Assembly: GCA_016209015.1 (NCBI GenBank)
Contig: JACQWY010000017.1
Span: forward strand, 1 to 64,000
Reading direction: 5' to 3'
Length of the DNA stretch: 64,000 nt
Source: Gammaproteobacteria bacterium
GTDB lineage: Bacteria; Pseudomonadota; Gammaproteobacteria; Ga0077536
Shown here: positions 1-64,000 of the stretch, one piece after another
How the letters are laid out: each line of letters starts with the position of its first letter
How positions within the stretch are numbered: the first letter of the stretch is position 1
Program-made: the position numbers and the translations under genes
Notes under the pieces: generated by a model
Seen by the model: only the letters and a program-made list of their open reading frames with translations
What the model was told of the DNA's origin: nothing
The model's database searches: none

Positions 1-168
1 CCCCGCGGAGGCGGGGGCCCAGTCGTCGAGCCGTGGCGATCCCGTCGAGCCGCGGGGCGCACGTCGAGGTTCGATGCGTGAGCCGGTCTCGAGATGGGCC
101 CGGGGGTTTACTGTTCCTGCCGCGGGTCACCGACTGGGTCCCCGCGTGCGCGGACGACGATCGACATA

Positions 169-265
169 TGGGGTCGGGTTCAATTTGCAATCGGCTAATG
201 GGGTCAGGTTCGAATGAGAATGGAACCTGACCCCAATACCTACGCGTGACCCCAATACCTACGCG
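169..265. repeat. GGGGTCAGGTTC palindrome with 18-base direct repeats
   Basis: TGGGGTCAGGTTC (199-211) is followed after 11 bases by its perfect reverse complement (223-235). A one-mismatch copy of the same 13-mer lies at 169-181. An 18-base direct repeat, GACCCCAATACCTACGCG, occurs at 229-246 and 248-265 and runs up to the ribosome binding site of the next gene. It resembles REP-type palindromes spread by RAYT transposases, but no transposase is in the window. Bases 1-168 hold no supported gene; a GC hairpin at 1-16 may be the end of an upstream unit. Confidence 0.75.
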
Positions 266-279
266 GTGGAGGAACGACC

Positions 280-1044
280 ATGAGCAAAGTGCTGTTCGAG
301 GAACGCGACGGAATAGCGATCGTCACCATCAATCGTCCGGAGCGCCTGAATGCCTGCGACTTCGAGACCTACGGCCTGCTCGCCGACGCGTGGGCGCGCT
401 TCCGCGACGATCCGAAGCTGCGCGTCGCGATCCTCACGGGCAGCGGCGAACGTGCGTTCTGCGCGGGCAGCGACATCAAATCGAACTATGCGGAGAATCG
501 CGCGGCCGAAGAGCCCGTGAACCGGCTCTTTCCCGTGCTCGCGACGATGACGAAGCCGATCATCGCGGCCATCCACGGCCACTGCAACGGCGGCGGTCTC
601 GAGCAGGCGCTCGCCTGCGACATGCGCGTCGCCTCGACGAACGCGCAGTTCGGCCTCGGCGAAGTGCGGCTCGGTCTCCTGCCCGGCGGCGGCGGCACGC
701 AACGCCTGCCGCGGCTCATCCCGCTCGGTCGCGCGCTCGAACTGCTCTACACCGGCTCGCGCATCGGCGCGGAGGAGGCATGGCGCCTCGGACTCGTCGA
801 TCATCTCGTCCCGCCGGAGCGCGTGCTCGCGAAGAGCGTCGAGATCGCGGGCGAAATCTGCAAGAGCGCGCCGCTCGCGGTGGAGAAGATCCGCGAGGCC
901 GCACTCGGCGGTCTCGACCTCACGCTCGAGGAAGGTCTCGCGCTCGAGGCGCGGAATTTCCTGTTCCTGCGCGACACGGAGGATTCCGTGGAAGGCGCTC
1001 AGGCATTCGCGGAGAAGCGCGCGCCGGTGTGGCGGGGGCGTTGA
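280..1044 (+). CDS. Enoyl-CoA hydratase/isomerase (crotonase family)
   Basis: A 254-residue crotonase, the normal length for the family, likely hydrating or isomerising an enoyl-CoA in beta-oxidation-type metabolism in the cytoplasm. The N-terminal INRPERLNA motif, the oxyanion-hole region (AIHGHCNGGG, about 97-106) and the GLLPGGGGTQRLPR stretch (about 132-145) are all present. Both glutamates that act in rat enoyl-CoA hydratase align here as Glu108 and Glu128, so true hydratase activity is plausible. The start is fixed by GGAGG 8 bases upstream of ATG. The gene is preceded directly by a palindromic repeat and stands alone. The CoA substrate cannot be told from sequence. Confidence 0.9.
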   Translation: MSKVLFEERDGIAIVTINRPERLNACDFETYGLLADAWARFRDDPKLRVAILTGSGERAFCAGSDIKSNYAENRAAEEPVNRLFPVLATMTKPIIAAIHGHCNGGGLEQALACDMRVASTNAQFGLGEVRLGLLPGGGGTQRLPRLIPLGRALELLYTGSRIGAEEAWRLGLVDHLVPPERVLAKSVEIAGEICKSAPLAVEKIREAALGGLDLTLEEGLALEARNFLFLRDTEDSVEGAQAFAEKRAPVWRGR

Positions 1045-1716
1045 ACGCGATTGTCTAAGTAACGTGTGGCGCGCACGTCGCTCGGCGCAGCGACCGGGCC
1101 CGGATGGCGTTTTTTCATTGAAGCCAATAGGGCAGAAAGCCGATAAGCTGTGCGCCGCCGCCTCTGCGCGGCCTCATCGCGGCCTGCTCCGAACGCCCAT
1201 ATCGGCGAGCAGCCGGTGCAATCGCTCCATCATCGCGAGCTTCGAATCCGCGTCCGCAGTGCCCGGTATCGCCGGCGCGAGCCCGTCTCGCCGTCGCCTC
1301 GTCATGGCGTGCGCGCCGAGTGTCCCGGGCGCGTCGGCACACCGCGAGCGCAGTTTCGCGCGCCACGAAAGAGAGAGGAGTTCGTCCGCATGTGTCGTCA
1401 GCGCCGTCGCTTCGAGAACCCCGCGCGTGTGCCGGTGTCCATCGAGTGCGCCTGCAGTGAGATTGCGAGGCGGGAAACGGCGAGTCGCCTGGCGGCGCGG
1501 TCGAACGCATGCCGGAGAGGACATGCGCATGCGGCAATCCGATAATTCAGGGACGCGCGTGTCATCGCGAACCGCAGGTTCCGGCGAAGGAGCCAAGGAA
1601 GACGGGAGTCCGCGCGCGGACGGCCCCGGTCCCCGGAGAGAGAGCGCATCGCGCCCGGGCGCAGTGCGAGCGGTGAGGGCGGCGGCGACAGGCGTCAGAG
1701 AAACTCAGGAGGCTGT
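1045..1716. other. 672-base stretch without a supported gene
   Basis: Open frames exist on both strands here, but all are arginine/alanine-rich translations typical of GC-rich DNA, none has a recognisable domain and no convincing ribosome site was seen. The stretch lies directly upstream of an ANTAR regulator, so a long leader or a small RNA is possible; I see no hairpin pair that I can defend. Annotated as empty. Confidence 0.5.
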
Positions 1717-2349
1717 ATGACGCATTCCATTCTGATGATCGAGGCCCATGCGGGATCCGGGGCGAGCGTTCGTCCCGCGCTCGCCGCGCTCGATTTCGAG
1801 GTGACGGTCGCCGAGTCGTGCCGGAGCTCGCATGCGATCCTCGACGCGCGCGACGACTTCCATCTCGCTCTCGTCGATTACCATCCGCACGCCGCCGCGG
1901 CGCACGCCGAAGGGTGCGGTCTCGACTGCGATTACCTGCGATCACGCCGGCTGCCGTTCGTCGTGATGAGCGAGCGCCACGACCGGGACGTCGTGAAGGC
2001 CTCCGTCGATGCCGGCGCGCTCGGTTTCATTCCGAAATCCGCGGGGCCCGAGTTCATCCTGCCGGTGATGGCGACGGCCGTCGCGCGCGCTGCCGAACTG
2101 CGCGAGCTGAAGGGATCGATCTCGCGCATGTCCGAGACCATCGCGTCGAAACGCGCGATGCATCTCGCGACCGGCATCGTGATGGAACGTTATCGTCTCA
2201 CCGACAACGACGCGGCGCGTCTCCTGCGCTACTTCGCGCGCAGCCATCGCATTTCGCTCGACGAAGCGGCGGACCGCATCATGAGCAAAGCCGGCTCGCT
2301 CGACCTGCTCGCCGCGGCGCATCGCTTCGTACAGCGCTTCGTGCCCTGA
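1717..2349 (+). CDS. ANTAR-domain response regulator (AmiR/NasR type)
   Basis: A 210-residue protein with an N-terminal receiver-like domain (about 1-125) and a C-terminal ANTAR domain (about 135-195, including ATGIVMERYRLTDNDAARLL). ANTAR proteins bind paired hairpins in leader RNAs and act as antiterminators. The receiver keeps an aspartate at the expected phosphorylation site (Asp54, LALVDYHP) and a lysine near 108 (GFIPKSA), but the acidic pocket after the first strand is reduced (MIEAHA), so phosphorylation is uncertain. AGGAGG sits 6 bases before ATG. No partner kinase or target operon adjoins it; the RNA targets are unknown. The 79-base gap to the next gene contains TATGCT, a possible -10 element. 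Confidence 0.85.
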   Translation: MTHSILMIEAHAGSGASVRPALAALDFEVTVAESCRSSHAILDARDDFHLALVDYHPHAAAAHAEGCGLDCDYLRSRRLPFVVMSERHDRDVVKASVDAGALGFIPKSAGPEFILPVMATAVARAAELRELKGSISRMSETIASKRAMHLATGIVMERYRLTDNDAARLLRYFARSHRISLDEAADRIMSKAGSLDLLAAAHRFVQRFVP

Positions 2350-2428
2350 AGCGCCGGCCGGCGCGAGCATTTCCGCGTCCGGCCCGTTATGCTCTCCGCT
2401 CTTTCGAACACGCAAGAGGGAGCTCTCC

Positions 2429-3190
2429 ATGTCCGATCTCGACAAGAAGATCGTCCTCGTCACCGGCGGCAGCACCGGCATCGGCCGGGCCACGGCGCAC
2501 ATCCTGGCGCGCGAAGGCGCGGTGGTGATCATCGCGGACCTGCAGGATGCCGAAGGCGCGAAGACGGTGGACGACATCCGCGCCGCGGGCGGCACGGCGG
2601 AATACCACCACGTCGACGTCGCCGAATACGATCAGGTCACCGCGCTCGTCGCCGACGTCGCCGCGCGTCACGGCGGCCTCGACGGTGCGTTCAACAATGC
2701 CGGCATCGAAGGCCCGACGGCGAAGATCCAGGCCGTCTCGCTCGACGACTGGCAGCGCGTCATCCGCGTCAACCTGACCGGCGTGTTCGTGTGTCTGAAA
2801 GCGGAAATCGAACAGATGGTGAAGCAGAGTCGCGGCGGCTCGATCGTGAGCACCGCATCCGTCGCGGGCCTCATCGGACTGCCGGGCGCCGCGAGCTACA
2901 ACGCGGCAAAGCACGGCGTCGTCGGCCTCACGAAGACGGTCGCGCTCGAATACGCCTCGCGCAATATCCGCGTGAACGCGGTCTGCCCGGGCTTCATCGA
3001 AACGCCCATGCTCAATCGCGTCACGGATGCGAGCGCGAAGATCCGCGAGCAGCTCATCGGCCAGGTGCCGCTGAAGCGTGTCGCACAACCCTCGGAGATC
3101 GGCGAGATGGTGTGCTTCCTGCTTTCGGAGAAATCGAGCTACGTCACGGGCCAGGCGCTCGCCGTCGACGGCGGTTGGATCGCGCAATGA
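2429..3190 (+). CDS. SDR family NAD(P)-dependent oxidoreductase
   Basis: A 253-residue classical short-chain dehydrogenase. It has the TGGSTGIG nucleotide motif near residue 13, NNAG, a catalytic serine (STASVAG) and YNAAK for the Tyr/Lys pair, and ends with the family-typical VTGQALAVDGGW. It probably oxidises or reduces a hydroxy/keto group on an acyl-CoA or alcohol substrate; the C-terminal glycine-rich end resembles 3-oxoacyl-ACP reductase and 3-hydroxyacyl dehydrogenase types. GAGGGAG precedes the ATG. Its stop overlaps the start of the MaoC-like gene (ATGA), so the two are translationally coupled and likely act on the same substrate class. Confidence 0.9.
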   Translation: MSDLDKKIVLVTGGSTGIGRATAHILAREGAVVIIADLQDAEGAKTVDDIRAAGGTAEYHHVDVAEYDQVTALVADVAARHGGLDGAFNNAGIEGPTAKIQAVSLDDWQRVIRVNLTGVFVCLKAEIEQMVKQSRGGSIVSTASVAGLIGLPGAASYNAAKHGVVGLTKTVALEYASRNIRVNAVCPGFIETPMLNRVTDASAKIREQLIGQVPLKRVAQPSEIGEMVCFLLSEKSSYVTGQALAVDGGWIAQ

Positions 3191-3651
3191 GCGGCGAACG
3201 TCCCGAGTCGCTGCAGCGCGGGCTGCATTTCGCCGATCAGTACGTCGGTCGCCGCTTCCGCAGCGGCACACGCACGATCACCGAGTTCGATCTCATGAGC
3301 TTCGTGACGAGCGCGGGCTTCAACGAGGATCTCTTCCTCGACGCCGCCGCACCGGCCGAGCTCGGCTTCACCGGCCGGCTCGTGCCCGGCGCGCTCACGC
3401 TCGCGATCGCCGAAGGTCTCGTCATCTCGAGCGGCGCGCTGTCCGGCACGGGCATGGCGTTCCTCGGCGGCAGCATCGAGACGAAAGCGCCCGTCTATGT
3501 CGGCGACACGCTCGAAGTGTGGGTCGAGGTCACCGCCGCGCGCATGACCTCGCGCGGTGATCGCGGTGTCGTGACCACGCGCAACGAGGTCCGTAACCAG
3601 CGCGGGGAGCTCGTGCTCGTCTTCACCCCGTCGCGGATGATCAAGGCCTGA
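3187..3651 (+). CDS. MaoC-like (hot-dog fold) acyl-CoA hydratase
   Basis: A 154-residue single hot-dog domain protein. The segment ITEFDLMSFVTSAGFNEDLF and the later GRLVPGALTLAIAEGL are typical of MaoC/(R)-hydratase proteins, in which an Asp/His-type hydratase motif sits near the N-terminus; here the motif is diverged, so thioesterase-like or non-hydratase function is possible. The start was placed at 3187 because it overlaps the stop of the SDR gene by four bases (ATGA). With the SDR it would form a two-step module, hydration of an enoyl-CoA and oxidation of the hydroxy product. Substrate unknown. Confidence 0.8.
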   Translation: MSGERPESLQRGLHFADQYVGRRFRSGTRTITEFDLMSFVTSAGFNEDLFLDAAAPAELGFTGRLVPGALTLAIAEGLVISSGALSGTGMAFLGGSIETKAPVYVGDTLEVWVEVTAARMTSRGDRGVVTTRNEVRNQRGELVLVFTPSRMIKA

Positions 3652-3653
3652 CG

Positions 3654-3680
3654 GGCTGGCGCAGCACGCCTGCGCCAGCC
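3654..3680. terminator. Hairpin between convergent genes
   Basis: A perfect 11-base stem, GGCTGGCGCAG (3654-3664) with CTGCGCCAGCC (3670-3680) and a 5-base loop, lies just after the MaoC-like stop and 30 bases before the convergent gene end. There is no long U tract, so it may act as a bidirectional transcript end or RNA stabiliser. Confidence 0.5.
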
Positions 3681-3709
3681 GCCTCTCCCTCACCCGCGCG
3701 ACACGCCCT

Positions 3710-4159
3710 TCAGGGTTCGCGCAAGGAGACCGCGAGCCGTTCGCCCGGCGCGAGTGCCCCGCCCAGCGTCACGCTGATCATGCGATCGGGGGCGCGATGC
3801 CGCGTCGCGTGGGCGCGCGGCACCGGGTGATCGGCGTGGACGCGCTCGTGGCCCTCGGCATCGAGGATCGCGACGTGCATGACGGCGTCGTGCGCGAGCG
3901 GCGAGCTCTGCACGGGGTGCAGACGGGCATCGACGCGGATCGCGTCGGGACCGGTCGCGCTCGCCGAGAGCTCCGTCACGCGCAGCCCGGCCGGCACCGC
4001 GGGATCGAGGCTGACCGGCAACGTATTCGACGGGCCGTCGGGTTCGCCGTCCGCCGTCGCGACGGCGGGCAACAGGGTGGAGACGAGCAGTGCGGCGCAG
4101 AGCGCGAACGTGCGAGTTCCCGGACTGCGCGCGGCCGAAAGTGCTGGGTGTCGAATCAT
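3710..4159 (-). CDS. Exported protein of unknown function
   Basis: A 149-residue protein with a plausible signal peptide: basic start MIRHPALSAAR, hydrophobic core FALCAALLVSTLL and an alanine-rich cleavage region near PAVATADG, so the mature form is probably periplasmic. The mature part is short, beta-rich looking (VSLDPAVPAGLRVTELSASATGPDAIRVDARLHP) and carries no cysteine pair after cleavage. The ATG at 4159 was chosen over one seven codons upstream because GCAGGAGAAG sits at the right distance. It lies 71 bases downstream of a small membrane/histidine protein on the same strand and is probably co-transcribed with it. I do not recognise a family. Confidence 0.6.
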   Translation of the reverse strand: MIRHPALSAARSPGTRTFALCAALLVSTLLPAVATADGEPDGPSNTLPVSLDPAVPAGLRVTELSASATGPDAIRVDARLHPVQSSPLAHDAVMHVAILDAEGHERVHADHPVPRAHATRHRAPDRMISVTLGGALAPGERLAVSLREP

Positions 4160-4230
4160 GTGCTTCTCCTGCGGCCTCACCGGCGCGTCGCGACGACGCG
4201 GCGGCGGCCAGTCCGAACCGGAACGAAAGA

Positions 4231-4554
4231 TCAGGTCGGAGCGGAGACGGGGGGCGCGCGTGCGCTGTAGGCGGTGTCGAAAATCGCGGCGTGGCGCGAG
4301 ATCGCCGTGAACGCCGCGGTGTGATGCGGCGCCGGCGCCGCGACCGGCGGCGGCACTGCGGGCAGACCGCCTCCGAGCTCGTCCGCCGCGGCACAGAGCA
4401 GGCAGGCATGGTCGAGGCGGTCCTTGCCGAGCTCGTGGGCGACGGCATGATCGAGCGCGTGGAGCTGGGCGAGCAGGAGACCGGCGGCCAGCAGCAGGCG
4501 CCAGACGATCCGTCCGCGCCGGCTTTGTACCGTTTCCGTCGATCCCTTCAGCAT
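4231..4554 (-). CDS. Small membrane protein with His/Cys motif (DUF2946-like)
   Basis: A 107-residue protein with one N-terminal hydrophobic segment (RLLLAAGLLLAQLHAL, about 19-34) followed by a histidine-rich stretch and CLLC (HALDHAVAHELG, then LDHACLLCAAADELG). This layout recalls small proteins often labelled DUF2946 or zinc-uptake chaperone, which pair a membrane anchor with His and Cys metal ligands. Metal binding is therefore an inference, not shown. It precedes an exported protein on the same strand, suggesting a two-gene unit. No TonB receptor or metal transporter is adjacent. Start uncertain: only a weak ribosome site is seen. Confidence 0.5.
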   Translation of the reverse strand: MLKGSTETVQSRRGRIVWRLLLAAGLLLAQLHALDHAVAHELGKDRLDHACLLCAAADELGGGLPAVPPPVAAPAPHHTAAFTAISRHAAIFDTAYSARAPPVSAPT

Positions 4555-4631
4555 GCGTTCTGCGCCCTGAGCCGTGTCCGGTCCATGCTACGCCCGGGCC
4601 CTGGCGCCTGCCAACCGCCGTGCGCCCGCGC

Positions 4632-5798
4632 TCAGTAGGATTTCGGCAGACCGAGCACGCGCTCGGCGATGTAACTCAGGATCAGCGGCGGACTGATCGG
4701 CGCGATGCGGTGGATCATCACCTCGCGCATGTAGCGCTCGACGTGATACTCCTTCGCGTAGCCCATACCGCCGTGGGTCATCACGGCATTCGTGCAGGTC
4801 GAGAACGCGGCCTCGGCGGCGAGATACTTCGCGGCATTCGCCTCGGCACCGCAGTCCTCGCCCTTGTCGAACTTCGCCGCGGCATTGAACACCATGAGAT
4901 TCGCCGCCTCGAGGTTCGCCCAGTTCGAGGCGAGCGGATGCTGGATCGCCTGGTTCTGCCCGATCGGCCTATCGAAGACGACGCGCTCCTTCGCGTACTG
5001 CGTCGCGCGCTTCAGCGCACAGCGTCCCACACCGACGAGCCCTGCGGCGATGAGGATGCGCTCGGCGTTCAGACCCTGCAGCAGGTATTTGAAGCCGCGG
5101 CCTTCCTCGCCGATGCGGTGCTCGACGGGGATCGGGAGGCCATCGAAGAAGAGCTCGTTCGAATCGACGCAGGCGCGGCCCATCTTCTCGATCGGGTGGA
5201 TCGCGACGTAGCGCCGATCGAGATCGGTGTAGAAGAGCGAGAGGCCGTCGACGGGCCGCTTCGTTTCCTCGAGCGGCGTAGTGCGGGCGATGAGCAGGAT
5301 CTTGTTCGCCTCCTGCGCGGTCGAGATCCACACCTTCTCGCCGTGCACGACGTAGTGATCGCCCTGGCGTACGGCGCGGGTCTTCAGACGCGTGGTGTCG
5401 TGGCCGGTGTTCGGCTCGGTGACGCCGAAGCAGGCGATGTCGTCGCGGCGGATGAGGCGCGGCAGCCAGGTGCGCTTCTGCTCCTCGCTGCCGAAAGCGA
5501 GCATCGGCTTGAGTCCGAAGAAGCCGATGCCGACGGCCGAGACGCCCGCGTTGCCGGCGCCGGATTCCGCGATCGCCTGCAGCACGATCGCCGCTTCGGT
5601 CACGCCGAGGCCCGAGCCGCCGTATTCCTCGGGCACGTGGATGCCGATGAAGCCCGCGTCGGCGAGCGCACGGCAGAAGTCCTCGGGGAACTCGCCGGAT
5701 CTGTCGTGCTCGAGCCAGTAGCGGTCGTCGAAGCGGGCGAGCGTCTTGAAGACGCTGTCGCGGATCTGCTGCTGTTCTATCGTCCAGGTGAAATCCAT
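4632..5798 (-). CDS. Acyl-CoA dehydrogenase
   Basis: A 388-residue flavoprotein of standard length that oxidises acyl-CoA to enoyl-CoA and passes electrons to ETF. Seen in order: the N-terminal helical domain with DFTWTIEQQQIRDSV, the FAD-contact segment CFGVTEPNTGHDTTRLKTRA, a middle beta domain ending in EKMGRACVDSNELFFDG, and the C-terminal helices with THGGMGYAKEYHVERYMREV. The start at 5798 was chosen because GAGGA stands 8 bases upstream and because the longer frame would run into a repeat element (5827-5961). It is followed by the DUF2946-like pair on the same strand but 77 bases away. The chain-length preference cannot be read from sequence. Confidence 0.9.
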   Translation of the reverse strand: MDFTWTIEQQQIRDSVFKTLARFDDRYWLEHDRSGEFPEDFCRALADAGFIGIHVPEEYGGSGLGVTEAAIVLQAIAESGAGNAGVSAVGIGFFGLKPMLAFGSEEQKRTWLPRLIRRDDIACFGVTEPNTGHDTTRLKTRAVRQGDHYVVHGEKVWISTAQEANKILLIARTTPLEETKRPVDGLSLFYTDLDRRYVAIHPIEKMGRACVDSNELFFDGLPIPVEHRIGEEGRGFKYLLQGLNAERILIAAGLVGVGRCALKRATQYAKERVVFDRPIGQNQAIQHPLASNWANLEAANLMVFNAAAKFDKGEDCGAEANAAKYLAAEAAFSTCTNAVMTHGGMGYAKEYHVERYMREVMIHRIAPISPPLILSYIAERVLGLPKSY

Positions 5799-5826
5799 GG
5801 TCGGGTTCCTCGGATGCTCGGGCTGC

Positions 5827-5961
5827 GAAGCTCTGAAGGGGCCCATCCTGGACTTTTCGGAGCGCGGCCGGCAAGACGCAGGGTGCTTGCCGGGTGCCGG
5901 TGAACGAGGGCTCGCGCGCCGCGTTCCGCGGCACATCCGCGTGCCGCAGGAAGTCCCGAAT
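5827..5961. repeat. Diverged copy of the MITE-like element of 63.2 kb
   Basis: This spacer aligns with the element at 63184-63405: GAAGCTCTGAA, then CCATCCTGGACTTTTC, then GGCAAG..CTTGCCG and a GGCACATCC..GTGCCGC hairpin occur in the same order. It carries only one inner unit, is more GC-rich, and lacks the right terminal repeat, so it is an older, decayed copy. It fills most of the gap between the acyl-CoA dehydrogenase start and the crotonase stop. Confidence 0.7.
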
Positions 5962-5977
5962 GCGCCGCGTGTGTCCT

Positions 5978-6778
5978 CTACTTGCCGGTGAAGCGCGGTG
6001 GCCGGCGTTCGCGGAACGCGTTCACGGCCTCCTGGTGATCGGCGGTACGGTTCGACTGGATTTCATAGGCGATGCCGGTGTCGAAAATCTGGTGCGCGAG
6101 CGCCTTGAGTCCGAGGTTCGCCGTGACCTTCGTCCAGCGGATGGCCTTCGTCGCGCCCTTCGCGAGCCGCTCCGCCACGCCGTAGGCCTGGGCATCGAGC
6201 TCCGCGAGCGGCACGGCGCGGTTGATGAGGCCGATGCGCACGGCTTCCGGCGCGGCGATGAGATCGCCGGTCAGCAGGAACTCCTTTGCACGCGTGTAAC
6301 CGATGAGTTGCGGCCAGAGGATGCAGCCACCGTCGCCCGCGACGAGGCCGACGGAGACGTGCGGGTCGCCGATCCTCGCCTGCTCGGCGGCAATGACGAT
6401 GTCGGAACAGAGCGCCAGCGACGCGCCGAGGCCGGTGGCGTGGCCGTTCATGCGGCAAACGATCGGCTTCTCGACCTCGAGCTGTCCGAAGAAGATGCCC
6501 TTCGCCTCGAGCGCGGTGCGCTCGAAGGTTTCCTGATCGTCGATTGCGTCCTGCATCCATTTCAGATCGCCGCCGGCACAGAACGCCTTGCCCATGCCGG
6601 TGAGCACGACGACGTCGGAATCCGGATCCTGCTGCACGTCGTACAAGACGCGCGAGAGCTCGCCGTGCAGGCGCGCGTTGACGGCGTTGAGCGCGTCGGG
6701 GCGGTTCAAGGCGACCGTCAGGATGCGCTCGCGATAGCTGAATTCGATGTGCTCGTAACGTGATTGGTCGATGGCCAT
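5978..6778 (-). CDS. Crotonase-family protein lacking the hydratase glutamates
   Basis: A 266-residue crotonase-fold protein. The VALNRPDALNAVNARLH start, the AFCAGGDLKWM loop (about 66-75) and the MNGHATGLGASLALCSD helix (about 110-126) identify the family. At the positions of the two rat hydratase glutamates it has Ser120 and His140 (GDPHVSVGL), so classical hydration is unlikely; isomerase, hydrolase or lyase chemistry on a CoA ester is more plausible. GGGGGAG precedes ATG 6778. It lies 180 bases upstream of the acyl-CoA dehydrogenase on the same strand, separated by a repeat. Downstream CoA-ester genes suggest a degradation role. Confidence 0.85.
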   Translation of the reverse strand: MAIDQSRYEHIEFSYRERILTVALNRPDALNAVNARLHGELSRVLYDVQQDPDSDVVVLTGMGKAFCAGGDLKWMQDAIDDQETFERTALEAKGIFFGQLEVEKPIVCRMNGHATGLGASLALCSDIVIAAEQARIGDPHVSVGLVAGDGGCILWPQLIGYTRAKEFLLTGDLIAAPEAVRIGLINRAVPLAELDAQAYGVAERLAKGATKAIRWTKVTANLGLKALAHQIFDTGIAYEIQSNRTADHQEAVNAFRERRPPRFTGK

Positions 6779-6872
6779 GGTGATGCTCCCCCGAAACGGG
6801 ATGGTTGTGCCGATGTGGCGCGCTGCGGACGGTACCGCAGGGCGTTGTACCATCGTGGCCCGCCGTTTGCCC

Positions 6873-6950
6873 ACTTATCAACAGGGGTCGGAGGGACTTT
6901 TCCGATTCCCGTGACTTTCTCGAAACCCCCTCCGACCCCGGTGGATAAGT
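6873..6950. repeat. GGGGTCGGAGGG palindrome, copy 1
   Basis: The left arm reads ACTTATCAACAGGGGTCGG and the right arm CCGACCCCGGTGGATAAGT, near-perfect reverse complements, with about 40 bases between. It is REP-like and forms a tandem with the next copy 15 bases on. Related copies are at 6966-7024, 15080-15189 and 44519-44578. Confidence 0.8.
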
Positions 6951-6965
6951 TCGTGCCGCGAGGGC

Positions 6966-7024
6966 TTTATCAACAGGGGTCGGAGGGGATTAGCAAAAAG
7001 TCCCTCCGACCCCGGTGGATAAGT
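6966..7024. repeat. GGGGTCGGAGGG palindrome, copy 2
   Basis: Second tandem copy: TTTATCAACAGGGGTCGGAG on the left and CCTCCGACCCCGGTGGATAA on the right, with a short centre. It ends 6 bases from the stop codon of the yjbQ gene. Confidence 0.8.
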
Positions 7025-7030
7025 GCGACA

Positions 7031-7450
7031 TCACTCGCCGATGATTTTGACGAGCACGCGCTTCCTGCGGCGGCCGTCGAACTCGCCGTAGAAGATCTGC
7101 TCCCACGGTCCGAAGTCGAGCTTGCCGTTCGTGATCGCGACGACGACCTCGCGGCCCATGACCTGGCGCTTCAGGTGCGCGTCGCCGTTGTCCTCGCCGG
7201 TGTCGTTGTGACGATATTGCGCGACGGGCGCGTGCGGCGCGAGTGTCTCGAGCCAGGCGGCGTAGTCGGCATGCAGGCCGCGCTCGTCGTCGTTGATGAA
7301 GACGGACGCCGTGATGTGCATGGCGTTCACGAGCACGAGCCCTTCGCGCACGCCGCTTTCCCCGAGGCAACTCTCGACCTGGGAGGTGATGTTGAGGAAG
7401 TCGAGGCGGTGCGGCGTCTCGAACCAGAGTTCCTTGCGATAGCTCTTCAT
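7031..7450 (-). CDS. yjbQ: YjbQ/UPF0047 family protein (secondary thiamine-phosphate synthase)
   Basis: A 139-residue protein matching the UPF0047 family over its whole length: [17 protein letters not shown] at the start, then [36 protein letters not shown] and [20 protein letters not shown], which carry the conserved His and acidic residues of the trimeric fold. Members show weak thiamine-phosphate synthase activity in vitro; the physiological role is not settled. ATG 7450 is preferred because it begins the conserved part and has GAGG upstream. The gene stands between a repeat pair and the divergent aminotransferase gene. Confidence 0.9.
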
Positions 7451-7663
7451 GGGGGCGGCCTCGTGGGGGATGCTGCATTCTCGCACGGCGGCGCTGCGCG
7501 CGTTCCCGGGCCCGGCCGTTGCAAGCGCCCAGCCGCGCGATTCGCGGTCTTCCGCGGGGTCCGCGGCGCACTAGGCGTCCCCGGGCAAAGATGGTAGCTT
7601 CCCGCCAGCCGCGGCCTGCGCGGGCAGGCGCCGCGTTCCCGAAATCAACCAGCCGAGAATCCC

Positions 7664-8791
7664 ATGACTGCGCTCTATCAGAACATCGATCCCGAGGGCC
7701 TCCTCGAGTACTCCGTCGTCTACACCGATCGCGCCTTGAATCACATGTCGCGCACGTTCCAGGGCGTGATGAAGGAAATCTCGCGCATCCTGAAATCGGT
7801 CTACGGCGCGCAGGCCGCCGTGGTCGTGCCCGGCAGCGGCACGTTCGGCATGGAGGCGGTCGCGCGCCAGTTCGCGACGGGCAAGCGTTGCCTCGTCATC
7901 CGCAACGGCTGGTTCAGTTTCCGCTGGACGCAGATCTTCGACATGGGCGGCATTCCGTCCCGGTCGACCGTGCTGAAGGCGCGTCGGATCGGCGCGGACA
8001 GCCGCGCGCCGTTCGTGCCTGCGCCGATCGAGGAGGTCGTCGCGACGATCGAGCGCGAGAAGCCCGACGTCGTCTTCGCGCCGCACGTGGAGACCTCGGC
8101 CGGCATGATCCTGCCGCCGGACTATCTGCGCGCGGTAGGTGCCGCGGTACGCAAGGTCGGCGGACTGTTCGTCCTCGACTGCATCGCCTCCGGGACGATC
8201 TGGGTCGATATGCGCGACTGCAACGTCGACGTGCTCATCAGCGCGCCGCAGAAGGGTTGGAGCAGCTCGCCGTGCTGCGGGCTCGTGATGCTCGGCGAAC
8301 GCGCCCGCGAGCGCATCGACGGCACGACGAGCACGAGCTACGCCGCGGACCTGAAGAAGTGGCTGCAGATCATGGAAGCCTACGAGGGCGGCGCGCACGC
8401 CTATCACGCGACCATGCCGACGGACGGACTGCGCCGGCTCTGCGAGATGATGCTCGAGGCGGAGACGTTCGGCTTCGAGGAGCTGCGCGAGGCGCAGCAG
8501 TCGCTCGGCGACCGCGTGCGCGGGCTGCTCGCCGGCAAGGGCTTTCAGAGCGTCGCCGCGCCGGGCTTCGGCGCGCCGGGCGTGGTGGTGAGCTACACCG
8601 ACGATCCGGAAATTCAGAACGGCAAGAAGTTCGCGGCGACCGGGCTGCAGATCGCGGCCGGCGTGCCCCTGCAATGCGACGAGCCCGCGGACTTCCGCAC
8701 GTTCCGCGTCGGGCTCTTCGGCCTCGACAAGCTCATGAATGTCGATCGCACCGTCGCGAGCCTCGAAGCCGCGCTCGGGAAGCTCCGGTAG
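7664..8791 (+). CDS. Class V PLP-dependent aminotransferase
   Basis: A 375-residue fold-type I enzyme of the alanine/serine-glyoxylate aminotransferase group. VVVPGSGTFGMEAVARQF near residues 48-65 is the phosphate-binding region, LFVLDCIASG holds the aspartate that contacts the cofactor ring, and SAPQKGWSSSP presents Lys197 as the Schiff-base lysine. It probably moves an amino group between a small amino acid and glyoxylate or pyruvate; the exact pair is unclear, and 2-aminoethylphosphonate-type specificity cannot be excluded. It is monocistronic, with a hairpin after the stop. The 213 bases upstream hold the divergent yjbQ start and no other gene. Confidence 0.85.
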   Translation: MTALYQNIDPEGLLEYSVVYTDRALNHMSRTFQGVMKEISRILKSVYGAQAAVVVPGSGTFGMEAVARQFATGKRCLVIRNGWFSFRWTQIFDMGGIPSRSTVLKARRIGADSRAPFVPAPIEEVVATIEREKPDVVFAPHVETSAGMILPPDYLRAVGAAVRKVGGLFVLDCIASGTIWVDMRDCNVDVLISAPQKGWSSSPCCGLVMLGERARERIDGTTSTSYAADLKKWLQIMEAYEGGAHAYHATMPTDGLRRLCEMMLEAETFGFEELREAQQSLGDRVRGLLAGKGFQSVAAPGFGAPGVVVSYTDDPEIQNGKKFAATGLQIAAGVPLQCDEPADFRTFRVGLFGLDKLMNVDRTVASLEAALGKLR

Positions 8792-8811
8792 GAATCGTTT
8801 TCTCACCAATG

Positions 8812-8832
8812 GCGCGGCCGGACTGGCCGCGC
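8812..8832. terminator. Hairpin between convergent genes
   Basis: GCGCGGCC (8812-8819) pairs with GGCCGCGC (8825-8832) around a 5-base loop, followed on the plus strand by AATCTT. It lies between the ends of the aminotransferase and chemoreceptor genes. Confidence 0.5.
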
Positions 8833-8860
8833 AATCTTCCGAGAAGTGCGCCTCGGGCGC

Positions 8861-10438
8861 TTACAAACTGAACCGCTCCACGGCCCGCGTCAGCGAGCCC
8901 GACAGCGCCTGCAGCTCTATCGCCTTCACCACGCTCTCCTGGCTCGCGACGTTGTTGCGCTCGGTCAGGCGGGCCGTGATCTCCACGTTGTTCGCCACCG
9001 CCTCGCTCGCCAGGCGCTGTTCGCCGATGGAGCCCGCGATCGCGCTGATCGCATCGCTCGCCGTCACCACGGAATCATAAGTCTCCTTCAGTACGTCGGA
9101 GACGTGGCGCGCGATATCGTTGCTCGCCTGCAGCGAGGCGAGGCCGCCCTCGATCGACTGCGTGACGAGGCGCGATTGCGCGTTCAGGGTGCCGGTCATG
9201 TTCGCGATCTCGCGCGCCGAATGCGCCGAGCGTTCGGCGAGCGCGCGCACTTCGTCGGCGACGACCGCGAAGCCGCGACCCTGTTCGCCGGCGCGCGCGG
9301 CTTCGATCGCCGCGTTGAGCGCGAGCAGGTTCGTCTGTTCGGCGATCGACTGCACGTGCTGCGTCATGCCGGCGATGGATTCAGTGTGCTTGACGAATTC
9401 GCGAACGTGCTCGGCGATCGCGCCGACCGCCTCGCGTGAGAGATCGAGCTCGTGGCCGAGCTTGCGGATGCTGTCGCCGCCGGCGTGCGCACGCTCCATG
9501 CACTGTCCCGTGACGCGCATCGCATCGGCCGAGGTGTCGGCGATGCTCGCAATGCTGGTCGAGAGCTCTTCGATCGCGGCGGCCGTCGAGACGGCGGCAC
9601 CGCTCTGTTCGCCGGAGCTGTCCGCGACGTCCTGGGCCGAGCTCACGAGTGTCCGGGCGCTGACGGAGACTTCCTCCGAGCCCGCCCGGACGAGCGCCAC
9701 GACGTCGGCGATCTCGCCGATCATGCCGTTGACTGCGCCCGCGATTTGCGCGAGCTCGTCGTCGCCGTCGACCGGCAGACGTTGCCCGAGCGCGCCGCCG
9801 GCGACGATCTTCACCTGCCGCTGGATGCCGCCGAGCGCATTCGTGATGGACCTCGACAGCGTCGCGACCATCGCGACGAGCAGCACGATCACGAACACGA
9901 TCGCCGGCACGCTCGTCCACAGCGTGCGGCTCGCGACCTGCGCGGCGTGGGCGTTCGCGCTGTCGACGTCGGCGACGCGTGCCGTGACGAAGGCGTCGAG
10001 TGCGGTGATGAACGGCTGGAACTGGCCCTGGTAGATCGGTGTGACCTTCGCGGCCGCGGCCTTGGGATCGGTCTGCGCGAGCGCGAGGTTCGCCTGGCTC
10101 GCGTCGTGATAGCCCTTCCACTGCGCGAGCAGACGTTCGAACTCGGCTTTGACTTCCGGCCGCTTGATCGTCGCGAGCGCCTCCGCGCCGTTCGTCGCGA
10201 ACGCCTGCTCGGCGGCGGCGAGGAATTTCGCGGACTCCGCGTTCGCGGGATCCGCGGCCGCGGTGAACGCGGCGAGCGCCTTCAGATCGAGCACCACGCG
10301 CAAGTAGCTCTCGCGGCGATGTACCGCGTCTTCGGCTTTCGTCATCTGGTCGAGGCCGAAGCCGATGGAGGTGAGGACCAGCGCGAGCGCAATGGCGGTG
10401 ATGGCCAGCAACGCGTGGAGGCGGCTCTTGATGGTCAT
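8861..10438 (-). CDS. Methyl-accepting chemotaxis protein
   Basis: A 525-residue chemoreceptor. It has a membrane segment at about 7-29, a periplasmic helical region of some 145 residues rich in Ala/Lys (about 30-173), a second membrane segment at about 174-194, a HAMP domain (195-247) and a long cytoplasmic coiled coil. The highly conserved hairpin tip reads [20 protein letters not shown] followed by [16 protein letters not shown]. The sensor region looks like a four-helix bundle but the ligand is unknown. No NWETF-type CheR tether is seen at the end. AGGAAG lies 6 bases before ATG. No other chemotaxis genes are nearby, so it must work with a distant CheA/CheW set. Confidence 0.92.
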
Positions 10439-10564
10439 GATGGCTTCCTATGTTCTGAGCGGCGGCCGTTCTGAGGGCGCCGGTCCGGACGGCTCGAGCG
10501 GCCCGGGTCGTCCGTGTCATCGGCCCGGGCGGGCCCGGACTTGAACGCTGGAAGGCGCGGAAAT

Positions 10565-10591
10565 CTCCCGGCCGCGCAGGGCGGCCGGGAG
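10565..10591 (-). terminator. GC-rich hairpin after the acyl-CoA dehydrogenase gene
   Basis: CTCCCGGCCGC (10565-10575) pairs perfectly with GCGGCCGGGAG (10581-10591), loop of 5. On the minus strand it begins 29 bases after the stop of the acyl-CoA dehydrogenase gene and is followed by ATTT only, so termination strength is uncertain. Confidence 0.5.
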
Positions 10592-10619
10592 CAGCGGCGC
10601 GGGGAGCAGCGGCGGCCGG

Positions 10620-11825
10620 TTACTCGGCGTAACGTTTGATGATCTGCTTGCCGAGCGCCATCATGTGGACCTGATCCGGGCCGTCGGCCTGACGGCACCA
10701 GCGGGCGTAACTGAAGGCTTCCGCCATGAACCAGTCCGAGGTGAAACCGCCCGCGCCGTGCATCTGCATGCAGCGGTCGATGACGCGCTGGGCCATGAGC
10801 GGCACGGTGATTTTCGCGGCCGCGATGAGGTCGCGGGCGTCCTTGGGGCCGACCTCGTCCATGCGCTGGGCGGTCTTCAAGGTCAGCAGGCGGGCCTGCT
10901 CGACTTCGCAGAACGATTTCGCGATGTCCTCGCGGATCGACTGGTGTTCGGCAATCTTCTTGCCGAACGTGGTGCGCGAGACGACGCGCTTACAGGCGAT
11001 TTCGATCGCGCGCTGGGCGCAGCCGATGAGGCGCATGCAGTGGTGGATGCGGCCCGGGCCGAGGCGGCCCTGCGCGATCTCGAAGCCGCGGCCGTCGCCG
11101 AGCAGGATGTTCTCCGCCGGCACGCGCACGTTGTCGAAGATCACCTCGGCGTGGCCCTGCGGCGCGTCGTCGTAACCGAATGTCGTCAGCGCGCGGACGA
11201 TCTTCAGGCCGGGGGTGTCGCGCGGCACGAGGATCTGGCTCTGCTGGAGGTGGACGTTCGGATTGTCGGGATCGGATTTGCCCATCACGATGAAGATCTG
11301 CGTGCGTTCGTACATCGCGTTCGTGATGAACCACTTGCGGCCGTTGATCACGTACTCGTCACCCTCGCGGCGGATCGAGGTGCGGACGTTCGTCGCGTCG
11401 CTCGAGGCGACCTCGGGCTCGGTCATCGCGTAGGAGCTGCGGATTTCACCCGCGAGCAGCGGCTTCAGCCAGCGTTCCTGCTGCGCGGGCGTGCCGTACT
11501 TCATGAATACTTCCATGTTGCCGGTGTCCGGCGCGTTGCAGTTGAACACCTCCGGCGACCACAGCACGCGGCCCATGATCTCGGCGAGCGGCGCGTAGTC
11601 GGCGTTCTTCAGCCCGCCGTGCGAGGCCGGCACGAACAGGTTCCACAGGCCCTCGGCGCGCGCTTTCTGCTTCAGCTCCTCCATCAACGGCACGGTGCCG
11701 AAGCGGTTCGAAGCCGCATTCAGCTCCTCGTAGTAGCGGTGCTCGTGCGGATAGACGTGCTTGTCCATGAAGGCGATGAGCTGATCGCGCAACTGATCGG
11801 GCGTGCCGTGGATTTCTGCGTACAT
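10620..11825 (-). CDS. Acyl-CoA dehydrogenase (ACAD10/11-like)
   Basis: A 401-residue acyl-CoA dehydrogenase. The long N-terminal helices ([21 protein letters not shown]), the segment [20 protein letters not shown] that contacts FAD, the [11 protein letters not shown] strand and the C-terminal [20 protein letters not shown] are typical of the ACAD10/11 branch, which often handles long or hydroxylated acyl chains. It would feed electrons to ETF. GGAGAG is 8 bases upstream of ATG. It is transcribed away from the DUF1015 gene, sharing a 180-base promoter region, and ends ahead of a GC hairpin. No partner phosphotransferase gene adjoins it. Confidence 0.9.
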
Positions 11826-11970
11826 GAGCGAACTCTCCAGTCGTTGGTGTCCGCCCGCGACGGGCGGCGTGGTGCAGGATGGGCCGGCGCCTGCCGGCGG
11901 GCTCGGCGCGGCGCAGGTCGGGATTATACGGGCTCGTCGCGCCCGTGCGGTCGCGGCCGGCGTCCGCTGC

Positions 11971-11976
11971 TAGAAT
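11971..11976 (+). promoter_or_regulatory. Possible -10 element of the DUF1015 gene
   Basis: TAGAAT stands 30 bases before the ATG at 12006, a good place for a sigma-70 -10 box, but no clear TTGACA-like partner is seen upstream. Confidence 0.3.
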
Positions 11977-12005
11977 CCGGGCTTTGCCGAAGCAGAGTGT
12001 GCCCG

Positions 12006-13247
12006 ATGACCGCGTCCCTGATCCGTCCTTTCGCGGCGCTGCGACCGAGCGCCGAACGCGCCGCGGAAGTCGCCGCGCCGCCCTACGACGTCCTGAGCTC
12101 GGAGGAAGCGCGCGAGCGCGCGGCCGGCAAGCCCTGGAGCTTCCTGCACGTCTCGAAGCCCGAGATCGATCTGCCGCCGGAAACCGACCCTCATGCGCCC
12201 GCGGTCTACGCGAAAGGCGCCGAGAATCTCGCCCGCATGCGCTCCGCCGGGGTGCTGCTGCGCGATCCGGTGCCGGGCTATTACGTCTACCGGCTCGCGA
12301 TGGGCACGCACGTCCAGACCGGCCTCGCCGTCGCGGCCTCGGTCGCCGCCTACGACACGAACCGCATCCGCAAGCACGAGTTCACGCGTCCCGACAAGGA
12401 GGACGATCGCGTCCGCAACATCGAGGCGCTGAACGCCGAGACGGGTCCCGTGCTGCTCGCCTATCCGGAGTCACCCGAGATCGACGCGCTGATCGCCGGC
12501 GTGAGCGCGGGCGAGCCGGAGTTCGACCTCGTCGCCGACACCGGCGTGCGGCACACGGTGTGGAAAGCGGACGACTTCGCGATAATCGAGGCCTTCACCC
12601 GCGCCTTCGAAGCGCTGCCCGCGCTCTACATCGCGGACGGTCACCATCGCTCCGCCGCCGCCTCGCGCGTCGCCGCCGCGCGCCGCGCCGCGGGTGCCGG
12701 GCCGGGGGCGAGCCACGAGGCGTTCCTCGCCGTCGCCTTCCCGCATCACGAAATGCAAATCCTGCCCTACAACCGCCTCGTCGCGGATCTGAACGGGCTG
12801 AGCGTCGAGGCTTTCCTCGATGCGGTGGCGGAGAAGTTCGACGTCTCATCCGCCGCCGCGGCGGTCGCGCCGGCACTGCCCGGCGAGTTCGGCATGCTGC
12901 TCGGCGCGCAGTGGTACCGGCTCGCGATCAAGGCGAACTTCGTGCCGGCCGGCGATCCGGTCGCGCGCCTCGACGTGAGCCTGCTCGCCGATCATCTGCT
13001 CGCGCCGGTGCTCGGGATCGCGGATCCGCGCCGCGACGAGCGCATCGATTTCGTGGGCGGCATCCGCGGCCTCGCCGAGCTCGAACGGCGCGTCGCCGGT
13101 GGCGAGGCGGTGCTCGCGTTCTCGATGTTCCCGACACGGATGGCGGATCTGATGGCGGTCGCCGATGCGCTCGAGGTCATGCCGCCGAAGTCGACGTGGT
13201 TCGAGCCGAAGCTCGCGGACGGGCCGCTGAGTCACGTGCTGGATTGA
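12006..13247 (+). CDS. DUF1015 family protein
   Basis: A 413-residue protein that matches DUF1015 from end to end: it begins IRPFAALRPS, has PYDVLSSEEARE (about 27-38), the FLHVSKPEIDLP segment, and the family hallmark YIADGHHRSAAA with Asp211, His213, His214 and Arg215. The function is not established; in other genomes DUF1015 genes often lie beside serine biosynthesis genes, but not here. The open frame continues far upstream, yet that part is only the antisense of the acyl-CoA dehydrogenase, and the conserved N-terminus sets the start at 12006. Its stop is followed by a palindromic repeat. Confidence 0.88.
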   Translation: MTASLIRPFAALRPSAERAAEVAAPPYDVLSSEEARERAAGKPWSFLHVSKPEIDLPPETDPHAPAVYAKGAENLARMRSAGVLLRDPVPGYYVYRLAMGTHVQTGLAVAASVAAYDTNRIRKHEFTRPDKEDDRVRNIEALNAETGPVLLAYPESPEIDALIAGVSAGEPEFDLVADTGVRHTVWKADDFAIIEAFTRAFEALPALYIADGHHRSAAASRVAAARRAAGAGPGASHEAFLAVAFPHHEMQILPYNRLVADLNGLSVEAFLDAVAEKFDVSSAAAAVAPALPGEFGMLLGAQWYRLAIKANFVPAGDPVARLDVSLLADHLLAPVLGIADPRRDERIDFVGGIRGLAELERRVAGGEAVLAFSMFPTRMADLMAVADALEVMPPKSTWFEPKLADGPLSHVLD

Positions 13248-13270
13248 GGGAGGCGCCGGATCTCGCCGTC

Positions 13271-13380
13271 GTCGGTCCGATTGGCCGAAGGCGTAATCGG
13301 ACGTTCCGCGCCTGCCGCGTCGACACGCCCACGACGGGAGAGGAACGTCCGATTACGCTTACGCTAATCGGACCTACGAA
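13271..13380. repeat. GTAGGTCCGATTA palindrome, copy 1
   Basis: GTCGGTCCGATTGGCCGAAG at the left and CGCTAATCGGACCTACG at the right form imperfect arms; inner arms read GTAATCGGACGTTCC and GGAACGTCCGATTAC. It separates the convergent ends of the DUF1015 gene and the ThDP enzyme gene. Other copies: 55819-55920 and 61742-61831. Confidence 0.85.
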
Positions 13381-13389
13381 GATCCCTCG

Positions 13390-15042
13390 CTATTTCTTCG
13401 TCAGCCATTCGAACTTCTGCGGCTTCCTTCCCGCCTTCGGATCGATCATGACATTGACGAGCGTCGGCACGTCGGAGGCGAGCGCGGCTTTGAGCGCGGA
13501 CTTCAGCGCTTCCGGCGTCGTCACGAACCAGCCCTTGCCGCCGAACGCCTCGATCACTTTCTCGTAGCGCGCGTTCGGCGTGTAGACGTGCGGCAGCGGC
13601 GGATTCGTGAGCTCGTCTAGGCCGCCGGTGATGCCGTTGTTGTTCACGACGATGAACGTGATTGGCAGCTTGTAGCGGCAGGCGGTCTCGACTTCCATGC
13701 CGCTGAAGCCGAACGCGGAGTCGCCTTCCAGGCAGACGACCTTGCGGCCGGGATTCAGCGTCGCGGCGGCGATCGCGAACGCGAGGCCGACGCCCATCGT
13801 GCCGAAGCTGCCGGCGTCGAGGCGCAGACGCGGCGCGAAATTCGGCAGCACGCCGCGGCCGATGTCCATGGTGTTCGCGCCTTCCGAGCACAGGAAGGCA
13901 TCGCGCGGCATGGCCTCGCGGATTTCGCGCATGACGCGGTAGTAGCCCATCGGCACGCCATCGTCGTTCATCATCGCTTCGACCTGGCGCTGGTTCTGCG
14001 CGATGCTCGCGCCGAGCTTCGTCCACCATTCCGAATCGCGCGCGAACTGCCAGGGCTCGGCGGCGAGCGCCGCGTTCATCTGGCCGAGGATCGCGCCCGC
14101 ATCGCCGACGAGGGCGGCCTCGGTCGGAACGTTCGTGCCGATCTCCTCGGCCGCGACATCGAGCTGCACGATGCGCACATCCTTCGCGAAGCGCGGCGGC
14201 AGACCGAAATGCAGGATCCAGTTGAGTCTCGCGCCGACGAGGAAGACGACGTCCGCTTCGGCGAGCGCGAGCGAGCGCGCGGGCGCGACGGAGAGCGCGT
14301 GATCGTCGGGCAGCACGCCCTTGCCCATGGGCGAGGCGAGGAAGGGCAGGCGCGTCGCCTCGACGAAGCGGCGCACTTCGACCTCGGCGCGCGCGTAGGC
14401 CGCGCCCTTGCCGACGACGACGAGCGGACGCTGCGCCGAGCGCAGCGCCGCGAGCGCGCGATCGATCGCGGCCGGATCGGCGAGGCTCTTCGGGGCGTCG
14501 GGGCTGCGCGGCGACCAGGCGATCGTCGCTTCGTCCGCCGTGCCGCTGATGATGTCGTTCGGCAGATCGACGTACACGGCACCCGGCCGGCCGTAGAGCG
14601 CCGTGCGCGTCGCCTTCTCGAGATATTCGGGCACGCGCGCGACGCTGTCGGGCCGCGTCGCGAGCTTCACGAACGGCCGCGCGGCCTCGATCTGCGGCGC
14701 TTCCTGGAAACCGCCGCGTTCGTTCTGATAGGTGTCGTTCGCGCCGCCGAGGAGCATCATCGGCCAGCAGTTCGCCCAGGCGTTCGAGAGTCCCGCGATG
14801 CCGTGGATCATGCCCGGGCCCGAGACCGTCACGCAGGTGCCGGGCCGCCCCGTGAGGTAACCGGCCGCACCCGCGGCGTAGCTCGCGGCCTGCTCGTTGC
14901 GGAAGCCGTAGAAGCGCAGGCCTTCGCGCTGCAATTCCTCCGCGAGATCCATCACCGGAAAGCCGACGACGCCGAACACGACGTCGATGCCCTGCCGCTT
15001 GAGGCTGCGCGCGATTACGGTGGTCCCCTTGATGTCGGCCAT
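13390..15042 (-). CDS. ThDP-dependent oxalyl-CoA decarboxylase / 2-hydroxyacyl-CoA lyase family enzyme
   Basis: A 550-residue thiamine diphosphate enzyme of the acetohydroxyacid synthase fold. Glu50 (FRNEQAASYAAGAAGY) is the catalytic cofactor glutamate. The central nucleotide-like domain follows, and the C-terminal half carries the ThDP/magnesium motif from GDSAFGFSGMEVE (about 440) to VVNNN (about 465-469). The overall pattern fits oxalyl-CoA decarboxylase and the related 2-hydroxyacyl-CoA lyases better than acetolactate synthase. No formyl-CoA:oxalate CoA-transferase is adjacent, so a lyase acting on a 2-hydroxyacyl-CoA (releasing formyl-CoA) is equally possible. GGAGAAAAG precedes ATG 15042. 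The upstream spacer is a repeat shared with the divergent hss gene. Confidence 0.8.
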   Translation of the reverse strand: MADIKGTTVIARSLKRQGIDVVFGVVGFPVMDLAEELQREGLRFYGFRNEQAASYAAGAAGYLTGRPGTCVTVSGPGMIHGIAGLSNAWANCWPMMLLGGANDTYQNERGGFQEAPQIEAARPFVKLATRPDSVARVPEYLEKATRTALYGRPGAVYVDLPNDIISGTADEATIAWSPRSPDAPKSLADPAAIDRALAALRSAQRPLVVVGKGAAYARAEVEVRRFVEATRLPFLASPMGKGVLPDDHALSVAPARSLALAEADVVFLVGARLNWILHFGLPPRFAKDVRIVQLDVAAEEIGTNVPTEAALVGDAGAILGQMNAALAAEPWQFARDSEWWTKLGASIAQNQRQVEAMMNDDGVPMGYYRVMREIREAMPRDAFLCSEGANTMDIGRGVLPNFAPRLRLDAGSFGTMGVGLAFAIAAATLNPGRKVVCLEGDSAFGFSGMEVETACRYKLPITFIVVNNNGITGGLDELTNPPLPHVYTPNARYEKVIEAFGGKGWFVTTPEALKSALKAALASDVPTLVNVMIDPKAGRKPQKFEWLTKK

Positions 15043-15079
15043 GCGCTTTTCTCCGTCTGCAGGTATTCTTGCCGCCCGA

Positions 15080-15189
15080 GTTATCCACCGGGGTCGGAGG
15101 GATTTATTTTCCCGAGACGTCACGTGCCGGTCGGCACCGGACGTTGACATCCGGCTGAAGGAAAGTCCCTCCGACCCCTGTTGATAAGT
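15080..15189. repeat. GGGGTCGGAGGG palindrome, copy 3
   Basis: GTTATCCACCGGGGTCGGAG at the left and CCTCCGACCCCTGTTGATAA at the right, with a longer centre that contains a second small hairpin (GTGCCGGTCGGCAC). It fills most of the 188-base divergent spacer between the ThDP enzyme and homospermidine synthase, so it lies inside or beside both promoters. Confidence 0.8.
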
Positions 15190-15230
15190 CGCTGGATGAT
15201 ACACCGCTCCAACGTATTGCGAGGCCCTCG

Positions 15231-16661
15231 ATGACCCAGACCGCTCCCGCCACCGTGCACACCCGCTTCAACGGCCGACTCGTCTTCGTCGGCTTCGGCA
15301 GCATCGGGCAGGGCGTCCTGCCGCTCATCCTGCGCCACGTCGGTGAGCTGCCCACCTCGCGCATGACGATCATCACCGGTGACGACGCCGGTCAGGCCGA
15401 AGCCGAGCGTTATGGCATCACGTTCCGCGTCGAGCCGCTGACGCGCGAGAACTATCGCGGGATCCTCACGCCGCTCGTCGGCCCCGGTGATTTCCTGCTG
15501 AATCTCTCCGTCGACGTCTCGAGCGTGGCGCTGATCGAATTCGCACGCGAGCGCGGCGCACTCTACCTCGACACCTGCATCGAGCCCTGGCCGGGCGGTT
15601 ACACGGACCCGAACGTCCCGCCGTCGCTGCGCTCGAACTACGCGCTGCGCGAGAGTGCGCTCGAGGTGCGACGCAAGCACGGGGCGAACGGGCCGACCGC
15701 GGTCATCACCCATGGCGCGAACCCGGGGCTCGTCTCGCACTTCGTGAAGCAGGCCTTGCTGAACGTCGCGGCCGACCTCGGCATCGCGGCCGGCGTACCG
15801 GCGACGCGCGAGGCCTGGGCCGCGCTCGCGGCGCGGGCCGGCGTGAAAGTCGTGCACATCGCCGAGCGCGACACGCAGACACCGAGCGTTCCGAAAGCCC
15901 CGGGCGAATTCGTGAACACCTGGTCCGTCGACGGCTTCGTCTCCGAGGGGTCGCAGCCCGCGGAGCTCGGCTGGGGATCGCACGAGCGCCACTTCCCGGC
16001 GGACGGCCGCCGTCACGATTTCGGGCCGGGCAGCGCAATCTATCTCATGCAGCCCGGCGCCGGCACGAAAGTGCGGAGCTGGACGCCGCAGGAGGGTTTC
16101 TATCACGGCTTCCTCATCACGCACGGCGAGTCGATCTCGATCTCCGATTACTACACCGTGAAGGACGGCGAGACCGTGCGCTATCGCCCGACGGTGCACT
16201 ATGCCTACCACCCCGCCGACAGCGCCGTGCTCTCCGTGCACGAGTTCGCGGGGCGCAACTGGCGCCTGCAGGAGCAGAAGCGCATCCTCATGGACGAGAT
16301 CGTCTCCGGCATCGACGAGCTGGGCGTGCTGCTCGCAGGCCATGCGAAGAACGCCTACTGGTACGGCTCGCAGCTCTCGATCGACGAGGCCCGCGCGCTC
16401 GCGCCCTACAACAGCGCGACGAGCCTGCAGGTCACGGTCGGCGTGCTCGCCGGCATGATCTGGGCGATGGAGAATCCGGACCGCGGCGTCGTCGAGCCGG
16501 ACGAGATGGACTTCCAGCGCGTGCTCGAGATCTGCATGCCCTACCTCGGCCCGGTCGTCGGCGAATACACGGACTGGACGCCGCTGTTCGATCGCGGCTG
16601 GCTGTTCCCGGAGGATCTCGACGCGAGCGATCCCTGGCAGTTCAAGAACATCAGAGTCTGA
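15231..16661 (+). CDS. hss: Homospermidine synthase
   Basis: A 476-residue enzyme of the saccharopine dehydrogenase-like fold that makes sym-homospermidine from putrescine with NAD as a bound cofactor. The N-terminal Rossmann motif FVGFGSIGQGVLPLI (about 18-32), the strand LYLDTCIEPWPGGY and the NPGLVSHFVKQAL helix are diagnostic for bacterial HSS, and the length agrees. Homospermidine synthase is common in alphaproteobacteria and patchy in gammaproteobacteria. The start lies 41 bases after a repeat; no strong ribosome site is seen, but the conserved region begins within 15 residues. It is followed after 31 bases by an aldo/keto reductase on the same strand. Confidence 0.92.
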   Translation: MTQTAPATVHTRFNGRLVFVGFGSIGQGVLPLILRHVGELPTSRMTIITGDDAGQAEAERYGITFRVEPLTRENYRGILTPLVGPGDFLLNLSVDVSSVALIEFARERGALYLDTCIEPWPGGYTDPNVPPSLRSNYALRESALEVRRKHGANGPTAVITHGANPGLVSHFVKQALLNVAADLGIAAGVPATREAWAALAARAGVKVVHIAERDTQTPSVPKAPGEFVNTWSVDGFVSEGSQPAELGWGSHERHFPADGRRHDFGPGSAIYLMQPGAGTKVRSWTPQEGFYHGFLITHGESISISDYYTVKDGETVRYRPTVHYAYHPADSAVLSVHEFAGRNWRLQEQKRILMDEIVSGIDELGVLLAGHAKNAYWYGSQLSIDEARALAPYNSATSLQVTVGVLAGMIWAMENPDRGVVEPDEMDFQRVLEICMPYLGPVVGEYTDWTPLFDRGWLFPEDLDASDPWQFKNIRV

Positions 16662-16692
16662 CGCGCGTCCCGCACTCGGCGCCCATGCCGAC

Positions 16693-17739
16693 ATGAAGAC
16701 CCGCCGCCTCGGCGACAGCCCGCTCGTCGTCACGGACATCTGCCTCGGCACGATGACGTTCGGCGAGCAGAACACGCAAGCCGATGCGCACCGGCAGCTC
16801 GACTGGGCGCTCGAGCGCGGCATCAACTTCGTCGACACGGCGGAGATGTATCCCGTGCCGCCGCGCGCGGAGACGCAGGGTCGCACGGAAACGCTGCTCG
16901 GCACCTGGCTCGCGCGGAACCGGGCGCGGCGCGGCGAATTCGTGCTCGCTTCGAAGATCGCGGGTCCCGGCCGGCGCGACTGGATCCGGAACGGCGATAC
17001 GCAGATTTCGGCGAAGACGATCCCCTGGGCGATCGACGACAGCCTGAAACGCCTGCAGACGGATTACCTCGATCTCTATCAGATCCACTGGCCCGAACGT
17101 TACGTGCCGCTGTTCGGGAGCTGGCAGTACGACGCCACGAAGGATCGTCCGTCGACGCCGCTGCTGGAACAGATCGAAGCGCTCGCGGCGGCGATCAAGG
17201 CCGGGAAGATTCGGGCCTATGGGCTCTCCAATGAAACCTGCTTCGGTCTGTGCGAGTTCACGCGCCTCGCCCGCGAGCACGGTCTGCCCGCGCCGGCCTC
17301 GATCCAGAACGGTTACAACCTCGTCTCGCGCATGTTCGACGGCGATCTCGCCGAGGCGAGCCATCGTCTGAACGTGCCGCTGCTCGCGTATTCGCCGCTC
17401 GCGATGGGCTTGCTGTCCGGCAAGTACCGCGGCGGTGCGCAGCCCGCGGCGGCACGGCTCGCGAAGTTTCCGGATTTCGGCGTGCGTTACAAACGGCCGC
17501 GGGCGATCGCCGCCGCCGAGGCGTATTGCGCGCTCGCGGCGCGCCACGGCCTCGATCCCGCCGTGCTCGCGCTCGCGTTCGTGCGCAGCCGGCCGTTCGT
17601 CGCCTCGACGATCCTCGGTGCGACGTCCATTGCCCAACTCGAGGCGCTCGCCGCGGGCTTCGGGTGCGTGCTGCCGCCCGAGGTCCTCGCGGACGTCGCC
17701 GCGGTGCACGTGGCGTATCCCAGCCCCGCCGGTCAGTGA
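16693..17739 (+). CDS. Aldo/keto reductase (Tas-like)
   Basis: A 348-residue TIM-barrel oxidoreductase using NADPH. It begins KTRRLGDSPLVVTDICLGTM and has Asp48 and Tyr53 (NFVDTAEMYPVP), the lysine of VLASKIAG and the histidine of YQIHWPERY, which form the usual catalytic tetrad. The insert after the tyrosine (VPPRAETQGRTETLLGTWL) is characteristic of the Tas subfamily. Substrate unknown, probably an aldehyde or ketone. It follows homospermidine synthase by 31 bases, perhaps in one transcript, though no shared pathway is evident. Confidence 0.9.
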   Translation: MKTRRLGDSPLVVTDICLGTMTFGEQNTQADAHRQLDWALERGINFVDTAEMYPVPPRAETQGRTETLLGTWLARNRARRGEFVLASKIAGPGRRDWIRNGDTQISAKTIPWAIDDSLKRLQTDYLDLYQIHWPERYVPLFGSWQYDATKDRPSTPLLEQIEALAAAIKAGKIRAYGLSNETCFGLCEFTRLAREHGLPAPASIQNGYNLVSRMFDGDLAEASHRLNVPLLAYSPLAMGLLSGKYRGGAQPAAARLAKFPDFGVRYKRPRAIAAAEAYCALAARHGLDPAVLALAFVRSRPFVASTILGATSIAQLEALAAGFGCVLPPEVLADVAAVHVAYPSPAGQ

Positions 17740-17843
17740 GCCGGGGGCGGGCGCCCCACTTCAGTGCCCCAGCGGGCTTGCCGCTAGCTGAATGGGGGCC
17801 GAGCCCGCGCGCCCCGGTGCGGTCTGCAAGGAATGTCCCGAGG

Positions 17844-20438
17844 ATGAAGCTCAAGAGTCTGCGAGTCAGGGTGCTGCTGGGCGTGGCGATCGCCTGGTGT
17901 GCCTGGAGCCTGCTCGAATTCCGTCTCTCCAGCGGCCTGCTCGAGACCAGCAGCGCCGAGCACGAGCGCGCTGCCGGCATCGCGAACGTCCATCGCCTGA
18001 CGCTCTATATGAGGTTCGCGACCGGAGCCCTCGAGCGCAGCAGCCGCGACTGGTCCGAGTGGGACGACACCTATGCGTTCATGCGCGGCGAAATGCCGGA
18101 CTTCCCGGCGAAGAACATCGTTCCCGTCAGCTTCGAGAACCTGCGCCTCGATGTGATGGCCTTCGTCAAACCGGACGGCGAGGTCGCGGCGGCGCGCTAC
18201 ATCGAGTATGCCGACCGGGTCGAGCATCCCATGCCGGCGGATCTCGTGCCGCGCGTCGTCGAGGCCGTCGGTACGCTCGGCCCGGAGGAGCGTGCGCGAC
18301 ACGGCTATATCGGGACGGAGGACGGCATATTCGCTTTCGCGGCACGGCGCATCTACAAATCGGACGGCACGGGCGATCCCGTCGGCCTGCAGATCTTCGG
18401 CTGGTTCGTGGATTCGGCGGTGATCGCGGAAATCGAAAATGCCCTCGGCCTCGAAGCCGACGTCTTTCGCGTCGACCGGCCCGACCTGCCGGACGACGTG
18501 CGTGCCGCGCTGACGCACATGAGCCCCCAATCCCCATTGACCGCGATGCCGATCGGACCCGCGAAGCTCGCGAGCTACGCGCTGCTCAGCGACGTGCCGG
18601 GTCAGCCCATCGGCGTGATCCGCCTCGTCTCGGAACGCGGCGCGGCACGCGCGGCGGCCGCCAAGCGTCAGCAGCAGCTCGTCGTCAGCATGGGCTTCGG
18701 GCTCCTCATCGGGCTCATGCTGCTCCTGTTCCTGGAACGGCGCGTGCTGAGCCGGCTGCGCGGTCTCGCCGAGGGGCTCGCCGGGCTGCCGGACCGGGGC
18801 GGTGTCCACGGCCGTCTGCCCGCGGCCGAGGGTCACGATGAGATCGACAGCCTGACGACGCGCATCAATGACATGCTCGCCCAGCTCGAAGCGCAGCAGC
18901 GCCTGCGCGAGGCGCGCGACGAGGCCGTCGCCCAGACCCGTCAGAAATCCGAGTTCCTCGCGAACATGAGCCACGAGATCCGCACGCCGATGAACGGCGT
19001 GCTCGGCATGCTCCAGCTCCTGCTCGACACCCGGCTGCCGCGCGACCAGCACGAGCGCGTGCAGATGGCGTTCCGTTCCGCGAGCTCACTGCGCGTGCTG
19101 CTCGACGACATCCTCGACTTCTCGAAGCTCGAGGCCGGCAAGCTCGCGTTCGAGGAAATGGACTTCGAGCCCGGCGAGGTCATCGAGGACGCCGTGATGC
19201 TGTTCGTGCCGAACTGCGAGCAGAAAGGCATTGTGATCTCGTGCTTCGTCGAGCCCGCGATCGCGGGCCTGCATCGCGGCGATCCGCACCGCTTCAAGCA
19301 GGTGCTGGTCAACCTCCTCGGCAATGCGGTGAAATTCACGACGACAGGTTCCGTGAGCGTGCGCGCGACACGCGGTCCGCACGACGGCTTGTGCATCGAG
19401 GTCGCGGACACCGGGATCGGTATCGCGGACGAGGATCTGCCGCTGCTCTTCAAGCCGTTCACGCAGGTCGATGCGTCCACGACGCGGCACTACGGCGGCA
19501 CCGGCCTCGGGCTCGCCATCAGCAGCGAGCTCGCCCGTCGCATGGGGGGCACGATCGAGGTGCGGAGCGAGGTCGGCGCCGGCTCGGTGTTCACGCTGCG
19601 CGTGCCGCTGCCCGCCGTCGGGCCACCCGTCGCGACGCCGGTCTATGCCCGCTATCGTGCCTTCGTGCTCGAAGCGCAGCCCGGCGAGCTCGACGCGCTG
19701 TGCGCCTACTTCGAGTCCTGGGGCCTGGCCGCGACTCGGGTCAGCGCCGGCATACCCGAGCCGACCGAGATCGCGGCGTTCGACGTCGCGTTCGTGTCCG
19801 CGGCGAGCCCGCTGTGCGCGGATCACGTGAAGGCGGCATTCGTCGCCGGGATAGCCTGCGTGCGCATCGTCCATCCCGGCCGGAGCGCCGCGGACCGCGA
19901 CGGCTACGTCCTCGATCTGCCGGTCCGCGCCGCACCGCTCGCGGCGATGCTCGGCAGCATCTTCGCGGGGCAGACCACGCCGCTGCCCGCGGCATGGTCG
20001 ATCGTGACACCGCCGGAGCGTCCGGAGTTCAGCAGCAAGCGCGTGTTGCTCGTGGAGGACAATGAAGTGAACGGCCTGCTCGCGCTCTCCATGCTGGAAT
20101 CGAATCAAATCGCGGTCGAGCTCGCCGAGGACGGCTACGCGGCCCTGGACCTGCTCGCCGCGAACCGTTACGACCTCGTGCTGATGGACTGCCAGATGCC
20201 GGGCCTCGACGGCTTCGAGGCGACGCGGCGCTGGCGCACCGAGGAGGCCGCCGCGGGCCGCGACTACACGCCCATCGTCGCGCTCACTGCGAATGCGATG
20301 GCGGGGGACCGCGAGCGTTGCCTCGAGGCCGGCATGGACGACTATCTCGCGAAGCCCTTCGCCCGCGAGGAGCTCGAGCGCATGCTCAGGATCTGGTTGT
20401 CGACCTGGCCCGCCGACGCGCTGCCGCGCCGCGACTGA
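17844..20438 (+). CDS. CHASE4-type hybrid sensor histidine kinase
   Basis: An 864-residue membrane kinase. A short N-terminal membrane helix (about 7-24) leads into a periplasmic CHASE4-like sensor (WSEWDDTYAFM at 70-80). A second helix spans about 280-297, then HAMP and a coiled coil, HisKA with His377 (NMSHEIRTPMN), and HATPase_c with [22 protein letters not shown] and GGTGLGLAIS. Next comes a receiver-like domain without a phospho-acceptor (about 605-710), then a full receiver with Asp782 (VLMDCQMPGLDG). No Hpt domain or separate output protein adjoins, so the phosphate must pass on elsewhere. Start chosen at 17844, where the membrane helix begins; the upstream frame is antisense-like. Confidence 0.9.
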   Translation: MKLKSLRVRVLLGVAIAWCAWSLLEFRLSSGLLETSSAEHERAAGIANVHRLTLYMRFATGALERSSRDWSEWDDTYAFMRGEMPDFPAKNIVPVSFENLRLDVMAFVKPDGEVAAARYIEYADRVEHPMPADLVPRVVEAVGTLGPEERARHGYIGTEDGIFAFAARRIYKSDGTGDPVGLQIFGWFVDSAVIAEIENALGLEADVFRVDRPDLPDDVRAALTHMSPQSPLTAMPIGPAKLASYALLSDVPGQPIGVIRLVSERGAARAAAAKRQQQLVVSMGFGLLIGLMLLLFLERRVLSRLRGLAEGLAGLPDRGGVHGRLPAAEGHDEIDSLTTRINDMLAQLEAQQRLREARDEAVAQTRQKSEFLANMSHEIRTPMNGVLGMLQLLLDTRLPRDQHERVQMAFRSASSLRVLLDDILDFSKLEAGKLAFEEMDFEPGEVIEDAVMLFVPNCEQKGIVISCFVEPAIAGLHRGDPHRFKQVLVNLLGNAVKFTTTGSVSVRATRGPHDGLCIEVADTGIGIADEDLPLLFKPFTQVDASTTRHYGGTGLGLAISSELARRMGGTIEVRSEVGAGSVFTLRVPLPAVGPPVATPVYARYRAFVLEAQPGELDALCAYFESWGLAATRVSAGIPEPTEIAAFDVAFVSAASPLCADHVKAAFVAGIACVRIVHPGRSAADRDGYVLDLPVRAAPLAAMLGSIFAGQTTPLPAAWSIVTPPERPEFSSKRVLLVEDNEVNGLLALSMLESNQIAVELAEDGYAALDLLAANRYDLVLMDCQMPGLDGFEATRRWRTEEAAAGRDYTPIVALTANAMAGDRERCLEAGMDDYLAKPFAREELERMLRIWLSTWPADALPRRD

Positions 20439-21002
20439 TTCCACCTTCGCCGCAAGGCCACGACGCAGGCCGCGCCGAAACCCCGCACCGCCGCCGGCAG
20501 AGGCACCGCGCTCCGGTGGTAGTCGACGCCGTTCTCCGAGAAGACCGTGTCGCCGCTCGTGAGCGGGAGGCCTTGAGGCGCTGCCGGCGCCCGAGCGGAA
20601 ATCGTGGCAGGGCGCGCCCCCGCCGCCCGGCAGGGGCGGGACTTCGAGCGGCGAAACCACGCTGCTGTCGGCGTAGGCGGCCTGGCGTGTCAGAGCCTGC
20701 GGGCCCAGCGGCGCACCGCGCGCCGCGCCCTTTCCATCGCGCTGACCGCGGAAGGGTTTGCACCTGGAACATCCGCCGCACCCTTTCGGAACGCGTTCCG
20801 CGCCGGCTCAAGTCGTAGCCGCGCCGCGCCGTTATCCGGGACCGTGTGCGGCCGCTGTGAGGGGCGGCCGCGAACGGGGTCGCACGTCGGGGGAACCGCG
20901 GCCGCCGGCACGAGCTCTGCTACTGTGGAGGCGGTGCGACCGCCCTGTAACAGCCGTCCGTCACCATCCGCCCGCCGCCACGAATCAGACAGGAGGCCAT
21001 CC
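20439..21002. other. 564-base stretch without an intact gene
   Basis: No frame here has a domain or good start. On the minus strand, positions about 20440-20560 translate to SENGVDYHRSAVPLPAAV followed by GFGAACVVALRRR, which resembles a PEP-CTERM type sorting tail (VPLPA, hydrophobic stretch, arginines). Frameshifts and stops lie upstream of it, so if real it is a decayed remnant. The AGGAGG of the phosphoketolase gene ends the region. Confidence 0.35.
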
Positions 21003-23372
21003 ATGGAAACCAAGCTCACCGTCCCCGCCGAGGAACTCGCCCGCATCGACGAATACTGGCGCGCCTGCTGCTACCTCGCGGCCGGCATGATCTACCTGCG
21101 CGAGAATCCGCTTCTGCGCGAGCCCTTGAAACCCGAGCACATCAAAGACCGACTGCTCGGCCACTGGGGCGCGAGCCCGGGCCTCGCATTCGCCTACGTG
21201 CACATGAACCGCCTCATCAACAAATACGACCTCGACGCGATCTTCCTGGCCGGGCCCGGCCACGGCGCGCCGGGCGTGCTCGCGCCCGTCTATCTCGAGG
21301 GGCGCTACAGCGAGGTCTATCCGAACAAGGGCGAGGACGAGGAGGGCATGCAGCAGTTCTTCAAGGAGTTCTCCTTCCCCGGCGGCATCGGCAGCCACTG
21401 CACGCCCGAGACGCCCGGATCGATCCACGAGGGCGGGGAGCTCGGCTACAGCGTCTCGCATGCCTTCGGCGCGGCCTACGACAATCCGGATCTGATCGTG
21501 ACGGTGATGGTGGGCGACGGCGAATCGGAAACCGCGCCGCTCGCGACGTCCTGGCATTCGAACAAGTTCCTGAACCCGATCCGCGACGGTGCCGTGCTGC
21601 CGATCCTTCACTTGAACGGCTACAAGATCAACAACCCGACGATCCTCTCGCGCATCTCGCACGACGAGGTCGCGGACCTCTTCAAGGGCTACGGCTGGAC
21701 GCCGTATTTCGTCGAAGGCTCCGATCCCGCGCTGATGCATCGCCAGATGGCCGAGACGCTCGAACACTGCGTGCTGGAGATCAGACGCCTGCAGCAGGAA
21801 GCGCGCACCAGCGGCAAGCCGACGCGTCCGCGCTGGCCCATGATCGTCCTGCGCAGTCCCAAGGGCTGGACCGGGCCGCGTGAAGTGGGCGGCCACAAGG
21901 TCGAGGGCTACTGGCGTTCGCACCAGGTGCCCATGGGCGAGGTGAAGACGAATCCCGAGAACCTCGCGAAGCTCGACGCCTGGCTCAAGAGCTACGCGCC
22001 CGGGAAGCTCTTCGATGCGCACGGCGCGCTGCGCGCGGATCTCAAGGCGCTCGCGCCGAAGGGCAATCGCCGGATGAGCGCGAATCCGCACGCGAACGGC
22101 GGCCTGCTGCGCAAAGTGCTGCGCATGCCGGACTTCCGCGAATACGCCGCGCAGCTTCCCGGACCGGGCAAGACGGTCGCCGAGAACACCCGGCCGCTCG
22201 GCAGGCTGCTCCGCGACATCATGCGCACGAACACGGCGAACTTCCGCGTGTTCGGCCCGGACGAGAACGCCTCGAACAAGCTCGACGACATCTATCAGGT
22301 CACGAAGAAGACCTGGCTCGCGGACTATCTGCCCGAGGATGCCGACGGCGGCGAGCTCTCGCCCGACGGCCGGGTGATGGAGATGCTCTCCGAGCACACG
22401 CTCGAGGGCTGGCTGGAAGGTTATCTGCTCACGGGCCGTCACGGCTTCTTCTCGACCTACGAAGCGTTCGTGCACGTCATCGATTCGATGTTCAACCAGC
22501 ACGCGAAATGGCTCGCGATGTCGAAGGAAGTCGCGTGGCGCGCGGCCGTGTCGTCCTTGAACCTCCTCATCACCTCGACCGTCTGGCGCCAGGATCACAA
22601 CGGCTTCACGCACCAGGATCCGGGCTTCCTCGACGTCGTCGTGAACAAGAGTCCCGAGGTCACGCGCATCTACCTGCCGCCGGACGTGAACTGCCTGCTG
22701 TCGGTCGCCGATCACTGCCTGCGCAGCACCGATTACATCAACGTCATCGTCTGCGACAAGCAGAAGCACCTGCAGTATCTCGACATGGAGCAGGCGATCG
22801 CGCACTGCACGAAGGGCATCGGGATCTGGGACTGGGCGAGCAACGACGAGGGCGGCGAGCCCGACATCGTCATGGCCTCGGCCGGTGACATCCCGACGAA
22901 AGAGGCGCTCGCGGCGACGGTGCTGCTCCGCGAGAACTTCCCGAATCTCAAGATCCGCTTCGTCAACGTCGTCGATCTCTACAAGCTCGCGCCGCAGTCG
23001 GAGCATCCGCACGGGCTCTCGGACCGGGATTTCGACAGTCTCTTCACGCTCGACAAACCGATCATCTTCAACTTCCACGGTTATCCGTGGTTGATTCATC
23101 GGCTGTCGTACCGCCGCACGAACCACAAGAACCTGCACGTGCGCGGCTACAAGGAGAAGGGCAGCATCAACACGCCGCTCGAGCTCGCGATCCAGAACGA
23201 GATCGATCGCTTCAGCCTCGCCATCGACGTCATCGACCGCATCCCGGCGCTGCGCGTCGCGGGCGCGCACGTGAAGGAGAAGCTGCGCGACATGCAGATC
23301 CGGTGCCGGCACTATGCCTACGAGCATGGCGTGGACCTGCCCGAGGTCAACGACTGGACGTGGCCGTACTGA
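21003..23372 (+). CDS. xfp: Phosphoketolase (xylulose-5-phosphate/fructose-6-phosphate)
   Basis: A 789-residue ThDP enzyme that splits xylulose 5-phosphate or fructose 6-phosphate with inorganic phosphate to give acetyl phosphate plus a triose or erythrose phosphate. Both family signatures are present: [20 protein letters not shown] near 140-160 and [20 protein letters not shown] near 480-500. The ThDP/magnesium motif begins [14 protein letters not shown]. Full length for the family. AGGAGG at 20991-20996 sets the start. It heads a same-strand run with glycogen phosphorylase, acetate kinase and a polyphosphate kinase; its product acetyl phosphate is the substrate of the acetate kinase. Confidence 0.96.
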
Positions 23373-23386
23373 TACAAAGACCAGGA

Positions 23387-23411
23387 CGCCCGCCGCCCGA
23401 CGCGGCGGGCG
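23387..23411 (+). terminator. Hairpin between phosphoketolase and glycogen phosphorylase genes
   Basis: CGCCCGCCGC (23387-23396) pairs with GCGGCGGGCG (23402-23411). There is no U tract, so it is more likely an attenuating or mRNA-stabilising hairpin inside an operon than a full stop. Confidence 0.4.
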
Positions 23412-23451
23412 CATCTTCGACATCCGGACAGCAGAGGGGAGGCGCGACGCC

Positions 23452-25962
23452 ATGGACTCCAAAGCGGAAGCAAAATTCGATCACGCCGCGATCGTCGACA
23501 CGCTCGCGACGCGTACGGGCCTGAGCGTCGAGGCGATCAAGCGCGATTTTCTCGACAATCTCTTCTACGTGCAGGGCCGCTCGTTCGAATCGGCGACGGC
23601 AGTCGATCACTACCAGGCGCTCGCCGCCACGGCGCGGGATCGCATGCTGCGCCGGTTCGTGCGCTCTTCGCAGGTCCACAAGACGATGCAGAACCGGACC
23701 ATCTGCTATCTCTCGGCGGAATACCTGCCCGGCCCGCATCTCGCGAACAACCTCATCAATCTCGGCATCCTGGAGCAGACGCGCACCGCGATGACCGAGC
23801 TCGGGGTCGACTTCGAGCTCGTGCTCGACCAGGAAGAGGAGCCGGGCCTCGGCAACGGCGGCCTCGGCCGGCTCGCGGCGTGCTTCATGGATTCCCTCGC
23901 GACGCTCGAGATCCCGGCGATCGGCTATGGCATCCGCTACGAATTCGGGATCTTCGATCAGGTGCTGCACGACGGCTGGCAGCACGAGGTGACGGACACG
24001 TGGCTGCGCCACGGCAATCCCTGGGAGCTGCGCCGCTCGCGCACGTGCTTCGACGTCCGGATCGGCGGGCGCACCGAGCAGTACGCCGACGAGCACGGCC
24101 GGCTGCGCGCGAAGTGGGTCGGCGGCGAGACGATCCGCGGGGTGGCGAACGACACGCCGATCCTCGGCTATGGCGTCGCGAACGCGAACCTGCTGCGCCT
24201 GTGGAGCGCGGAGTCGCCGGTGTCCTTCGACTTCAAGGCCTTCAACCTCGGCGACTACTACGGCGCCGTTCAGCACAAGGTGCAGTCCGAGACCATCAGC
24301 AAGGTGCTCTATCCGAACGACGAGCCCGAGACCGGCAAGCGCCTGCGCCTCATCCAGCAGCACTTCTTCGTCTCCTGCGCGTTGCAGGACATGATTCGCC
24401 TCTACTGTCAGAGCGGCGTGCCGCTCGAACGCTTTCACGAGAAGTTCGTCGTGCAACTGAACGACACGCATCCGGCGATCGCGGTCGCGGAGCTGATGCG
24501 TCTCCTCGTCGACGAGCACCACCTCGACTGGGACGCGGCATGGAACGTCACGACGCAGACCTTCGCCTACACGAACCACACGCTGCTGCCGGAGGCGCTC
24601 GAGAAGTGGCCGGTGCCGATCTTCCAGAGCATCCTGCCGCGGCATCTCGAGATCGTCTATGCGATCAACAGCCGCTTCCTCGACGAGGTGCGCGTGCGGT
24701 TTCTCAACGACTGGGATCGCGTCGCGCGGATGTCGATCATCGACGAGACCGAGCCGCGCTACGTGCGCATGGCGAACCTCGCCTGCGTCGGCAGCTTCGC
24801 CGTCAATGGCGTGGCCGAGCTGCACAGCCGGCTGCTCTGCGACACCGTGCTGAAGGACTTCCACGACATGTGGCCGGAGAAGTTCCACAACAAGACGAAC
24901 GGTGTCACGCCGCGGCGCTTCCTCATGAACGCGAACCCCGGGCTCGCGGGCCTCATCCGCGAGGTCCTCGGCACGGCCTGGGAGCGCGACCTCGCGGCGC
25001 TGCGCGGGCTCGAGCCCTATGCCGAGGACGCGGCGTTCCGGGCGCGCTGGCGCGCGGTGAAGGCGGGCAAGAAGGCCGAGCTCGCGGCGCGTATCGAGGC
25101 CGAGACCGGCGTGCGCCTCGATCCGGCGACGCTGTTCGACATCCAGGCGAAACGCATCCACGAGTACAAGCGCCAGCATCTGAACATCCTGCACGTCATC
25201 TCGCTCTACAGCCACATCAAGCGCGATCCCGGCATCGCCATGGTGCCGCGCACGTTCGTGTTCGGCGGCAAGGCCGCGCCCGGTTATCACATGGCGAAGC
25301 TCATCATCAAGCTCGTCAATTCCGTCGCCGCCGTCGTCAACCACGACCCGCAGGTCGCGGACCGGCTGAAAGTGATCTTCGTGCCGAACTTCAACGTGAA
25401 GGTCGCGCAGTTCATCTACCCGGCGGCGGATCTCTCCGAGCAGATTTCCACGGCGGGCAAGGAGGCGTCGGGCACGGGCAACATGAAGTTCTCGTTGAAC
25501 GGCGCGCTCACGATCGGCACGCTCGACGGCGCGAACGTCGAGATCCGCGAGGAGGTCGGCGCCGAGAACTTCTTCCTCTTCGGGCTCACGGCCGAGGAGG
25601 TCATGCGCCGCAAGGCCGAGGGCTACCGGCCGCGCGATTACTACGATTCGAACGCGGATCTGCGCGCGGCGATCGATCTCATCGAGCGCGGGCTCTTCTC
25701 GCACGGGGATCCGCGGCTCTTCAGGCCGCTGGTCGATGCGCTGCTCGAACACGACGAGTACCTCGCGTTCGCGGACTTCGAGTCCTACGCGGAATGTCAG
25801 CGGCGCGTGAGCCTCGCCTACACCGATGTCGAGGCCTGGACCCGGATGTCGATCCTCAATACCGCGCGGCTCGGCAAATTCTCCTCCGATCGCGCGATAC
25901 TGGAATACAACCGGGACGTGTGGCGCGTGCCGCCGGTCCCGATCGATCTGAACGGTTTGTGA
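23452..25962 (+). CDS. glgP: Glycogen/alpha-glucan phosphorylase
   Basis: An 836-residue family GT35 phosphorylase that releases glucose 1-phosphate from glycogen or maltodextrin using phosphate and PLP. Conserved blocks: LGNGGLGRLAACFMDSLAT near 133-151, YGIRYEFGIFDQ, QLNDTHPAIAVAELMR and the cofactor site SGTGNMKFSLNGALTIGTLD with Lys679 as the PLP lysine. Length matches bacterial GlgP. GAGGGGAGG lies a few bases upstream of ATG. It is 79 bases after phosphoketolase and 16 before acetate kinase. No glycogen synthase or branching enzyme gene is in the window, so it draws on glucan made elsewhere. Confidence 0.96.
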   Translation: MDSKAEAKFDHAAIVDTLATRTGLSVEAIKRDFLDNLFYVQGRSFESATAVDHYQALAATARDRMLRRFVRSSQVHKTMQNRTICYLSAEYLPGPHLANNLINLGILEQTRTAMTELGVDFELVLDQEEEPGLGNGGLGRLAACFMDSLATLEIPAIGYGIRYEFGIFDQVLHDGWQHEVTDTWLRHGNPWELRRSRTCFDVRIGGRTEQYADEHGRLRAKWVGGETIRGVANDTPILGYGVANANLLRLWSAESPVSFDFKAFNLGDYYGAVQHKVQSETISKVLYPNDEPETGKRLRLIQQHFFVSCALQDMIRLYCQSGVPLERFHEKFVVQLNDTHPAIAVAELMRLLVDEHHLDWDAAWNVTTQTFAYTNHTLLPEALEKWPVPIFQSILPRHLEIVYAINSRFLDEVRVRFLNDWDRVARMSIIDETEPRYVRMANLACVGSFAVNGVAELHSRLLCDTVLKDFHDMWPEKFHNKTNGVTPRRFLMNANPGLAGLIREVLGTAWERDLAALRGLEPYAEDAAFRARWRAVKAGKKAELAARIEAETGVRLDPATLFDIQAKRIHEYKRQHLNILHVISLYSHIKRDPGIAMVPRTFVFGGKAAPGYHMAKLIIKLVNSVAAVVNHDPQVADRLKVIFVPNFNVKVAQFIYPAADLSEQISTAGKEASGTGNMKFSLNGALTIGTLDGANVEIREEVGAENFFLFGLTAEEVMRRKAEGYRPRDYYDSNADLRAAIDLIERGLFSHGDPRLFRPLVDALLEHDEYLAFADFESYAECQRRVSLAYTDVEAWTRMSILNTARLGKFSSDRAILEYNRDVWRVPPVPIDLNGL

Positions 25963-25978
25963 GGCGACGGCGGCGACG

Positions 25979-27058
25979 GTGCGCAACGTCCTGACCATCA
26001 ACAGCGGGTCCTCGAGCCTCAAGGCGAGCCTCTTCGCGGCAGACGGGACCCGGCGCGATTTCCGCTATGCGCACATCGGCCATGGCTTTCCGCACGATCA
26101 CGACGAGGCGTTCGACGCGCTGCTCGGCGATCTCGGCGGCGTACGGCCGGACGCCGTCGGCCATCGCTTCGTCCACGGCGGGGAGATCACGGCCGCGGCG
26201 CGTTTGCTCGACACCGCGGAATTCGCGCGTCTCGAAGCCATCACGCCGCTCGCGCCGCTGCACATGCCCGGCAACCTGCTCGGCGCCCGCCTGTGTCGCG
26301 ATCGCTTCGCCTGTCCGCAGGTCGCGTGCTTCGATACCGCCTTCCACGCCACCATGCCGGAGCTCGCGACGCGACTGCCGCTGCCGCGCGAGCTCGGCTT
26401 CCGCCGCTACGGCTTCCACGGGCTGAACTATGCCCACGTCGCCGGGCGGTTGCCGGCGCTGCTCGGGCCGGAAGCGGCGCAGGGCAGGATAGCCGTCGCG
26501 CATCTCGGCGCGGGCTCGAGCCTGTGCCTGCTGGAGAATCTGCGCTCCGTCGACACGACCATGAGCCACACGCCCGCGGCCGGTGTCCCGATGGGTACGC
26601 GACCCGGCGATCTCGATCCCGGCATCCTCGTCGAGCTCGCGGGCCGGCACACGCCGCGGGAGATCTCCGACATCGTCTTCCATCGCTCGGGGCTGCTCGC
26701 GCTGTCCGACGGCGAGAGCGACGAGATGGCCGATCTCGTGGCGAGCACGAGCGCCGCGGCGCGCTTCGCGGTGGAGTTCTACTGCCGCCAGGTCCGCGGC
26801 GCGATCGGGGCGTTCGCCGCGAAAGCCGGCGGGCTCGACGGGCTCGTGTTCACGGCGGGCATCGGCGAGCACGCCTCGCGCGTGCGCGAGCTCGTGTGCG
26901 GACCGCTCGCGTGCTTCGGCTTTGCGCTGGATCAAACCGCGAATGCGGCGCATGAGATCATGTTGGCGGCCGCGGGCTCGAAGCCGATCCTGATCGTCGC
27001 GGCGGACGAGGAAGCGCGCGTGCGCGAACTGACGGAGACCTGTGCCGTCGCGGCGTGA
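25979..27058 (+). CDS. ackA: Acetate kinase
   Basis: A 359-residue ASKHA-fold kinase that turns acetyl phosphate and ADP into acetate and ATP. Motifs in order: NSGSSSLK at 7-14, GHRFVHGG, FDTAFHATMP with His123, RYGFHGLNYAHV, HLGAGSSLCLL, the signature TMSHTPAAGVPMGTRPGDLD and FTAGIGEHASRVRE. It is some 40 residues shorter than E. coli AckA, mostly in the N-terminal half, but no catalytic block is lost. The start is GTG with only a weak GAGGCGACGG upstream. Sixteen bases separate it from glgP. With phosphoketolase upstream it completes a sugar phosphate to acetate plus ATP route without a phosphotransacetylase. Confidence 0.93.
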   Translation: MRNVLTINSGSSSLKASLFAADGTRRDFRYAHIGHGFPHDHDEAFDALLGDLGGVRPDAVGHRFVHGGEITAAARLLDTAEFARLEAITPLAPLHMPGNLLGARLCRDRFACPQVACFDTAFHATMPELATRLPLPRELGFRRYGFHGLNYAHVAGRLPALLGPEAAQGRIAVAHLGAGSSLCLLENLRSVDTTMSHTPAAGVPMGTRPGDLDPGILVELAGRHTPREISDIVFHRSGLLALSDGESDEMADLVASTSAAARFAVEFYCRQVRGAIGAFAAKAGGLDGLVFTAGIGEHASRVRELVCGPLACFGFALDQTANAAHEIMLAAAGSKPILIVAADEEARVRELTETCAVAA

Positions 27059-27111
27059 CGCCCGGCGGACGTGAACGCCGCGGGGGCGGCAGGGCAGAGG
27101 GGAGTGTAGCG

Positions 27112-28596
27112 ATGTTCGAATCGGCCGAGTTGGGCCATCAGATCGACAAAGCGACGTACAAGGCCGAAGTGCCGCAGTTGCGCGCCGCATTGCTCGAGGC
27201 ACAGTACGAGCTGCGCGAGCGCGGCAAGTTTCCGGTGATCGTCCTCGTCAGCGGCCAGGACGGCGCCGGCAAGGGCGAGACGATCAACGTCCTCTACGAG
27301 TGGATGGATCCGCGCTTCCTCTCGACGCTTGCGTTCTCGGAGCCGACGGACGAGGAGCGCGACCGTCCCTTCATGTGGCGCTACTGGCGCGCGCTGCCGC
27401 CGCGCGGCCGCATCGGCATGTTCGCCGGGTCCTGGTATTCGAGCCCGATCCACGACGTGATCGAAGGCAGCATCGGCCGCGCCGAGCTCGACCAGCGCAT
27501 CGACCAGATCAACCGCTTCGAAGGCATGCTCGTCAACGAGGGCGCGCTCGTTCTGAAATTCTGGTTCCACCTGACGAAGGAAGCGCAGCGCGCGCGGCTG
27601 CGCCAGCTCGAGAAGGATCCGCACACGGCATGGCGTGTGACGAAGTGGAACTGGGATCGCCTGAAGACCTACGACAAGCTCCAGGACGCCGCGGGGCACA
27701 TCCTGCGCATGACGAACACGCCGTGGTCGCCGTGGATCGTCGTCGAGGGCACGGACGACCGCTACCGCTATCTCACGGTCGGCAAGATGCTGCTGGAAGC
27801 GCTGCGCACGCGATTCGGCGCGACGACGACGCAGGCCACGCCCGTCGCACCGCCGATGCGGCCGAACATCGACGGCCGTGACGTGATCTCCGAGCTCGAT
27901 CTCGCGCAGCGCATCGAGAGCAAGCGCTACAAGGCGGAGCTCGCACGCTGGCAGGGCAGGCTCTCCGAACTCGTGCGCCATCCGCGGTTCAAGAAGCGCT
28001 CGCTCATTTGCGTCTTCGAGGGGGCGGATGCCGCGGGCAAGGGCGGCAGCATCCGGCGCATCGCGCAGTCGCTCGACGCGCGGCAGTTCCAGATCGTGCC
28101 CGTCGCGGCGCCGACGGAAGAAGAGCGCGCGCAGCCCTATCTGTGGCGGTTCTGGCGGCACGTGCCGCGGCGCGGCCGCGTGGCGATCTTCGATCGCTCC
28201 TGGTACGGGCGCGTGCTCGTCGAACGCGTGGAAGGCTTCTGTGCCGAGGCGGACTGGCTGCGGGCCTATTCCGAGATCAACGATTTCGAGCACGAGCTCG
28301 CCCAGTCGGGCGCGGTGGTCGTGAAATTCTGGCTGCAGATCAGTCGCGAGGAGCAGTTGCGGCGCTTCAAGGAACGCGAGGACGTCGAGTTCAAGCGTTT
28401 CAAGATCACCGAGGAGGACTGGCGCAACCGCAAGAAGTGGGACGCCTATCATCGCGCCGTGTGCGACATGGTCGAGCGCACGAGCACGGGGCTCGCGCCC
28501 TGGACGCTCGTCGAGGCGAACGACAAGAACCACGCGCGCGTGAAGGTGCTGAGGACGGTGTGCGAGCGGCTCGAGGCCGTATTGAAGAAGAGTTGA
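27112..28596 (+). CDS. pap: Polyphosphate:AMP phosphotransferase (two PPK2 domains)
   Basis: A 494-residue protein made of two PPK2 domains in tandem. Each has its own Walker A: SGQDGAGKGET at 47-57 and GADAAGKGGS at 304-313, each followed by a lid-like RPFMWRYWRALP or QPYLWRFWRHVP segment and a FDRSWYGRVL or FAGSWYSSPI block. Two-domain PPK2 enzymes phosphorylate AMP to ADP from polyphosphate. The first domain has the less conserved FAGSWY in place of FDRSWY, in line with the usual rule that the C-terminal domain is the active one. AGGGGAG precedes ATG. Placed 53 bases after ackA, it could supply ADP for acetate kinase. Confidence 0.92.
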   Translation: MFESAELGHQIDKATYKAEVPQLRAALLEAQYELRERGKFPVIVLVSGQDGAGKGETINVLYEWMDPRFLSTLAFSEPTDEERDRPFMWRYWRALPPRGRIGMFAGSWYSSPIHDVIEGSIGRAELDQRIDQINRFEGMLVNEGALVLKFWFHLTKEAQRARLRQLEKDPHTAWRVTKWNWDRLKTYDKLQDAAGHILRMTNTPWSPWIVVEGTDDRYRYLTVGKMLLEALRTRFGATTTQATPVAPPMRPNIDGRDVISELDLAQRIESKRYKAELARWQGRLSELVRHPRFKKRSLICVFEGADAAGKGGSIRRIAQSLDARQFQIVPVAAPTEEERAQPYLWRFWRHVPRRGRVAIFDRSWYGRVLVERVEGFCAEADWLRAYSEINDFEHELAQSGAVVVKFWLQISREEQLRRFKEREDVEFKRFKITEEDWRNRKKWDAYHRAVCDMVERTSTGLAPWTLVEANDKNHARVKVLRTVCERLEAVLKKS

Positions 28597-28634
28597 GCCG
28601 GGCGGACGTTCGCCTCGATCAGTCGGAGACAGCC

Positions 28635-29021
28635 ATGAAGATTGCCATCGCGGTCAAGGACGATTTCACCACCGTGAGCGGGCACGCCGGCAAGGCCGTG
28701 TCGTGGCTCGTCTACGATTGCATCCCGGAGCAGACGATACCGGCGCCGCAGAAGATCGTGCTTCGCCCCGAGCAGGTCATGCATCACTTCGAGGACGAGG
28801 GTCCGCATCCGCTCGACGGCGTCGAGATCGTGATCGCGGGGAGTGCCGGCGACGGGTTCGTGCGCCACATGCAGGCACGCGGGGCGGAGGTGTTGCTCAC
28901 GGGAGAGCTGGAGCCCGCCGCCGCGTTGAAGAAGATCCTGCGCGGGGAAGCGCTTGCCGCGCAGCGCTTCGACGTCACGACCACGCTCTGCAGGCTGCGG
29001 GATCTGTTCTCGCGCTATTGA
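28635..29021 (+). CDS. NifX/NafY-like dinitrogenase cofactor-binding domain protein
   Basis: A 128-residue protein of the dinitrogenase iron-molybdenum cofactor family (RNase H-like fold), found in NifX, NafY and the C-terminus of NifB. It shows MKIAIAVKDDFTTVSGHAGK at the start, then VEIVIAGSAGDGFVRHM and ARGAEVLLTGELEPAAALKK. Members bind iron-sulfur or Fe-Mo clusters in nitrogenase assembly, but many stand-alone members occur where there is no nitrogenase, with unknown role. No nif genes are in the window. GGAG is upstream of ATG. It closes the energy cluster, 38 bases after the polyphosphate kinase, and is followed by a strong hairpin. Confidence 0.85.
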   Translation: MKIAIAVKDDFTTVSGHAGKAVSWLVYDCIPEQTIPAPQKIVLRPEQVMHHFEDEGPHPLDGVEIVIAGSAGDGFVRHMQARGAEVLLTGELEPAAALKKILRGEALAAQRFDVTTTLCRLRDLFSRY

Positions 29022-29024
29022 GGC

Positions 29025-29058
29025 GGACGCCCGCGGCCGCAACGCGGCGCGGGCGTCC
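29025..29058. terminator. Hairpin ending the energy cluster
   Basis: GGACGCCCGCG (29025-29035) pairs perfectly with CGCGGGCGTCC (29048-29058), 12-base loop. It begins four bases after the NifX-like stop and lies before the convergent VOC gene, so it may serve both strands. Confidence 0.55.
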
Positions 29059-29091
29059 CGGAAAGATGCGGGCCGGCAGCCCGCATCGTCG

Positions 29092-29457
29092 TCACATGTG
29101 GAAGAAGCAGAGCTTGTTGCCGTCGAGGTCGCGGCAATAGCCGCCGTAGAACGCATCGCCGCGCGGGCCGGCCGGACCTTCGTCCTTCGCGCCGAGCTCG
29201 ATGGCCTTCTTGTAGAGGGCGTCCACTTTCTCCTTGCTGCCGGCCGCGAGCGCGACCATCGCGCCGTTGCCCACCGTCGCGGGCTGGCCGTCGAAGGGCT
29301 TCATCAGCAGCAGCATGGGGGTGCCGGGGCCCGTGCCCCAGGCGATGAAGCGTTCCATTTCCATGACGCGTTTCGCGCCCATGCCGGCGAGCAGGGCATC
29401 GTAGAATTTCGCACCGCGCTCGAGGTCGTTCGTGCCGAGAGTGACGTAACCGATCAT
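29092..29457 (-). CDS. VOC family (glyoxalase/bleomycin resistance fold) protein
   Basis: A 121-residue single vicinal-oxygen-chelate domain: MIGYVTLGTNDLERGAKFYD at the start, ALLAGMGAKRVMEMERF, and the closing DAFYGGYCRDLDGNKLCFFH with DPDGN-like DLDGN. Such proteins act as metal-dependent lyases, dioxygenases or binding proteins; the ligand here is unknown. The start at 29457 has GGAGG directly upstream. It is followed by the convergent energy cluster and preceded by an HD phosphohydrolase gene on the same strand, 102 bases away. Confidence 0.85.
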   Translation of the reverse strand: MIGYVTLGTNDLERGAKFYDALLAGMGAKRVMEMERFIAWGTGPGTPMLLLMKPFDGQPATVGNGAMVALAAGSKEKVDALYKKAIELGAKDEGPAGPRGDAFYGGYCRDLDGNKLCFFHM

Positions 29458-29559
29458 TGAAGCCTCCGGAATGTTCTTCGTTGGTGTGTGGGGTGCTGCG
29501 CACGGGCTGCGCGGCACCGGGCGATTATGGCGGGATTCGCGGCGCGCCGCGACCGCCGC

Positions 29560-30090
29560 TCAGCTCCGTCGTGCGTACGCCGCGTCGAACAGCCGTTCGA
29601 GCGCGGCGTTCGTCCCGCGCAGCCCGTCGACGACGCGCTTCGCCCAGTCGTAGTACTCGTCCTTGCGCGAGGCCGGCCAGTCCGCCGGCGGCGAGGACGC
29701 GATGTCGCGCAGATTGCAGATCTTGTCGGCGAGCTTGACGAGCCTCGCTGCGTGCGTGGCATGCGGCGCGTGCTCGACCTGGCGCTCCTTGCGCTCGGCT
29801 TTCGGCAGGGATTTGTCGTCCGTGACTTCGAGGACGACGTCCGTGATCGCATCGCCGAATGTCGCGCGGAGCTCGGCCTCGGTCGTCGCCGTGTCCTCGA
29901 TCGTGTCATGGAGGAGCGCGGCGCAGATGACGACGGGATCGTCGATGCCCCCGTCGTTCGCGAGCAGGTGCGCGAGCGCGATCGGATGATTGATGTAGGG
30001 CGAGGCCTGGACGTCCTTGCGCCGCTGGTGGCGGTGTTTCTCGGCGGCGAAGGCGGCCGCGTGCAGGATGAGGCTGGCAGGATTTTCCAT
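29560..30090 (-). CDS. HD-domain phosphohydrolase, MESH1/SpoT hydrolase-like
   Basis: A 176-residue stand-alone HD hydrolase. It has the RelA/SpoT-type hydrolase layout: KHRHQRRKDVQASPYINHP with His35, the metal-binding pair His61-Asp62 in LLHDTIEDT, Glu65-Asp66, and later VKLADKICNLRD, which supplies the third metal aspartate. It lacks a synthetase or regulatory domain, as in MESH1-type small alarmone hydrolases, so (p)ppGpp or a related pyrophosphate is a likely substrate, unproven. The start at 30090 was chosen because the domain begins at MENPASLILHAAAFAAEKH; the upstream frame is noncoding-like. Confidence 0.85.
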   Translation of the reverse strand: MENPASLILHAAAFAAEKHRHQRRKDVQASPYINHPIALAHLLANDGGIDDPVVICAALLHDTIEDTATTEAELRATFGDAITDVVLEVTDDKSLPKAERKERQVEHAPHATHAARLVKLADKICNLRDIASSPPADWPASRKDEYYDWAKRVVDGLRGTNAALERLFDAAYARRS

Positions 30091-30157
30091 CGGTGCGTCC
30101 GGGCGGAAGTGGCCGGGAATTATCGCCCAATTCGCCGGGCCCCGATAACCGGGCTCG

Positions 30158-30883
30158 TCACGGCCGACGTGCCGCGAGCGCGGCGACGGCACCGGGACGG
30201 GCGGTCTCGACCTCGAAGCCGGCCGCGGACATCTCGGCGGCGACCCAGGCAAGCGGCAACCGGAGCTTCGTATAGCTGCTCTTGTGCAGCGTCCACGTCG
30301 CGCCGTCGCGCTCGTGGATCAGATCGTGGACGCGCACGCAGTCCGGCGCATATTCCAGGAAGCAGGTCATGATGCGAGCGGTGTCGGCACGAACCGGGAT
30401 GAAACGTTCCTCGCCGCCCAGTTCCGTCTCGAGTGTGCGCCACGTGAACACCGTGCGCGCCCCCGGTGCGAGGACGGCAGCGAGATCCCGGAAGAGCGAG
30501 CGCACCGTCTCGCGGCTCGGAAGATGCGTGAGCGTATCGCCCATGCACACCGCGATGCCGCACGCCAGCGGCACGTGTCGCGCGCAATCACGCAGGTCGC
30601 CGTGCACGATCGCGATCGGCAAGGTGCCGGAGGCGCGACGGAGGTCCTCGAGCAGGCGTGCGCTGCTGTCGAGCGCCGTGACGCGATAGCCGAGACGCGC
30701 GAGCGCTATCGATTGATAACCGGGCCCGCAGCCGAGATCGATCGCCGTCGCACCGTGGCCCGCGCCCACGCCGAGCGCTTGCAGCAGCGCCGACTCATCG
30801 CGCGTGCGTGCCTCGAAATCGCCGTGCATCCACACGTAGCGTGAAGCGAGCAAGGTCTCGTAGTGGGTCTCGACGTCGTTCAT
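30158..30883 (-). CDS. Class I SAM-dependent methyltransferase
   Basis: A 241-residue methyltransferase with the SAM-binding motif I AIDLGCGPGYQSIALARLGY (about 44-63), the acidic motif II ALDSS and IVHGDLRD as motif III. The rest, with HLPSRETVRSLFRDLAAVL and FTWRTLETELGGEERFIPV, is typical of small-molecule methyltransferases. The substrate is unknown. Two adjacent ATGs occur; the second (30883) has GAGGG at better spacing. The gene is the first of a minus-strand run with the HD hydrolase, 67 bases away, and is divergent from the DUF1329 gene. Confidence 0.82.
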   Translation of the reverse strand: MNDVETHYETLLASRYVWMHGDFEARTRDESALLQALGVGAGHGATAIDLGCGPGYQSIALARLGYRVTALDSSARLLEDLRRASGTLPIAIVHGDLRDCARHVPLACGIAVCMGDTLTHLPSRETVRSLFRDLAAVLAPGARTVFTWRTLETELGGEERFIPVRADTARIMTCFLEYAPDCVRVHDLIHERDGATWTLHKSSYTKLRLPLAWVAAEMSAAGFEVETARPGAVAALAARRP

Positions 30884-31026
30884 CATCGTCCCTCGTGCGA
30901 TCCGAAGCGGCACTCGCGGCTCATGATGGCGGCGGATCGCGTGGCGCATCGCAACATCCAAACGGTTCAAAAAATTTTCGCGTCACACCGCGATTTCGAT
31001 ACGTCACGGCAAGAAAGTAATTCGCG

Positions 31027-31055
31027 TTGACACGTATTTTTCACGGTGCTAGTTT
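31027..31055 (+). promoter_or_regulatory. Sigma-70-like promoter of the DUF1329 gene
   Basis: A perfect TTGACA (31027-31032) and TAGTTT (31050-31055) with 17 bases between lie in a stretch far richer in A+T than its surroundings (30965-31095). The start codon is 300 bases downstream, giving a long leader in which I see no known riboswitch. The stretch 30884-31359 holds no other gene. Confidence 0.5.
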
Positions 31056-31359
31056 TCCCGCACAGCACGGACATTGATCAAAAAAAACAATACGTGCACG
31101 GGAGGAGCGACCCCCATTAAGACCTGACGCCGCGTGTGTCCGTTTCACGTTCGGAACGCGCATCCTGAGAGGCATTCATTGTCTCCGGCGCAGGCATTAA
31201 CCATTCTGGTCGACGTTGATCGTAGCGTCCCGGAATCATCCTTTCGACTCGGGAAATCGAGTTCGCTCCCCCGCGATCGGAATTCAGAATTGCACGGAGG
31301 GCTCCGTGCCGCGCATGCGACCGATGATCTGTCACAACGAAAGAAGAGGGTGTATCCGT

Positions 31360-32736
31360 ATGAAGAAAACTATCCAGTATGGCGCGCTCGCGCTGTTCTG
31401 CGCGCAGCCGTTTGCGGCAGGCGCATTCGAAGAGAGCGACTACCTGAGCTGGTTCAAGGCCAATCAGGACGCCAAGCCGCAGTTCGTCGATGGAGACACC
31501 ATCACGTTCGACAAAGCCGAGCTCGTCAAGCCGTTCATTCCGGCCGAGTACCAGAGCGAGCTCGTCTACCAGGGCATGGAGATGAAGATCAAGGACGCGG
31601 GTGACATCTCGCCGCCCGAGGTCTACAAGGTTGCCACCGAGAAGTTCAAGGGTCAGGCGAAGATCGCGGCCGACGGCGCGCTCGAGAACTACACCGCGGG
31701 CCGTCCGTTCGATCCGGCCGAGTTCAAGCCCGGCAAGGAAGACGGCCAGAAGATGGTGTGGAACTGGAACTTCCGCTGGCAGAACGCGGGTCTCCGCGTC
31801 GGTGAAGTGCACTGGGTGTGGGTCCGCAAGGGCGGCGATCACAACGGTCACGAAATCATGAGTGAAGGCGGCGGCAAGTACAAATCCTTCTACACCGGCG
31901 GCGGCTCCTTCGAGCGCGTGCTCACCGGCCCCTATCAGCGCGTGATGTTCTCGCACCGTTCGGACCTCGAAGCGACGAACTACAAGATGAACAACGGCGA
32001 AGGCTTCGCGAAGGACACCGAGTTCCGCGAATACACCGGCTTCACCTCCCCGTTCGACATCGCGGGTACGGCGTTCCTCATCTTGCGCTACGACGATCCG
32101 CGCAAGACCGACGACTCCTGGGCGTACATCCCCTCGCTGCGTCGCGTGCGTCGTATCTCGGTGGAAGTGAAATCCGACTCGCTGCTCGGCACGGACCACA
32201 CGCTGGAGGATTTCTACTGCTTCAACGGCCGCCCGCTCGAGCACGACTGGGAATACGTCGGCTCGACGAACATCCTGGCGGTCGCCCGCTCGCGCAACAC
32301 GCACACGATCTACGGCGGCCCGAACGGCTGGGTGCCGGTCAACGACGACTGGGCGCTGCGCAAGACCGACGTGCTGAAACAGATCCCGAAGCGTTCGAAC
32401 CATCCGTACGCGTTCAAGTACCTGCACATCGACCGCGATTCGGGTGAGTGCTACTTCGCAAATGCGTTCGACAAGGGCGGCAAGCTGTGGAAGGTGTGGC
32501 AGCTCTCCAAGGCCCTCACGGACGATCCGCAGTTCAAGGCTCAGGCGACCGCCTTCGACGGCGTGGAAACCCCGCCCGGCATGAAGGCGAGCTCGTTCCA
32601 GTCGATCAACGTGATCGACCTGCAGAACAACCGCGCGACACTCGTGCCCTGCCGCGGCATCGGCAATCCGACGCCCCAGCTCGAAGTCGTCAAGCGTATT
32701 CTCGACGTGAACTACCTCACTGAGGGCCGTCGTTAA
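31360..32736 (+). CDS. DUF1329 family exported protein
   Basis: A 458-residue protein with a signal peptide (MKKTIQYGALALFCAQPFAAGA, cleavage near 22) and a DUF1329 body: repeated aromatic-rich strands such as WNWNFRWQNAGLRVGEVHWV, FTSPFDIAGTAFLILRYDDP, WAYIPSLRRVRRIS and YGGPNGWVPVNDDWAL. DUF1329 proteins have a LolA/LolB-like fold and in pseudomonads and relatives are linked to hydrophobic compound uptake or outer membrane lipid traffic, usually beside DUF1302 proteins and RND pumps; none is adjacent here. GAGGG stands 9 bases before ATG. Own promoter and strong terminator make it a single-gene unit, and its use of AAG, GAC and GGC/GGT codons suggests high expression. Confidence 0.9.
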   Translation: MKKTIQYGALALFCAQPFAAGAFEESDYLSWFKANQDAKPQFVDGDTITFDKAELVKPFIPAEYQSELVYQGMEMKIKDAGDISPPEVYKVATEKFKGQAKIAADGALENYTAGRPFDPAEFKPGKEDGQKMVWNWNFRWQNAGLRVGEVHWVWVRKGGDHNGHEIMSEGGGKYKSFYTGGGSFERVLTGPYQRVMFSHRSDLEATNYKMNNGEGFAKDTEFREYTGFTSPFDIAGTAFLILRYDDPRKTDDSWAYIPSLRRVRRISVEVKSDSLLGTDHTLEDFYCFNGRPLEHDWEYVGSTNILAVARSRNTHTIYGGPNGWVPVNDDWALRKTDVLKQIPKRSNHPYAFKYLHIDRDSGECYFANAFDKGGKLWKVWQLSKALTDDPQFKAQATAFDGVETPPGMKASSFQSINVIDLQNNRATLVPCRGIGNPTPQLEVVKRILDVNYLTEGRR

Positions 32737-32797
32737 AAGATTGCTGCTCTAAGACAGCACGCTCCTCTCATCCTCTACTCCAAGAGGAAGAGAGCAT

Positions 32798-32824
32798 AAG
32801 GCCGCGCCAGCGGCCTTCTTTTTT
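32798..32824 (+). terminator. Rho-independent terminator of the DUF1329 gene
   Basis: AAGGCCGC (32798-32805) pairs with GCGGCCTT (32810-32817) around a GCCA tetraloop and is followed by CTTCTTTTTT. This is the clearest intrinsic terminator in the window. Confidence 0.92.
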
Positions 32825-33005
32825 GGTGCTTCTCCAGATTGCGGGGCCGGACGAGCGGCCCGTCCTCGCCGATTCTTGTCGCCTGCGCGAGGGCGACGAG
32901 CGGCAGATGCGCGCCGCGGTGCGCTGATCAACCGCCCCCGCAGTTCGGAGAAGAACCTCTTTTCGTGTGGGCCCGGCGCGCCGCCGGGGCTGCGAATGCG
33001 CTTGG

Positions 33006-33011
33006 TATACT
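33006..33011 (+). promoter_or_regulatory. -10 element directly at the carboxypeptidase start
   Basis: TATACT ends six bases before the ATG at 33018, so transcription would start at or within two bases of the start codon. No ribosome site is seen, which fits a leaderless mRNA. No good -35 box is visible. Confidence 0.45.
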
Positions 33012-33017
33012 GCGGGC

Positions 33018-34526
33018 ATGAACACGCCAGCGCGCAGCACTCCCGCTTATTCCGAACTGACGCAACGTCACACCCGGATGTACCGCTTCCGGCATCTCGC
33101 CGACATCGTGTCCTGGGATCGCAACGCGATGATGCCGCCGAAAGGCAACGCCGCACGCGCGGCCGCTGCAGCCGAGCTCGCCACGCTGATACACGGTCTC
33201 GCGACCGAGCCGTGTCTCGCCGCACTCCTGGAGGCGGCCGAAGGCGAGCCGCTCGACGATCTCGAACGCGCGAATCTGCGTGAGATGCGGCGCGCCTGGC
33301 GCGAGGCGAATGCGCTCCCCGAGTCGCTGGTGCAGCGGCGCACGCTCGTCTGTGCGGCCTGCGAGCATGCGTGGCGCGGACAACGCGCGGCGAACGACTG
33401 GCCCGGCTTCCTCGCGAACTTTCGCGACGTCGTGAACGTCGCGCGCGAGGAGGCGCGGCTCCTCGCCGAGTCGGGCGGGCTGTCGCGTTACGACGCGCTC
33501 ATGGATCGTTACGAGCCCGGCATGCGTACGACGGACGTGGACGCCCTGTTCGGCGAGCTGAAGCGTTCGTTACCGGAGCTCGTGCGGCGCGTGGCGGGCG
33601 TGCAGCGCGAACAGCGCGTGCTCGTGCCCCGGGGGCCGTTTCCCGTCGCCGCGCAGAAGGCGCTCGGCCTCGAGGTGATGGAGGTGCTCGGCTTCGACTT
33701 CGGCGCGGGACGGCTGGACGAGAGCGCGCATCCGTTCAGCGGCGGCGTGCCGGAGGACGTGCGGCTCACCACGCGCTATGCCGACGGCGATTTCGTGCAG
33801 AGCCTCATGGGCGTCGTCCACGAGACCGGCCACGCGCGCTACGAGCAGAATCTGCCGCGCGAGTGGCTCGGGCAGCCGCTCGGTCAGGCGCGATCCTACG
33901 GCATCCACGAGAGCATGAGCCTGTCCTTCGAGATGCAGCTCGCGCGGAGCCCCGCTTTCGTCGCACTGATCGCGCCGCGGATCGCCGCCCACTTCGGCGC
34001 CGATCCCGCGTTCGCGCACGAGAATCTCGCGAAGCTCCTCACCCGCGTCCAGCCCGGGCTCATCCGCGTCGCCGCGGACGAGGTCACCTACCCGCTGCAC
34101 GTCATACTGCGCTACGAGATCGAGCGGCCGCTCATCGAGGGCGAGATCGAGGCCGACGACGTGCCCGCGCTGTGGGACGAGAAGATGGCCGCGCTGCTCG
34201 GTCGCGACACGCGCGGCAATTACCGGGACGGCTGCCTGCAGGACGTGCACTGGTCGGACGGCGCGTTCGGTTACTTCCCGAGTTACACGCTCGGCGCGAT
34301 GTATGCGGCACAGTGGTTCGCCGCCATGCGGCGTGCGATCCCCGCGCTCGACGCGCGGATCGCCGAGGGCGATCTCGCGCCGGTGTTCGACTGGATGCAC
34401 GCGAACGTATGGTCGCAGGCGAGCCGCTGGGAGACGCCGGAGCTCGTCGTGCGCGCGAGCAGCGAAGCCTTGAATCCCGCGTACTTTCTCGGGCATCTCG
34501 AGCAGCGATATCTCGGCGCAGGCTGA
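33018..34526 (+). CDS. M32 family metallocarboxypeptidase
   Basis: A 502-residue zinc carboxypeptidase of the thermostable carboxypeptidase Taq family, which removes C-terminal amino acids from peptides in the cytoplasm. The zinc site is His268-Glu269-Thr-Gly-His272 (VVHETGHARYEQ), with the third ligand region GIHESMS (His297, Glu298). Other family blocks: SWDRNAMMPP near 29-38, TTRYADGDFVQSLMG and ADEVTYPLHVILRYEIE. Full length. The start was placed at 33018 where homology begins; a -10 like TATACT sits just upstream, so the mRNA may be leaderless. It is followed by a promoter and a separate proline-rich protein gene. Confidence 0.93.
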   Translation: MNTPARSTPAYSELTQRHTRMYRFRHLADIVSWDRNAMMPPKGNAARAAAAAELATLIHGLATEPCLAALLEAAEGEPLDDLERANLREMRRAWREANALPESLVQRRTLVCAACEHAWRGQRAANDWPGFLANFRDVVNVAREEARLLAESGGLSRYDALMDRYEPGMRTTDVDALFGELKRSLPELVRRVAGVQREQRVLVPRGPFPVAAQKALGLEVMEVLGFDFGAGRLDESAHPFSGGVPEDVRLTTRYADGDFVQSLMGVVHETGHARYEQNLPREWLGQPLGQARSYGIHESMSLSFEMQLARSPAFVALIAPRIAAHFGADPAFAHENLAKLLTRVQPGLIRVAADEVTYPLHVILRYEIERPLIEGEIEADDVPALWDEKMAALLGRDTRGNYRDGCLQDVHWSDGAFGYFPSYTLGAMYAAQWFAAMRRAIPALDARIAEGDLAPVFDWMHANVWSQASRWETPELVVRASSEALNPAYFLGHLEQRYLGAG

Positions 34527-34547
34527 GGCGGGACGCACGGCGACCGC

Positions 34548-34553
34548 TATAAT
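34548..34553 (+). promoter_or_regulatory. Consensus -10 element before the proline-rich protein gene
   Basis: A perfect TATAAT lies 29 bases before the ATG at 34582, with GAGAGGAGGAG between for ribosome binding. No convincing -35 box. Confidence 0.45.
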
Positions 34554-34581
34554 GCCGGAGCCGGCGAGAGGAGGAGTGCAC

Positions 34582-35226
34582 ATGGCGGGCGAAACCTACG
34601 ACATCGTGTATGCGGGCAGGATCGCGGAAGGCACCGACGCTGCGCAGGTGCAGGCGAACGTCGCGAAGCTCTTCAAGACCGAGCCGGCGAAAGTGCAGCA
34701 CCTGTTCACGGGACAACGCGTCTTCGTGAAGAAGGGCGTCGACGACGCGACCGCGCGCCAGTACGTCGCGGCATTCGGCAAGGCCGGCGCGCTCGCGGAG
34801 ATCGTGCCCGCCGCCGTGCCGCCACCGGCACCGGCGGCGATCACACCCGCGCTGCGGGAGCCCGCTGCCGCGCCTGCGCCGAATCCCCTGCCTGCCCAGA
34901 CCCCCGGCGCCCCGCCGCGCGCGAGCGGCCCCGCCGCGCCGCCACCCGCGGCGCTGCGCGGGACGCCGGCGGCGATTCCCGAATACACGGTCGCTGAGCC
35001 GGGCGTCGTCCTCGTCGAAGCCGTACCCGTCGCACCGACGCAGATCGACACCGCGCACCTGAGCCTCGCCGAAGTCGGTGCCGATCTCGGCGAGCCGTCC
35101 GCCGTGACCGTGCCGCAGTACGATCTCAGCGCGCTCACGCTCGACCCGCCGGGCGTGCTGCTCGTCGACGCGCAGCCGGTGCCGCCGGCGCGCATCGACA
35201 TCAGCGGCTTGAGCCTCGCGGACTGA
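34582..35226 (+). CDS. Protein with small N-terminal domain and proline-rich repeated tail
   Basis: A 214-residue protein. The first 75 residues (YDIVYAGRIAEGTDAAQVQA then LFKTEPAKVQHLFTGQRVFV) form a small domain seen at the N-terminus of various proteobacterial proteins, where it precedes membrane or other domains. A linker rich in proline and alanine (80-135) follows. The tail contains two similar units, EPGVVLVEAVPVAPTQIDTA and PPGVLLVDAQPVPPARIDIS, each ending LSLAD or LSLAE. No signal peptide or membrane segment is present, so it is probably cytoplasmic. Function unknown. GAGGAGG precedes ATG. It is followed by a hybrid kinase 106 bases on. Confidence 0.7.
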   Translation: MAGETYDIVYAGRIAEGTDAAQVQANVAKLFKTEPAKVQHLFTGQRVFVKKGVDDATARQYVAAFGKAGALAEIVPAAVPPPAPAAITPALREPAAAPAPNPLPAQTPGAPPRASGPAAPPPAALRGTPAAIPEYTVAEPGVVLVEAVPVAPTQIDTAHLSLAEVGADLGEPSAVTVPQYDLSALTLDPPGVLLVDAQPVPPARIDISGLSLAD

Positions 35227-35332
35227 TTCCGGAGGACGCATTCATTTCCCGGATCGCATGCCGATACGCTCGACGATCAGAACGCAATCCGCCGCGACAG
35301 GCGGCCCCGACAGAGAAAGGTAACCCCGCCCC

Positions 35333-37141
35333 ATGGCGAAGCCGCTCGCCGCCCTGCTCGCCCCGCCCGACGAGGTGACCGTCGAGCAGCTCGCCCTGGT
35401 GCTCCGCCAGGGCAAGGCAGGGGCGCTCGCCGCCTGCCTCGTCGCCACGCTCTACGCGACGGCCGTCTGGCCCTTCGAGTCCCATACCCTGCTCCTCGGC
35501 TGGTACGTCGGCCTGAACCTCATCGGTCTCGCCCGCGTGGTCTCCGCGCGCCTCGGTCTCGGGGCGATGGCCGGGGGGGACGTGCCGCGCCAGCGCGCGC
35601 GCCTGGCCTGTCTCGCGAGCGGCGCACTTTCCGGTGGCAGTTGGGGATTCGCGGCGACGGTGCTGTTTCCGGAAGGCGTGCCGGATCTGTACTTCCTCGT
35701 CGCGTTCCTGCTCATCGGCATGCCGTCCGGAGCGCTGACGAGCTTCGGCGCCTGGTTTCCCGGATATGCGGCCTATGTGCTGTGCTCCGTCGGCCCCTTC
35801 ATCGTCTGGCTGCTCGCGAGCGGCGAGTACTACTTCGAAATCGCGGGCGCCGGCGCGATCGTGTTCTGCGGCTTCCTGCTGCGCGAGAGCTGGGCGACCT
35901 CGAGCATCCTCCGGCAGACGATCTCGCAGCGCCAGGAGCTCGTGGGACTCATGGGCCGGCTCGTCGAGGCGCGTGACGCGGCCGAAGCGGCGAGCCGCGC
36001 GAAGTCGACGTTCCTCGCGAACATGAGCCACGAGCTGCGCACGCCGCTGAACGCCGTGATCGGCATGAGCGAGCTGCTCTCGACGCGCCTCACCGAACAA
36101 CGCGATCGGGAATACGCGACGATCATCCACCAGTCCGGCCACTCGCTGCTCGGCATCATCAGCGACGTCCTGGATCTCAGTCGCATCGAAGCGGGGCGTC
36201 TCGAGATCAAGCCCGAGACGTTCGGCCTGCACGCGCTGCTCGCGGACGTATGCGACATGTTCGCCGCGCAGGCCGCGAACAAGGGGCTCGCGTTGCGCTT
36301 CGACTGGGAGCCTGCACTGCCGGACCTCGTGTGCGCCGATAGCGTGAGGCTGCGCCAGGTGATCGTCAATCTGCTCGGTAACGCCCTCAAGTTCACGGAT
36401 CGCGGCAGCATCGCGCTGACCGCGAGTGCGGGCGAGATGTCCGGGGATTCGTTCCGCCTGCGCGTGGAAGTCGCCGACACCGGCATCGGCATCGCGGACT
36501 CCGCGCGTGACCGCCTGTTCCTCGCGTTCAGCCAGATCGATTCGTCCGCAACGCGCCGTCACGGCGGCACCGGCCTCGGCCTGCGCATCACCTCGGAGCT
36601 CGTGTGCGCGATGGGCGGACGGATCGATTTCGAGAGCGCTGAGGGCCGGGGCTCGAAGTTCTGGTTCGAGGTGCCGATCCGCATCGCCGCGCTGCAGGTG
36701 GCACAGCCGGCGCGCGCGGATCCCGGCTCCGTGCGGCCGCGGCTCAATCTGAGCGTGCTGCTCGTCGAGGACAACGAGGTGAATCTCGTCATGGCGGAGA
36801 CGATGCTGCAGTCCTTCGGGTGCCGGGTCGCGCTTGCGCGCACGGGTGTGGAAGCGCTCGAGCGTCTGCTCGCGGACACTTACGATCTCGTCCTGATGGA
36901 TTGTCTGCTGCCCGGGATGGATGGTCTGGAAGCGACGCGATGGTGGCGCGAGCAGGAACACGCCGGCACGCTGCGCACGCCGATCGTCGCGCTCACGGCG
37001 AACGTCCTGCAGGGCGATCGCGAGCGCTGCCTCGAGTCGGGCATGGACGATTATCTCGCGAAGCCCTTCTCCCGCGGCGCGCTCTACGAAATCGTCGCCC
37101 GCCACGCCGGCGTGCCCGCGCCGCGGGACGTCAGAAGCTGA
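35333..37141 (+). CDS. Membrane hybrid sensor histidine kinase with receiver
   Basis: A 602-residue kinase with about six predicted membrane helices in the first 185 residues (for example [54 protein letters not shown]) and no periplasmic sensor domain of size. HisKA follows with His233 ([16 protein letters not shown]), then HATPase_c ([30 protein letters not shown]) and a C-terminal receiver with Asp523 ([15 protein letters not shown]). The C-terminal half resembles that of the hybrid kinase at 17.8 kb, so they may be paralogues with different inputs. It ends 6 bases from the convergent MFS gene. No output regulator is adjacent. Confidence 0.9.
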
Positions 37142-37147
37142 GCACGT

Positions 37148-38350
37148 TCAGCCGGCGGCCGGTCGCGGCTCGAGCCGCGCTTCTCTGATCGGCAGGTTCA
37201 GAATCGCCGCCGCGGCGGCGAGCGCCGCGTCCGCGTACCACATCGAGCTGTAGTCCCCGAAGCGCAGCAGCGCCACCCCACCGAGCCAGGCGCCGAAGAA
37301 GCCGCCAATCTGGTGCGAGAAGAGCGTGAGACCGAAGAGCGTCGCGAGATGCCGCGTGCCGAACAGCTTGCCGACGAGTCCCGCGGTCGGCGGCACCGTC
37401 GCGAGCCAGGTGGCGCCGAGCGCGCCGGCGAAGACGTAGAACGTGAGCGTCGTCTTCGGTGCGGCGAGGAAAGCCAGGATCAGCACCGTGCGGCTCGCGT
37501 ACATCGCGGCCAGCACGAATTTCATGCGCCAGCGCTGGCAGGCCGCGCCCGCGGCGATGCTGCCCATGATATTGAACAGTCCGATCAGCGCGAGCGAATT
37601 CGCCGAGACCTGCGCGCCGAGCCCGCACATCTGCACCTGCCCCGGCAGATGCGTGACGAGGAAGGCGATATGGAACCCGCAGGTGAAGAAGCCGAGATGC
37701 AGCAGCAGGTAATTCGGATCGCCGAACGCGACGCGCAGTTGCGGACCGAGACCGAGCGCCTCGGCGTGCGGCGCGGGCGCGTGGCGTTCGAGCGGTGCGG
37801 CGAGCGGAATCGTGGCGAGTGCGCTCGCCGCGACGAGGAGCAGCGTCGCGACCCAGCCGACACCGCCGATGAGGAGTTGCAGCACGGGCGCGAACAGGAA
37901 CTGCCCCGCCGAGGAGCCGGCGTTGACGATGCCGGAGGCCAGTGCGCGATGCGCGGACGGCAGGCGGTCCGCGATGCTGCCGATGAGGATCGAGAAGCTG
38001 CTCGCGGCCGCGCCCGCCGCGGCGAGCACGCCGAGGGCGAGCACGAGCATCGTTTCGCTGCGCACGTAGGGCGTGAGCGCCATGCCGGCGCAGGTCAGCA
38101 GCGCGCCGGCGGCGATCACCGCGCGCGTGCCGTAGCGATCGGCGAGCGCGCCCCACAGCGGTTGAGCCGCGCCCCACACGAGCTGGTTGATGGCGAGCGC
38201 GAAGCTGATGCCGGCGATGCCGATCGCGGTCGCCTCGTGCAGCGGAGCGATGAAGAGTCCGAGCGAGAGGCGCGCGCCCATCGTGATGCCGAGGATGGCC
38301 GCCGCGGCGAAGACGAGTCGCCACGGATGAACGGGAGCGGGAGCGTTCAC
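37148..38350 (-). CDS. MFS transporter
   Basis: A 400-residue inner membrane protein with about 12 hydrophobic segments in two halves. The loop between segments 2 and 3 reads GALADRYGTRAV, the MFS signature, and the first helix starts LVFAAAAILGITMGARLSLG. The length and pattern fit small-molecule exporters or organic anion carriers of the monocarboxylate/oxalate-formate type; the substrate is unknown. It converges with the hybrid kinase gene with only six bases between stops and no hairpin. Its start lies 133 bases from the divergent LLM gene. Confidence 0.9.
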   Translation of the reverse strand: MNAPAPVHPWRLVFAAAAILGITMGARLSLGLFIAPLHEATAIGIAGISFALAINQLVWGAAQPLWGALADRYGTRAVIAAGALLTCAGMALTPYVRSETMLVLALGVLAAAGAAASSFSILIGSIADRLPSAHRALASGIVNAGSSAGQFLFAPVLQLLIGGVGWVATLLLVAASALATIPLAAPLERHAPAPHAEALGLGPQLRVAFGDPNYLLLHLGFFTCGFHIAFLVTHLPGQVQMCGLGAQVSANSLALIGLFNIMGSIAAGAACQRWRMKFVLAAMYASRTVLILAFLAAPKTTLTFYVFAGALGATWLATVPPTAGLVGKLFGTRHLATLFGLTLFSHQIGGFFGAWLGGVALLRFGDYSSMWYADAALAAAAAILNLPIREARLEPRPAAG

Positions 38351-38483
38351 GGCGTGCGGATCTGGGCTCGGACCGGCATGTGCTCACCATATGCCGCGCG
38401 GCGGGTCGCGCGCAACGCCGGCTTGCCACCCGCGGTCCTCGCGGCTACGGTGTCGGGCTACCGGCTGGAGAGGAGAGAGAGCG

Positions 38484-39413
38484 ATGAAATTCGGCGTGAT
38501 GACGGGCGCGGATCTCAAACGCACGGCGCTCGAGGATCTGATCGAGGTCGCACGCCACGCCGAAGCGGCCGGCTTCGACTCGCTGTGGATGGCGAACATC
38601 TTCGGCCTCGACGCGATCTCGACGCTCACCGTGCTCGGTCGCGAGACGACGCGCCTCGAGCTCGGCACCGCGGTGACACCGACCTACCCGCGGCATCCCA
38701 CCGCGCTCGCCCAACAGGCGCTGACCGCCGCCGCCGCGAGCGCGAACCGCTTCGTGCTCGGCATCGGCGTCTCGCATCGCCTGGTCGTCGAAGACATGCT
38801 CGGTCTCGACTTCGCGAATCCCGTGCGACACCTGCGGGAATATCTCGACGTGCTGCGGCCGCTGCTCCGCGGCGAATCGGTCACGCATGCCGGCCGCGAT
38901 TATCGACTGAAGGGCGTGCAGCTCGCGGTGCCCGGCGTGCACGACGTGCCCGTCGTCGTCGCCGCGCTCGGCGCGCGCATGCTCGCGCTCGCCGGCGAGC
39001 TCGCGGACGGCACGAGCACGTGGATGGTCGGTCCGCGCACGCTCGCCGATCACATCGTGCCGGGGCTGACCGCGGCTGCGTCGGCAGCCGGTCGTCCCGC
39101 GCCGCGCGTCATCGTCGGCCTGCCGATACTGCTCGCGAACGACGTCGATACGGTGCGCGCACGGCTCGCGAAGGGGCTCGCGATGTACGGCCGTCTGCCG
39201 AGCTATCGGGCGATGCTCGATCGCGAAGGACTGGCCGGACCCGCGGACGTCGCGCTGCTCGGCGACGAGGCGGTGCTGCGTGCGGGTCTGACGCGGATCG
39301 CGGAGGCCGGGGCGACGGATCTCAACGCCTCGATCCTCGATCTCGGCGAGGGCAGTTACGAGCGGACGTTCGAGTTCCTGGCTTCGGTGCGAGCCGAGTT
39401 CCGCTCTTCATAG
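38484..39413 (+). CDS. LLM class (luciferase-like) F420-type oxidoreductase
   Basis: A 309-residue TIM-barrel protein of the bacterial luciferase-like superfamily. VARHAEAAGFDSLWMANIFG (about 24-43), LELGTAVTPTYPRHPTALAQ and NRFVLGIGVSHRLVVEDMLG are strongly like the F420-dependent subgroup best known from mycobacteria, though an FMN-dependent enzyme remains possible. The LADGTSTWMVGPRTLADHIV block near 170-190 is also family-typical. The natural substrate is unknown. GGAGAGGAGAG gives a strong ribosome site. It stands alone. No F420 biosynthesis gene is in the window. Confidence 0.85.
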   Translation: MKFGVMTGADLKRTALEDLIEVARHAEAAGFDSLWMANIFGLDAISTLTVLGRETTRLELGTAVTPTYPRHPTALAQQALTAAAASANRFVLGIGVSHRLVVEDMLGLDFANPVRHLREYLDVLRPLLRGESVTHAGRDYRLKGVQLAVPGVHDVPVVVAALGARMLALAGELADGTSTWMVGPRTLADHIVPGLTAAASAAGRPAPRVIVGLPILLANDVDTVRARLAKGLAMYGRLPSYRAMLDREGLAGPADVALLGDEAVLRAGLTRIAEAGATDLNASILDLGEGSYERTFEFLASVRAEFRSS

Positions 39414-39586
39414 GAGGTGCCGACGCAGGAGGCGCACCGCTCGCGGCCTTCAAGCGTTTTCGGGAGCACTGCGTTCGGCGCTCTGGAAGCCGGGGTCTGA
39501 CCCGTGTGCACGATCCGCGCGCTGGCGCCGCGCCGTGGACCGGGGATTCGCGCGCGAGTTGCCCACACGCGTCGGATCCCTCCCAC

Positions 39587-39772
39587 TCACAACAGCTTCG
39601 TCTGCTCCTTGCCGCAACGTTCGCAGCGCAGCACGGTCACGAGCTTGCCCTGCTTGACGTCGAACTTGCGCTCGGTGACGACTTTCCAGCGATGGAAGCC
39701 GCTCGTGCAGAGCGTCTTGCCGCGAGCGCGCTCCCGGCGATCAGGACGTGGAAAATCGATTACCTCACCCAT
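39587..39772 (-). CDS. Small zinc-ribbon-like protein
   Basis: A 61-residue basic protein: a short basic start (MGEVIDFPRPDRRERARGK), then LCTSGFHRWKVVTERKFDV and LRCERCGKEQTKLL. One cysteine plus histidine (CTSGFH) and one CxxC (CERC) form a likely zinc site, as in small zinc-ribbon proteins. The function is unknown. GGAG is 8 bases upstream of ATG. It is 27 bases downstream of another small gene on the same strand, probably in one transcript. Confidence 0.7.
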   Translation of the reverse strand: MGEVIDFPRPDRRERARGKTLCTSGFHRWKVVTERKFDVKQGKLVTVLRCERCGKEQTKLL

Positions 39773-39799
39773 GCCGCGACTCCAGCCCCCGTCTCGTGT

Positions 39800-40021
39800 T
39801 CATGCATCCGTCTTCTCGAACCATTCGAGCCCGCGCACGGCGAGCACGCCGTTGACGTGGCCGGCCGCGACACCCTGATGGATCGCGTCCAGGATGAGCC
39901 GGATCTCGTGGTCCTCGAGCGTATCGGCCTGGTCTGTGACGAGCAGCGTACCGTCGGCGGCGACCTCGCCCTCGAGCAGGATTTCGCCTTCACGACGATC
40001 TTCGACGATGAAGTGTTTCAT
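39800..40021 (-). CDS. Small acidic protein of unknown function
   Basis: A 73-residue acidic protein (MKHFIVEDRREGEILLEGEV, later EDHEIRLILDAIHQGVAAGHV) with no cysteine, membrane segment or signal peptide. The compact pattern of strands then a helix looks like a genuine folded domain. The ribosome site AGGAGG sits 6 bases before ATG, which supports it strongly. Upstream partner of the zinc-ribbon gene. No family recognised. Confidence 0.65.
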   Translation of the reverse strand: MKHFIVEDRREGEILLEGEVAADGTLLVTDQADTLEDHEIRLILDAIHQGVAAGHVNGVLAVRGLEWFEKTDA

Positions 40022-40251
40022 GGCGCCTCCTGTCGGCGGTCGTGCACCGCGGCGCGGGCACGCCGCCTGAGACTATGATGCCACGCCTGGCCGCGACCGC
40101 CATGGCCGCAGATCAACCGCGCGCAACGGCGCCGCGCGAATGCCGATTGCGCCACGGACGGGAACTCCCGTGCCCGTCATCATGCCAGACCAGGGAAAGC
40201 CCGACCCGCCGGTCGGGCCCAAGGAATCCGGGCTGCCGCGAGCGACGCCTC

Positions 40252-40671
40252 ATGAGAACCCCGACCCCCGTCCGCACGGCGCACTGCGCCGGCCTGCTCA
40301 CGCTGCTCGCGCTCGGCGCCTGCACGGCGACCACGCCGCGTCCCGACGCCGCCGCGTCGTCCGACATGTTCGGCGCGGAAGCGGAACAGGTGTTCAGACG
40401 CCAGAATCGCGTGTTCGACGAGCTCATCGCGCAGTCGCAGGCCGCGGCTGGCGGGAACGATCCTTACGCCGCCGCCGAACGCCGGCTGTCCAACGTCTGC
40501 CGCTACATCAACGCCGCCGCGAACGCGATGCAGGCGGGGCAGAGCGTCCCTCTGAAGCTCAAGCTCGAAGCCATGAACAGCCTGAAGGACTGCGACAACG
40601 CAGCGCGCGACGTGTGGCAACTGCTGGGGCATGATCGCAACGGGGATCCCCTGTCGATAGAGGAATACTGA
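40252..40671 (+). CDS. Putative lipoprotein
   Basis: A 139-residue protein with a lipoprotein signal: RTPTPVRTAHCAGLLTLLAL leading to the lipobox LGAC at about 20-23, so Cys23 would be lipidated. The mature part is helical, with AAERRLSNVCRYINAAANAM and LEAMNSLKDCDNAARDVWQL carrying two further cysteines that could form a disulfide. No family recognised. The start is uncertain because no strong ribosome site precedes it; upstream ATGs would bury the signal. It is followed by a HAD gene 29 bases on. Confidence 0.65.
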   Translation: MRTPTPVRTAHCAGLLTLLALGACTATTPRPDAAASSDMFGAEAEQVFRRQNRVFDELIAQSQAAAGGNDPYAAAERRLSNVCRYINAAANAMQAGQSVPLKLKLEAMNSLKDCDNAARDVWQLLGHDRNGDPLSIEEY

Positions 40672-40700
40672 GCGCCACCCCGGCGCATGGAGGCCCCGCA

Positions 40701-41564
40701 TTGTCCCCGCAGCGCCCGAAATTCCTGCATGCCCGTCACCCGCTCGCCGCTGCGGGCCTCGTCGCGCCCGCCGTCGTGCTCTTCGACTGGCATGCGACGC
40801 TCGTCGACACCCAGGACGCGATGTACCGCGCCGTCGACGCGCTCCTCGCCGAGCTCGACGCGCTCGGACTCGCCGGCCGGCTGCGACCGGCAGCCGAGGC
40901 CGTGATGTCGGGCGACGGCCGGCTCCGCGACTACGTCCAGCGCCGGCGCCGCCTGCCGCCGGAGGTCAAGGCGGCGCGGCGGGTGTCGCGTACCGATCTT
41001 TTCGAAATCCTGTTCGGCGACGACGAGGAGGCCAAGCTCGCCGCGCACGCCGCGTTCAACGCGCACTACCGCGAATTCTTCGGCGCGGCGCAGCCGTTCG
41101 CGGGCGGCGAGCACGAGTTGCTCGTCGCGCTCGCCGAGGCCGGCATTCCGACGGGGCTGCTCTCGAACCGCGAGCGCGAGTTCGTCACGCAGGAGCTTGC
41201 GCTCGTCGACGGCGGACGCTGGCAGGAGCTGTTCGGCGTCCTGGTCTGCGGCGCCGACGCCGGACGTCGCAAGCCCGCGCCCGACCCGCTTCTGAAAGCG
41301 CTCGCCGAGCTCGGCCGCACGGAAGGTCCGGCGCCCCTGCACTGGTATGTCGGCGACAGTACGACGGACGTCGCGGCGGCGAAGCGCGCGGGCGTGACGG
41401 CGGTCTTCTTCAACGGTGCCGGCTGGAGCGATGCATGGTTCGAGGAGCGCTTTCCCGGCACGCCGGAACGGCCCTACGTGCCGGACGTCGTCGTGGACGA
41501 TTGCCGGCAACTGCGCACGCTCATCGCGGCGTGCCTCGCGCGCGCGGCCTCCCAGCCCGGCTGA
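40701..41564 (+). CDS. HAD-family hydrolase with altered motif I
   Basis: A 287-residue haloacid dehalogenase-superfamily protein like phosphoglycolate phosphatase. Motif I is LFDWHATLVDT: Asp29 is the nucleophile, but the second aspartate of DxD is His31, which may change the chemistry. Motif II is LLSNRE with Ser/Asn, motif III has RRKPAPDPL with a lysine, and motif IV is YVGDSTTDVAAA. The cap region (about 45-130) is helical. The start is TTG at 40701 with GGAGG 8 bases upstream; the first 22 residues are an unusual basic/hydrophobic extension. Substrate unknown. Confidence 0.8.
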   Translation: MSPQRPKFLHARHPLAAAGLVAPAVVLFDWHATLVDTQDAMYRAVDALLAELDALGLAGRLRPAAEAVMSGDGRLRDYVQRRRRLPPEVKAARRVSRTDLFEILFGDDEEAKLAAHAAFNAHYREFFGAAQPFAGGEHELLVALAEAGIPTGLLSNREREFVTQELALVDGGRWQELFGVLVCGADAGRRKPAPDPLLKALAELGRTEGPAPLHWYVGDSTTDVAAAKRAGVTAVFFNGAGWSDAWFEERFPGTPERPYVPDVVVDDCRQLRTLIAACLARAASQPG

Positions 41565-41686
41565 GTCCACGCCGGAGCGTTGCGCGTCGACGCAGGATCC
41601 CCGGCACAGCGACCGCGGCGGGTGGGCGGCTGCGACGACCTCGCGCATAATCGCCGCTCCCAGCGCCGCGCCGGAGATCGAGGCCC

Positions 41687-42580
41687 ATGTCGACCGCAGT
41701 TCGCCATCCCGCCCCCGTGCTGTGCGCCGCCGCCTACATGGGCGGTACGCTGCTCGCGCTCGCCCTGATGGCGGTCGGCGGTCGCGAGCTCTCTGCCGCG
41801 CTCACGCCGTTCCAGATCATCCTGTGCCGCAGCATGATCGGAGGTGCGGTGATTTCGGCGATCCTGATCCGACGCGGCTGGCGGCTCGTCGCGACGGGGC
41901 GGCCCGGGCTGCACGCGATGCGCAACGTCGTGCACTTCCTCGGCGGTTGCGGCTGGTTCTACGGCCTCGCGCATCTCTCGCTCGCGGAAGTGTTCGCGCT
42001 CGAATTCACCGTGCCGGTGTGGACGGCGCTCATCGCCGCGGTGTTCCTGGAGGAACGCCTGACGCCGGCGCGCGTCACCGCCGTCGTCTGCGGCATCGCC
42101 GGTGTGCTGCTGATCCTCCGCCCCGGTGTGCTCGCCGTGAGCCTGGCCTCGCTCGCCGTGCTCGGCGGGGCGATCGCCTACGCCGTCTCTTACACGTTCA
42201 CGAAGCGCATCACCGCGACCGATCCCCCGATCGCCGTGCTGTTCTACATGTCGCTCACCCAGATCCCGCTCAGCCTGGGGCCTTCGCTCGGCCACTCCTT
42301 CGCGCCGGTGCTCGTGCTCTGGCCGTGGGTGCTGGTCGTCGGTCTGACGACATTGATCGCGCATCTCTGTATCACGCGCGCGCTCACGCTCGCCGACGCC
42401 TCGGTGGTCGTTCCGCTCGATTTCCTGCGTCTGCCGCTGATCGCGCTCGTCGGTGCGCTGCGTTACGGCGAGGCCGTCGACTGGTGGGTGCTCGCGGGCG
42501 CGGCGACGATGGTCGCCGGTAATGTCGTCAGCCTGCACGCCGAGCGCCGCGCGTGGCGTGCGCGGGCGGCGGAGGCGTGA
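41687..42580 (+). CDS. DMT-superfamily (EamA) transporter
   Basis: A 297-residue inner membrane protein with ten hydrophobic segments in two EamA halves (about 10-140 and 150-285). VFALEFTVPVWTALIAAVFL EERLTP-type sequence near 100-125 is the family signature, and a related block near 250 (SVVVPLDFLRLPLIALVGAL) repeats it. Such proteins export amino acids or other metabolites; the cargo is unknown. A possible -10 box CATAAT lies at 41646-41651. It is followed by a decayed metabolic gene. Confidence 0.88.
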   Translation: MSTAVRHPAPVLCAAAYMGGTLLALALMAVGGRELSAALTPFQIILCRSMIGGAVISAILIRRGWRLVATGRPGLHAMRNVVHFLGGCGWFYGLAHLSLAEVFALEFTVPVWTALIAAVFLEERLTPARVTAVVCGIAGVLLILRPGVLAVSLASLAVLGGAIAYAVSYTFTKRITATDPPIAVLFYMSLTQIPLSLGPSLGHSFAPVLVLWPWVLVVGLTTLIAHLCITRALTLADASVVVPLDFLRLPLIALVGALRYGEAVDWWVLAGAATMVAGNVVSLHAERRAWRARAAEA

Positions 42581-42665
42581 CGCATGAGCTTGTTCCGAAG
42601 GATTTCTGACGACTTCGACAGGCCCGACTGGAATCGCCGCTCCACGCAAAATCACGGAGCGCGTA

Positions 42666-43464
42666 ATGAAACTCGAAACCCTCGCGGTGCACGCCGGCTG
42701 GAGCCCGGATCCGGTCACGAAGTCCGTCGCCGTCCCGATCGACCAGACGACGGCCTATGCCTTCGACGATACGCAACACGGCGCGCATCTCTTCGCTGAT
42801 GACGTATCTCGGCGGTCACGGCAACTCGCTCGGCGGGGCGATCGTCGATTCGGGGAAGTTTCCGCGGGCCGGGCACGAGGCGCGCTTCAAGCGGCTGAAC
42901 GAGCCCGATCCCTCGTATCACGGCAGGGTCTACACCGAGGCCGTCGGCGCCGCGGCCTGCATCGCACGCGCCCGCGTCGTGCCGCTGCGCAATACGGGCG
43001 CCGCGCTCTCGCCGTTCAACGCGTTCCTGATCCTGCAGGGCATCGAGACGCTGGCGCTGCGCGTCGAGCGGATTTCCGACAACGCGCTCGCGATCGCCAA
43101 ATAGCTCGAGAAGCATCCGAAGGTGAAGTGGGTGAACTACGCGGGTCTGCCGGAGCATCGCGATCGTGCGCTCGTCCGGAAATACCTCGGCGGCCGTGCC
43201 TCCGGCATTCTCGCGTTCGGCGTCGAGGGCGGCCGCGAGGGCGGCGCGTGCTTCCAGGATGCGCTCGCGCCGTTCACGCGGCTCGTGAACATCGGCGACG
43301 CGAAATCGCCCGCCTGTCATCCGGCGTCGACGACGCACAGTCAGTTGAACGCGGACGAGCTCGCCTCGGCGGGCATGACGGTCGACACCATCCGGCTCTC
43401 GCTCGGCATCGAGCACGTCGACGATCTGATCGCGGACCTCGAACAGGCGCTCGCGAAAGCCTGA
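42666..43464 (+). pseudogene. metY: Decayed O-acetylhomoserine sulfhydrylase (MetY/cystathionine gamma-synthase family)
   Basis: Remnant of a Cys/Met-metabolism PLP enzyme that is normally about 430 residues. The start [20 protein letters not shown] to QHGAHLF (about 1-40) is intact. Then some 170 residues are missing and the frame shifts; homology resumes at [20 protein letters not shown]. The PLP lysine of the usual SLTKYLGGHG is gone ([10 protein letters not shown]). A TAG at 43102-43104 interrupts the frame after DNALAIAK, and the remaining part ([17 protein letters not shown] to DLEQALAKA) continues in frame after it. Deletion, frameshift, stop and loss of the catalytic lysine together show it is dead. 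A functional copy should be elsewhere if the cell uses this route. Confidence 0.92.
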
Positions 43465-43507
43465 AGGGAGAGTGCCGCCGGCGCGCGGAAGCGGCGGCGG
43501 CAGCGGA

Positions 43508-44482
43508 TCAGGGCTTCGGACAGACGAGCGGCGTGTTCTCGCTCCACGGCAGCGATTCATTGCGCACGTCGAGATTCACGCGCGACCAGAAGAGTTGCGC
43601 TTCCTCCGCCGTGCCGGCGACGCAGAGCTTGAAGTTGCCGAGATTGAGCTCGTCCGCGGGGCGCGAGAGGAGCTGCGAGACACCGTGCGCCGCTTCGTGG
43701 GGTTCGAGCATGCGCGGCTGCCAGCGTCCGAACACTTTCGGGTTGTTCGCGTATTCCTCCGTCATGCTGGTGCGGATGAACGGCAGCATGAGGCAGCAGG
43801 CGCTGACCTGATCGGCGACGCGCCCCAAGTTCACCTTCAACACTTCCGGCAGCTTCAGCACCGCCCAGTTCGCGACGACGTAGCCCGGCACCGCCACACC
43901 CGGCTCGACGGCCTGCATGGACGAGATGTAGAGCAACTGCAACTGCTGCTTGTGATAGATCGCCTCGCCCGCCCAGAGATGGGTCATCGCGACGAAGCCG
44001 TCGATTTTCGTATTCAGCACGAGGCTCGATTCCGCGAGGTTCTCGATGAAGTCCTGACGCACCCGCGCGCGGCGCTCGGCGCGGCTCTCGCCGTCGATCT
44101 CCGGCAGCGCGCGTCCGAAGCGGTAGCCTTTTTCCGTCAGGCCGGAATTGCAGATGACGAGGTCGGGGCCCTTGCCCTGCATCTGCTCGATGATGTAGCT
44201 GCGCGAGGCCCACATGTCGCGGGTGTTCGTGACGTCGGCCTGTACGGCGAAGGCATTCACCCCATGGGATCGGATCGCCGCGACGAGATCGAAGCCGTCG
44301 CGATAGCTCGAATGGAAATGCACGCCCACGGTATGCGCGCCGTTCGCGGCCGCGGCGAGCGCGAGCGCCTGCCCGATGCCGCCATCCTTGCCCGAGCCCG
44401 TGATCAGGACGCGCTTGCCCTCGAATGCCGCGCGGGCGTCGCCGGGAAACTTGAACTTCTCGAAATCCGCCGTGTATGCCAT
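43508..44482 (-). CDS. SDR-fold protein lacking the catalytic lysine
   Basis: A 324-residue SDR-related protein. The nucleotide motif [10 protein letters not shown] (29-38) and an NSG in place of NNAG (112-114) are present, as are serines in LLYISSMQ (187-188) and Tyr201, but the lysine of YxxxK is Asn205 (GYVVAN). It also has a longer insert around 125-160 than classical SDRs, a layout that recalls fatty-acid-synthase-type ketoreductases. It may therefore have lost or changed its activity, or use a nearby Lys210. AGGAGG is at good spacing before ATG. A repeat lies immediately upstream. Neighbour of the decayed metY gene, which it faces. Confidence 0.75.
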
Positions 44483-44518
44483 GTCCGCCTCCTGAGTGTT
44501 CTAGTCGTTATCCAAGGA

Positions 44519-44578
44519 AGTTATGCACCGGGGTCGGAGGGACTTTCGCAAAACCCCCTCCGACCCCGGTGGGTAAGT
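44519..44578. repeat. GGGGTCGGAGGG palindrome, copy 4
   Basis: GTTATGCACCGGGGTCGGAG and CTCCGACCCCGGTGGGTAAG form the arms, with GGACTTTCGCAAAACCCC at the centre. It lies between the SDR start and the VWA stop, ending 6 bases before the latter. Confidence 0.8.
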
Positions 44579-44583
44579 GGATC

Positions 44584-45942
44584 TTACACGGCTGTGCGGA
44601 GTATTTCGGTCACCACCGCCTCGAGCTGGGCGAGCGAGCGGCAGGACTCGACGCGGTCGCAGGCTGCACCGAGTCGGCGCATCTCGGAATCCCCGGTGTT
44701 CCAGAACGTGCGCGGCTCCGGATTGAGCCAGATGACGCGCCGCGCGCGTTCGTGGATCCGGCGCAGACTCGCGTGGCCTGGATTGCCGTAGTTCGAGCGC
44801 GCGTCGCCGAGGACGAGCACGGTCGTGCGGTGATCGATGTCGTCGAGTGCGATGGCCTCGAGCTCGGCGAGCGCGCGGCCGTAGTCGGTCGAGCCCCAGC
44901 CGTAGTCGCGCTGCGCCTTCGCGACGGCGTCTTCGGCCGTGAGCGTCTCGAACAGCGAAGTCACTTCCGCGAGCTGATTGCTGAACACGAACGCGCGGAT
45001 CTTGGGCAGCACTTCGGTCAGGCTGTAGAGGAAGAGCAGCAGGAAACGCGAGACTGCTGCGACCGAGCCCGACACGTCGCAGACGGCGACGACTTTCGGC
45101 CGCTCGATCTTCTTGCGCTTCCAGACGAGGTCGAACAGCAGCCCGTCGAACTCGATGTTGCGGCGGAGCGTGTGGCGCACGTCGAGCTGGCCGCGCCGCG
45201 CGATCTTGCGGCGCCGCGAATGCAGCGCGATGAGCCGCTTCGCGAGCTTGCGCACCAACCCCTGCATGAGCTTGAAGTCACGTGCCTCGGCGCGGGCGAG
45301 CGGGATGCGCGCGAGCGTCTCCTCGCGGAGCTTCGTGCCGGCGTTCGCCGTGAGCAGCAGCATCTGCCGTTCGACGTAGGCGATCACTTCCTCGCGGAGC
45401 TCGACGAGCTTGCGGCGTGCGCGGCGCGCGCGCTCGATCTCACCGGCCGCTTCGAGGCGCTCGATCGCTTCCTCCGCGCCGACGAGACCCATCGCCTCCA
45501 GCGTGCGGCGCGTGAACTGGCCGCGCTGCGTGAACAATCGGATTTCGTTCACGCGCGCCTGCGCCGCGCCCTGCGCGAGCGCGAGCTGGAGCGCGGCGCG
45601 ATCGCCCGATTCGAGCAGGCCGAGCAGCCCCCCCGCGCCCGACCCGCCGCCGCCGGGCGGCGGCATGTCGTTCGGCGGGGCGCCTTCGGGCGGCGCTTCG
45701 GGCTCGGCATCGTCGATCCGCTGCATATCCTCGTGCGCGAAGAAGTGCTCGAAGCATGCGTCGAAGCGGAGCTTGTCGTCCGGTGATTTCGCGAGTGCCT
45801 GCGAGAGTGCGTTCTTGACGAGCGTGCGATCCTCGAAGCCGACCGCGGCGAGCGCCGCGACCGCGTCCATGCCCTCGGCCGTCGAGACGCGCACGTCGGA
45901 CGCGCGCAGCGCTTTCAGGAAATCCGTGAGGACCGCGCTCAC
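44584..45942 (-). CDS. VWA-domain protein (CoxE-like)
   Basis: A 452-residue cytoplasmic protein with a C-terminal von Willebrand A domain. The MIDAS motif is Asp289 in [20 protein letters not shown], followed by [15 protein letters not shown] and [15 protein letters not shown]. The N-terminal half is helical, with a proline/glycine linker ([19 protein letters not shown]). In CO dehydrogenase clusters CoxE works with the MoxR ATPase CoxD as a metal-cofactor maturation pair. Start is GTG; the GAGG ribosome site lies inside the end of the upstream MoxR gene, 7 bases away, so the two are coupled. No CO dehydrogenase or molybdenum hydroxylase genes are in the window. Confidence 0.88.
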
Positions 45943-45949
45943 GAAGGCC

Positions 45950-46906
45950 TCAACGCGCCTTGCGTGCCGCGCTCGTCAAGGCGTAGAGCTCGCCGTCGAC
46001 GTTCTCGATGTCGTCCTGGAACTTCAGCAGCACGTTCAGCGTGGTGCGCACGAGCTCGACGTCGAGCGTATTCGCGTGCAGCAGCACGAGCGCGCGTGCC
46101 CAGTCGATCGTCTCGCTGATCGCCGGCACCTTCTTGAGATCGATTGCACGCAGCCCCTGCACGAAGGCGACGAGCTCGCGGTTCAGCTCCGCGCAGAGCT
46201 CCGGCACGCGGCGCTCGATGATCCGCCGTTCGAGCGCGGCATCGGGATAGGGAATGTAGAGATGGAGGCAGCGGCGCTTCAGGGCGTCGCCGAGCTCGCG
46301 GGTGTTGTTCGAAGTCAGGAAGCAGACCGGCGGAATGCGCGCGGAGATCGTCCCGAGCTCGGGAATCGAAATCTGATAGTCCTGCAGCATCTCGAGCAGG
46401 AAGGCCTCGAACTCCTGATCGGACTTGTCGATCTCGTCGATGAGCAGCACCGCGCCGTCCTTCGCCCACAGCGCCTTCAGAAGCGGCCGCGGCTCGAGGA
46501 ATTCCTCGTTGAAGAACGTGTCGTCGAATTCATGCAGGCGCGCGATCGATTCCTTCAAACCCTTCGCGCCTTCCATCAGATCGCCGAGCTTGTCCTTCAA
46601 CACCTGCGTGTAGAGGAGCTGCTTGCCGTACTTCCATTCGTAGAGCGCTTTCGCCTCGTCCAGGCCCTCGTAGCACTGCAGGCGGATGAGCGGCTTCTCG
46701 AGCCAGGTCGAGGTCGCACGCGCGAGCTCGGTCTTGCCGACGCCGGGGGGGCCTTCGATCAATACCGGCTTGCCGAGGCGGACGGCGAGGAAGACGGCGG
46801 TGGCGATGGCTTCGCTGCAGACGTAGCCGGCGGCATCGAAGCCGGCTTTGATGTCCTCGATCGCGGCGCGGGCGCCGATCTCGGGCGGGAGCTTGTTCGT
46901 GGGCAC
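45950..46906 (-). CDS. MoxR family AAA+ ATPase (CoxD-like)
   Basis: A 318-residue AAA+ ATPase. Walker A is [10 protein letters not shown] (Gly52-Thr59 in this start), Walker B LLIDEID with Asp157-Glu158, sensor 1 in [11 protein letters not shown], and the arginine-finger region [15 protein letters not shown]. MoxR/CoxD proteins remodel or insert metals into target enzymes with a VWA partner. The start is taken as GTG 46906 because AGAAAGG stands 7 bases upstream; a TTG 21 codons earlier has no ribosome site. It precedes the VWA gene by 7 bases and lies after the MOSC gene on the same strand. Confidence 0.9.
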
Positions 46907-46978
46907 GACGGGACCTTTCTCGTGAGCGCGTTGGAACCCGAGCCTAATCAGCCCGCTCTCCGGATGCAACGCCGCGGA

Positions 46979-47629
46979 TCAGTGACGGTAATCGCGCCGC
47001 TGTCCGAGGCGCGTGCGCCAGGCCGCCGAGAGCCCCGGACAGGCCGCGAGGTGCGCGAGCGCGGCGCGGGGCGGACGCAGCTCCGCGGTCACGGCCAGGA
47101 ACTCCGCGAGCAGCACCGCGCCGGCCGGCCGTTCGACGAGCGTCATCGCGTCGCCGAGCGCGACCGCGCCCGGCTCGAGCACGCGCAAGTACCAGCCGGG
47201 GCAGTGCCGCTCGACGATCGCCTTCGCGACGCCCGCGGTGCCGTAGCGGTGATCGATCTTCCAGCACGGGCTGCGCGGTTGCGAGACCTGGACGAGCGCC
47301 GCACCGAGGCGGTAGACGTCGCCGATCGCGACGTCGTCCTCCGCCAGATCCGGACACGAGAGGTTCTCGCCTATCGTCCCCGGCACGGCACGCCCGGCGA
47401 GCGCCGGAAAGCGCGCCACGATTTCGCCGTAGGCACGTACGGCGAACTGGTGCAGCGCCTGATCCGGTCCGCCGTGCACGCGCCGATCGGCCTGGGCGTC
47501 GCCGTCGAGACCGAGCGGTCCGAGGAAGGCGCGGGCGACCGGATGCTTCACGATCGCACTGCGCCGGCCGTCGGGCTCCAGGATGTCGACGGGGCCGGCG
47601 TAGAGGCCGGTGACGGGATGCGCACTCAT
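46979..47629 (-). CDS. MOSC-domain protein (YiiM-like)
   Basis: A 216-residue MOSC-domain protein, a fold shared with the C-terminus of molybdenum cofactor sulfurase and found in Yii[21 protein letters not shown] (about 40-59), [19 protein letters not shown] and [16 protein letters not shown] with its conserved cysteine are typical. YiiM-type proteins bind molybdenum cofactor and reduce N-hydroxylated compounds, so a reductase role is plausible. It sits upstream of a MoxR/VWA pair often linked to molybdoenzymes, which is suggestive but not proof. Divergent from yaiI. Confidence 0.88.
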
Positions 47630-47683
47630 GGGCTGCTATGCTGTCGCCCGCCGCGCCCCGCGGCAAGCGAGAGAGATCGCCGC

Positions 47684-48145
47684 GTGCACATCTGGGTCGA
47701 CGCCGACGCCTGTCCCAAGGTCATCAAGGAAATCCTGTTCCGCGCGGCGGAGCGTGTCGGCGTCGACATGACGCTCGTCGCGAACCACGCGATCCCCGTT
47801 CCGCCGTCGCCGCGCATCAAGTCGCTACGCGCGCCCGCCGGCTTCGACGCCGCGGACAAGCTCATCGCGGAGCGCGCCCAGGCGGGCGATCTCGTCGTCA
47901 CCGCCGACATCCCGCTCGCCGCCGACGCGCTCGCGAAAGGCGCGCTCGCCCTGAATCCGCGCGGCGAACGCTACACGCCGGACACGATTCGCGAACGCCT
48001 CACGATGCGCGACTTCCTCGACACGCTGCGCGGCAGCGGCATTCAGACCGGCGGGCCGCCCGCGCTGAACCAGGCCGATCGCATGGCCTTCGCGAAGCAG
48101 CTCGATCAGATCCTCTCGACGTGGCAACGGACGCGCGAGGCGTAG
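47684..48145 (+). CDS. yaiI: YaiI/YqxD (UPF0178) family protein
   Basis: A 153-residue PIN-like protein. It matches UPF0178 over its full length: [20 protein letters not shown] at the start, [35 protein letters not shown] with the second acidic motif, and [20 protein letters not shown]. Acidic residues suggest a metal-dependent nuclease-like site, but activity is unproven. The start is GTG with GAGAGA upstream; TATGCT at 47637-47642 may be the -10 element. Confidence 0.9.
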
Positions 48146-48258
48146 ACGGAACCGGGGACGCGGGATCGGACGGATCGTGCGCGCGAGACGAGCGCGACTC
48201 AGGGCGCGCCGTGAGTCCGGTCACGCCGTCGGCGAACCGGGCTCACGACGTCCGGGTC

Positions 48259-48909
48259 TCACGCGCTCGTGCTCACGACGTTGCCGCGCGCGGACGGCGC
48301 CGGCGGCAGATTGTCCGCCGTCGACTGCAGGAAGCTCGCGAGCGTCGTGCTTCCGTTGCTCTTCCCGCCGAGTGAGGCGACGAGATTGTCGAAACGCTGC
48401 TGGAGCGCGCTCGGTGCCGCGTTCCCGGCGCTCGCCGTCGAGCTCGCGCCGGAGTCCCGCTCGCTCACCGCCCGGGCGAGATTCTGCAGATCCGCCTGCA
48501 TGTCCGGCGGCCGATAGGCGCGGCTCGAGACCGCGGACGTGACATTGCCGCCGCCGTCGCCCTGTGTGCCGGGGATCTGCGTGCCCTGGTCACGCACCGA
48601 CGCCATGAGCTCCTGCAGGAACGTCGCGAGCGCCTGGAGGGAGCTCGAGGACGAACTCGCGCCGGTCGCCCCGGACTCCCCGCTGTTCGAGACGGCCGCG
48701 ACCGGCCTGCTGGAACCGGCCCCGACGTCGATCTGCGACAAGGCCTGCGCGACGGCATCGGCCAGGCCGCCATTCGGCGCTGGGCCCGGAGGGGGCGGCG
48801 GGGCTGCGCTCGCGCCGACCTGCGTCGTGCCCGGCGTGGGCTGTGTACTGCCCGCTGCACCGAGCTGAGCGAGCTGGCTGTTCAGGCTCGTGGTGGTGCT
48901 GATGTCCAT
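48259..48909 (-). CDS. Ser/Ala/Gly-rich protein of unknown function
   Basis: A 216-residue low-complexity protein, rich in Ser, Ala, Gly, Gln and Pro (for example GATGASSSSSSLQALATFLQ). It contains two helical patches, DAVAQALSQIDVG and LQALATFLQELMASV, and a C-terminal LQQRFDNLVASLGGK segment. No signal peptide, no cysteines. The pattern recalls the secreted or flagellar/surface-associated small proteins of proteobacteria, but I do not recognise a family. A GGGAG ribosome site lies 6 bases upstream, and the periodic helical patches argue that it is real. It is monocistronic. Confidence 0.6.
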   Translation of the reverse strand: MDISTTTSLNSQLAQLGAAGSTQPTPGTTQVGASAAPPPPPGPAPNGGLADAVAQALSQIDVGAGSSRPVAAVSNSGESGATGASSSSSSLQALATFLQELMASVRDQGTQIPGTQGDGGGNVTSAVSSRAYRPPDMQADLQNLARAVSERDSGASSTASAGNAAPSALQQRFDNLVASLGGKSNGSTTLASFLQSTADNLPPAPSARGNVVSTSA

Positions 48910-49124
48910 CTGTGTCTCCCGGGAATGCGTCGGGTTCGTGCCGTCAGGAAAATGACCGCCAGATGACCGTCATGGACCTGCGAACTGTCCCATCGCACCC
49001 ACAGAGCATAGCGGCCCGCGGCGTCCCGCCTGGACGCCATGTGCGAAGCACCTCGCCAAAATAGGGCGAAATCGGCCGCACGCGATCGGCAACGCCGCGC
49101 GCCGCCGCGCCACCGAAGCCGGGC

Positions 49125-50537
49125 TCACGACAACCGCCGGAGCATCGCCATCACCCCCTCGAGCCAGGCGCGATACGGGGGATAGACGAGCCTCGTCGCG
49201 CCCAGGCGGCTTTGCTCGAACACCGCTTTCGTGGCCGAGAAACGCCGGAAACCGTGTTCGCCGTGATAGTGACCGCAGCCCGACGGGCCGATGCCGCCGA
49301 ACGGCAGCGCGTCCTGCGTGATGTGGAGGAGGGTGTCGTTGATCGTCACGCCGCCGGCGAACGTCTCGCCGAGGATCCGCGCCTGCGCGGCCGCGTCGCG
49401 ACCGAACCAGTAGAGCGCGAGCGGACGCGGGCGGGCATTCACGTAGCCGATCGCGGCGTCGAGCGATTCGACGGGCACGATCGGCAGCACCGGGCCGAAG
49501 ATCTCCTCGCGCATGAGACGCGCGGAATCCGGCGCATCCAGCACGAGCATCGGACCGAGGCGGCGCGACGTCGCCTCGCCGGGCATCACCTCGACGACGC
49601 GCGCGCCGGCGGCCCGCGCCTCGTCGGCGAGCGCGAGCAGGCGTTCGCGATGGCGGGCGGAGACGATGCTCGTGTAATCGGGATTCTGCGCGGCGCCGGG
49701 ATAGAGGCGGCACATCGCGTTCGCGAGCAGCGTCGCGAAATCCTCGCAATGCTCGCGCGCGACGAGCACGTAATCGGGCGCAATGCAGGTCTGACCGGCG
49801 TTCAGCAGCTTGCCCCAGGCGATGCGTTCGGCAGCACGCTCGAGATCCGCGGAGGCATCGACGATCGCGGGCGATTTGCCGCCGAGCTCGAGCGTGAGCG
49901 GTGTGAGATTCGGCGCGGCGGCCGCGGCGACGAGGCGGCCGACGGCGGTCGAGCCGGTGAAGACGAGATGATCGAAGGGCAGCGCCGCGAACGCCGCGCC
50001 GAGCTGCGCATCGCCCGTGACCGTCGCGACCTCTTCGACGTCGAACGTCGCGGCGATCGCCGCCGCCAGAGCCTCCGCCGTGCGCGGCGCGCCTTCCGCC
50101 GGCTTGACCAGCGCGCGGTTGCCGGCGGCGAGCACGCCGACGAGCGGACCGAGCGTCAGCAGCAGCGGATAATTCCAGGCGCCGATGATGCCGACGACGC
50201 CCAGCGGCTGAAGGACGATGCGCGAGCGGCCGGGCCACTGCAGCAGCCCGGTCGGCACGCGTTGCGGCCGCATCCAGCGCGCGACGCGGCGGCGCGCGTG
50301 CCGCGCGGCGCCGAGCAGCAGATGCGTCTCGGCGAGGGTCGTCTCGTGTCGCGAGCGGCCGCCGAAATCCGCGTCGATCGCGGCGGCGAAACGCGCGGCG
50401 TGGGTGTCGATCAGGGACTCGAGGCGGCGCAGACGATCGCGTCTGAGCTCGACGCCGACGCGCGGCGCGAGCAGGAAGGCCGCACGCTGCCGCGCGAGCA
50501 GGGCAGCGAGCACGTCCGGTCTGCCCGGGCCGTCCAT
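49125..50537 (-). CDS. Aldehyde dehydrogenase (coniferyl aldehyde dehydrogenase type)
   Basis: A 470-residue NAD(P) aldehyde dehydrogenase oxidising aldehydes to acids. GVVGIIGAWNYPLLLTLGPL (about 113-132) binds the cofactor, Glu217 in LTLELGGKSPAIV is the general base and Cys251 in NAGQTCIAPDY the nucleophile. The short class 3-like C-terminus, with INDTLLHITQDALPFGGIGP and SGCGHYHGEHGFRRFSA, matches coniferyl/fatty aldehyde dehydrogenases, and the length fits. Its ATG overlaps the stop of the upstream methyltransferase gene by one base (TGATG), showing translational coupling. Confidence 0.93.
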   Translation of the reverse strand: MDGPGRPDVLAALLARQRAAFLLAPRVGVELRRDRLRRLESLIDTHAARFAAAIDADFGGRSRHETTLAETHLLLGAARHARRRVARWMRPQRVPTGLLQWPGRSRIVLQPLGVVGIIGAWNYPLLLTLGPLVGVLAAGNRALVKPAEGAPRTAEALAAAIAATFDVEEVATVTGDAQLGAAFAALPFDHLVFTGSTAVGRLVAAAAAPNLTPLTLELGGKSPAIVDASADLERAAERIAWGKLLNAGQTCIAPDYVLVAREHCEDFATLLANAMCRLYPGAAQNPDYTSIVSARHRERLLALADEARAAGARVVEVMPGEATSRRLGPMLVLDAPDSARLMREEIFGPVLPIVPVESLDAAIGYVNARPRPLALYWFGRDAAAQARILGETFAGGVTINDTLLHITQDALPFGGIGPSGCGHYHGEHGFRRFSATKAVFEQSRLGATRLVYPPYRAWLEGVMAMLRRLS

Positions 50538-51154
50538 CAGGCGCGTCTGCGGAACCGGCAGTACGTGAACGACTGCGTCGTGCCGAAGGGCGTCGCGTGC
50601 TGCTCCCGGTCGTGCGCACAGAGCTCGAAGTCGGCGCCGAGCTCGGCGGCGAGCTCCGTCGCGCGGTAACGCCGCACCGGCAGCCCGCTGCATTTCTCGG
50701 GACCGTCCTCGGCGAACGTCGCGATCACGACCTGACCGTCGGCGGTGAGCGCGCGGCGCAACTGCGCGAGATAGGCGGCGCGCTCCGCGGCTTCGGTGAG
50801 GAAATGGAAGACCGCGCGATCGTGCCACAGCGCGTAGCGCGCCGCGGGCAGCGGGACCGTCGTGGCGTCGCCGCTGAGGAACGTGACGCCGGCGGCCTGC
50901 GGACCGAGCCGCGCGCGCGTCACGGCGAGCGCGGCGTCCGAGACATCGAGCAGCGTGAGATCCTGGTGACCGAGCGCGAGCAGCCCGTCGACGAGCCGCG
51001 ATGCGCCCGCGCCGACGTCGATGATCGGTGCGGCCGGCGGCAGGCCCGCCTCGGCGATGAATCGCAGCGACAGCGCGGCACGCGGCTGGAACCAGCTCAC
51101 CGCGTCCGGCGCTTTCGTGGTGTAGACGTTCTGCCAATGCGCTTCGCGAGTCAT
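50537..51154 (-). CDS. Class I SAM-dependent methyltransferase
   Basis: A 205-residue small methyltransferase beginning HWQNVYTTKAPDAVSWFQPR. Motif I is IIDVGAGASRLVDGLLALGH (about 44-63), motif II LLDVSDAAL, motif III FLSGDATTVPLP. YALWHDRAVFHFLTEAAERA resembles a group of proteins annotated as thiopurine or trans-aconitate type methyltransferases. Substrate unknown. It overlaps the aldehyde dehydrogenase gene by one base and is transcribed first, so both act in one unit. Confidence 0.85.
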   Translation of the reverse strand: MTREAHWQNVYTTKAPDAVSWFQPRAALSLRFIAEAGLPPAAPIIDVGAGASRLVDGLLALGHQDLTLLDVSDAALAVTRARLGPQAAGVTFLSGDATTVPLPAARYALWHDRAVFHFLTEAAERAAYLAQLRRALTADGQVVIATFAEDGPEKCSGLPVRRYRATELAAELGADFELCAHDREQHATPFGTTQSFTYCRFRRRA

Positions 51155-51302
51155 GGGCTCACTTCGGGTGTTCGTGCCGGCAGCATAGCAGGGCGGCCGC
51201 CGGGCGGACGGCGACTCGCCCCCGTTTCCGTCGGCCTGTTAAGATCCGGGCTCGACTTCGACAACAATGACGGCGGCTCGCGCAGTGGAGGGAGATCGGC
51301 TC

Positions 51303-52817
51303 ATGAGCAATCCGGACGTGATCGTAATCGGCAGCGGCTTCGGGGGATCGGTGCCCGCCGCCCGTCTCGCCGAAGCGGGCTTCAAGGTCATCGTGCTCGA
51401 ACGCGGGCCGTGGCGCGACACCGTGCCCGTGCGCTCCATGGGCATCGACAAGCGCGCGCCGCTGCCGCGCGGCGCCCAACTCTTCACGAAGCTCCTGCGG
51501 GGCGTCGGCGGCAACCGGGTGCCCGGCAATCGCATCGCGCTCTCGAAGCACGGTCTCTTCGAGCTCTTCCTCGGCAAGGGCGCGACGATTGCCTGCTCGT
51601 CGGGCGTCGGTGGCGGCAGCCACGTCTATTCCGCCGTGAACATCCGCCCGCTCGCGCCGAACTTCTGGGAGGGTCACGCGCCGGGGATTTCGGACGGCGC
51701 GATGTCCGAGCACTACGACGCGGTCCTCGAACGCATGGGCTCGACGACGCCGATGGCCGATCACCGCATCCCGAACACCTCGGCCGTGCGCTGGAAGGGC
51801 TCGGACGCGATCGAGCCCGCGCTGCCGCCGCCCGATCCGCGCATCGGTTATCTGCTCCCCGACGATCCCGACAAACCGCAGAAAGTCGTCGACGAATTCG
51901 GCATCGAGCGCTGGGAGGTCGACTACAAGGCGAACGAGGACGGCTTCCTCGGCTCGCCGACGGGCAGCAAGGCGACGCTCGACGCGGTCTATCTCGGCCC
52001 GGCGATGAAGCGCGCGGGACTGATCGTCCGCGACATGGCGGAAGTCGTACGCATCATGCGGCAGGGCGATGGTGCGCGTTATCGCGTGGAGTTCGTCGAT
52101 CACCACACGGGCGATCGCACCTCGCTCACCGCGAATCACGTCATCGTCGCCGCCGGCACGATCAACACGCTGCGCATCCTGCTGAAGAGCCGTGCCGACG
52201 GCGGGCTCGCCGGCATGCCGCAGCTCGGCAAGCGCTTCGGCACGAACGGCGACTACTTCGCCTACTGGGACTACAACGATCCGAACGTCGAGCAGAGCGT
52301 CGGTCTGCCGACCACGGGCGGCGTGCGTCTCAAGGGCGACATGGAATCGCCCATGATCGGCGGTGGCGGTCTGCCCGCGGTCGACAAGTACCCGCTGCCG
52401 CGGTTCATCCGCAACCGCATGAAGAAGGCCTACATGATCGCGGGGCTCGGCGAGGACAAGCTCTGCGGCGAGGTGACGCTGGTCAAGGGCAAGCTCAAGA
52501 TCGAGTACGACCCGGACCAGAGTCCGATCTTCGCGAAGCTCAAAGGCATCTTCGCCGAGATATCGAAGCGTACCGGCCACAAGATCTACGGGCCGAAGAC
52601 GCCGATCACCGTGCATCCGATCGGCGGCGCCTGTCTCGGCGAGAGCGCCGCCACGGGTGTGATCGACGCGAACGGCGAGGTCTTCGACAATCCGGGCCTC
52701 TATGTCACGGACGGTTCCGCACTGCCGCGCTCACCGGGTGGTCCGCCCTCGATGACGATCGGCGCCTGGGCCGATCACGTCGCGGCGAGCTTCATCGCGC
52801 GCCATCGCCCGCAGTGA
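51303..52817 (+). CDS. GMC-family oxidoreductase (cholesterol-oxidase-like)
   Basis: A 504-residue flavoprotein that oxidises an alcohol. The FAD-binding motif IGSGFGGSVPAARLAEAGFK (9-28) starts the protein, GVGGGSHVYSAVNIRPL holds the second GMC block, and HVIVAAGTINTLRIL with TVHPIGGACLGE and SPGGPPSMTIGAWADHVAAS close it. The overall arrangement resembles cholesterol oxidases and other GMC enzymes that act on hydrophobic alcohols, but the substrate is not shown. No signal peptide is seen, so cytoplasmic or peripheral. ATG 51303 begins just before the FAD motif and follows GGAGGGAG by about ten bases. Confidence 0.88.
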   Translation: MSNPDVIVIGSGFGGSVPAARLAEAGFKVIVLERGPWRDTVPVRSMGIDKRAPLPRGAQLFTKLLRGVGGNRVPGNRIALSKHGLFELFLGKGATIACSSGVGGGSHVYSAVNIRPLAPNFWEGHAPGISDGAMSEHYDAVLERMGSTTPMADHRIPNTSAVRWKGSDAIEPALPPPDPRIGYLLPDDPDKPQKVVDEFGIERWEVDYKANEDGFLGSPTGSKATLDAVYLGPAMKRAGLIVRDMAEVVRIMRQGDGARYRVEFVDHHTGDRTSLTANHVIVAAGTINTLRILLKSRADGGLAGMPQLGKRFGTNGDYFAYWDYNDPNVEQSVGLPTTGGVRLKGDMESPMIGGGGLPAVDKYPLPRFIRNRMKKAYMIAGLGEDKLCGEVTLVKGKLKIEYDPDQSPIFAKLKGIFAEISKRTGHKIYGPKTPITVHPIGGACLGESAATGVIDANGEVFDNPGLYVTDGSALPRSPGGPPSMTIGAWADHVAASFIARHRPQ

Positions 52818-53274
52818 CGATGCGCGTAATTTCGGGGACACGTGACGCGACGAAGCGCTGAACGAACCCGGCGCTGCCTCGAAGCGGACCGATCGCGCCC
52901 TTTCGGCGCGATGCGGTGGCCGAATTGAGGTACAGGTCCCGGAGCTCGTCCGCCGGTCGAGACGCCCGCTGCCCAGACCCGGATCCTCTCGCCCGCTCCC
53001 GCTTTCTGCACGATGGGCGTGATCGCCTGCCCGGCGAGCGCGGCCGCGGCATCGCGCGCATTCCGCCGTCGGGGTGTCAGCGCTATCCCTGCCGTTCCCC
53101 TCGTCGCGCGCGGTCCGGGGGCGGGCGCTTTCTCGAGACACGGCCGCGCCGGGCACTTGCGCCGGAGCGCGATGTGCGCGCGCGGCCCGGTGTCCCGTGG
53201 AGAGCAGGCAAAAGCCAGTGGCATGACGCCGCGGTACGCGGAAGCGCCGAAGCTCATTCAGAGCTTTCTCACGC
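52818..53274. other. 457-base gap with hairpin and repeat remnant
   Basis: GGGGACACGTGAC at 52834-52846 matches half of a palindrome seen complete near 63.1 kb, so this is probably an old repeat scar. A hairpin ATCGCGCC/GGCGCGAT at 52892-52912 could end the GMC transcript. The frames across the rest have no domain, and I find no gene in it. Confidence 0.5.
52892..52912 (+). terminator. Possible terminator hairpin after the GMC gene
   Basis: ATCGCGCC (52892-52899) pairs with GGCGCGAT (52905-52912), loop CTTTC; no U tract follows, 75 bases after the stop codon. Confidence 0.35.
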
Positions 53275-55833
53275 GTGAGCGCGACCCCCACGCCGAGCGC
53301 CGTCGACCGCGCGTCCTGGTGGTGCCGCTCCGCCGCGGCGTGGCTCGCGACGCTCGACGCCGGGCCCGCCGGGCTCACGAGCGACGAAGCCGCCCGGCGG
53401 CGGGCCCGATCCGGACCGAACATCGTCCATACCCGCCACGCCGCGCCGCTGCTGCTCCAGTTCCTGGCGCGCTTCCGCAACCCGCTCGTCCTCGTCCTGC
53501 TGCTCGCCGCCGCCGTCTCCGGGTTCACCGGGGAGGCGACGAACGCGATCATCATCGGCTGCATCGTGTGCCTCAGTGTCGTGATGGATTTCGTGCAGGA
53601 ATTCCGCGCCGGCCGGGCCGCGGACCGGCTCGCGCAATCCGTTTCCGTGCGCGCCGCGGTGCTGCGCGACGGCACGGCGCGGGAGATCCCGGCGGCGGAC
53701 ATCGTGCCGGGGGACGTCGTCATGCTCGCGGCGGGCGATCTCGTGCCGGCGGACGGCGTGCTCCTCGACGCAAAGCACTTCTTCGTCAAGCAGGCGCTGC
53801 TCACCGGCGAGCCCTATCCCGCCGAGAAGGAAGCCGGCGCCGTGCCGGGTGCGACGCTCGAAGACGCGCGCGGCGCGGCGTTCATGGGGACCTCGGTCAT
53901 CAGCGGCAGCGCGAAGCTGCTCGTCGTGGAGACGGGCACGCGCACGGCGATCGGCGCCATTGCCGACACGCTCGCGCGCCGCCCGCCGCCGACCGCCTTC
54001 GAGCAGGGCACGCGCGGCTTCGGGCTCATGATCATGCGGCTGACGTTCCTGCTCGTGCTGTTCGTGCTGCTCGTCAACGCCTTCGAGCACAAGCCGCTGC
54101 TGGAAATCTTCCTGTTCGCCGTCGCGCTCGCCGTCGGACTCACGCCGGAGCTGCTGCCGATGGTCGTCTCGGTCACGCTCGCACGCGGCGCGCTCGCCAT
54201 GGCGCGGGCGCGCGTCATCGTCAAACGCCTGGCCGCGATTCAGGACCTGGGCTCGATGGACGTGCTCTGCACGGACAAGACCGGCACGCTCACGGAAGCG
54301 CGGATCGAGCTCGAGCGTCACGTCGATCCGCTCGGCCGGCCGAGCGAGCGCGTGCTCGAGCTCGCCTATCTCAACAGCTTCTTCGAGACCGGTTTGAAGA
54401 GCCCGCTCGACGAGGCGATCCTCGAGCATCGCCACATCGACGTCTCCGGCTGGCGGAAGATCGACGAAGTGCCGTTCGACTTCGAGCGCCGGCGCGTCTC
54501 CGTGCTCGTCGAACGCGCAGCGGAACGCGTGCTCGTCGCGAAGGGCGCGCCCGAGGACATCCTCGGACTGTGCAGCCGCTACGAGGCGGACCGCACGCCG
54601 GCGACCATCGATGCGGCGGCGACGACGGCCTTCCGCGCGCAGCGCGAGGGGCTCGAGCGCGAGGGCTTCCGCGTGCTCGCGATTGCCTGGCGCGGCGTCG
54701 GTCCGGAGCACGATCATGCCGACGTCGGGGACGAGTCCGAGCTCGTGTTCGCGGGCTACGCCGCGTTCTTCGATCCGCCGAAGGAGAGCGCGAAAGCGGC
54801 GCTCGCGGCGCTCGCGGCCTCCGGTGTCGCCATCAAGATCGTCTCCGGGGATTCCGAGCTCGTGACCCAGCACGTCTGCGCGGTGCTCGGATTACCCGTC
54901 GCCGGCGTGCTCACGGGGCGCGAAATCGCCGCACTCGACGAACCGGCGCTGCAGGCGAAAGTGGAGGGCATGACGCTCTTCTGCCGCGTGAACCCGACTC
55001 AGAAGGAGCGCGTGATCCGGGCGCTCAGGGCCCGCGGCCACGTCGTCGGCTATCTCGGCGACGGCATCAACGACGCGCCGCCGCTGCATGCCGCGGACGT
55101 CGGTCTGTCCGTCGATTCTGCCGTCGACGTCGCGAAGGAGGCCGCCGACATGATCCTGCTCGAGCACGATCTGCGCGTGCTGCACGCGGGCGTGCTCGAG
55201 GGCCGGCGCACGTTCGCGAACATCATGAAGTACATCATGATGGGCACGAGCTCGAACTTCGGGAACATGTTCAGCATGGCGGGCGCGTCGCTCTTCCTGC
55301 CGTTCCTGCCGATGCTGCCGACGCAGATCCTGCTCAACAACATCCTCTACGACGTGTCCGAAGTGCCGATCCCGCTCGACCGCGTGGAGGAGGCCGAGAT
55401 CGCCCTGCCGCGCGCGCTCGACATCGCGTTCATCCGCGACTTCATGATCGCGATCGGCCCCGTCAGCTCGCTGTTCGATTTCCTGACGTTCTACGTGCTG
55501 CTCTTCGTCCTGCATGCGAACGAGGCGCTGTTCCAGACCGGCTGGTTCGTCGAATCGCTCGCCACACAGGTGCTCGTCATCTTCGTGATCCGGGCGCCGG
55601 GCAATCCCTTGCTGAGCCGCCCGCATCCCGTGCTCGCCGCGACCTCGTTCGGCATCGTCGCGATCGCGGCACTCCTGCCGTTCACGCCGCTCGCACCGTT
55701 CTTCGGCTTCGTCGCGCCACCGCCGCAGTTCTACGCGATTCTCGTCGTGATGGTCGTCGCGTATCTCGCGATCGTGGAGGGCGTGAAGCGGTGGTTCTTT
55801 GCGCGGCGAAGGAATCCTCGTAGGTCCGATTAG
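53275..55833 (+). CDS. P-type cation-transporting ATPase (magnesium/MgtA type)
   Basis: An 852-residue P-type ATPase. The N-terminal cytosolic part is followed by the first membrane pairs (LLLQFLARFRNPLVLVLLLA), the actuator LTGEPYPAEK, the transmembrane motif VGLTPELLPMVVSVTLARGA, and the phosphorylation site CTDKTGTLTEAR with Asp334. GDGINDAPPLHAADVGLSVD and VDVAKEAADMILLE are the hinge motifs. The FDPPKESAK block and the last helices match the type IIIB magnesium transporters. No MgtC or regulatory leader is seen. The start is GTG; its ribosome site is weak. The last four codons and stop lie inside a palindromic repeat. Confidence 0.9.
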   Translation: MSATPTPSAVDRASWWCRSAAAWLATLDAGPAGLTSDEAARRRARSGPNIVHTRHAAPLLLQFLARFRNPLVLVLLLAAAVSGFTGEATNAIIIGCIVCLSVVMDFVQEFRAGRAADRLAQSVSVRAAVLRDGTAREIPAADIVPGDVVMLAAGDLVPADGVLLDAKHFFVKQALLTGEPYPAEKEAGAVPGATLEDARGAAFMGTSVISGSAKLLVVETGTRTAIGAIADTLARRPPPTAFEQGTRGFGLMIMRLTFLLVLFVLLVNAFEHKPLLEIFLFAVALAVGLTPELLPMVVSVTLARGALAMARARVIVKRLAAIQDLGSMDVLCTDKTGTLTEARIELERHVDPLGRPSERVLELAYLNSFFETGLKSPLDEAILEHRHIDVSGWRKIDEVPFDFERRRVSVLVERAAERVLVAKGAPEDILGLCSRYEADRTPATIDAAATTAFRAQREGLEREGFRVLAIAWRGVGPEHDHADVGDESELVFAGYAAFFDPPKESAKAALAALAASGVAIKIVSGDSELVTQHVCAVLGLPVAGVLTGREIAALDEPALQAKVEGMTLFCRVNPTQKERVIRALRARGHVVGYLGDGINDAPPLHAADVGLSVDSAVDVAKEAADMILLEHDLRVLHAGVLEGRRTFANIMKYIMMGTSSNFGNMFSMAGASLFLPFLPMLPTQILLNNILYDVSEVPIPLDRVEEAEIALPRALDIAFIRDFMIAIGPVSSLFDFLTFYVLLFVLHANEALFQTGWFVESLATQVLVIFVIRAPGNPLLSRPHPVLAATSFGIVAIAALLPFTPLAPFFGFVAPPPQFYAILVVMVVAYLAIVEGVKRWFFARRRNPRRSD

Positions 55834-55920
55834 CGCAGCGTAATCGGACGCTCGCGGAGAGGCACGCGCGCTGAATCGATACGAACGTCCGATTACGCCT
55901 GCGGCTAATCGGACCTACGA
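55819..55920. repeat. GTAGGTCCGATTA palindrome, copy 2
   Basis: CGTAGGTCCGATTAGCGCAG at the left is matched by GCGGCTAATCGGACCTACG at the right; inner arms TAATCGGACG and CGTCCGATTA surround a GC-rich centre. It supplies the stop codons of both flanking convergent genes: TAG of the ATPase gene at 55831-55833 and TAG of yedK at 55917-55915. Confidence 0.9.
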
Positions 55921-56619
55921 CAGCTGCTCCCGCACCTCTTCCACGCATTTCTCCCCGTCGTTACGCGGACTGTTCACGTAGGTGCTGACCGGATACGCGA
56001 GATAGCGTTCGAGCAGCGCCGCTTCGAGCAACGCCTCGACCTTCGTGCGATCCGTGAGCCTGCGATCGAGCCAGGCGTCCCAGGCGGGAGGGGCGATCAC
56101 GAACGGCATGCGATCGTGGACGTGTGTCAACGCCGGCGAGGCCTCGCGGGTCAGCACCGTGAACGTCTCGAGCGCGTGCGCGTCCTCGACTGCCGGGTCG
56201 TACCAGTGCGACCAGAGGCCCCCGAAGAATACGGGTTCGGGCTCGCCGTGCGCATCGACGTGCCGGATGTAGGTCGGGATCTTCGATTTGCCCGCGACGC
56301 GCCACTCGTACCAGCCGTCGGTCGCGACGAGGCAGCGGTGGCGCTTGAAGGCATCGCGGAAGGCGGGCTTCGTCGCCACCGTATCGGTCCGCGCGTTGAT
56401 CGTCCGCGCGCCGAACTTCGCGTCGTTCGCCCAGTGCGGAATCAGGCCCCAGCGCAAGGCGACCATCTCGCGCTCGCCGGATTCCGGATGCTCGCGTACG
56501 ACGAGCGCTTTCTGCGTCGGCGCGATGTTGTAGCTCGGTGCGAGATGGTCGCGCAGCACCGCGCCGGCGATCTCGGCGAAGCGTGCGGGCGCGGTCGTGC
56601 GCGTGAAGCGGCCGCACAT
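55915..56619 (-). CDS. yedK: SOS response-associated peptidase / abasic-site DNA-protein crosslink protein (YedK/HMCES)
   Basis: A 234-residue SRAP-domain protein. Cys2 (MCGRFTRT) forms the thiazolidine link to abasic sites in single-stranded DNA. SYNIAPTQ (about 29-36), INARTDTVATKPAFRDAFKR with the conserved Asn, DGWYEW with the catalytic Glu and HDRMPFVI with the His complete the active site. It shields abasic sites from error-prone repair. Its ATG is preceded by the acyl-CoA dehydrogenase stop (7 bases away, same strand). The stop lies in a palindromic repeat, so the last residues may be repeat-derived. Confidence 0.95.
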   Translation of the reverse strand: MCGRFTRTTAPARFAEIAGAVLRDHLAPSYNIAPTQKALVVREHPESGEREMVALRWGLIPHWANDAKFGARTINARTDTVATKPAFRDAFKRHRCLVATDGWYEWRVAGKSKIPTYIRHVDAHGEPEPVFFGGLWSHWYDPAVEDAHALETFTVLTREASPALTHVHDRMPFVIAPPAWDAWLDRRLTDRTKVEALLEAALLERYLAYPVSTYVNSPRNDGEKCVEEVREQLS

Positions 56620-56626
56620 CGCGCGA

Positions 56627-57763
56627 TCAGGAGCCTTCGAGCTGACGCGCGATGACGAGGCGCTGCACGTCGCTCGTGCCTTCGTAGATCTGGCAGACGC
56701 GCACGTCCCGGTAGATGCGCTCGACGGGGAAATCCTCGACGTAGCCGTAGCCGCCGTGGATCTGGATGGCGTCCGAGCACACCCGCTCCGCCATCTCGGA
56801 GGCGAAGAGCTTCGCCATCGACGCTTCGCGCAGACACGGTCTGCCGGCGTCCCGGAGCGCGGCCGCGTGCAGCACCATCTGACGTGCGACTTCGATCTTC
56901 GTCGCCATGTCGGCGAGGCGGAACGCGACGGCCTGGTGCCCGGTCAGCACCACGCCGAAGGCCTTGCGTTCGTTCGCGTACTTCACCGCCGCCTCGAACG
57001 CCGAGCGCGCCATGCCGACGGATTGCGCGGCGATGCCGATGCGTCCGCCTTCGAGATTCGAGAGCGCGATGCGATAACCCTCGCCTTCGCTGCCGAGGAG
57101 ATTCTCGTGCGGCACGAGGCAGTCCTCGAAGAGTATTTGCGCCGTGTCCGAGGCGTGCTGGCCGAGCTTGCGCTCGAGGCCCGCCACTTTGTAGCCGGGC
57201 GTGCTCGTGGGCACGATGAACGCGCTGATGCCGCGCTTGCCGGCGTCCGGGTCGGTCACCGCGAAAACGATCGCGACATGTCCGTTCTTGCCCGACGTGA
57301 TGAACTGCTTCGTGCCGTTCAAGACCCAGCCCTGCCCGGTGCGCTTCGCGCGGGTCTTGATCGCCGCAGCGTCCGAGCCCGCGTGCGGCTCGGTCAGGCA
57401 GAACACGCCGATGAACTCGCCGCGGGCGAGCGGCCGGAGGTACTTCTCCTTCTGCGCCGCCGTGCCGTATTTCAGGATCGGCATGCAGCCGACGGAGTTG
57501 TGCACGCTCACGATCGTCGAGGTCGCAGCGTCGCCGGCCGCGATCTCCTCGAGAGCCACGGCGAGCGCGACGTGATCGAGCCCCGCGCCGTCGTAGTCCG
57601 GCGGGACGAGCATGCCGAGCAGCCCGAGCCCGGCCATCTCCTGCAAGGCCGCGGCCGGAAAGGTGCAATCGCGGTCCCATTGGGCGGCGAACGGGGCGAG
57701 GCGCTCGGCGGCGAAGCGGCGGGCGAGGTCGCGGATCATCAACTGGTCTTCGGTCAGCAGCAT
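56627..57763 (-). CDS. Acyl-CoA dehydrogenase (short-chain/butyryl type)
   Basis: A 378-residue acyl-CoA dehydrogenase of the short/branched-chain group. [20 protein letters not shown] at the start, [20 protein letters not shown] for FAD contact, [20 protein letters not shown], then [20 protein letters not shown] and [20 protein letters not shown]. The C-terminal ICQ-type block [15 protein letters not shown] carries the catalytic glutamate (YEGTS). ATG 57763 has GAGAGGAA upstream, and the family start agrees. Downstream yedK follows by 7 bases. Faces the large oxidoreductase gene across a 321-base divergent region. Confidence 0.94.
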
Positions 57764-57872
57764 GCGGGATCGTTCCTCTCGTCGTGGGTCCGGCCGCCCG
57801 CCGGGATGCGGGCATGATAATCGAGGCCGCGGGACCGGGCTCGCCCGGGGCCGCATGCGGCACAATCCCGGA

Positions 57873-57902
57873 TTGTACGCGGGGACCGGCTCACGCTAGA
57901 CT
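57873..57902 (+). promoter_or_regulatory. Possible promoter of the large fused oxidoreductase gene
   Basis: TTGTAC (57873-57878) and TAGACT (57897-57902) with 18 bases between lie in the 321-base divergent region. It is the best sigma-70 match on the plus strand there. The start codon is 183 bases further; no regulator site is obvious. Confidence 0.35.
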
Positions 57903-58084
57903 CCGGCCCGTCCGAGGACCTCTGGATGACAGCGAGCAGAGTCGGTGCAGGATGCCGCTGAGCGAGCGTGGCGATCCGTCCCTCCGGGGCATGGCGGCGC
58001 CCGTGCGCACCGATAGGGCCTCCGTCCCGCCTGCCGCTATATCGCACGTCCTCCCGCTTCACACTTTCCCATGGTAGCCAGCAC

Positions 58085-61000
58085 ATGACCCAGACGACTT
58101 CCGCGCCGGCCCTCGCGCCCGGCATCGACGGCTTTTCCTACGCAGATCTCTACCAGCCGGCGAAGCTCGCCGGGCTCCTGACGCGCTTCGACCGCGAGCT
58201 CGAGACCGGCGCACCCGAGCTGTGGGCGCGCTTTGCCGCCTACCGTGCGAATCGCGGCGAGGGCATGACGCCGGAAGACATCTCCGCCGTGCTCGTCGAC
58301 ACCGCGCCCTACGTCGGCGAGTTCGTCGGCCGTCTCTTCGGCGTGACGACGCAGCACGCCGGGCAGGTCGCGGCGATCACGGGCGAGTTCGCGACGATCT
58401 TCAAGTTCCGCACGGACGTCGTCGGCACGTTCGACAAGCGCTTCAAGGGGCAGGATGCCGCGAGCTGGGATCGCGCCGCCCTCACGAGCGCGAAAGACGC
58501 GATCGTGAAAGCACTGGGCGAGGGCCGGGGCGACGCCGAACGCGACGTCGCGGCCGCGGGCCTCGCGCTCGACGCGCTCGCGAAGGCCGAAGCCCCCGAC
58601 GCCGCGGCGCTGCGCACGAAGCTCGCAGGCAGTGCGGCGCTCGCGGAGGCACTCGCGATCGCCGACCACAAGAGCTGCGTCGCGGCGGTCAACGAGGCGC
58701 TGCTGCGCTGGTGCCGCCTCGCCGCGACGGAGGCGTCCTTCGCGCCCGAGACGCACCGCTGGGTGCTGTTCAAGGTCCCGGCGAAGACCGACTGGGACGA
58801 TCTCGTCGAGCACCAGATGGTCGATCGCGGTACGCACAAGGCCTGGGTCGGCCCCGAGCACGAGCGCCGTCGCCGGGTCGGGTTCTCCCTGACGGACCCG
58901 CGCATGGACCGCCGTCACGCGCTCTACGAAATCGATCACTGCATCTTCTGCCACGATCGCGACGCGGACTCCTGCGCGAAGGGCATGCGCAACAAGAAGG
59001 AGGGCGGCTACAAGGTCAACGCGCTCGGCGTGACCGTGACGGGCTGCCCGCTCGGCGAGAAGATTTCCGAGATGCATCTCGTGAAGCGCAACGGCGACAA
59101 CATCGGCGCGCTCGCGCTCATCATCATCGACAACCCGATGTGCCCGGGCACCGGCCACCGGATCTGCAACGACTGCATGAAGGGCTGCATCTACCAGAAG
59201 ACCGAGCCCGTCAACATCCCGCAGATCGAGACGAACGTGCTGACGGACGTCCTGTTCATGCCCTGGGGCTTCGAGATCTACTCGTTCCTCACGCGCTGGA
59301 ATCCGCTGAACGTCGCGCGCCCGCATGCGCTGCCGCACAACGGCAAGAAGGTGCTGGTCGTCGGTCTCGGGCCCGCCGGCTACACGCTCGCGCATTATCT
59401 CCTGAACGAAGGCTTCGCCGTCGTCGGCGTCGACGCACTGAAGCTCGAGCCGCTGCCACAGGCGCTGCTCGGCGTGGGCGGCGCGCCGCAGCCGATCCGG
59501 GACTTCCGCGCGCTCTACGAGGATCTCGACAAGCGTACGAACCTCGGGTTCGGCGGCGTCGCGGAATACGGCATCACGGCGCGCTGGGACAAGAATTTCC
59601 TGAAGGTCATCTATCTCACGCTGCTTCGCCGTGAGACGTTCCGCTGCTTCGGCGGCGTGCGCTTCGGCGGCACGATCACGGTCGATGACGCCTGGAAGTT
59701 CGGCTTCGATCACATCGCGATGGCGACGGGCGCGGGCAAGCCCTCGATCATCGGTCTGAAGAACAACCTGCTGCGCGGCATCCGCAAGGCCTCCGACTTC
59801 CTGATGGGCCTGCAGCTCACCGGTGCGGCGAAGGACAGCTCGCTCGCGAACCTGCAGGTGCGCCTGCCGGCCGGCATCATCGGCGGCGGTCTCACGGCCA
59901 TCGACACGACGACGGAAGTGCTCGCCTATTATCCGAAGCAGGTCACGAAGACGCTCACGCGCTACGAGAAGCTCGTCGCGCTGCATGGTGAAGAGAAGGT
60001 TCGCGCGCGCTTCGACAAGGAGGAGCTCGGCATCCTCGACGAGTTCCTCGCGCACGGCAGAGCGATCCGCGCCGAGCGCGAGCGCGCCGAGCAAGCGGGC
60101 GAGACGCCGGCATACGCGCCGCTCGTCAAATCCTGGGGCGGCTCGACGATGTTCTACCGCAAGGGCGTCGCGGACTCGCCGGCCTACCGCCAGAACCACG
60201 AGGAAATCAAGGAAGCGCTCGCCGAGTCCATCGACATCGCGCCGGGCATGAATCCGATCGAAGCGATCGCGGACGAATTCGGCGCGCTCGCCGCCGTGCG
60301 CTTCGAGAAAGTCGAGGACGGCAAGAAGAGCGAGGTCGTGATCCCCATGCGCAGCCTCTTCATCGCCGCCGGCACGAGCCCGAACATCATCTACGAGCAG
60401 GAGCATCCGGGCACGTTCAATCTCGCCGGCAAGTTCTTCAAGAACTTCGACGCGATCCCGGACGGCACGGAAATCAAATTCGAGCCGATCACCGTCGAGG
60501 GCGGACCGAAGATCGCGCCGCCCGCGCCGTTCACCTCCTACCACGCCGACGGCCGACACATCACGTTCTACGGCGACAACCACCCGGTCTATGCCGGCAA
60601 CGTCGTGAAAGCGATGGCGAGCGCGAAGGACGGCTATCCGCACGTCGTGAACCTGTTCGCGAAGGAGCTCGCGAAGCTCGACCCGGCAGGGCAGGGCGCG
60701 CGCGACGCCGCGCTCGGCGATTTCTTCGGCGCGCTCGAAGCCGCGTTCACGGCGACGGTCGTGAACGTCGAGCGCCTGACGCCGACGATCATCGACGTCA
60801 TCGTCAAGGCCCCGCATGCCGCGAAGCATTTCGAGCCCGGCCAGTTCTACCGCGTGCAGAACCTCGAGAACCTCGCGCCGACGGTGAAGGGCACGACACT
60901 CGCGTCCGAAGGCATCGCGCTGACCGGCGCCTGGGTCGACAAGGAACAGGGCATCGTCTCGCTCATCGCGCTGGAGATGGGCACCTCGACCCGCCTCTGC

Positions 61001-61720
61001 GCGGGCTGGAAGCCGGGCGATCGCCTCGTCGTGATGGGCGTGACCGGCGCGCCGACGCACATCCCGCAGAACGAGACCGTGCTGCTCGCGGGCGGCGGTC
61101 TCGGTAACGCCGTGCTGTTCTCGATCGGCAAGGCGCTGCGCGCCGCGGGTAACAAGGTCATCTACTTCGCGGGCTACAAGTATCCGCGCGACGTCTTCAA
61201 GGTCGAGGACATCGAAGCGGCGGCGGACGTCGTCGTATGGTCCGTCGATCCCGGTCCGGACGTCACGCCCATCAAGCCGCGCCGTCCGCAGGATCTGACG
61301 TTCGTCGGCAATATCGTGCAGTCGATGGTGGCCTATGCGAGCGGCCAGCTCGGGACGACCACGATCAGTCTCGCCGATGCCTCGGAGATGATCGTCATCG
61401 GCTCCGACGGCATGATGGCCGCGGTGAAGGCGGCGCGCTTCGGCGTGCTCGCGCCGCACCTGAAGCCCGACCATCGCGCGATCGGCTCCATCAACTCGCC
61501 CATGCAGTGCATGATGAAGGGCGTGTGCGCGCAGTGCATGTGCAAGCACGTCGATCCCAAGACCGGCGCGGAGACGTTCGTCTACTCCTGCTACAACCAG
61601 GACCAGCCGCTCGATCTCGTCGACTTCCCGCATCTGCGCGGTCGCCTCCGTCAGAACTCGGTGCAGGAGAAGATCGGCAATATGTGGTTCGACTACGTGA
61701 TGGATGCGAAGGCGGGCTGA
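58085..61720 (+). CDS. Fused GltD-like and PyrK-like flavin/iron-sulfur oxidoreductase (Nfn-type architecture)
   Basis: A 1211-residue protein in three parts. Residues 1-280 are helical and unrecognised. Next come cysteines 286, 289, 297 and 321, then a GltD-like iron-sulfur site, Cys353, Cys361, Cys364 and Cys368 (CPGTGHRICNDCMKGC). GLGPAG (427-432) binds FAD and IIGGG (598-602) lies in the pyridine-nucleotide domain. The last 300 residues are PyrK-like: FYRVQNLENL, LLAGGGLGNAVLFSIGKALR, then Cys1142, Cys1148, Cys1151 and Cys1169 as a probable 2Fe-2S site. A GltD-like and a PyrK-like unit make up NfnB and NfnA of the bifurcating NADH:ferredoxin/NADPH transhydrogenase. Whether this enzyme bifurcates is inference. 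Weak ribosome site; start at homology and Met. Confidence 0.85.
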   Translation: MTQTTSAPALAPGIDGFSYADLYQPAKLAGLLTRFDRELETGAPELWARFAAYRANRGEGMTPEDISAVLVDTAPYVGEFVGRLFGVTTQHAGQVAAITGEFATIFKFRTDVVGTFDKRFKGQDAASWDRAALTSAKDAIVKALGEGRGDAERDVAAAGLALDALAKAEAPDAAALRTKLAGSAALAEALAIADHKSCVAAVNEALLRWCRLAATEASFAPETHRWVLFKVPAKTDWDDLVEHQMVDRGTHKAWVGPEHERRRRVGFSLTDPRMDRRHALYEIDHCIFCHDRDADSCAKGMRNKKEGGYKVNALGVTVTGCPLGEKISEMHLVKRNGDNIGALALIIIDNPMCPGTGHRICNDCMKGCIYQKTEPVNIPQIETNVLTDVLFMPWGFEIYSFLTRWNPLNVARPHALPHNGKKVLVVGLGPAGYTLAHYLLNEGFAVVGVDALKLEPLPQALLGVGGAPQPIRDFRALYEDLDKRTNLGFGGVAEYGITARWDKNFLKVIYLTLLRRETFRCFGGVRFGGTITVDDAWKFGFDHIAMATGAGKPSIIGLKNNLLRGIRKASDFLMGLQLTGAAKDSSLANLQVRLPAGIIGGGLTAIDTTTEVLAYYPKQVTKTLTRYEKLVALHGEEKVRARFDKEELGILDEFLAHGRAIRAERERAEQAGETPAYAPLVKSWGGSTMFYRKGVADSPAYRQNHEEIKEALAESIDIAPGMNPIEAIADEFGALAAVRFEKVEDGKKSEVVIPMRSLFIAAGTSPNIIYEQEHPGTFNLAGKFFKNFDAIPDGTEIKFEPITVEGGPKIAPPAPFTSYHADGRHITFYGDNHPVYAGNVVKAMASAKDGYPHVVNLFAKELAKLDPAGQGARDAALGDFFGALEAAFTATVVNVERLTPTIIDVIVKAPHAAKHFEPGQFYRVQNLENLAPTVKGTTLASEGIALTGAWVDKEQGIVSLIALEMGTSTRLCAGWKPGDRLVVMGVTGAPTHIPQNETVLLAGGGLGNAVLFSIGKALRAAGNKVIYFAGYKYPRDVFKVEDIEAAADVVVWSVDPGPDVTPIKPRRPQDLTFVGNIVQSMVAYASGQLGTTTISLADASEMIVIGSDGMMAAVKAARFGVLAPHLKPDHRAIGSINSPMQCMMKGVCAQCMCKHVDPKTGAETFVYSCYNQDQPLDLVDFPHLRGRLRQNSVQEKIGNMWFDYVMDAKAG

Positions 61721-61727
61721 AGCCCGC
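61712..61727 (+). terminator. Hairpin at the stop of the fused oxidoreductase gene
   Basis: GCGGGC (61712-61717) pairs with GCCCGC (61722-61727) around TGAA, so the stop codon lies in the loop. No U tract. Confidence 0.35.
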
Positions 61728-61741
61728 GCTTCGCGGTTTCA

Positions 61742-61831
61742 CGTAGGTCCGTATTAGCGCAGCGTAATCGGACGCTCGCCGCCGTGAGGCAGGGAACGTC
61801 CGATTGCGCCTGCGGCTAATCGGACTTACGA
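61742..61831. repeat. GTAGGTCCGATTA palindrome, copy 3
   Basis: CGTAGGTCCGTATTAGCGCA at the left and GCGGCTAATCGGACTTACG at the right, with inner arms GTAATCGGACG and CGTCCGATTGC. It separates the ends of the fused oxidoreductase and the GlcG/HbpS gene. Confidence 0.85.
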
Positions 61832-61838
61832 AAGCCGC

Positions 61839-62270
61839 TCAGACGAACTTCGCGTAGAACGCCTGCGCGGCGATCTGTCCGATCTCCTCGTCCTGCTGGT
61901 AGGTGCCGCCGCTCTCGCCGAGCGCGCCGAGCATGCGGCCGTCCGGTGCGCGCAGCACGATGCCGCCCCACACCGGCGTGTACAACGGATCGCAGAACCA
62001 GGTGATCTCGCGGCGTTCGTCGCCGAGCGACATGTCGAAGAGCCGCGTCTTCAGCACCTTCGTATCCATCTGCCATTTTGTCGCGGTATAGGCCTTGTTG
62101 TAGCTCATGCGCGCGTTGAGCGCGGTGGCGCCGTCCATGCGCGAGAGATGGATGAGATCGCCGCCGTAGTCGACGACGGCGGCGGCGAACTTGATGCCGC
62201 GCTTCGCGGCTTCCTCGAGCATGACGTCGACGATGAACCGGGCTTCGACCAAGCCGAGCTTTTCAGCCAT
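61839..62270 (-). CDS. GlcG/HbpS heme-binding family protein
   Basis: A 143-residue protein of the GlcG/HbpS family, which bind heme or act as cofactor-binding partners. GLVEARFIVDVMLEEAAKRG at the start, AAAVVDYGGDLIHLSRMDGA, SYNKAYTATKWQMDT and the GGIVLRAPDGRMLGALGESG loop are typical. Cytoplasmic (no signal peptide). ATG 62270 was chosen over an upstream ATG by the spacing of GGAGG. It lies opposite the large oxidoreductase across a repeat; no functional link is shown. Confidence 0.85.
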   Translation of the reverse strand: MAEKLGLVEARFIVDVMLEEAAKRGIKFAAAVVDYGGDLIHLSRMDGATALNARMSYNKAYTATKWQMDTKVLKTRLFDMSLGDERREITWFCDPLYTPVWGGIVLRAPDGRMLGALGESGGTYQQDEEIGQIAAQAFYAKFV

Positions 62271-62359
62271 GAGCATTCCTCCGTTCGTTGCGTGGAGCAC
62301 GATTATGGGGTGCGGCACCGGAAATCAGTAGACTATCCGCGAAACCGAACGACGATCCC

Positions 62360-63106
62360 ATGGCCCTCGATTACACCATCCAACTCCCCTGTTCCGTCCG
62401 GCAGACGCTGCCCGAGGAGAAGCTCTTCGCGCTGGTGAAGCGCCAGGACAAGGTGGCGGCCGCGATCGCGCGGTTCCGGGTGCAGTATCCGCACGAAGCG
62501 CCCGATCGCATCCTCGCCGCAGGCCGGCTCACGATCTCCGTCCGGACGCCGGACGGAGACGCACGCGAAATGCCCGTGAGCCTCGCGCAGCTCCTGCGTT
62601 CCGTCGCGCCGCTCGACGACGTGAAGCACGCCTGCGGTACCTGCGCCGCGAACCTCACCGGGCGCGATTTCGGCTGCATCGGGCGCGTGGACTATCCCGT
62701 CGCCCGCGCCGCCGAGGAGTGGCTGCTCGCGCGGCTGCCGGACGATTACTGGGACGGCAATCTCGTCATGCTCTTCAAATCGCTCGCCGATCTCGAAGTG
62801 GACGGCGCGCCCGTCGAGGCGGTCCGCGCCCGTGGCGCGGCATTCGAGGCGAGCGCGCCCGTCAGCCGCCAGTGGGGCGGCCTGCTGACGAAGAAGCAGA
62901 TTTCCTCCAGCCAGCTCCTGCACATGCTCGCGTTCGGCGGTCACCTGAGCGCGCGCCAGGCGCAGCTCTACACGCGTCTGCTCGGACTGCTCGCGATACC
63001 GCTGGAGCCGCCTTCCGGAGATGAGTCGATCGAAGCGCTGAAGACGTTCCTGTGCGCGATTGCGATCGCCGGGCGGTTGAATGCTGGGGTGCTGATCGAC
63101 GCGTAG
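62360..63106 (+). CDS. Cysteine-containing protein of unknown function
   Basis: A 248-residue protein. The N-terminal half starts LDYTIQLPCSVRQTLPEEKL and has a CxxC and a further cysteine close by: Cys92, Cys95 and Cys106 (ACGTCAANLTGRDFGCIG), a possible metal or iron-sulfur site with Cys11 or His90. The C-terminal half is helical, with WGGLLTKKQISSSQLLHMLA and a QAQLYTRLLGLLAIPLEP segment. No signal peptide or membrane segment. No family recognised. It is divergent from the GlcG/HbpS gene; TAGACT at 62329-62334 may be its -10 element. Directly followed by a repeat island. Confidence 0.7.
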   Translation: MALDYTIQLPCSVRQTLPEEKLFALVKRQDKVAAAIARFRVQYPHEAPDRILAAGRLTISVRTPDGDAREMPVSLAQLLRSVAPLDDVKHACGTCAANLTGRDFGCIGRVDYPVARAAEEWLLARLPDDYWDGNLVMLFKSLADLEVDGAPVEAVRARGAAFEASAPVSRQWGGLLTKKQISSSQLLHMLAFGGHLSARQAQLYTRLLGLLAIPLEPPSGDESIEALKTFLCAIAIAGRLNAGVLIDA

Positions 63107-63183
63107 GTCGCCGGGGACATGTCCGGGGACATGTTACTTAATTCGGACACGACATCGAGTTCGCCACGAATGCCGACCCCGAA

Positions 63184-63405
63184 TTAAGGAAGCTCTGAAT
63201 AAGTCCATCCTGGACTTTTCAGAGCACGGTCGGCAAGAAGCGTGGTTCTTGCCGACCTTACGTGAACAATGGCTTACGCCACTGTTCACGGCGGCACATC
63301 CCTGTGCCGCCGGAAGCTCTGAACTGAACAATGGCTTACGCCACTGTTCACGGCGGCACATCCCTGTGCCGCCGGAAGCTCTGAACTTGTTCAGAGCTTC
63401 CTTAA
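63184..63405. mobile_element. MITE-like element with 16-base terminal inverted repeats
   Basis: TTAAGGAAGCTCTGAA (63184-63199) is the exact reverse complement of TTCAGAGCTTCCTTAA (63390-63405). TTAA at both ends can be read as a 4-base target duplication around a 214-base element with 12-base ends. Inside lie CCATCCTGGACTTTTCAGAG, a GGCAAGAAG..CTTGCC hairpin and a 62-base tandem repeat. It has no coding capacity. IS5-type transposases duplicate YTAR sites, which TTAA fits, so mobilisation by such an element is a guess. A decayed relative is at 5827-5961. Confidence 0.75.
63263..63386. repeat. 62-base perfect tandem duplication
   Basis: 63263-63324 and 63325-63386 are identical 62-mers. Each holds two hairpins: GTGAACA..TGTTCAC-like arms, and CGGCGGCACA with TGTGCCGCCG. 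Identity implies a recent duplication by slippage or unequal exchange. Confidence 0.95.
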
Positions 63406-63543
63406 GTTACGTGTCCCCCCAACTCCAATGCCGAGCCCCGAATCAAGTCTCGTGTCCCCAAAATTTTTCCCCAAAACTTTTCCGATTCGGCCGGAACTTC
63501 GAGTCGAGAGCGACAGGGTGGCCGATTCGAGCAACATCTCCCC

Positions 63544-63837
63544 TTATTCCACCACCGCTCCGCACTTCGGGCAGTTCTTCGGCAGCGTCGGCCACGATGC
63601 GAAGACGCGCGGGCCGATGAGACCTCCGCTGCTCAGCAGCGGCGCAGCGCAGGCCGGGCAGCGCAGGCGCGTGAGCACGAGGCCGACGAGGCTCGGCCAG
63701 AAGAAGATCACGGCGACGACGAGCACCGGCGAGACGAGCGCGGCGAGGCCGACTGCGATGAAGGCGAGCAGCGCGCCGGTGACGAGATAGCGCTTGTAGA
63801 GGCGTCGCGGCGGGCCGCTGAAGAATCCTGGGGTCAT
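63544..63837 (-). CDS. Small membrane protein with C-terminal zinc-ribbon
   Basis: A 97-residue protein: FSGPPRRLYKRYLVTGALLA begins a first membrane segment, ALVSPVLVVAVIFFWPSLVGLVL a second, then CPACAAPLL and NCPKCGAVVE give two CxxC pairs on the cytoplasmic side, likely one zinc site. It resembles membrane-anchored zinc-ribbon proteins; function unknown. ATG 63837 was chosen because GAGGAG is six bases upstream, though an ATG two codons earlier is adjacent to it. It follows the end of an MFS gene by 10 bases and is probably co-transcribed. Confidence 0.7.
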   Translation of the reverse strand: MTPGFFSGPPRRLYKRYLVTGALLAFIAVGLAALVSPVLVVAVIFFWPSLVGLVLTRLRCPACAAPLLSSGGLIGPRVFASWPTLPKNCPKCGAVVE

Positions 63838-63847
63838 GATCATCTCC

Positions 63848-64000
63848 TCAGAACGTCGTGAGGTCGTCGGCGTCGGTGGGCGGCAATTGCCGTGCGGGTG
63901 TCGGCAGCACGAAGGCGACGATGAAGGAACCGACGAACATGAACGCCGCGAGCACGTACATGCCGAGGTTCGTGCTGTGCGTCGCGTCCTTGATCCAGCC
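63848..64000 (-). CDS. MFS transporter, C-terminal fragment cut by the window edge
   Basis: The last 50 residues and TGA stop of a protein that continues beyond the window. The translation runs GWIKDATHSTNLGMYVLAAF, then a hydrophobic segment MFVGSFIVAFVLP and a short polar tail ending DADDLTTF. A loop with WIKDATHS followed by the last membrane helix is typical of MFS carriers (anion:cation symporter type). It precedes the zinc-ribbon membrane protein on the same strand. Only the end is visible, so the substrate is not known. Confidence 0.7.
   Translation of the reverse strand, partial: GWIKDATHSTNLGMYVLAAFMFVGSFIVAFVLPTPARQLPPTDADDLTTF

Follow-up and report, generated by a model that had tools for sequence, protein, structure and literature searches.

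The window, the whole 64,000-nucleotide stretch of gammaproteobacterial DNA that we analysed, carries at 58085-61720 (+) a single intact open reading frame of 1211 aa whose start and stop were confirmed. On the opposite strand an acyl-CoA dehydrogenase gene, with its start at 57763, diverges from it, and the next gene downstream, an HbpS-like gene at 61839-62318, is convergent with it; the 1211-aa gene is thus a single-gene unit, bearing out an earlier description, made from the sequence alone, of a monocistronic gene with a 321-base upstream region. The coordinates, 1211-residue length and Rossmann motifs given in that sequence-only reading were likewise confirmed. A long antisense frame (58037-61633) was treated as a GC-rich shadow frame. 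The gene is single-copy in the 5.7-Mb genome, besides two short weak matches. The features discussed below are:

57764..58084 (no strand): intergenic region of 321 bp common to the 1211-aa gene and the divergent acyl-CoA dehydrogenase gene
58085..61720 (+): whole gene, helical-domain / GltD(NfnB)-like / PyrK(NfnA)-like flavin Fe-S oxidoreductase, PRK06567-like, 1211 aa
58085..58774 (+): N-terminal all-helical domain, residues 1-230, common to the whole family
58775..60664 (+): GltD/NfnB-like half, residues 231-860, assigned by VIA fold match
58940..59047 (+): first cysteine cluster, C286-x2-C289-x7-C297-x23-C321-P
59165..59230 (+): C361-x2-C364-x3-C368 and Glu382
59345..59440 (+): FAD Rossmann motif KKVLVVGLGPAGYTLAHYLLNEGF, residues 421-452
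59582..59584 (+): Arg500, aligned by HMMER with NfnL Arg201
59870..59923 (+): second Rossmann motif, around GIIGGGLTAIDTTTEV, assigned by sequence
60731..61717 (+): PyrK/NfnA-like half, residues 883-1211, assigned by sequence and VIA fold match
61091..61114 (+): GGGLGNAV, NAD-site motif of the PyrK half
61508..61591 (+): 2Fe-2S ligand motif, C1142-x5-C1148-x2-C1151-x17-C1169

The protein is conserved, far beyond chance: about 300 relatives were found in the genome contigs searched, and the best 80 are mostly full length at 51-72% identity. Pyr_redox_2 is the sole Pfam domain above its cut-off. The best NCBIfam model, at 582 bits, is PRK06567 (NF005128), an uncharacterised NCBI family whose core is collinear with that of the window protein; it far outscores further models for GltD/PyrK fusions such as PRK12778 and PRK12779, which reach 140 and 86 bits. 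Although every one of 26 members taken from a diverse alignment is matched by PRK06567, the window protein falls below its curated cut-off of 1072 bits, and it belongs to the PRK06567 group as a relative rather than as a named member. The name attached to that model would make the protein a glutamate synthase small subunit or 2-polyprenylphenol hydroxylase, which we consider very improbable: the score is well below the cut-off, the PyrK half and its cluster would have no place in a GltD, and no GltB adjoins the gene in the neighbourhoods read. A literature search on the family's database name found nothing, and we know of no activity, cofactor or electron partner for any family member. The nearest solved sequences are the two subunits of NfnI, NfnI-S (1e-17) and NfnI-L (4e-11).

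Structure prediction of residues 12-1211 from 51 sequences gave a confident model (pLDDT 86.7, pTM 0.88). In VIA-align comparisons the predicted GltD half superposes on residues 4-472 of NfnI-L (5jca_L; Z 24.8, rmsd 2.7, 438 residues aligned), and the PyrK half (883-1205) on Thermotoga maritima NfnA (4yry_C; Z 13.5, rmsd 2.7), with 260 of 265 residues aligned across NfnA residues 1-276. Compared chain by chain, the predicted folds of both halves thus match the two Nfn subunits over their full length, which upholds the earlier proposal that both halves of Nfn lie in one polypeptide. The N-terminal domain of about 230 residues is predicted to be all-helical when folded alone (pLDDT 93.6). It gave no fold match in the PDB, the best VIA Z being 4.6, and a Foldseek search found none below E 2.5; this missing match does not prove a new fold.

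An alignment spanning two divergent clades leaves an invariant set of residues comprising C286, C289, C297, C321, C361, C364 and C368, the PyrK-half cysteines C1142, C1148, C1151 and C1169, and Glu382 and Arg500. All eight cysteines listed in the sequence-only reading (353, 361, 364, 368, 1142, 1148, 1151 and 1169) are present, but that list missed Cys286, 289, 297 and 321, which are invariant in 72 of 72 aligned sequences; Cys353, by contrast, is missing from 5 of the 72 and from the invariant columns of the wider alignment, and is therefore probably not a cluster ligand. HMMER places C321, C361, C364, C368 and E382 on C56, C101, C107, C111 and E126 of Pyrococcus furiosus NfnL. By comparison with DPD and NfnL, we presume C286, C289 and C297 to be ligands of the distal cluster and C321 a ligand of the proximal one. 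Glu382 is probably the fourth proximal ligand, to judge by this alignment, as in P. furiosus NfnL the proximal cluster has E126 as its Glu ligand (PMC9503767). Arg500 falls on NfnL R201, which hydrogen-bonds N5 of the bifurcating FAD (PMC10482914), so that on alignment the N5-Arg and the Glu ligand of NfnB both appear to be kept, as invariant R500 and E382. The second Rossmann motif (GIIGGGLTAIDTTTEV) may, by analogy, be the NADPH site, with YRK at residues 691-693 as a presumed 2'-phosphate site.

The Rossmann motifs for FAD and NADP are further likenesses to NfnAB/NfnI (P. furiosus 5jca, T. maritima 4yry). The retained Arg500 and Glu382, the two full-length folds and the NAD motif, which the window's clade keeps, favour an Nfn in a single chain at work in aerobes, a reading to which we nevertheless give only a minor share of probability. 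The window protein differs from NfnAB in being one chain with an extra helical domain and in having only about 25% identity, and its ligand spacings depart from the Nfn pattern: HCx2Cx7Cx23CPL and HRICNDCx3C stand in place of the NfnB motifs RCx2Cx4Cx3CPV and GRVCPQExQCx3C. At the 2Fe-2S site, CMMKGVCAQCx17C replaces the Nfn motif DGTGMCGxCRx10CV; in a weak but collinear alignment the NfnA cysteines pair with C1148, C1151 and C1169, and C1142 falls one position ahead of the Asp. CMMKGVCAQC takes the place of the Asp-ligand region, with Cys for Asp. The Asp motif (DGTGMCGxC) was found in none of the sequences in a motif census of the family, justifying the doubt already raised about this site. 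In NfnA that Asp has been linked to the +80 mV potential of the 2Fe-2S cluster (PMC6405883), and the potential is therefore expected to differ here. The ERxPxT flavin strand of NfnA is likewise replaced, by EGIALT. A Glu cluster ligand, moreover, occurs in glutamate synthase too (PMC8097209), and a review describes the short-lived, Arg-protected flavin semiquinone as important but not sufficient (PMC6405883). Bifurcation by the 1211-aa protein is possible; with two NfnA signatures, the Asp ligand and ERxPxT, replaced, the protein is Nfn-like rather than demonstrably Nfn. The earlier proposal of a one-polypeptide transhydrogenase or ferredoxin:NAD(P) enzyme is partly supported: the two halves and their predicted folds stood, whereas bifurcating transhydrogenase activity is no more than possible, the Asp ligand and ERxPxT being replaced and, in one subclade described below, the NAD motif lost.

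The idea of a one-chain Nfn is itself already known, a 2019 review having described four Nfn patterns of which Patterns B and C are fused (PMC6405883). Pattern C is the closest in plan: a single chain in Proteobacteria with an N-terminal extension, GltD first and PyrK C-terminal. From length and order it is probably the PRK12779/NF009415 type exemplified by our sequences L148-L152. A further Pattern C-like protein of alphaproteobacterial type (L155, 958 aa) scores above the PRK12779 cut-off and, unlike the window protein, retains the full canonical set of Nfn motifs, Asp included (VDATGMCGAC). Its identity to the window protein is about 25-27% over the cores, and single-sequence hhalign detected no similarity between their N-terminal regions. 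Given the different motifs and low identity, the window family is a distinct variant and not a member of Pattern C. StnC and the NfnABC large subunit (8oh5, 9bov) are also large chains with a GltD-like NADPH domain; in StnC, GltD is joined to NuoG-like Fe-S domains rather than to PyrK, and the Glu shared by Nfn and the window protein is a Lys (PMC10482914).

Within the family, the fate of the NAD motif separates two groups. Clade I, to which the window protein belongs, comprises methanotrophs, other Gammaproteobacteria, Acidobacteria and Nitrospirota and keeps GGGLGNAV. In a gammaproteobacterial subclade, mostly at 41-47% identity, AGRWGAAV, GGRMASAH and similar strings replace it, while every cluster cysteine is retained. 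This loss resembles, by analogy, that in NfnII, which does not use NAD (PMC8097209). The predicted GltD half has NfnII/Xfn (5vj7) among its three best structural matches, and NfnII/Xfn offers a precedent for a PyrK half that has lost NAD use; the protein might accordingly be an NADPH:acceptor oxidoreductase of that type, working with a different acceptor than NAD+ at its PyrK half. NfnII/Xfn, however, has two subunits and is archaeal, and the window protein and 107 sequences of the census retain the GGGxG motif, making this unlikely as an account of the window protein. Six census rows scored as "missing" (L057, L061, L101, L104, L105 and L106) are apparent antisense frames and were not counted as losses.

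Reading the neighbourhoods of the relatives, as had been suggested, showed that neighbours are mostly unconserved. Unbiased clustering across 37 lineages found no informative family beside the gene in more than four; the top families were NadA (4), a broad 6PGDH-like family (4), FdxA (3) and CysN-type GTPases (3). Individual linkages were singled out post hoc, and any one of them could be coincidental. The gene closes a CysI-sirohaem-CysH-CysD-CysN operon (G321, L131/L146); in G321 it follows CysN by 5 bp, and this operon lacks CysJ. It lies in or beside the cys loci of G358, L038 and L070; in L038, and on reading in L070 too, a siroheme reductase-like gene precedes it and CysB follows it. Elsewhere it adjoins KorAB, a 2-oxoacid:ferredoxin oxidoreductase (L135), or has nearby FdxA, the monothiol glutaredoxin GrxD and NadA (L103, L112, L117), PntAB (L098/L099) or zwf/gnd (L115, L136, L139). 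Scattered as they are, these linkages all concern NADPH, ferredoxin or Fe-S chemistry and suggest NADPH-ferredoxin exchange.

The cys loci could also be read as pointing to an NADPH-fed donor for one specific siroheme reductase, assimilatory sulfite reductase, replacing CysJ. Yet any NIR_SIR gene is missing from 8 of the 46 gene-positive genomes, on which ground a dedicated sulfite reductase donor was rejected. In the sampled genomes with listed NIR_SIR places, moreover, that gene is not beside ours, and in the window's genome the NIR_SIR gene adjoins CysJ; we regard this reading as improbable. Two other candidate roles were set aside. PntB is present in 32 of the 46 positive genomes, so the gene and PntAB are not mutually exclusive and replacement of PntAB was rejected, as was a dedicated KOR partner, POR occurring in 16 of 46 gene-positive against 89 of 186 gene-negative genomes, with no positive link. 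Across these 46 positive and 186 negative genomes, co-occurrence was not significant for PntB (Fisher p 0.13), CysJ (0.06), NIR_SIR (0.25) or POR (0.14), which argues against one dedicated partner.

We favour, at roughly even odds (about 0.5), an NADPH:ferredoxin oxidoreductase in one chain that has, in the window's clade, a site for NAD(H). In its favour are the full-length fold matches of both halves, the invariant Glu382, Arg500 and cluster cysteines, the GGGLGNAV motif kept in this clade, the scattered gene linkages, and the FdxA, PntB, COX1-family and 2-oxoacid:acceptor oxidoreductase genes of the window's genome. Alongside the architecture, conserved ligand set, predicted folds and family distribution seen here, we infer cofactors, substrates, direction and physiological role as follows. 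The protein would be a soluble one-chain relative of Nfn, its GltD half binding two 4Fe-4S clusters as well as FAD, and probably NADP(H). Its PyrK half would hold an all-cysteine 2Fe-2S cluster and another FAD, with NAD(H) as a probable further ligand in the window's clade. The GltD flavin would exchange electrons with NADPH (or, in reverse, with reduced ferredoxin); the two 4Fe-4S clusters would relay electrons in either direction between the protein and a ferredoxin, FdxA for instance, and the 2Fe-2S/FAD branch would link to NAD(H) or another acceptor. In an aerobe, its overall role may be to keep NADPH and reduced ferredoxin in balance for biosynthesis, such as sulfite reduction and Fe-S enzymes.

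According to two surveys of bifurcating enzymes, Nfn is all but confined to anaerobes, a single aerobe being mentioned (PMC6085437, PMC6405883). The present family occurs widely among bacteria, including many that breathe oxygen. The gene is present in 46 of 232 sampled gammaproteobacterial genomes, about a fifth; 29 of 58 close relatives have some match, mostly full length, and scoring a phylum-wide sample with the PRK06567 model found it in 12 of 249. It may represent an unrecognised NADPH-ferredoxin route in aerobes, including methanotrophs used in biotechnology. A bolder proposal, which we put forward as doubtful, is that it constitutes a further widespread Nfn-like type in aerobes, among them many methanotroph genera, performing NADPH/NAD(H)/ferredoxin bifurcation or confurcation with an all-cysteine 2Fe-2S cluster; if so, bifurcating transhydrogenation would enter the aerobic world and the Asp ligand would be dispensable. 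With the flavin Arg and the Glu ligand kept but the 2Fe-2S ligation altered, such a relative would offer a natural test of what bifurcation needs.

The genome from which the window comes has eight COX1-family matches, consistent with the apparently aerobic host supposed at the outset. It also encodes FdxA (67% identity) and PntB, and nine POR-domain matches correspond to several 2-oxoacid:acceptor oxidoreductases.

The genome that carries the 1211-residue NfnB/NfnA-like gene also holds, at G000:C65, a canonical NfnB/GltD-like gene whose 502-aa product contains the motifs RVCPQEKQC, LERW and FRLP. A KorA-like and a KorB-like gene follow it immediately, and the three apparently form one operon. 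Around the 1211-aa gene itself, the window contains two further frames.

Locus L154 (G000:C65), 5820-10216: canonical NfnB/GltD-like, KorA-like and KorB-like genes
Window 62312-63103 (+): downstream of the 1211-aa gene, an ORF for some 264 aa
Window 58037-61633 (-): 1198-aa antisense frame opposite the 1211-aa gene

A Pfam search with the downstream ORF returned no family at E 1e-5. The antisense frame most likely arises as a shadow frame, cast by the GC-rich coding DNA.

In other genomes, tblastn matches cross a single in-frame stop in G140, G083 and G205 (TAG once, TAA twice), which may reflect decay, match overrun or assembly error. Genome G061 carries two copies (L114, L115): one has FdxA and an ABC transporter in its neighbourhood, and the other has gnd/zwf/pgl. 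Assimilatory sulfate-reduction loci contain or adjoin relatives at L131/L146, L134/L147, L038 and L070; at L131/L146 the relative is the last gene of a CysI-to-CysN operon that lacks CysJ. PntAB, the proton-linked transhydrogenase, lies at most about 3 kb from a relative in L098 and L099 (G140 and G244, one genus), and its placement there beside an Nfn-like enzyme is an unusual pairing.
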